Source: a virus
Direction: 5' to 3' (one strand)
Length of the DNA stretch: 22,093 nt
Virus record (IMG/VR): IMGVR_UViG_3300047319_000987
Span: 1 to 22,093 of that record
Shown here: one piece after another, positions 1 to 22,093 of the stretch
Layout of the letters: each line of letters begins with the position of its first letter
How positions within the stretch are numbered: the stretch's first letter is position 1
Position numbers and translations under genes: made by a program
The notes under the pieces: model-generated
Told to the model about the DNA's origin: nothing
Database searches by the model: none
Seen by the model: only the letters and a program-made list of their open reading frames with translations

Positions 1-1
1 A

Positions 2-190
2 CAGTTCCAATTCAAACTGTTAGATTCCTTCCAGAAACGTAAACCTATTAAGATTGATAGTTTATTTACTTTCTTTGTTAATAAAAATAAGTACTCCCCT
101 ACTCAAGTAACTAACTTCTTTAAATCTATAGATATTGATCTTTATAGTCCAATAATCTATGGTAAGCCTAAGAAGTTTACATTGGAATAA
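2..190 (+). CDS. 3' end of an unidentified gene (partial)
   Basis: The window opens inside this reading frame, so only the last 62 codons are seen before TAA at 188-190. The visible tail is basic and hydrophobic, with a central IDSLFTFFVNK stretch and the ending GKPKKFTLE. I do not recognise a family from this fragment. The next gene starts one base after the stop, so it very likely belongs to the same transcription unit as the nuclease and primase downstream, which suggests a DNA-metabolism role. That is inference from context only. The frame is open from the first base of the window and uses the same AT-rich codons as its neighbours, which supports it being real. Confidence 0.6.
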   Translation, partial: QFQFKLLDSFQKRKPIKIDSLFTFFVNKNKYSPTQVTNFFKSIDIDLYSPIIYGKPKKFTLE

Positions 191-191
191 G

Positions 192-1019
192 ATGGTGTTT
201 ATAAATTCATTGTCTAACTCAAAAGAAGATACTTTTGATCAGTGTAAATTTAAGTATCTCGCCAAGTATGTAGATCATATTGATCCTACCACAGAAGTTA
301 ATGATGGTAAGATGGTCTTCGGTAATTTTATACACAGGATCTTTGAATTAGGATATAAAGCCACAACCTTTAAAGAACTACATGATATTGCCGATAGCAT
401 CAGAAGTACTTACAAGTTTGATAGATCTTTAGAACCTAAGATTGAAGTTTGTTTTAAGAACTTCTTAGCTTTCTCTGCTGGATTACCTAAAGATAACCAA
501 CCTCTCCCGGAATGGTTCTATCAGATTCAATTAACAGAGGATATTATCTATCAAGGAGTTATAGACAGACTTATACTTGGTAAAGATAATGGATTACTTA
601 TCATAGACTGGAAGACTGGGGCACACGAAAAGAGCAAAGGTGATTTGTTAGACGACCCTCAGCTTTTAGGATATGCTCTAGCTGCTCACTTAAAGTTTAA
701 GGTTCCATTTAGCAAGATAACCTGTGCTCACTACTATCCAGTAACCGACCATTTTATTAATATTCGTTATAATAAAGCCCAAGTCTTAACCTTTGTAAGG
801 GAAAAGAAAGACAAGGTATGGACTATCAGAAAATTACGAAAATCTGAGTTAATGCCATGTAAGAATGAGTACTGTAATCAGTGTGAATACAAGGCCCTAT
901 GCCCTCTATTTGGCGGATCCAAGATACTCTATGAACAAGCCCTTAAGGATAAGAAAGAGTATGATCCTAATAACCGATATGGTGGCAAAACTCCAGAGTT
1001 ATTAAAATATGAATTATAG
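192..1019 (+). CDS. Cas4/RecB-type PD-(D/E)XK exonuclease with probable Fe-S cluster
   Basis: A 275-residue nuclease of the PD-(D/E)XK superfamily, close in layout to Cas4 and the AddB/RecB nuclease domain. Visible motifs are H48 in GNFIHRIFE, D125 in GVIDRL, D139 and K141 in IIDWKTG, and Q157/Y161 in DPQLLGYAL; these are the metal-binding and catalytic positions of the family. One N-terminal cysteine (C18, FDQCKFKYL) and the C-terminal set C223, C228, C231 and C237 (CX2CX5C for the last three) match the 4Fe-4S arrangement of Cas4-like enzymes. Likely role: DNA end processing in phage replication or recombination. I chose ATG 192 because it follows the upstream stop (188-190) by one base; ATG 159 would add 11 codons buried in the upstream gene. 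The stop overlaps the primase start by 11 bases, implying coupling. Confidence 0.85.
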   Translation: MVFINSLSNSKEDTFDQCKFKYLAKYVDHIDPTTEVNDGKMVFGNFIHRIFELGYKATTFKELHDIADSIRSTYKFDRSLEPKIEVCFKNFLAFSAGLPKDNQPLPEWFYQIQLTEDIIYQGVIDRLILGKDNGLLIIDWKTGAHEKSKGDLLDDPQLLGYALAAHLKFKVPFSKITCAHYYPVTDHFINIRYNKAQVLTFVREKKDKVWTIRKLRKSELMPCKNEYCNQCEYKALCPLFGGSKILYEQALKDKKEYDPNNRYGGKTPELLKYEL

Positions 1020-2064
1020 AGATTATATTAGAACCTATGTTCTAAATTTGATTCCTGGTGGTAGAGAGAGTGGGGATGAATATGTAGCACCTTCTCCATT
1101 ACAAAAAGACGATTTTAAGAGACACTTTTCCCTTAATATGGAAAGTGGTCTGTGGCAGGACTGGAAACTTGGAGAAGCAGGTAATTTATTTCATTTAGTT
1201 TCCATACTTAAAAATGTACCATATGAAACTGCGAAGCAGATGGTACTTTTTAAGTTATTTGATAAACTAGATTTTGATTTCTTTCCTAAGTCCAATAATC
1301 CAACTCCAACATCTTCAATTAAACAAATACTAGAAGAATCAAAATTAGAAGAGGTTAAACAAGATTGGATTGATAGTCCTGATGAGGTTAAGTTTAGAGC
1401 TTTAGGATTTTTAATTGAAAGAGATTTATTAGGGGGCTTTAGACAATATTATTTAGCTACAGATGGACCATTAAAGAATCGTCTAGTAATTCCTTATATT
1501 TCTGATAATAAAATATATTATTTCCAAGCTAGGAGATTATTTGATTATCATAATCCAAAGTATCTCACTCCTTCAAGTGATTGTGGAATAGATAAAAGAT
1601 CTATACTTTATCCATTTAGATCAGATGTTAGTTTTCTTGTAGTTACAGAAGGTCCAGTAGATGCTATTACTTTACAGTGTGATGAACTTAATGCAACTTG
1701 TATAATGGGATCTCATATAACTAAAGAACAAATGGACTTGTTAAAGCAGTTTAAAGGTAAACTAATAGTTGGATTTAATAATGATGATCCACGAAAGTAT
1801 CCAGGTAAAACTCCTCCAGGACTACAAGGATTACACTACTTTAGTAAGGTAGCAAGACAAAAATGCTTATCTGAATTTTACTACTGTTTTCCACCAAATC
1901 CTTATAAAGATTGGAACGATATGTGGGTTGCTGGAGAATCTTGCAACGACTATATTTTTAAAAACTATAAGAAATTTGATACTTTTGAGTGGAAAATGAA
2001 ATTAACTAATAATGGAAGTGTTAATTTTACCACCAGCGGAATTATACAAGGAACAATTATATAA
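1009..2064 (+). CDS. DnaG-like Toprim primase without zinc-finger cysteines
   Basis: A 351-residue protein with a Toprim catalytic fold. The conserved glutamate motif TEGPVDAITL is at 213-222 (E214, D218). The acidic metal site lies in FNNDDPRK (D259, D260), followed by a PG-rich turn, and NPYKDWNDMW (297-306) matches the usual end of the phage primase Toprim core. The N-terminal part (about 15-65: SPLQKDDFKRHF, GLWQDWKLGEAGNLFHLV) resembles the DnaG CHC2 zinc-binding domain in pattern, but the cysteine/histidine ligands are absent. No helicase domain follows, so this is a stand-alone primase-like protein that would synthesise RNA primers at the fork. It overlaps the nuclease gene by 11 bases and is convergent with the next gene, overlapping it by 8 bases at 2057-2064. 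A topoisomerase-like or OLD-like role is less likely given the N-terminus. Confidence 0.75.
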   Translation: MNYRDYIRTYVLNLIPGGRESGDEYVAPSPLQKDDFKRHFSLNMESGLWQDWKLGEAGNLFHLVSILKNVPYETAKQMVLFKLFDKLDFDFFPKSNNPTPTSSIKQILEESKLEEVKQDWIDSPDEVKFRALGFLIERDLLGGFRQYYLATDGPLKNRLVIPYISDNKIYYFQARRLFDYHNPKYLTPSSDCGIDKRSILYPFRSDVSFLVVTEGPVDAITLQCDELNATCIMGSHITKEQMDLLKQFKGKLIVGFNNDDPRKYPGKTPPGLQGLHYFSKVARQKCLSEFYYCFPPNPYKDWNDMWVAGESCNDYIFKNYKKFDTFEWKMKLTNNGSVNFTTSGIIQGTII

Positions 2065-2962
2065 TTAAAAATGGCATCTCTGGCGTAATTATAGATTCAG
2101 CAAAAATATCATATTTAACTTGAAGTCTATATTCTCCTCTTTGATTACCAAGACCTGCAATACCTAGAAGATTATTAGTATCAAAACTAAGAATCATAGT
2201 GTCATCGCCTGTAATATTAACCAGTGAAGAAGTGTTACCAAAAGAAGAAACAATAACCCTAGAAGAGAGATTAGGATCTGAATTGATCTTAGTAATTTGG
2301 AATTGAGGATTATTGACCACAGATTCCTTAAAGAGGTTTTTAATTGAATCATCAATGTTTCTATTCTCCACAAAGATATCTGTTAGTACTTTAAGATCAA
2401 CTCTAGAACCTAGATATATTTTTTGTGTAACCAATCTATTAGATGGTTTTATTTGTAACTGTTCTACTACTGCTTTAAATGTGTCGTCATGTAAATTTAC
2501 ATAATTTACAATTATACTTGGTCTTCCGCCTTGAACCTGAATTATAGTCCAGATATCTACGTATTGCCCAATACCAGAACATCCATTAGGGATAGTATGG
2601 CCGTTCCAAACTCCTGATAGGTTTAAAGTACCATCTAGTACTACGGCATACTGTCCCTGGCCTAATTTATAAATTCCGCTTGCTCCTGTGCCAGGAACAT
2701 AATTAGATACATTAAAAGATATATCCGAGGTATTTAATGAAGCATTAGCAAAGTTCATTAAGGGAGTAGCAGTAGGAAGATTACTAGCGTCTAAGATAGT
2801 GGATAGTTCAAGACTATTTCTAAGATAAACCGATACTGCACTTATCTGATAAGGATCAACGTAATTGGCATTATTTAAGAAAAAGGTTCTTAATGCTACT
2901 TTAGCTAAAACCGAAGGGTGAGCTATCCTATCTACACAATTAGTATTATTAACTAGTACCAT
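2057..2962 (-). CDS. Unidentified protein, probable virion/baseplate-region protein
   Basis: A 301-residue protein of no family I recognise. It is rich in Asn, Ser, Val and Ile with alternating beta-type stretches, and has no signal peptide or transmembrane helix; this composition is typical of phage structural proteins. It begins MVLVNNTNCVDRIAHPS and ends with a beta-rich stretch around YRLQVKYDIF. A clear Shine-Dalgarno (AGAGGA) lies 6 bases upstream of the ATG, with TATAATA just before it (2979-2973). It is the gene immediately downstream of the gp26-type baseplate gene on the same strand, so a tail or baseplate role is likely. Its last 8 bases overlap the convergent primase gene and no terminator separates the two. 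Function is inferred from context only. Confidence 0.7.
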   Translation of the reverse strand: MVLVNNTNCVDRIAHPSVLAKVALRTFFLNNANYVDPYQISAVSVYLRNSLELSTILDASNLPTATPLMNFANASLNTSDISFNVSNYVPGTGASGIYKLGQGQYAVVLDGTLNLSGVWNGHTIPNGCSGIGQYVDIWTIIQVQGGRPSIIVNYVNLHDDTFKAVVEQLQIKPSNRLVTQKIYLGSRVDLKVLTDIFVENRNIDDSIKNLFKESVVNNPQFQITKINSDPNLSSRVIVSSFGNTSSLVNITGDDTMILSFDTNNLLGIAGLGNQRGEYRLQVKYDIFAESIITPEMPFLII

Positions 2963-3013
2963 TAAAATCCTCTATTATATTTAGATTAAATTTAATAAGA
3001 ATGATTTAATTTC

Positions 3014-3190
3014 TTACTTTTCGTTCTGCTTTTCTAGTTCCTCAGTAAAATAACGAAGAAAGGTTAACCTTTCAGTTCTAGTTAAAAGAAGAGAATCAGA
3101 ATAGGTAAATCCTAGATGTTTAACCAAGATATAAATTTCCTTTAATAGAGCTTCCTGGTCTAAGTATTCTATTAAGTCTCTGATAAAAAA
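3014..3190 (-). CDS. -1 frame C-terminal extension of the gp26-type gene (probable frameshift product)
   Basis: This -1 frame is open from just after a TGA (3193-3191) to TAA at 3016-3014 and encodes FFIRDLIEYLDQ then about 46 more residues. It is a highly helical, charged segment with ERLTFLRYFTEELEKQ near the end. It contains no ATG; the only alternative start is a TTG about 37 codons from the end without an obvious ribosome-binding site. The most economical expression route is a -1 ribosomal shift on T TTT TTA (3190-3184), which joins gp26-type residues 1-239 to a phenylalanine and then 56 codons, giving a 296-residue protein. The LxxTRxERxxFL pattern reads like a natural continuation of the baseplate-chaperone sequence rather than random translation. 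A broken gene, or a sequencing slip in the T6 run, is the main alternative. Confidence 0.7.
   Translation of the reverse strand, partial: FFIRDLIEYLDQEALLKEIYILVKHLGFTYSDSLLLTRTERLTFLRYFTEELEKQNEK
3142..3190 (-). promoter_or_regulatory. 26: Candidate programmed -1 ribosomal frameshift signal
   Basis: Read on the - strand, a perfect X XXY YYZ heptamer T TTT TTA occupies 3190-3184 in the correct phase (gaT TTT TTA). After an 8-base spacer (3183-3176), TTAATAGA (3175-3168) can pair perfectly with TCTATTAA (3149-3142) across an 18-base loop. Three further pairs (CTT/AAG) are possible inside the loop. The zero-frame stop TAA (3174-3172) lies in the stem, as in many frameshift cassettes. Heptamer, spacer length and stem all match the standard bacterial -1 design. 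The folding was done by eye; no energy was computed. Confidence 0.7.
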
Positions 3191-3903
3191 TCAGAGGTCA
3201 ATGGGAGGGCAATTATATTCTTAATTTGGCATTTATCACATTCAAAGGCCACGGTAGTTTGAATTCCATACTTAGTCCCTAGAATATGCTTTAAAATCAC
3301 ATTTGTATCCCCAGACTTTATTTTATCCAAGAACTTAGTAATTATAGTTTGATCAGTATGTTTATCAACCTTACTTACAAATCTCCATAAGTGGGTTAAA
3401 ACAGCTTTTTGATCAATAATAAATAATTCGTCTCTAACCTTTGGAAGTCTAACTAAAACCTTCTTTTTACATAAAGGTAATTCTAATTCCATAGGATCTG
3501 TATAATCGTCGGGAAATGGAACTACTGGAAGCTGTGAAAGTACTACAGTTAAATCATTTATAGTATTACAAGACTTACATGGAACTGGAGCCTTTAGAGT
3601 ATCTCCACTAGAGATCTGTCTTAACTTAATAAGTATGAATAATTTGTCTAATAGTAAAAGATCATTGATATCAATGTTTGGAACTACTCTAGTCATCAAA
3701 GCATTGATCGGGTCAGCTATGCCCTTCTTAGCTGAAATAACTGCTAACTCATCTCCTAATCGAATAGGTTTAATAACGATTGGACCTTTGTACCCATAGA
3801 ACTTACTTTTAGAGGGTAATTCTATTTGAACCGTTACTTCTGAGGGTTCTCCTAGTAATTCATCAACGATTTCGTCCTTCGATTTATTCTGTTTTTCTTC
3901 CAT
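3172..3903 (-). CDS. 26: T4 gp26-type baseplate hub/assembly protein (zero-frame product)
   Basis: A 243-residue protein of the T4 baseplate family that includes gp26, involved in assembling the central hub of the tail baseplate. Diagnostic features are the N-terminal IELPSKSKFY (28-36; the family typically has LPS/T-K-G-x-FY) and two CxxC pairs, C109/C112 and C222/C225. The second pair sits in VAFECDKCQ and is followed by IALPLTSDF, the usual C-terminal signature; the four cysteines probably bind zinc. The zero frame ends SDFLSET, whereas the -1 frame gives SDFF and a long helical extension (see the frameshift entries). ATG 3903 has only a distant AGGA about 14 bases upstream. It is divergent from the helicase gene across 30 bases. 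Family assignment is good; whether it is a structural subunit or a chaperone is unsettled. Confidence 0.75.
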   Translation of the reverse strand: MEEKQNKSKDEIVDELLGEPSEVTVQIELPSKSKFYGYKGPIVIKPIRLGDELAVISAKKGIADPINALMTRVVPNIDINDLLLLDKLFILIKLRQISSGDTLKAPVPCKSCNTINDLTVVLSQLPVVPFPDDYTDPMELELPLCKKKVLVRLPKVRDELFIIDQKAVLTHLWRFVSKVDKHTDQTIITKFLDKIKSGDTNVILKHILGTKYGIQTTVAFECDKCQIKNIIALPLTSDFLSET

Positions 3904-3933
3904 AAAATTTTAATTTTCCTGTATTATTATACT
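3904..3933. promoter_or_regulatory. Divergent promoter region between gp26-type and helicase genes
   Basis: Only 30 bases separate two divergent start codons. They hold a TATTATA/TATAATA element at 3925-3931 readable on both strands. It ends 2 bases before the helicase ATG and starts 21 bases before the baseplate ATG. The helicase start has no Shine-Dalgarno here, so its message would be very short-leadered or leaderless if this element is its -10 box, unless transcription enters from elsewhere. Similar elements recur at 15867-15875 and 21317-21325. Confidence 0.35.
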
Positions 3934-5316
3934 ATGAGAATAGAAGTAGGCATATTAAAGTCTAAAATAATCACTGATAACCCAAAGCTTTTATCTCAAT
4001 TGATAGAATTATATACCTTTGCTGTGCCAGGAGCCTATTTTAGCCCCGCTGCTAAAAGAGGTCATTGGGACGGTAAGAAGAAGTTTATAACTCCAACAGG
4101 CACATTTCGTAGTGGATTATTAAATAATATAGTTAGAAATTTAAATAAAATAGGATGCAAACCAGATATTAAGTTTAATTATCTTAACACTTCTATTAAT
4201 GATTGTATTCCTTTAATTAAAAATTTAGAGTATAGAGATTATCAAAAAAAGATAATTAAGGATGCTTTAGGAAAACAAAGGGTTATAGTTAAATCTCCCA
4301 CTGGATCTGGAAAGTCTCTTATTATAGCAGGAATTATTAAAACTCTCGAACCTATTAAAGGAGTTCTATTAGTTAATGCTGTACAACTTGCAACTCAACT
4401 TTATGAGTTTTTTACTAAAGACTGTAAGTTAAATAATATAGGAATTTGCTTTGGAGGTAATTATATTTATGGAAATATAATGATCTGTACTGTACAAAGT
4501 ATAGAAAAAATCTTAAGCACCCATTTAGAGGAGTCTGAGATACTAATAGTAGATGAGGTCCATGAGTTTGCTAACGGAGATGTTACTTTAGCAGCTATTA
4601 ACAGTTTTCCTAGTGCTAACTACAGATTTGGGTTTACTGCTACTGTCCCTAAAGATAAAATTGCTATTCATAATTTAGAGGGAGCCTTTGGAGAAGTGCT
4701 AGAATTAGTAGATGTTCAAGATCTTATAGAAGATAAGTTCTTAGCCAAACCAACTATTAATATACTTCCAATAGAATATGAAAAAGAGGATTATCTATCT
4801 TATAGAGAAATATACAGTAAATTTATAATTAATAATAACTTTAGAAATAATAAGATAAGAGAATTAGTAGATAATATATCAAAAGAAAATAATAAGGCTA
4901 AAATATTAATCTTAGTGCAAAATATAGAACATGGAAAACAACTCGAAACAAAAATTGAAGGTTCTAGATTCATTCAGGGATCCGACAATATTAGCGTTCG
5001 CTACGGAGCTATCAGATTTTTCACAGAAAGTACAAGACCAAGTACGCTTATCTCTACAAGAATCCTTCAAACAGGAATTAGCATTGACTCCATCACTCAC
5101 TACATCAATGCTAGAGGACTCCTCTCAGATATCGCTACTATCCAAGCTCTGGGAAGATCACTACGAACCACGTCTGAGAAATGCGAAGTACACGTATACG
5201 ACTTCCTCGACTCCATCCGGTACCTCTCGCAGCATTCAAATAGACGTATAAAAGCTTATAAAAAAGAAGGTCATACAGTAAATATATTACCAAAGGTAAC
5301 TTATGTTGAAAACTAA
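3934..5316 (+). CDS. uvsW: UvsW-like SF2 DNA helicase
   Basis: A 460-residue superfamily 2 helicase of the T4 UvsW type, which remodels forks and recombination intermediates and unwinds R-loops. The N-terminal domain carries AKRGHWDGKKKF (40-51) and a GTFRSGLL turn, typical of UvsW. Helicase motifs in order: RDYQ (Q-like motif, 101-104), Walker A SPTGSGKS (121-128, K127), DEVH box (207-210), motif III TAT (235-237), motif V ILQTGISID (377-385) and motif VI QALGRSLR (404-411, R408 and R411). Length is close to UvsW with its small partner encoded separately. Codon 333 onward to about 440 shows an abrupt rise in C-ending codons and G+C. Its last 14 bases overlap the next gene. No Shine-Dalgarno precedes the ATG. 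Confidence 0.9.
   Translation: MRIEVGILKSKIITDNPKLLSQLIELYTFAVPGAYFSPAAKRGHWDGKKKFITPTGTFRSGLLNNIVRNLNKIGCKPDIKFNYLNTSINDCIPLIKNLEYRDYQKKIIKDALGKQRVIVKSPTGSGKSLIIAGIIKTLEPIKGVLLVNAVQLATQLYEFFTKDCKLNNIGICFGGNYIYGNIMICTVQSIEKILSTHLEESEILIVDEVHEFANGDVTLAAINSFPSANYRFGFTATVPKDKIAIHNLEGAFGEVLELVDVQDLIEDKFLAKPTINILPIEYEKEDYLSYREIYSKFIINNNFRNNKIRELVDNISKENNKAKILILVQNIEHGKQLETKIEGSRFIQGSDNISVRYGAIRFFTESTRPSTLISTRILQTGISIDSITHYINARGLLSDIATIQALGRSLRTTSEKCEVHVYDFLDSIRYLSQHSNRRIKAYKKEGHTVNILPKVTYVEN
4931..5251 (+). CDS. Possible overprinted ORF inside the helicase gene (uncertain)
   Basis: A 106-codon ORF from ATG in the +1 frame of the helicase gene, encoding a Ser/Thr/Gln-rich protein with a helical start (MENNSKQKLKVL) and a Ser/Thr-rich end (TTSSTPSGTSRS). 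It lies almost exactly within a composition island: by hand count about 44% G+C over 4981-5250, against roughly 13-25% in adjoining 60-base blocks. In the helicase frame this segment prefers ATC, CTC, TAC, GAC and TCC instead of ATA, TTA, TAT, GAT and TCT, which happens to remove stops from the +1 frame. No good ribosome-binding site precedes it. A recombined or imported segment explains the island just as well and would keep frames open by chance, so this is a candidate only. Confidence 0.3.
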   Translation: MENNSKQKLKVLDSFRDPTILAFATELSDFSQKVQDQVRLSLQESFKQELALTPSLTTSMLEDSSQISLLSKLWEDHYEPRLRNAKYTYTTSSTPSGTSRSIQIDV

Positions 5317-5533
5317 AGAAGAAATGAATAAAGAACTAGGTAAAATAGCTGAACGGGATAAATTAAAAATAGAATCAGTTATTATTATTTTACAAGAAAT
5401 TAGTAAAAACGAAGAATTAAGTGAAGAAGCAATTAATAAATTATCTGATTCTGCTCAATTACTAGGAAGTCTATCTATGGATTATTTAAAGAGATTTATT
5501 CGTATAATTAAACAAAATCATATGATTGATTAA
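5303..5533 (+). CDS. Small helical protein in UvsW.1 position
   Basis: A 76-residue, charged and almost entirely helical protein (EEMNKELGKIAERDKL, IESVIIILQEIS, YLKRFIRIIKQNH). It starts inside the last codons of the helicase gene, with AAAGGT 5 bases upstream of the ATG, so it is translationally coupled to the helicase. In T4, a 76-residue protein, UvsW.1, is encoded directly after uvsW and is a small helical bundle linked to UvsW. Matching position, length and predicted helicity make this a plausible counterpart, but I cannot confirm homology from residues alone. Its stop shares the sequence TTAA with the convergent gene's stop (5530-5533). Confidence 0.6.
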   Translation: MLKTKEEMNKELGKIAERDKLKIESVIIILQEISKNEELSEEAINKLSDSAQLLGSLSMDYLKRFIRIIKQNHMID

Positions 5534-5874
5534 GAATTTAATTTAGTAATAAAATACATTACTGAAGTTATAAATCCTAATACTCCAAATATTATTGAAA
5601 CTGATATAGTCCATTTACCTTCTTTAGACAAAGTTAATTTTTCTATACTTTCAATAATATTATCTAGTTTAGCCTCTATAACTGAAACCCTACTTAATAA
5701 AGAAGGAGTTCCATTTCCTTCTTTTAGTATTTTAGCTATATCAGTAATATCTTCATTAGCCTTTTCTATGCCAGCCTGACAAAAAGATATATCTCTTCCA
5801 TTAAGACTACTTCTCTCTGATAGTCCGTTCATTTTTTCACTTAACGCATTTATAGATTCCCAGATTTTATCCAT
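5530..5874 (-). CDS. Coiled-coil protein with C-terminal membrane anchor (XhlA/holin-like?)
   Basis: A 114-residue protein with a heptad-rich N-terminal region (MDKIWESINALSEKMNGL; later VIEAKLDNIIESIEKL, 65-80) and a single hydrophobic helix at 89-109 (TISVSIIFGVLGFITSVMYF) followed by KLNS. This layout of a coiled coil then one C-terminal transmembrane helix resembles the phage XhlA family, small membrane proteins often encoded near lysis or tail-fibre genes. A strong ribosome-binding site (AAGGAAG) lies about 8 bases upstream, inside the fibre gene's end; the fibre stop and this start overlap by one base (TAATG). It is the last gene of the late operon. A holin-associated role is inferred; a membrane-tethered accessory protein is an alternative. 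Confidence 0.6.
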   Translation of the reverse strand: MDKIWESINALSEKMNGLSERSSLNGRDISFCQAGIEKANEDITDIAKILKEGNGTPSLLSRVSVIEAKLDNIIESIEKLTLSKEGKWTISVSIIFGVLGFITSVMYFITKLNS

Positions 5875-8800
5875 TAAGTCATCTTCCTTTTAATTACTAC
5901 ATTTGCCCAAACTCTTGCACTATTACTAATAGACCCAGGACTTGTTCTTACGTTTAAAAATTTTCCTGCTGTAAGTATGGTAGATAAATTAGAATTTCCT
6001 ACAGGTATAAGTACAGACAATAATTTAGTATCTACAAGTAAAGCAGAGGTCCCACTAATAAGAATTACTAAATCTGCTGATGCCGCAGTTCCAGAAGCAG
6101 AAGTTTGATATAAATGCCAATCAGTAATTACATAATCTCTGTCTGGATGAACGAATCCACCACTTGGCTCACCAACAACAGCGGCAGCGGTCCAAGTTCT
6201 CCAATATTGTCCAGAAGTATAAGAAAGACTTTGAAAGTGTATTAATTGATCTGTTCCGGCCCATCCTATAGCAGATCCATAATAAATAAACATTTCCTTA
6301 TGTTCTGCACTAAACCACATTGACCCTGATGGAGGACTTGATGGAGCAGTAGCAGACGGACCCATTCCAATAATCATTCCATTAATATTTCCTGATACAT
6401 TTAAATTTGTGGATACTGTTAAGTTTCCTGAAACCGTTACATTAGAAGAGAATGTTGCTCCACTTAAAGTAGCATATTGTGGATGATCATTGGCTGGATT
6501 TTTTAATCCTGCTAATGCGCTATGGTTAAGAGTAGAGGGTACCCAGTCTGTTCCATTCCATGTTAGTGATTGTCCAATGGCTACAGTAGAAGGAATACTT
6601 GTATCTGTTAGCCCACTAATAGTTATAGCTGAGGGTACCCATTTAGTACCACTCCAAACTAATGAATTACCTACTATTACTGATGAAGTTATTACAACAT
6701 CAGATAAACCGCTCAATGCAGAGGTGCCTATAACTGGTGCTGCTGGATAAATAACACTTGAAGGTACCCATTTGTTACCTGCTGCCGACCAAGCTAGTAC
6801 TTGAGCACCAGTCACAGAAGACGTAATAACAACATCTGACAATCCGCTAAGAGCAGAAGTACCTATTACTGGTGAAGAGGGATAAATTACTGTTGAAGGT
6901 ACCCACTTAGCTCCTCCGGCTGACCAAGCTAATACTTGAGTTCCGATTACAGAGGATGTTATCACAACGTCTGAAAGTCCAGATAATGCAGAAGTTCCTA
7001 TAACCGGACTAACAGGATAAATAACAGTTGATGGAACCCATTTATTTCCTGCTGCACTCCATGAAAGAACTTGACTATTAATAACCGAGGATGTAACTAC
7101 AACATCATTTAAAGCACTTAATGAAGAGACACCTCCCCCAGCTCCAGGTGATGGATAAACCACAGTGGAAGGAACCCACTTATTTCCGGCTGCTGACCAA
7201 GCTAATACTTGAGTATTAGCAACAGAAGAAAGTATAACAGTATCGCTAAGTCCTGATAGTGCTGATGTACCAATAATAGGAGGAGAAGGATAAATAACAC
7301 TTGAAGGAACCCACTTATTTCCTGCTGCTGACCATGCTAAAACTTGAGTTCCTATTATAGAGGATGTAATAACTACATCCGATAATCCACTAAGAGCAGA
7401 AGTACCAATAATCGGAGGAGTAGGGTAAATAACTGTGGAAGGTACCCACTTATTGCCTGTCGCACTCCACACTAATGCTTGTGAGTTTGTAACTGATGAA
7501 AGGATTACAGTATCAGATAAACCACTTAATGCAGATGTGCCTATAACTGGAGGAGTTGGATAAATAACAGTTGATGGAACCCATTTATTTCCTGCTGCAC
7601 TCCATGACAATACTTGACTATTAGAAACAGAAGAAGTTATTGTTACATCATTTAATCCGCTTAATGAAGAAGCGCCACCGCCGCCTCCACTAACAGAAGG
7701 ATAAATTACTGTTGAAGGTACCCATTTATTTCCTGCTGCTGACCAAGCTAATACCTGAGAATTAGATACGGAGGACAATATAACTGTATCACTAAGTCCA
7801 GATAATGCAGAAGTACCAATAGTAGGGGGAGCCGGATAAATAACTGTAGACGGTACCCATTTTGCTCCGGTTGCACTCCAAGCTAATACTTGAGTATTAG
7901 CAACAGAAGAAAGTATTGTAGTATCTCTTAAACTACTTAAATTAGCAAAAGTAGCACTAGTACTATTATAATTAGAATAAGAAATATATCCACCAGGAAT
8001 ATCTTTATTCCCAGAAAGTTCTACCCCAGACCCGTTAACAGTTAAAGTTCCTGTTCCTCTAGGAACTATATTAAAATTCATACTAGCATCGGTACCTGTA
8101 ACTCCGATGCTAGGATTAGTTCCACTAGGACTGCCACTAATATTAAAATAACTATTTCCTACTAAGACTCCTGGATTAACTATTATTAGAACAGGATTAT
8201 TACTTGCGTCCCTTAATCCTGTACCAGTGTTAAACTTTAAATTAGCGACACTGTTAGGATTACCAGAGGCAATAATAGAACCTGTAAATGTTGCGCCACT
8301 CAAAGTAGCATATTGAGTATGATCATTAGCAGGAGAAACTAATCCTGTAAGAGAACTATGAGCAGTAGAGGATATTGATACTGGAAGAGTAGATGGAATC
8401 CATTTTGTACCATTCCATGCTAATACTTGATTAGTGGAAACTGTGGAGGTTATTGTAGTATCAGTTAAACCACTAAGAGCATTAGCACTTGCAGCAGCTA
8501 ATATTAAAGTAGAAGGTACCCACCTATGTCCAGCAGCACTCCAAGCTAATACTTGCCCTGTTCCAACAGAGGAAAGAATAGTAGTATCACTAAGAGCACT
8601 TAAACTAGAAAATGTTCCACTAGTGTTTTGATAACTTGAGAAAGAAATATATCCACCAGAGATATCTCTATTTCCTCTTAATTCAACTGTAGAAGTATTT
8701 ACCTTTAATACTCCTGTACCCTTACTACTAACTATAAAATCTATATTAGTGTCTGAACCAACAACAGCAATAAGAGGAGAGTTTCCACTAGCTACTCCTT

Positions 8801-9998
8801 GCATATTAAAGTAATTAACTCCAGATCCTACTAAGGATCCTCCGTCATTAACTATAATTACAGGATTATTAGATTCATCTCTTACTCCTGTTCCTGCATT
8901 GAATCTAATATTGGTAAGTATAGCCGCAGTTGTAGATGCAGTTAATACTCCCGTGGTCTTAAGATTACCACTAAATATAGATCCACTCAAAGTAGCATAT
9001 TGAGGATGATCATTAGCTGGATTTACTAATCCACCTAAAGAACTATGGAATAATGGTCCAGCACTAACAGCAATTCCATTTACTTTAAATACTCCAGATC
9101 CTTTAGTACTAACATTAAAATCTATGTTAGTATCAGTTCCAACTACAGCTAATAATGGACTATTACCACTAGCAACCCCTTGAAGATTAAAGTAATTAAA
9201 TCCTGATCCTGTTAAATCCCCACCATCATTAAATATAAGTATAGGATTATTATTTGGATCTCTAATTCCAGTGGCACCATTAAATCTAACATTTGCTAAT
9301 TTAGTAGGATTAGCAGAAGCAGTTAAGAAACCATTAATTGTAACTGATCCTGGAAAAGTAGCTCCACTCAAAGTAGCATATTGAGTATGATCATTAGCAG
9401 GAGAAACTAATCCTGTTAATGCGCTGTGAGCAGTAACTCCACCTCCACTAACAGGAACTCCATTAACTTTAAACTGACCAGCACCTTTGGTTGTGAGATT
9501 AAAATCAATATCCGTGTCTACACCCTCTACGGACATAAAAGGAGGACTTCCACTAAATCCAGCCTTTATATGAAAATAATTTACCCCACCACCAGAAGTA
9601 CCAATATCATTTTGAATTAATACTGGATTAAAGGAAACATCTCGTATTCCTACTCCATCAATAAATTGAATATTTGATAATCTAGTTCTAGAGGCAGAAG
9701 CAGTTAATATCCCAGGAACAGTAACATTTTGAGCAGGAACCCAATCTGTACTACTCCACACTAAAGGTTGAAAATTAGATGGGGTAGCAACTATTACTAC
9801 ATCGGTTAAAGAACTGAGTGCATTAATACTAGATCCACCAATACCTAAGTTAGCCTGTGCTTCTGCTAAGGTATGACCGCCAGTTCCTCCAAACTGGATT
9901 CCTACTACTTCTTGATTACCTGTAGAAAACTCGGATATTCCGCTAGGAGTTCCTGACGGATCATATGCCGCTCTAAGTGGTATTTTTAATAGAACCAT
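5874..9998 (-). CDS. Long repetitive tail fibre protein
   Basis: A 1374-residue fibre built of repeats. The N-terminus carries GGTGGHTLAEAQANLGIG (37-54), a common phage-fibre motif. Four beta modules follow (about 98-184, 226-312, 352-440, 577-662) with the pattern GIRD...NYF...DFN...KGxGxFKVNG. Histidine motifs NPANDHPQYATLSG or SPANDHTQYATLSG appear four times, at about 199, 327, 555 and 1170. Residues 688-1158 are 11 tandem units of about 45 residues with LSGLSDV..SSV..QVLAWSA..KWVPS; three more copies lie earlier (about 61-88, 467-497, 508-537). The C-terminal 200 residues are non-repetitive and beta-rich, likely the receptor-contacting tip. No self-cleaving chaperone is recognised at the end. 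It presumably trimerises and binds the host surface. It follows the 128-residue gene by 5 bases and overlaps the next gene by one base. Confidence 0.88.
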   Translation of the reverse strand: MVLLKIPLRAAYDPSGTPSGISEFSTGNQEVVGIQFGGTGGHTLAEAQANLGIGGSSINALSSLTDVVIVATPSNFQPLVWSSTDWVPAQNVTVPGILTASASRTRLSNIQFIDGVGIRDVSFNPVLIQNDIGTSGGGVNYFHIKAGFSGSPPFMSVEGVDTDIDFNLTTKGAGQFKVNGVPVSGGGVTAHSALTGLVSPANDHTQYATLSGATFPGSVTINGFLTASANPTKLANVRFNGATGIRDPNNNPILIFNDGGDLTGSGFNYFNLQGVASGNSPLLAVVGTDTNIDFNVSTKGSGVFKVNGIAVSAGPLFHSSLGGLVNPANDHPQYATLSGSIFSGNLKTTGVLTASTTAAILTNIRFNAGTGVRDESNNPVIIVNDGGSLVGSGVNYFNMQGVASGNSPLIAVVGSDTNIDFIVSSKGTGVLKVNTSTVELRGNRDISGGYISFSSYQNTSGTFSSLSALSDTTILSSVGTGQVLAWSAAGHRWVPSTLILAAASANALSGLTDTTITSTVSTNQVLAWNGTKWIPSTLPVSISSTAHSSLTGLVSPANDHTQYATLSGATFTGSIIASGNPNSVANLKFNTGTGLRDASNNPVLIIVNPGVLVGNSYFNISGSPSGTNPSIGVTGTDASMNFNIVPRGTGTLTVNGSGVELSGNKDIPGGYISYSNYNSTSATFANLSSLRDTTILSSVANTQVLAWSATGAKWVPSTVIYPAPPTIGTSALSGLSDTVILSSVSNSQVLAWSAAGNKWVPSTVIYPSVSGGGGGASSLSGLNDVTITSSVSNSQVLSWSAAGNKWVPSTVIYPTPPVIGTSALSGLSDTVILSSVTNSQALVWSATGNKWVPSTVIYPTPPIIGTSALSGLSDVVITSSIIGTQVLAWSAAGNKWVPSSVIYPSPPIIGTSALSGLSDTVILSSVANTQVLAWSAAGNKWVPSTVVYPSPGAGGGVSSLSALNDVVVTSSVINSQVLSWSAAGNKWVPSTVIYPVSPVIGTSALSGLSDVVITSSVIGTQVLAWSAGGAKWVPSTVIYPSSPVIGTSALSGLSDVVITSSVTGAQVLAWSAAGNKWVPSSVIYPAAPVIGTSALSGLSDVVITSSVIVGNSLVWSGTKWVPSAITISGLTDTSIPSTVAIGQSLTWNGTDWVPSTLNHSALAGLKNPANDHPQYATLSGATFSSNVTVSGNLTVSTNLNVSGNINGMIIGMGPSATAPSSPPSGSMWFSAEHKEMFIYYGSAIGWAGTDQLIHFQSLSYTSGQYWRTWTAAAVVGEPSGGFVHPDRDYVITDWHLYQTSASGTAASADLVILISGTSALLVDTKLLSVLIPVGNSNLSTILTAGKFLNVRTSPGSISNSARVWANVVIKRKMT
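6525..7937 (-). repeat. Tandem array of eleven ~135-bp repeats in the fibre gene
   Basis: Eleven in-frame units encode the LSGLSD-to-WVPS module. The nine full-length units recur every 132-141 bases, marked by GGTACCCA or GGAACCCA boxes (for example near 7168, 7303, 7438 and 7573); the last two are shorter. Two units carry a glycine-rich linker (near 7131-7150 and 7671-7690) exactly 540 bases apart, and each is followed by a unit with the variant ND...QVLSW. This points to a four-unit super-repeat that was duplicated. Units differ mostly at synonymous sites and in a few residues, so the array is not a recent clean duplication throughout. Confidence 0.9.
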
Positions 9999-10003
9999 TC
10001 AAA

Positions 10004-10390
10004 CTAAGCACCTACACCATCAATACCTTTAAGCGTATTATTTCCTTGCATTACCCCATAATTAATTATAATACTACCAGCGGATCCAGAAATATTACTC
10101 ACAGTTAATTGTTTAACTCGTCTTGGAAGTACAGTTTCTATTCCTGTAGGTCCATTAACTACAAATCCTCCAGCACCAGAACTAGTTAAAGAAGTAGAAC
10201 TAGGATTAATAGCAACTCCAGCATATAATCCAGACGGTTGAACGTACCATGCTCCAGCCGCACTAGCAGAAATTTGAAAGTAATTACTTCCTATAAAACT
10301 ACCAGAAGTATCTCGTAACTCCACAACTGATACACCTGCTGCGGCTACTGTTACTATTTTACAATAAGTTTTTGCGCTAATACTATCCAT
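10004..10390 (-). CDS. Small fibre-module protein (128 residues)
   Basis: A 128-residue beta-rich protein of unknown function. After a short alpha/beta start (MDSISAKTYCKIVTVAAAG) it carries ELRDTSG, IGSNYFQIS and SGAGGFVVNGPTG in the same order and spacing as the module repeated four times in the adjacent fibre (xRD, xNYFxI, KGxGxFKVNG). I infer it is a single-module relative of the fibre shaft, perhaps a fibre-base, adaptor or decoration protein. The ending is Gly/Asn-rich (NYGVMQGNNTLKG). Its ATG overlaps the upstream stop in TAATG, with AGAAG upstream; the fibre gene starts 5 bases after its stop. The module resemblance was seen by eye and not scored. Confidence 0.7.
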   Translation of the reverse strand: MDSISAKTYCKIVTVAAAGVSVVELRDTSGSFIGSNYFQISASAAGAWYVQPSGLYAGVAINPSSTSLTSSGAGGFVVNGPTGIETVLPRRVKQLTVSNISGSAGSIIINYGVMQGNNTLKGIDGVGA

Positions 10391-12381
10391 TATTTCTTCT
10401 CTTTAGATTCTTTCTTTTTGGCTGGTTTCTTTTCTCCACCCTCTTTCTTTGGAGGAGCTTTCTTTCCTTTTTCTTCACCGCCTTTAGACTTGCCTCCGAA
10501 TTCAGGTTTTTCGTCACCTTCTACTTCTTCGCCTTCGGCTGCTTCTTCTTCTGGACTTTCTTCACCTCCAAACGGTTGACCTTCCCCACCTTCGCCTTCC
10601 ATACCGGGCTCACCACCCATTTCCATACCTTCTTCACCTTGAGTTTCCATTGGGTTAAATCCATTGTCAAATTCATCTCCTTCTCCCATATCTTCTCCAC
10701 CAACTCCTAGAGCAGTTAAGAGATCTTTAATTTCCTTCATTTGAAGATTTAATTGAGCTAAGTCAATCTTAGTCGGGGCCATGTTGCCGTCTAGTGAAGT
10801 ATTACCCATTGGAGTAGATAAGTCAGTAGTCGGTTGTCCTGCGGCCTGAGCACCAGCACCAGGATTTGGAGCAGTTCCTACCCCAGCATCAGCAGGATTA
10901 GGTACATTATTAGCATCCATAGTGGGGCTGCTAGACTCTCCACCTTCGGAATCCATATTAGCAGCACCAGGAACATTAGATGGCGCACCTGCGCTATCCT
11001 CTCCCTGATAACCAGTTAAGTCGGCAGGATTTTGTCCACCGCCACCTAAGCCACCTGCACCAGGATTAATCTTCTTTAACATTTGCAATATTCCTGCTAC
11101 TCCAGCTAATTGTTGTCCAACTTTTTCAAAGTCTAAGAATTGGAGTAACATTGCATTTTCGTTTATATAAGTTTTAAATCCAGCAGTAGTAAATAAGTTT
11201 TGAATATAATCATTAAGATCTAAAGATTCAATACCAGACTTATTTTTTAATTCTTTAGCAAATTCCATTAATACTTGTTTTTGTACACTGTTCTTTGGAG
11301 ATATTTTAGCTAATGCCTCAAATACTACAACTTGAGTATTAATTAAACTTCCAAAACTAGGCGGATCTTTTAAGTTAGCAACATTAATTCCATATCGTTC
11401 ACTTAATAAATCTATTAGTCTTTGCTTGACTGGCTTCTTCATTTCAAATAGTTTAGAAATATAATTCTTTATATCCTTAGGAGTTACTGAAATATTTTCA
11501 TTTAACTCTAAACTATTATTAATTACATTATAAAGATCTTTCTTTGAAGCTAGAGCTGCGTATGGAACTTCTGCTATTGCTTCTGCTAATGACTTTTCTA
11601 CTTCTGAGTCCTTAGAGAGTACATTACCTGCTAATGAAATTAACTTATCATTAGTAGCCCATATTGAGGCAAAGTCTCGTTTTGATTCTAATAGTTCTTT
11701 CTTTAAAAGCTCCTGGCGACAGATCATTTCATAAATTGGTTTAGAGTCCTCAACTAAGTTAAAAGATAATCCTGTCTTTTCTAATATATCTAAAGTTACT
11801 TTCTTTAAATCAAAAGCCTTAGAAATTATATTGGAAAGTTTAATTCCATTAGTTATTTCAACTACTTTACCAATTTTATCTTTATTTTCTTTAAGGAAGT
11901 CAGTTAATTTAGGAGTTACTTCTATTACCTTGTGAAAGGTTGGAGATTTTAATATATTTTGTGATTCATTAAATTGTTTAATTCTACTATTAAAATCTTT
12001 TTGTCTTCGATCAAATTTGTACTTTAATTCCCAAGAGTCCAATACATCTTGGAATGAGGAGTTAGCTGAACTATAATCGTCCTTTGCGATACTATCAATA
12101 AAACTTGTAATCCTACTTTCTATGATAGGATTAATATTATCTGGATTATCAAATATTGAACTTTCTTCTACAGTTACATTAGATAAGTGAATCTTATCTT
12201 TATCTAATAGATAAGTTCCAGATATAATTTTATTGCCCTCAGTTATATAAGATACAGTTTTATTTTCTGTATCAACTGTAAATAAAACTGTATTTTCTCT
12301 TAATGATCGACCTAAGAGATCTCCTAGTTTTATTAGGGCGGTAATATTTTTATTGCGGGTTTCAAATACAAAGTCAAACAT
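10390..12381 (-). CDS. Large charged protein downstream of portal; possible head core/internal protein
   Basis: A 663-residue protein I do not recognise. Residues 1-75 look beta-rich (TVDTENKTVSYITEGNK). About 75-430 is helical and Lys/Glu-rich. About 435-540 is a Gly/Pro/Asn/Ala linker. KIDLAQLNLQMKEIKDLL (about 541-558) is a probable amphipathic helix, then a strongly acidic Glu/Gly/Met stretch (561-624) and a Lys-rich tail (625-663). In T4-like phages the genes after portal encode prohead protease and core/scaffold proteins. A helical, highly charged protein here could be a core, scaffold or internal head protein, but no protease signature is seen. The start has AGAGAG about 10 bases upstream, and a TATAATTA element lies in the 40-base gap before it. 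Confidence 0.65.
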   Translation of the reverse strand: MFDFVFETRNKNITALIKLGDLLGRSLRENTVLFTVDTENKTVSYITEGNKIISGTYLLDKDKIHLSNVTVEESSIFDNPDNINPIIESRITSFIDSIAKDDYSSANSSFQDVLDSWELKYKFDRRQKDFNSRIKQFNESQNILKSPTFHKVIEVTPKLTDFLKENKDKIGKVVEITNGIKLSNIISKAFDLKKVTLDILEKTGLSFNLVEDSKPIYEMICRQELLKKELLESKRDFASIWATNDKLISLAGNVLSKDSEVEKSLAEAIAEVPYAALASKKDLYNVINNSLELNENISVTPKDIKNYISKLFEMKKPVKQRLIDLLSERYGINVANLKDPPSFGSLINTQVVVFEALAKISPKNSVQKQVLMEFAKELKNKSGIESLDLNDYIQNLFTTAGFKTYINENAMLLQFLDFEKVGQQLAGVAGILQMLKKINPGAGGLGGGGQNPADLTGYQGEDSAGAPSNVPGAANMDSEGGESSSPTMDANNVPNPADAGVGTAPNPGAGAQAAGQPTTDLSTPMGNTSLDGNMAPTKIDLAQLNLQMKEIKDLLTALGVGGEDMGEGDEFDNGFNPMETQGEEGMEMGGEPGMEGEGGEGQPFGGEESPEEEAAEGEEVEGDEKPEFGGKSKGGEEKGKKAPPKKEGGEKKPAKKKESKEKK

Positions 12382-12421
12382 AGTGTATCTCTCTAATATT
12401 AATTATATACTTACAGACTTA
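12382..12421 (-). promoter_or_regulatory. Candidate late promoter in the portal-663 residue gap
   Basis: This is the only gap of more than a few bases inside the late operon. On the - strand it holds TATAATTA (12407-12400), then AGAGAG, then ATG. It resembles a T4-type late promoter box (consensus TATAAATA) with two mismatches. There is no -35-like element to judge it by, and AT-rich DNA gives such boxes often. Confidence 0.25.
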
Positions 12422-14230
12422 TTATAAATTTCTAGAAAATGCTCTTTCGATTATAGTTTTGGTCTTTTTAAATTCATTAAATCTACTTAAATCAATTTTA
12501 ACTTCTTCCTGAGTTGGGGGCTTATTTTCATTAGATTCCTGGCCTCCAGCCTCAGTGTTAGGATTAGGATTAACTTCTCTACCACTCATAGGGGTAGGAG
12601 CTTCTCCTGGCAGACCACCGGGGGCTGGAGGTCCACCAAGAGGAGCATTAGGATTATTAGGATCTCCACCTCCCATAAGAGCTTGATTTTCTGCATCCTC
12701 TTGCATCTCTTCTTCTAATTGTTCTTTTAATCTTTCTAATTCCACTTCACTATAACCAAGATATTCTTCATAGATAGTTTTCTTGGGTAATAGCATTGTC
12801 CCCATTGCAGCAGAAATAACTCTCCACTTTTGTTCATCAATATCAAGTTTACGTTTCTCAAACATATCTGATGGGGAAGGTAATCTAATTCTTACCTTCT
12901 TAATCATATGTTCCGGGAAACCCTTTAATTGAAGATGGCGCTTTGCAAGTTCCTCTAATCCAATTTCAATAGATTCTTGTATTCTAATTATAGTTCTAGC
13001 AAACTTAACGTCTAATTGAGATAAGTTTGCTTTGCGCTCAGGAGACTTATCAAACTCAACAACATAATCCTTAGGAATTTTTAATACTCCAAGAAGTTTA
13101 TCTCGGAAGTATTTAACGTCGTCTACTTCGCCTAAGTTTTGAGCACCGGGAAGAACATCAATCTTTGTGCCTTTGTTTCCTCTAATAGGAACAAAGAATG
13201 ATTCGTCCATACTAAGAGGATTGTTCTGTGAGCCAATTTTATCGTTACTTAATTGACTATAAGTTCTTTCCTTCTTAAATTTATCTTTTAACTTTTCAAT
13301 ATAATTAGAAGTAGCAGCAGCAGGTAATCCTCCTACGTCTACATAGAATACTAGTCTTTCTGGTGCCCTAGAAAGACGATAAATCATCATAGCATCTTCC
13401 ATCATTTTTAATGATCTGTAGATACTAATAGCACCTCCAGCAATAGATTTACCATAGGGATCATATGCTGGGTCTGAGGTATGAAGTCTAAAGTGAACGA
13501 TTTGGTTCTTATCTAAACTTATATAATCAGTAGATTCCATGTCGGAACCCTGACTACCATAGGCAGCCCAATCACCTTTCTTAGGTATTTCTTGTAAGAA
13601 ATCAGTTAAATATCCATATTCATTTTCTACTCTAAGAATATAACTAGGATTTAGAATTTTAATTCTTCTAATTCCAGCCTTAGGATTATTTAAATCTATA
13701 ATATTCTCAATAAAGTTATCTCCATATTTAACTACGTTTCTAACTATACTCCAAAGATATCTTCTGAGTTTAATCTCTTCAAACATATCTTCAATTGTAT
13801 CAATTACAATTTGATCTTCATGATCTACAGACCATTTCTTTTGATGATCATTTTGTTGGGTAGAATCGTCCGCATAAATATCAAAGGAGGCTGTAATCTC
13901 AGGATAAGTATCCATCTTCTCAAATTCTTGATATCGTTTCTTACGATTAATCTCAAACTGAGGAATAGTTGGATAGTTAATACTAATTCCATAGCCAGGA
14001 TCAGTATTACCTTTAATTACTTCACTATGTTTAACCGCATCCCCAGCTAACGGATGCATAGGAGTTTGTCCTGGAGCGGTTTGTTGTGCTACATAAGGCG
14101 CAGCCTTAGTGGCGTAAAAATGAGCAAACCATTTAGCTAAATTACCAAAAGGTAAGAAGTAGCCTCCAGCAGATTGTGGGTTTCTACCAAAGGAAGTATA
14201 TTCACCCTCATTAATTTTATTGTCGGCCAT
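12422..14230 (-). CDS. 20: Portal vertex protein (T4 gp20 type)
   Basis: A 602-residue portal protein of the T4 gp20 family; twelve copies would form the DNA channel at the head vertex, where terminase docks and the tail attaches. Recognisable landmarks are YPEITASFDIYADD (109-122), DPYGKSIAGGA (257-267), RLSRAPERLVFYVDVG (285-300) and LPGAQNLGEVDDVKYF (360-375); the last two are family signatures. The C-terminus from about 515 is a low-complexity Gly/Pro/Asn linker ending in VKIDLSRFNEFKKTKTII, a probable amphipathic helix. The N-terminus carries an aromatic stretch (YFLPFGNLAKWFAHFYATK). The start overlaps the terminase stop by one base (TAATG), so the two are coupled. Length is slightly above T4 gp20 (524) because of the linker. 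Confidence 0.93.
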   Translation of the reverse strand: MADNKINEGEYTSFGRNPQSAGGYFLPFGNLAKWFAHFYATKAAPYVAQQTAPGQTPMHPLAGDAVKHSEVIKGNTDPGYGISINYPTIPQFEINRKKRYQEFEKMDTYPEITASFDIYADDSTQQNDHQKKWSVDHEDQIVIDTIEDMFEEIKLRRYLWSIVRNVVKYGDNFIENIIDLNNPKAGIRRIKILNPSYILRVENEYGYLTDFLQEIPKKGDWAAYGSQGSDMESTDYISLDKNQIVHFRLHTSDPAYDPYGKSIAGGAISIYRSLKMMEDAMMIYRLSRAPERLVFYVDVGGLPAAATSNYIEKLKDKFKKERTYSQLSNDKIGSQNNPLSMDESFFVPIRGNKGTKIDVLPGAQNLGEVDDVKYFRDKLLGVLKIPKDYVVEFDKSPERKANLSQLDVKFARTIIRIQESIEIGLEELAKRHLQLKGFPEHMIKKVRIRLPSPSDMFEKRKLDIDEQKWRVISAAMGTMLLPKKTIYEEYLGYSEVELERLKEQLEEEMQEDAENQALMGGGDPNNPNAPLGGPPAPGGLPGEAPTPMSGREVNPNPNTEAGGQESNENKPPTQEEVKIDLSRFNEFKKTKTIIERAFSRNL

Positions 14231-15864
14231 TAATTATATCCTAATATCCACTTATAATCTTCTCTGCTCACAGTAACTCCAGCAGAATCCTTCATATCTA
14301 ACATAAAGGGATCACCTTTTTTATTATCAGGCTCTAAAGGAGATTCCCCTAAAGTATTTAATAGTGGTTTTTCAAATGGAGTAGACTCTGCTAATACTCC
14401 TATAGAATAAACTCCTACTGCTAAACTCATAACTAAGTCGTCCTGTTTACCTTCATCGGCTTCTGCTTTGCCACCTTTATTTACTATAAAGGAAAGTAGT
14501 TCATCTATAGTTCTTTGGGATTTTATTCTTATTTTTTGAGTTCTTATATATTCTTCCAACTTAGCTAGGGATACTTCTCTGTTTTTGGCACTTAAAATAA
14601 CTCCAAACTCAGACTTAGGATCGTTAGGATCAATAAATAAGTTATCATATCCTATCCTATCAAATAAATGGTATTTTAAATGCATCCCTATAGTAGTCCT
14701 GTCCCAGGTTATGTAAGCATTATTATATAGCCACCCTTCCTTAGCCATTATGTCAGCAAATTCTTCTATTGGGGTTTTATTTGAATAAAACTCAGCCTCT
14801 ATATTACCATTATATAAATTAATTATATGGAAGGCAGAGTAGTTACGTCCTAATCCTAAGGCCGGATCAGCACATAAAATATATTGATAATGTGGCTCTG
14901 GATCTTTCCATACTCTTAATCTATTATTAAGTTTAACATAATACTCAGTACTTATATTTTCAGTTAAGTGAGTTAAAGTCTCACCGTCAATAAAAGTATC
15001 ACCAGTACCTAAGAACTGACATTCATACTCCTGTAGCCATCCTCTATAACCTACGTTCTTTCTAGTAGTCTCTTCCCATTCATTAATATCAATTGGTGGA
15101 TCTCTACTTAACATTTCTTCATAAAGATCTTCATATCCTTTAGTCCAATGATATTCAGGATGTTCTCTCCAATGAATATCAATAGGATTAAAAGAATTAG
15201 ATCCATCCATAGCATTTTTATAAGTCTCATAAAAGAATGCTCCTGGACCAGCCATACCATTAACCGTAGAAATAATTAAAGCTGCTCCTCCAGTTGAAAG
15301 GGTAGGATAGGCAGCTTTCCATAATTCTCCAATAGTTTCAATAAATGCAGCTTCATCAACTACAAGCCAAGACCCAGAAATACCTCTAGAAGATGTTTTA
15401 GCTGACGGAATAGATTTAATCTTAGACCCAGTTTCTAATTCTAATACGTGTTCGTTTCTCTTTAAAACTCTAGGTTTTAAGAAGGATGGAAGTTCATCAA
15501 AAGCTAAAACTATTCTTTCTAATACTTCTTTTGATTCTCTATCTCCAATTGATAAGATAGGAATAGTTTTATGGGTTCTAAAGATTGCTAACCAAGTTGC
15601 ATAAAGACTAGCAATAGTAGTAGCTCCAGCCTGTCTAAACTTTCTAACTATATTAAATCTATTGGCCTGTATTGCTCTTACTATTTTAACTTGGAAAGGA
15701 TAAAGATCAAACTTAACCAAACCTCTAATAGGGTGGACTACATAAGCATAATTCCTCATATAGTACGCAGGACTTACACTACATCTACGAAACTCTTCTC
15801 GGATTTCGTCTAGATTCATTTCCTGCCAGTTTTTGGCAGATTTTAAATAGTCCAGATCTAACAT
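14230..15864 (-). CDS. terL: Terminase large subunit (T4 gp17 type)
   Basis: A 544-residue packaging motor. The ATPase domain shows a deviant Walker A, RKFRQAGATT (74-83), with the basic residues before RQ and alanine where T4 has lysine. Walker B is LVVDEA (167-172, catalytic E171) and the coupling motif is ISTVNG (198-203). The RNase H-like nuclease domain has D333 in LCADPALGLG, D388 in ITWDRTTIG and D475/D476 in KQDDLVMSLAVG. This pattern is common among T4-like terminases. The protein would dock on the portal, translocate DNA with ATP and cut the concatemer. It is the first gene of the late operon, with AAAGG upstream and a TATAATACT element 2 bases before the ATG. No small terminase gene is visible next to it. 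Confidence 0.95.
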   Translation of the reverse strand: MLDLDYLKSAKNWQEMNLDEIREEFRRCSVSPAYYMRNYAYVVHPIRGLVKFDLYPFQVKIVRAIQANRFNIVRKFRQAGATTIASLYATWLAIFRTHKTIPILSIGDRESKEVLERIVLAFDELPSFLKPRVLKRNEHVLELETGSKIKSIPSAKTSSRGISGSWLVVDEAAFIETIGELWKAAYPTLSTGGAALIISTVNGMAGPGAFFYETYKNAMDGSNSFNPIDIHWREHPEYHWTKGYEDLYEEMLSRDPPIDINEWEETTRKNVGYRGWLQEYECQFLGTGDTFIDGETLTHLTENISTEYYVKLNNRLRVWKDPEPHYQYILCADPALGLGRNYSAFHIINLYNGNIEAEFYSNKTPIEEFADIMAKEGWLYNNAYITWDRTTIGMHLKYHLFDRIGYDNLFIDPNDPKSEFGVILSAKNREVSLAKLEEYIRTQKIRIKSQRTIDELLSFIVNKGGKAEADEGKQDDLVMSLAVGVYSIGVLAESTPFEKPLLNTLGESPLEPDNKKGDPFMLDMKDSAGVTVSREDYKWILGYN

Positions 15865-15880
15865 ATAGTATTATACCTTT
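15865..15880. promoter_or_regulatory. Compact divergent promoter region (terL / glycosyltransferase)
   Basis: Sixteen bases separate two divergent ATGs. They contain AGTATTATA at 15867-15875, which reads TATAATACT on the - strand. It ends 5 bases before the glycosyltransferase ATG and 2 bases before the terminase ATG. If it acts as a -10 box in either direction, the messages would be leaderless or nearly so, unless promoters lie inside the neighbouring genes. Confidence 0.3.
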
Positions 15881-16567
15881 ATGTATGACATTTATCCAAT
15901 AATATGTACCAGGAACGCAGAGTTAAAGCCCATAACTGAAGAATTGATAAGTTATTTTAATAGTTTGGATCACGGCCACTATCCAACAATGATGATTGGA
16001 GCATCATCTATCTTTAAGGGTTATGAAGAAGGATTATTAAAAATAAATCCTAAAAGCCAAGACATTATAATTTTATGTCATGATGATATTAAAATTTTAA
16101 CTTGTATTGATATGTTTGAAGATTATTTAAAAATACTCAACAAAAAGGATACTGGTTTTATTGGTGTTGCTGGTACTTCTTATTTTAATGATCCCTGTGT
16201 TTGGTGGCAATCTCCTAGGGATACTTTAAAAGGAATTGTTTGGCATGGAGATGATCATGTTAAAGCTCCTGCTACTTATTTTGGTCCTTATGGAGAAGCA
16301 GTAGTTATGGATGGAGTATTCCTAGCTTGTAGAGCAGAATTGCTACATAAGATAGGAATGTCTCAACCAGACTATCTTCCCGGCTCATGGGACTTCTATG
16401 ATATCTTAATGACTCTTAAAGCTAACTTAATGGGATACCACAATTATGTAGTTCCAATAAATATTATGCATAACAGCCCAGGATTGGGAATCTTACAGGA
16501 TTCTTGGAAGAAAAATAGAGAAGCAATGGTAAATAAATTTAAGAAACACTTTCCGAGGAAAGTATGA
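15881..16567 (+). CDS. GT-A fold glycosyltransferase-like protein
   Basis: A 228-residue protein resembling the glycosyltransferase-2-like group often annotated Glyco_tranf_2_5. Landmarks are an ICTRN start, ILCHDDI (64-70; the DD would bind metal and nucleotide sugar), GFIGVAGT (92-99), VVMDGVFLACR (141-151), SWDFYDILMTLKA (169-181) and IMHNSPG (195-201). All fit the GT-A order: sugar-nucleotide site, acceptor-side DG, catalytic D and a final histidine. No membrane segment is seen. It is the first gene of a three-gene + strand cassette, overlapping the next gene by 4 bases (ATGA). The target could be host surface polysaccharide, phage virion protein or DNA; the sequence does not say which. 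It is not similar to the T4 DNA glucosyltransferases by eye. Confidence 0.8.
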   Translation: MYDIYPIICTRNAELKPITEELISYFNSLDHGHYPTMMIGASSIFKGYEEGLLKINPKSQDIIILCHDDIKILTCIDMFEDYLKILNKKDTGFIGVAGTSYFNDPCVWWQSPRDTLKGIVWHGDDHVKAPATYFGPYGEAVVMDGVFLACRAELLHKIGMSQPDYLPGSWDFYDILMTLKANLMGYHNYVVPINIMHNSPGLGILQDSWKKNREAMVNKFKKHFPRKV

Positions 16568-18408
16568 GACACATTATGAATTTAAATCTTTTTTTAAGAG
16601 TTCCGTCAGAACCTACTAGATTAGCATCATTACCCCTTTCATCAAATACGGGTTGGACTAAAAATTGGAGAAGATTTAAAGAATCAACGTCTAAAGATTT
16701 ACTAGGAGTACATAACTATATTAATCTCCAGAATGGAATATATGAAGGAGAGTTAAGTATTAATAATGGAGTTATTCCATTTGACGGTAAATTATATTTT
16801 ACTGACATTACTGCTAATTTAGATGATCCTACTTATGAAATAAGAACTCTTCCTTATCCTAATTCTCAAATTGTTGGTAGAGCCTGGAGTATAATTAACC
16901 CTCTTGTTTCTGGGAATAATATATTCCTTCCTAAATGGTATTTAAAGAGAAGATATGTAATCTGTAAGGTAGGAACTCCGGTAGAACTCACAGACAGTAT
17001 ATTAAAATATAATAGTACTACAATCCCTAGTTCTGTAACTAATTATGGCCCATTTAATATGACTCAGCCTGTTACAGATAGGATAGATGAAAATCAAAGA
17101 TGCACACTTAATAATAATAGTTTACTTAATGCTCTTAATACTGGTGCGGCAATTTATCTTACTGGAATTGCTGATGTAGAATTTGGTGCCTTTGGTGGTT
17201 GGATGCCTAACGGTTCAATCTATGGTGGAGCACCAGCCGGAGACGGTATTTATCCTTACACTGGCTTTGAACAATGTCCAGCAGCTATTCTTCAGCACAG
17301 AATAATGTACAATCTTAATTGGGATAGAATGCCAATTGCTTGTTATAATCTTGATGGAACTCCTGTTAGGTTAGAACAGTGGGCCACATTTAATGATTCA
17401 ATTCCTCAGATAATGAAGGGTGAACCTACTAAACAAGGACAAACAGAACTAATTGCATTCTTAGATGGAGATTATAATACTTATCATTATAAGATTTATA
17501 ATCCAGATTTAAATGGTACCTGTTCTTATGAGAATGGACTATGGCAATTCGCAGCATATGATATTGCCCATTTAAGGCGCTGTTCTCATAATGGAGAAGT
17601 AGTATATGAATATACCAAGAATCCTATGATCGCAGAAGACATGGATATGGTTACTGAATATATTCGACAGTTCGGTTGGGGTAATAGATCGGACTCTAAA
17701 GTAATTCCAAATTATCCAGGTGACTTTATTCCACATACACTAAAGTCAATGCTTTATGATGTTCAAACAAATCCAGGACAAGGAGCATTTGTTGATCGGG
17801 CTTATGGTTGGGCAATGTATCATCATGCTCTATTGAAACATATTAATCCTGACAACAACTTAGTTTTATCCTGGATGCAAGATGCAATAACTTTATTTGG
17901 ATTAGCTGCTGATTCACATGGAATAGTACAAAGGGATTATCACCCTCCTTACATGCCTCCTAATGTTAATGGGACTCAAAGCTTCCATACTTCTATTATT
18001 GCTTTAGGAGCAATCGCAGTTGCTAGGATTATTCGTGGCCCATCAACTAGAACTGTATTATTAAATCTTTGTAATAACCTTTATAATCTTTTAGGTACAA
18101 AGCCATATGAATACGCTCCTGCGGAGGTAGGCCCTCCTCACTGGCTATGGACTTATGAGAATGGTAATTATATTGATCCTTTAGATGTTAATTTAGGGGA
18201 CGTAAATGGAGATCCTACACATGTATTGGCTGTATTAGCAGAAACTAGCAGATTTGTAGGATCACGATTACCATTAAGTTATAGTCTTAAACAATGGGTT
18301 CCTGATACTAGCTTTGCTGCTAGGAAAGTTAGATTAGACGGAGTTCCCTGGAGTCAAAAAAATCAAACTGCTGGGATGCAATCAATTATTGATTCTCTTA
18401 ATCTATGA
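16564..18408 (+). CDS. Unidentified 614-residue protein, possibly carbohydrate-active
   Basis: A protein of no family I can name. The first ~230 residues look beta-rich with aromatic residues and Gly/Asn turns (FGAFGGWMPNGS, GGAPAGDGIYPYTGFE). From about 300 on, repeated helices with conserved aromatics and histidines follow (GWAMYHHALLKHINP, QRDYHPPYMPP, PPHWLWTYE). This is compatible with the (alpha/alpha) toroid fold of many glycosidases and polysaccharide lyases, but I see no diagnostic catalytic motif. DVNLGDVNGD (541-550) resembles a calcium-binding loop. GAGGAAAGT precedes the ATG, which overlaps the glycosyltransferase stop (ATGA); the stop overlaps the next gene the same way. A second ATG lies four codons in. 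There is no signal peptide. The pairing with a glycosyltransferase suggests a sugar-related role; a virion protein is the alternative. Confidence 0.7.
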   Translation: MRHIMNLNLFLRVPSEPTRLASLPLSSNTGWTKNWRRFKESTSKDLLGVHNYINLQNGIYEGELSINNGVIPFDGKLYFTDITANLDDPTYEIRTLPYPNSQIVGRAWSIINPLVSGNNIFLPKWYLKRRYVICKVGTPVELTDSILKYNSTTIPSSVTNYGPFNMTQPVTDRIDENQRCTLNNNSLLNALNTGAAIYLTGIADVEFGAFGGWMPNGSIYGGAPAGDGIYPYTGFEQCPAAILQHRIMYNLNWDRMPIACYNLDGTPVRLEQWATFNDSIPQIMKGEPTKQGQTELIAFLDGDYNTYHYKIYNPDLNGTCSYENGLWQFAAYDIAHLRRCSHNGEVVYEYTKNPMIAEDMDMVTEYIRQFGWGNRSDSKVIPNYPGDFIPHTLKSMLYDVQTNPGQGAFVDRAYGWAMYHHALLKHINPDNNLVLSWMQDAITLFGLAADSHGIVQRDYHPPYMPPNVNGTQSFHTSIIALGAIAVARIIRGPSTRTVLLNLCNNLYNLLGTKPYEYAPAEVGPPHWLWTYENGNYIDPLDVNLGDVNGDPTHVLAVLAETSRFVGSRLPLSYSLKQWVPDTSFAARKVRLDGVPWSQKNQTAGMQSIIDSLNL

Positions 18409-18656
18409 ATTTTTTAATGTGGGTATTTTTAGTTTATGGAATAACTTCCATAATTACTCAATCTAAAATTTGTAAATATCCTAGAAGAATATTTCCTGCT
18501 CTATTATCTTGTTCTATGTGTACAAGTTTTTGGGTGGGGATACTTCTTTATACAACGCCAGCCCAGCAAACTACAAATTTTATATGGGACGGATTTCTTG
18601 CTAGTGGAACTACGTGGTTCCTTTATAGTTTAACTACTCCTTATCAAGAAAGATAA
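18405..18656 (+). CDS. Small DUF1360-like membrane protein with CxxC
   Basis: An 83-residue membrane protein with three hydrophobic segments: about 2-18 (FLMWVFLVYGITSII), 38-51 (FWVGILLY) and 62-76 (GFLASGTTWFLYSL). LLSCSMCTSFWVG (33-45) matches the CxxCxxxWVG signature of DUF1360-type proteins, and a basic KYPRRIF precedes it. The function of the family is unknown; the cysteine pair could be redox-active or bind metal. The start overlaps the 614-residue gene's stop by 4 bases, so it completes a translationally coupled three-gene cassette. It may anchor or assist the two upstream products at the inner membrane; that is inference. Confidence 0.75.
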   Translation: MNFLMWVFLVYGITSIITQSKICKYPRRIFPALLSCSMCTSFWVGILLYTTPAQQTTNFIWDGFLASGTTWFLYSLTTPYQER

Positions 18657-18668
18657 AGTAGTCAACAG

Positions 18669-18693
18669 CCCTTACTGCAATGAGCAGTTCGGG
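18669..18693. terminator. GC-rich hairpin between convergent genes
   Basis: ACTGC (18674-18678) pairs perfectly with GCAGT (18684-18688) around the loop AATGA. CCC (18669-18671) pairs with GGG (18691-18693) across a 2x2 internal loop. It lies between convergent genes ending at 18656 and 18726, where a bidirectional terminator is expected, and is strikingly G+C-rich for this region. Only a weak TCTTTT follows on the + strand and no T-tract on the - strand, so it may be a structured RNA rather than an intrinsic terminator. Confidence 0.45.
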
Positions 18694-18725
18694 GGAGCAT
18701 AAATCTTTTAGTACAAATATTCATA

Positions 18726-21236
18726 TTAGGTAAAAGTATAACATCCTACTTTAGTTACTACACCTTCTCCATTATCAACTTTAACATTACATAAAATTGG
18801 ATCATTAATAGGAGTAGTCCCAGAAATTACTGTGTCACTCCAAAAATCTACAGATGAAGCATCTTGATAAGTTCCTGAGCTAGTAGAGAAGGAAATACCA
18901 GAAAAAGCACCTAAAGTAAATCCAGACCCAGTTATAACAAATGGGGTTGTGCCATTTCTACTTCCTGAGCTAGGAGAGAACGTATTAAATACTACTCCTA
19001 ACGCACTCATATCAAATCCTAATCTTAAATATCTTAGTGGTCCTCCTCTAGAAGTTCCTGGGGTATATGTAAAAGGTCCCGTTTGTCTGCCACCATAAGT
19101 AGGCATAAGTGTTGGTGTATAAGATCCTCTTCTTTGCAATCTAAGGGCAGACACATAAGAACTTAAATTTAAATCTGGATTTATGCCGTTGCCTCCACTT
19201 ATAGAGGAAAAATAGCTAACTGCATTAACACTAGAATTAGTAAATGAAACTAAAGTACTAGTAGAAGTAGTGTCTGGTGGGGTTAGTGATGCTTTCCAAG
19301 CAGCCAAAGATTCATCACCCTGAGAATAAATCCAAGCATTAGACCCAGCGGAGAGGAAGAAATTATTTCCAACAGAACTAGTAATAGATCTAAGAGTATT
19401 ATTAAAACTATGCCAAATTAATTCTTCTGATCCACTTGTATTATGAAAGATATTGTTAATAAATTTAATATTTCCATATTTAACTGCATTTGGATCATTA
19501 CGTTCAAATAGTACATTCATTCCTCCAAAAGCAGGAATAGCACTAGGATTACTTCCCCAATTATAAACTATATTACCATTAAAGGTAGTATTAGCAAATG
19601 ATAATAATTCTGCTTGACTTGATCCATTATCATTATCATTACTTAAATAGAATGCTTTAGCATTATGGCCTCTCTTATTATGGGCTATTAAATTATAGTT
19701 AATATCAGATTGTATGACATTTCCACCATAAATGAAATTACCTCTTAATCCCTGAGTTGCTCCAAAGTTAACATAACCTTTAATATTATTTGCACCATCA
19801 GTAGCAATATTACTGCCTGCAATCACTAATGTGCTAGTAGTACTAGAAAGAATAGTATAGTCTCCTACTACTACCCCTGATCCTGCGGATAGGTGGAATG
19901 TAATCCCAACTAAATTACCATTTTCATCTACTGGAGCGACTCCATTAGTAACTATTCCGGCAAATATATTTGGTGGCGTATTTATAGATAATGTACTTGT
20001 GGCAGCATTCCAAGTTCCAGCATTACAAATCCACATAGTACCAATATCACCACTATCAATTTGTACATTTCCTACTATTGAACCTGCAATACCATTTGGC
20101 TGCCCTTCAAGAGAAGTTCCTAGTCCCCACTGTATAGCAGTATAAGTTTCTAGGAATAAATTATTTCTAACTTGACCTCCTGCTCTAAATTGTGAATCAG
20201 TTAGAGTACAAACATTTCCCCTGAATACTACGCCAGCATTAATATTTTGGCAGTATAGGTTGTGTCTATTGAAATTAGGATAAGAATCTCTTAAATCTCG
20301 TCTCCAACCATTACCATCAAAAATATTTTCTTCAATAAGTAATCCATTAACGCCATAAACATACATTCCGTGACCCTGGAACGTTTGCCCTCTGTGATGT
20401 GACTCTACTATAATATTTCTTCTAATAACAACATTAGTATTCCAAGAACTATCTGGAACTGCTGGGTTATTAACATTAGGAGTTCTTTGAATAGAAATAT
20501 TATTAGTATATCCACTAACTAAACAATCTTCCACTAGTAAATTAGCAGTTTGTCCAAAAAATTCTATTCCAGTATTAGAATCCCCATCTACTATTCCAAC
20601 ATTACCATCTGATATAAATGCAATTCCATTAATACCAATATTTTGTGTTCCGGGTACACTATTCGATCCTGTGATTCCATTTCCTGACCCGGTGTAAACT
20701 AAAGGTCTCCCATTACCAGCCCCATATGCTCCTATTACCATTAATTCGGCAGCACTTCTACCTCCTCTATTTAAAGTTCCAAAACCAGAACCATCTCTCC
20801 ACGTATCCCCAGCACTTAATAATAACCAATCTGGTCTTCCTGGTCTAATTAATGCCATTCCTCCAGCTATAGTTTTTTTTGGTCCATGAGTTGTTCCACT
20901 AACAAAGTTAGGAAAAAAACCATCATACCCAGCACTACCATTTGAATTACTTACATAAACTATACTAGTATCTAAACTAGAACAAAATCCCGTCCAACCC
21001 GTGGTAGCAGCATGAGACCCTCCAGCAGCACCATCATAATGATCAATATTATTATGAGACCCAGCAGCAGCAGTAATGGCTGGTAAAGCTTGATTAACCG
21101 CCCACTTTAATTGTCTTGCTCTTAGAGTTCCGGGCCAAGTATAATTTAAAGTTTGAACATCATCAATAGTTTTAGTGTCAAAAATACCTTGATTGGCTGC
21201 CGTATTTAGCCCTTCGGTTACATCTATGTGTAGCAT
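18726..21236 (-). CDS. Tailspike-like protein: parallel beta-helix plus IPT/TIG-like domain
   Basis: An 836-residue virion-type protein. Residues 1-90 form a probable attachment domain with Ala/Gly/His-rich turns. From about 92 the sequence turns into a right-handed parallel beta-helix like pectate lyase and other polysaccharide-degrading spikes: YVSNSNGSAGYDG, PKKTIAGGMALIRPGR, LLLSAGDTWRDGSGFG (an opening typical of these proteins), then coils such as LLVEDCLVSGY, NVVIRRNIIVES, GLLIEENIFDGN and VVFRGNVC. Residues 750-836 resemble an IPT/TIG immunoglobulin-like domain (FSPSSGSRNGTTPFVITGSGF). It is likely a host-polysaccharide-binding or -degrading spike; catalytic residues cannot be assigned by eye. 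It is a single gene on its own strand, with AGAAGA before the ATG. Confidence 0.8.
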   Translation of the reverse strand: MLHIDVTEGLNTAANQGIFDTKTIDDVQTLNYTWPGTLRARQLKWAVNQALPAITAAAGSHNNIDHYDGAAGGSHAATTGWTGFCSSLDTSIVYVSNSNGSAGYDGFFPNFVSGTTHGPKKTIAGGMALIRPGRPDWLLLSAGDTWRDGSGFGTLNRGGRSAAELMVIGAYGAGNGRPLVYTGSGNGITGSNSVPGTQNIGINGIAFISDGNVGIVDGDSNTGIEFFGQTANLLVEDCLVSGYTNNISIQRTPNVNNPAVPDSSWNTNVVIRRNIIVESHHRGQTFQGHGMYVYGVNGLLIEENIFDGNGWRRDLRDSYPNFNRHNLYCQNINAGVVFRGNVCTLTDSQFRAGGQVRNNLFLETYTAIQWGLGTSLEGQPNGIAGSIVGNVQIDSGDIGTMWICNAGTWNAATSTLSINTPPNIFAGIVTNGVAPVDENGNLVGITFHLSAGSGVVVGDYTILSSTTSTLVIAGSNIATDGANNIKGYVNFGATQGLRGNFIYGGNVIQSDINYNLIAHNKRGHNAKAFYLSNDNDNGSSQAELLSFANTTFNGNIVYNWGSNPSAIPAFGGMNVLFERNDPNAVKYGNIKFINNIFHNTSGSEELIWHSFNNTLRSITSSVGNNFFLSAGSNAWIYSQGDESLAAWKASLTPPDTTSTSTLVSFTNSSVNAVSYFSSISGGNGINPDLNLSSYVSALRLQRRGSYTPTLMPTYGGRQTGPFTYTPGTSRGGPLRYLRLGFDMSALGVVFNTFSPSSGSRNGTTPFVITGSGFTLGAFSGISFSTSSGTYQDASSVDFWSDTVISGTTPINDPILCNVKVDNGEGVVTKVGCYTFT

Positions 21237-21329
21237 ATAGTTCTTCTTTTATCTATTTTATATAGGAATAAAACTTTTATATTGTTGTAAGTTTTCTTTA
21301 AAAAACTAGTATACCAAGTATTATAAGGT
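21237..21329. promoter_or_regulatory. Divergent intergenic region (tailspike / DUF4406)
   Basis: This 93-base gap separates divergent genes. Toward the tailspike (- strand) it has TATAAAAT at 21262-21255, 18 bases before the ATG, and TATAAAAG at 21281-21274; both are near the T4 late box TATAAATA. Toward the DUF4406 gene it has AGTATTATA at 21317-21325, 4 bases before the ATG, matching the element at 15867-15875. AAGGT abuts that ATG. A T4-style late promoter for the spike gene is plausible but unproven. Confidence 0.35.
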
Positions 21330-21671
21330 ATGCTAGATAAATCAAAGACTTATTACCTGTGTGGCCCGATGGCAGGGTTTAACCAACATAACTATCCTGT
21401 CTTTAATGCAGAGGCCAAAAGACTAAGAGCATTAGGTTATATGATTATTAATCCTGCGGAGATAAATCCTTTAGTTTTAACAGATATTTATACAGAAGAG
21501 TGTTATAAATATCTTAAAAAGGATTTAAATATGATTCTAAATAACGCAGATGCTTTATTAGTAATGCCAGGATGGGAGTTTAGTTATGGATGCAATGCAG
21601 AGGTTAGTTTAGCCAAAGCTATAAAGTTACCTATCTACAATATTAATTTAACTATAGGAGATGGGAAATGA
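21330..21671 (+). CDS. DUF4406 / nucleoside 2-deoxyribosyltransferase-like protein
   Basis: A 113-residue protein of the DUF4406 group, related in fold to nucleoside 2-deoxyribosyltransferases. Signature pieces are YLCGPMAG (9-16), NYPVFNAEAKRLRALGY (21-37), INPAEI (40-45), D65 in KKDL, ADALLVMPGWEFSYGCNAE (73-91, E91 probable nucleophile position) and a final IYNIN strand. Length is normal for phage members. The role may be nucleotide metabolism or base exchange; activity is not established for most DUF4406 proteins. The stop overlaps the next ATG (ATGA at 21668-21671), starting a run of small overlapping + strand genes. Confidence 0.8.
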   Translation: MLDKSKTYYLCGPMAGFNQHNYPVFNAEAKRLRALGYMIINPAEINPLVLTDIYTEECYKYLKKDLNMILNNADALLVMPGWEFSYGCNAEVSLAKAIKLPIYNINLTIGDGK

Positions 21672-21847
21672 ACTTTATAAAACGAGGATTTTATGTAGTC
21701 TTAATAATACTCTGTATAATATTAGTGGTTCCAATGTGGCTACTATTAGCCGTCCCATGTAAAGTATTGGAGAGTGTAATGAATTTTGGAAATTTTATAA
21801 ACAACAAATTAAAGGAAGCAAAGAATGAGAATATTGAGTTTAAGTAG
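21668..21847 (+). CDS. Small single-span membrane protein (59 residues)
   Basis: A 59-codon ORF starting at the ATGA overlap with the DUF4406 gene. It encodes MNFIKRG, then a long hydrophobic helix (about 8-32, including VVLIILCIILVVPMWLLLAV), and a charged C-terminal tail (NKLKEAKNENIEFK). The positive-inside pattern suggests a short cytoplasmic N-terminus. It overlaps the following gene by 23 bases. Coupled start, membrane pattern and lack of any other gene covering this stretch support it as real. Function unknown. Confidence 0.7.
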   Translation: MNFIKRGFYVVLIILCIILVVPMWLLLAVPCKVLESVMNFGNFINNKLKEAKNENIEFK

Positions 21848-22073
21848 AAAATGTTATACAGTAGAACTTTCTCACGATGAAATGAGTAAGTTAGTGATTG
21901 ATGGGTTGGGATATCCAGTTACCAATCCGGCACCCAAGGTTAATGATCAAGTACAATTAGATCACATCTTCCGTAGACTGAAGACTGAAGAAATGTTTCG
22001 TACAGAAAAAGCCTTGGCTGAAACTTCAAAGGTTTCTGATCCGGCTAAGAAAACTACTACACCTAAAGTATAG
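21825..22073 (+). CDS. Small unidentified protein (82 residues)
   Basis: An 82-residue soluble protein preceded by a strong ribosome-binding site, AAAGGAAG, at about -7. The N-terminal part (MRILSLSRKCYTVELSHDEMSKLV) looks like alternating strand and helix; the middle is helical (LDHIFRRLKTEEMFRTEKAL); the tail is Lys/Thr/Pro-rich (DPAKKTTTPKV) and probably disordered. I recognise no family. It begins within the membrane-protein gene and its stop is immediately followed by the next ATG, so it is part of a compact + strand operon of small, probably early genes. Confidence 0.65.
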   Translation: MRILSLSRKCYTVELSHDEMSKLVIDGLGYPVTNPAPKVNDQVQLDHIFRRLKTEEMFRTEKALAETSKVSDPAKKTTTPKV

Positions 22074-22093
22074 ATGAAAGTATTAATTTATGG
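22074..22093 (+). CDS. Start of a further gene (partial)
   Basis: An ATG directly follows the preceding stop codon (TAG at 22071-22073) and opens MKVLIY before the window ends. The tight head-to-tail spacing matches the operon upstream, so a gene start is likely, but too little is visible to say more. Confidence 0.45.

Follow-up and report, generated by a model that had tools for sequence, protein, structure and literature searches.

A predicted −1 frameshift at T TTT TTA would yield short and long tail assembly chaperones from one gene of a marine T4-like phage

A single gene of a marine T4-like phage very probably encodes both the short and the long form of a tail assembly chaperone, the long form arising by a −1 slip at the heptamer T TTT TTA, as judged by comparison with related loci. 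The gene lies on the minus strand of IMGVR_UViG_3300047319_000987 (positions 1-22,093; this stretch of 22,093 nt is called the window hereafter), as do the slip site, the extension, the candidate hairpin and the neighbouring gene described below.

The short form (TAC-N) is a 243-aa zero-frame ORF at 3172-3903. It matches PF12322 (T4_baseplate) with an E value of 9.9e-13 and 48.7 bits, against a curated Pfam cut-off of 24.5, and phrog_150, annotated as 'baseplate hub', with an E value of 1.8e-15, the match ending at position 232 of 282. Its AlphaFold (AF2) model has a pLDDT of 88 and resembles models of gp26-type viral proteins, the best being that of SP-15 (E 2e-18), and a search of the fold against solved structures, including those of solved chaperones, gave no PDB match. 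T4 gp26 (208 aa) and T4 gp51 (249 aa) both match PF12322, and both appear in the published list of hub assembly chaperones of T4 (PMC3004832). The product had been taken for a baseplate component in an earlier, sequence-only reading of this DNA; the family behaves instead as an assembly chaperone, and the 243-aa and 296-aa proteins are best read as the short and long forms of a tail assembly chaperone and not as a baseplate part. Two CxxC motifs of the short form, one at 3568-3579 (C109, C112) and one at 3229-3240 (C222, C225), are invariant in 20 aligned relatives; these four cysteines, within 3229-3579, suggest a zinc ribbon in the chaperone family.

The heptamer T TTT TTA occupies positions 3190-3184 in the phase X XXY YYZ (GAT TTT TTA), and the zero frame, whose product ends in LTSDFLSET, reaches its stop TAA at 3174-3172, three codons (9 nt) past the heptamer. 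After the slip the −1 frame begins ATC AGA GAC and stays open for 56 sense codons (3184-3017) followed by TAA at 3016-3014, with no ATG. This extension, at 3014-3184, is the gp51-like part of the protein (TAC-C). The predicted fusion (TAC-NC, the long form) spans 3014-3903 and has 296 aa, of which 240 come from the zero frame and 56 from the −1 frame. All these positions and lengths agree with those of the sequence-only reading. Of the window's 52 ORF ends, one has both a slippery heptamer within its final 10 codons and a −1 extension 50 or more codons long. When the fusion was used as a tblastn query, both of its parts were found at each relative locus, in different frames, and the 296-aa fusion is collinear with full-length T4 gp51. 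The slip site of phage lambda, G GGA AAG, is different from T TTT TTA.

A direct search of viral contigs and phage records with the window protein found no close relative, and the lineage was therefore reached through its portal and terminase genes. In this way 156 loci were gathered, 23 of which, besides the window, contain the whole junction, with amino-acid identities of 26-41%; in 30 further terminase or portal relatives, many of them short fragments, PF12322 gave one clear match. Each of the 23 relatives in which the junction is complete has a homologous extension, and has it in the −1 frame; the in-phase T TTT TTN with a stop fixed 9 nt after the heptamer is present in 24 of 24 loci when the window is counted. 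The last slip codon is TTC in 20 relatives and TTT in three, and TTA in the window. Moreover, at cyanophage-type loci (80 contigs plus Syn1 and C48C1) T TTT TTY is followed by a −1 ORF in 82 of 82 cases. The claim that a programmed −1 shift joins the two frames at T TTT TTA has strong comparative backing. A missing heptamer or unrelated sequence between the frames, which the sequence-only reading had named as refuting it, was not seen in the relatives examined. The codons of the slip site are constrained beyond what the amino acids need: the first slip codon is TTT in 20 of 20 distinct sequences, against a TTC share of 29% among the remaining Phe codons (p about 1e-3); the preceding codon always ends in T in the same number of distinct sequences (p about 1.5e-5), both p values being rough because loci were treated as independent.

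Past the zero-frame stop, the pN/pS ratio between the window and its clade is 0.43 in the −1 frame and 1.1-1.2 in the other frames; in the −1 frame it is 0.31 within the marine clade and 0.25 within the cyanophages, against 0.8-2.3 in the other two frames across comparisons. Purifying selection on the extension is thus confined to the −1 frame, which makes it coding sequence in that frame and not a chance ORF. Profile comparisons link the extension to known proteins. The marine and cyanophage extension profiles match each other (91%, E 1e-6), and the cyanophage profile matches the C-terminus of gp51 (85%, E 6e-6), and the reversed controls of both comparisons were close to zero; the direct match of the marine extension to the T4 gp51 C-terminus is weak (7%), so that the link runs via the cyanophages. 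The extensions of the relatives also match phrog_634, with E values from 7e-4 to 8e-3. DUF6760 was considered as a relative of the extension and rejected, its match (E 0.007) falling below the curated cut-off.

A possible stimulatory hairpin, with an 8-bp stem and an 18-nt loop, lies at 3142-3175, 8 nt past the heptamer. The perfect pairing of 3175-3168 with 3149-3142 that had been described is present, but as strong support for frameshifting it is no better than chance: the computed stability of −5.5 kcal/mol (z = 0.00) does not exceed that of shuffled sequence, and 24% of other positions in the window gene fold as well. The z value of 0.00 rules the window hairpin out as independent evidence for the frameshift. 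Stronger hairpins, starting 6-9 nt past the heptamer, were found in 16 of 19 distinct relatives, in whose genes no more than 13% of the remaining positions equal them, and a clear hairpin is absent in the remaining three (L019, L009 and L120). Compared with the main marine clade, the stem of the window pairs in a register shifted by one codon. Taken together, the hairpins of the 16 relatives and the weak stem of the window make a stimulatory hairpin likely for the marine clade and no more than possible for the phage of the window.

The same fused protein would result if transcriptional slippage on the T6 run produced fusion-encoding mRNAs and no ribosome slipped, and a homopolymer is indeed present at the junction, reaching T7 in L120, L115 and L123. 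Slippage of this kind needs no fixed codon phase, yet the phase T TTT TTN is kept in more than 100 loci; the run has just six T in most loci, and the hairpins of most relatives sit at the spacing expected for ribosomes, so that we consider a transcriptional origin quite improbable and infer a ribosomal slip. An artefact or decay, with a formerly fused gene interrupted as a pseudogene or by an indel from sequencing or assembly, might be suspected for a homopolymer run in a single metagenomic record. It is contradicted by the same frame relation in 23 relatives and 82 cyanophage-type loci, isolate genomes included, and its probability is close to nil.

It could also be argued that the extension is a separate small protein, translated from an internal start in the −1 frame or after ribosomes re-initiate close to the stop of the zero frame. 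Many phages carry an annotation of this kind (a gp51 of 44 aa, or short hypothetical proteins), an ATG overlaps the stop or lies just past it in Va3, YB07, Atu_ph07, P-SSM5 and LR756511, and the −1 frame of the window holds one in-frame TTG at about 3127. On the other hand, that frame has no ATG in the window, the −1 frames of the marine clade (23 relatives and the window) share no start codon at a common place, the heptamer is retained even in phages that have an ATG, and T4 gp51 is a fused protein spanning both parts. We regard a separate protein in place of the fusion as very improbable, and in some phages such a start and frameshifting could coexist.

According to the frameshifting model, the majority of ribosomes would terminate at 3174-3172 and produce the 243-aa TAC-N, which would correspond to gpG of lambda and gp26 of T4. 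Those that slip by −1, a minority, would do so with two tRNAs on T TTT TTA and would produce the 296-aa TAC-NC, the predicted counterpart of lambda gpGT and T4 gp51. If the proteins act as in lambda, the short form, present in many copies, may coat the tape measure protein, and the scarcer long form may recruit tail tube subunits through its C-terminal helical part. In lambda, as with the frameshifted chaperones of long-tailed phages more widely, G and GT are likewise a short form and a form extended by a −1 frameshift from one gene (Xu et al. 2004; PMC5009743), as predicted here. Similar in mechanism is the −1 frameshift at the poly-T motif GTTTTT in the Vandenendeviridae (phage Adele), which are a different phage group and in which the chaperone extension is routinely overlooked in annotation (PMC12846349).

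In T4 the short and long forms come from two paralogous genes, whereas the phage of the window has one gene with a −1 slip site. T4 gp26 ends with FF and three further residues, as the marine short forms do, and its gene ends TTC TTT GAG, without the heptamer; T4 gp51 runs on into the extension. Since gp26 corresponds to the short-form end and gp51 includes the extension, one gene in the window would cover the roles of two T4 genes. Full-length matches of the gp51 type were found in about 1,330 records, mainly from enterobacterial, Acinetobacter and Aeromonas phages. In the cyanophages (Kyanoviridae) the locus, distantly related in sequence to that of the window, is annotated as two genes, gp26 and then a 'truncated gp51', with a T TTT TTC slip site and a −1 extension as in the marine relatives; the short form ends with FF and one residue, compared with FF and three in the marine clade. 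Cyanophage gp51 has been described as about 20% of the usual length and lacking about 200 N-terminal amino acids (Sullivan et al. 2010; PMC3037559). We infer that the part it lacks is gp26, joined to it by the frameshift. In public annotations (L174:4735-4866, L173:4750-4854, L293:1704-1784 and L291:1329-1466) the second half, called gp51 or 'hypothetical protein', is given a start inside the −1 frame, which hides both the slip site and the overlap with gp26.

The arrangement T TTT TTC followed by a −1 ORF was also found in P-HM2, P-RSM1, AG-345-L05, S-CAM22 and P-SSM5, in the Aeromonas phages 65 and AsFcp_4, Vibrio phage Va3 and Stenotrophomonas phage YB07, and in Agrobacterium phage Atu_ph07 and Salmonella phage PHA46, with a T TTT TTT version in HTVC008M and RAS14. 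In SP-15, LIS04, GXN1, Mel-JY01, G007 and LR756508 it is the +1 frame that carries the extension; the +1 junction carries a conserved NCC CGA TTY in the first three and AAC TTT TTT TGG CCT in Mel-JY01 and G007. The loci with +1-frame extensions are L169, L168, L170, L158 (35136-36216), L280 and L171, and the direction of the shift thus varies among lineages of one gene family. We lean slightly towards a history in which frameshifting is ancestral and near-universal for the T4-like gp26/gp51 chaperone, including some Straboviridae (Aeromonas phage 65, Vibrio phage Va3), gene duplication took its place in T4 and the phages closest to it, and some lineages changed from a −1 to a +1 slip.

As regards gene order, the next gene (2057-2962, minus strand) encodes a protein of 301 aa of unknown function and is a conserved neighbour of the chaperone gene: a similar gene of about 300 aa occupies the same place in L077, L120 and L285-L287, and in L077 (17703-18653) there is a 26-nt overlap between its ATG start and the end of the −1 extension. 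In LIS04, SP-15 and Mel-JY01 the tube gene comes first, followed by the chaperone, its extension and a long tail or tape-measure gene. The likely tape measure of the marine clade, weakly identified (E 0.04), is separated from the chaperone by other genes, about 4 kb downstream, and the window ends before it. Elsewhere in the window, positions 5874-9998 encode a protein of 1374 aa that contains many nearly identical repeats (ALSGLSDTVILSSVSNSQVLAWSAAGNKWVPSTVIYP) and is probably a structural protein, such as a tail fibre.

The tail assembly chaperones of T4-like phages were reportedly identified by Vladimirov, Gautam and Davidson in 2022 (Virology 566:9-15). The sequence-only reading had supposed that frameshifting might be undescribed for gp26-type genes, and in this it is not supported. 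The paper on phage Adele credits Vladimirov et al. 2022 for poly-T slip sites in T4-like chaperones (PMC12846349), and the PRFect paper credits the same study for T4-like phages with a short gene and a fused long gene instead of a frameshift (PMC10885494). On these accounts the window represents a new lineage for a known mechanism, to which the present analysis adds the survey of how far the junction is conserved, the test of the hairpin and the +1 variants; some of these may already be in Vladimirov et al. 2022.

Many T4-like phages would thus be no exception to the frameshift rule of tail chaperones, and the family offers a natural comparison of one function carried out via a slip site, via two genes, or via a slip in the opposite direction. 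The frameshift would also explain in a simple way why cyanophages have a 'truncated gp51', and it predicts that hundreds of genome records omit or mis-start the second half of the chaperone gene.
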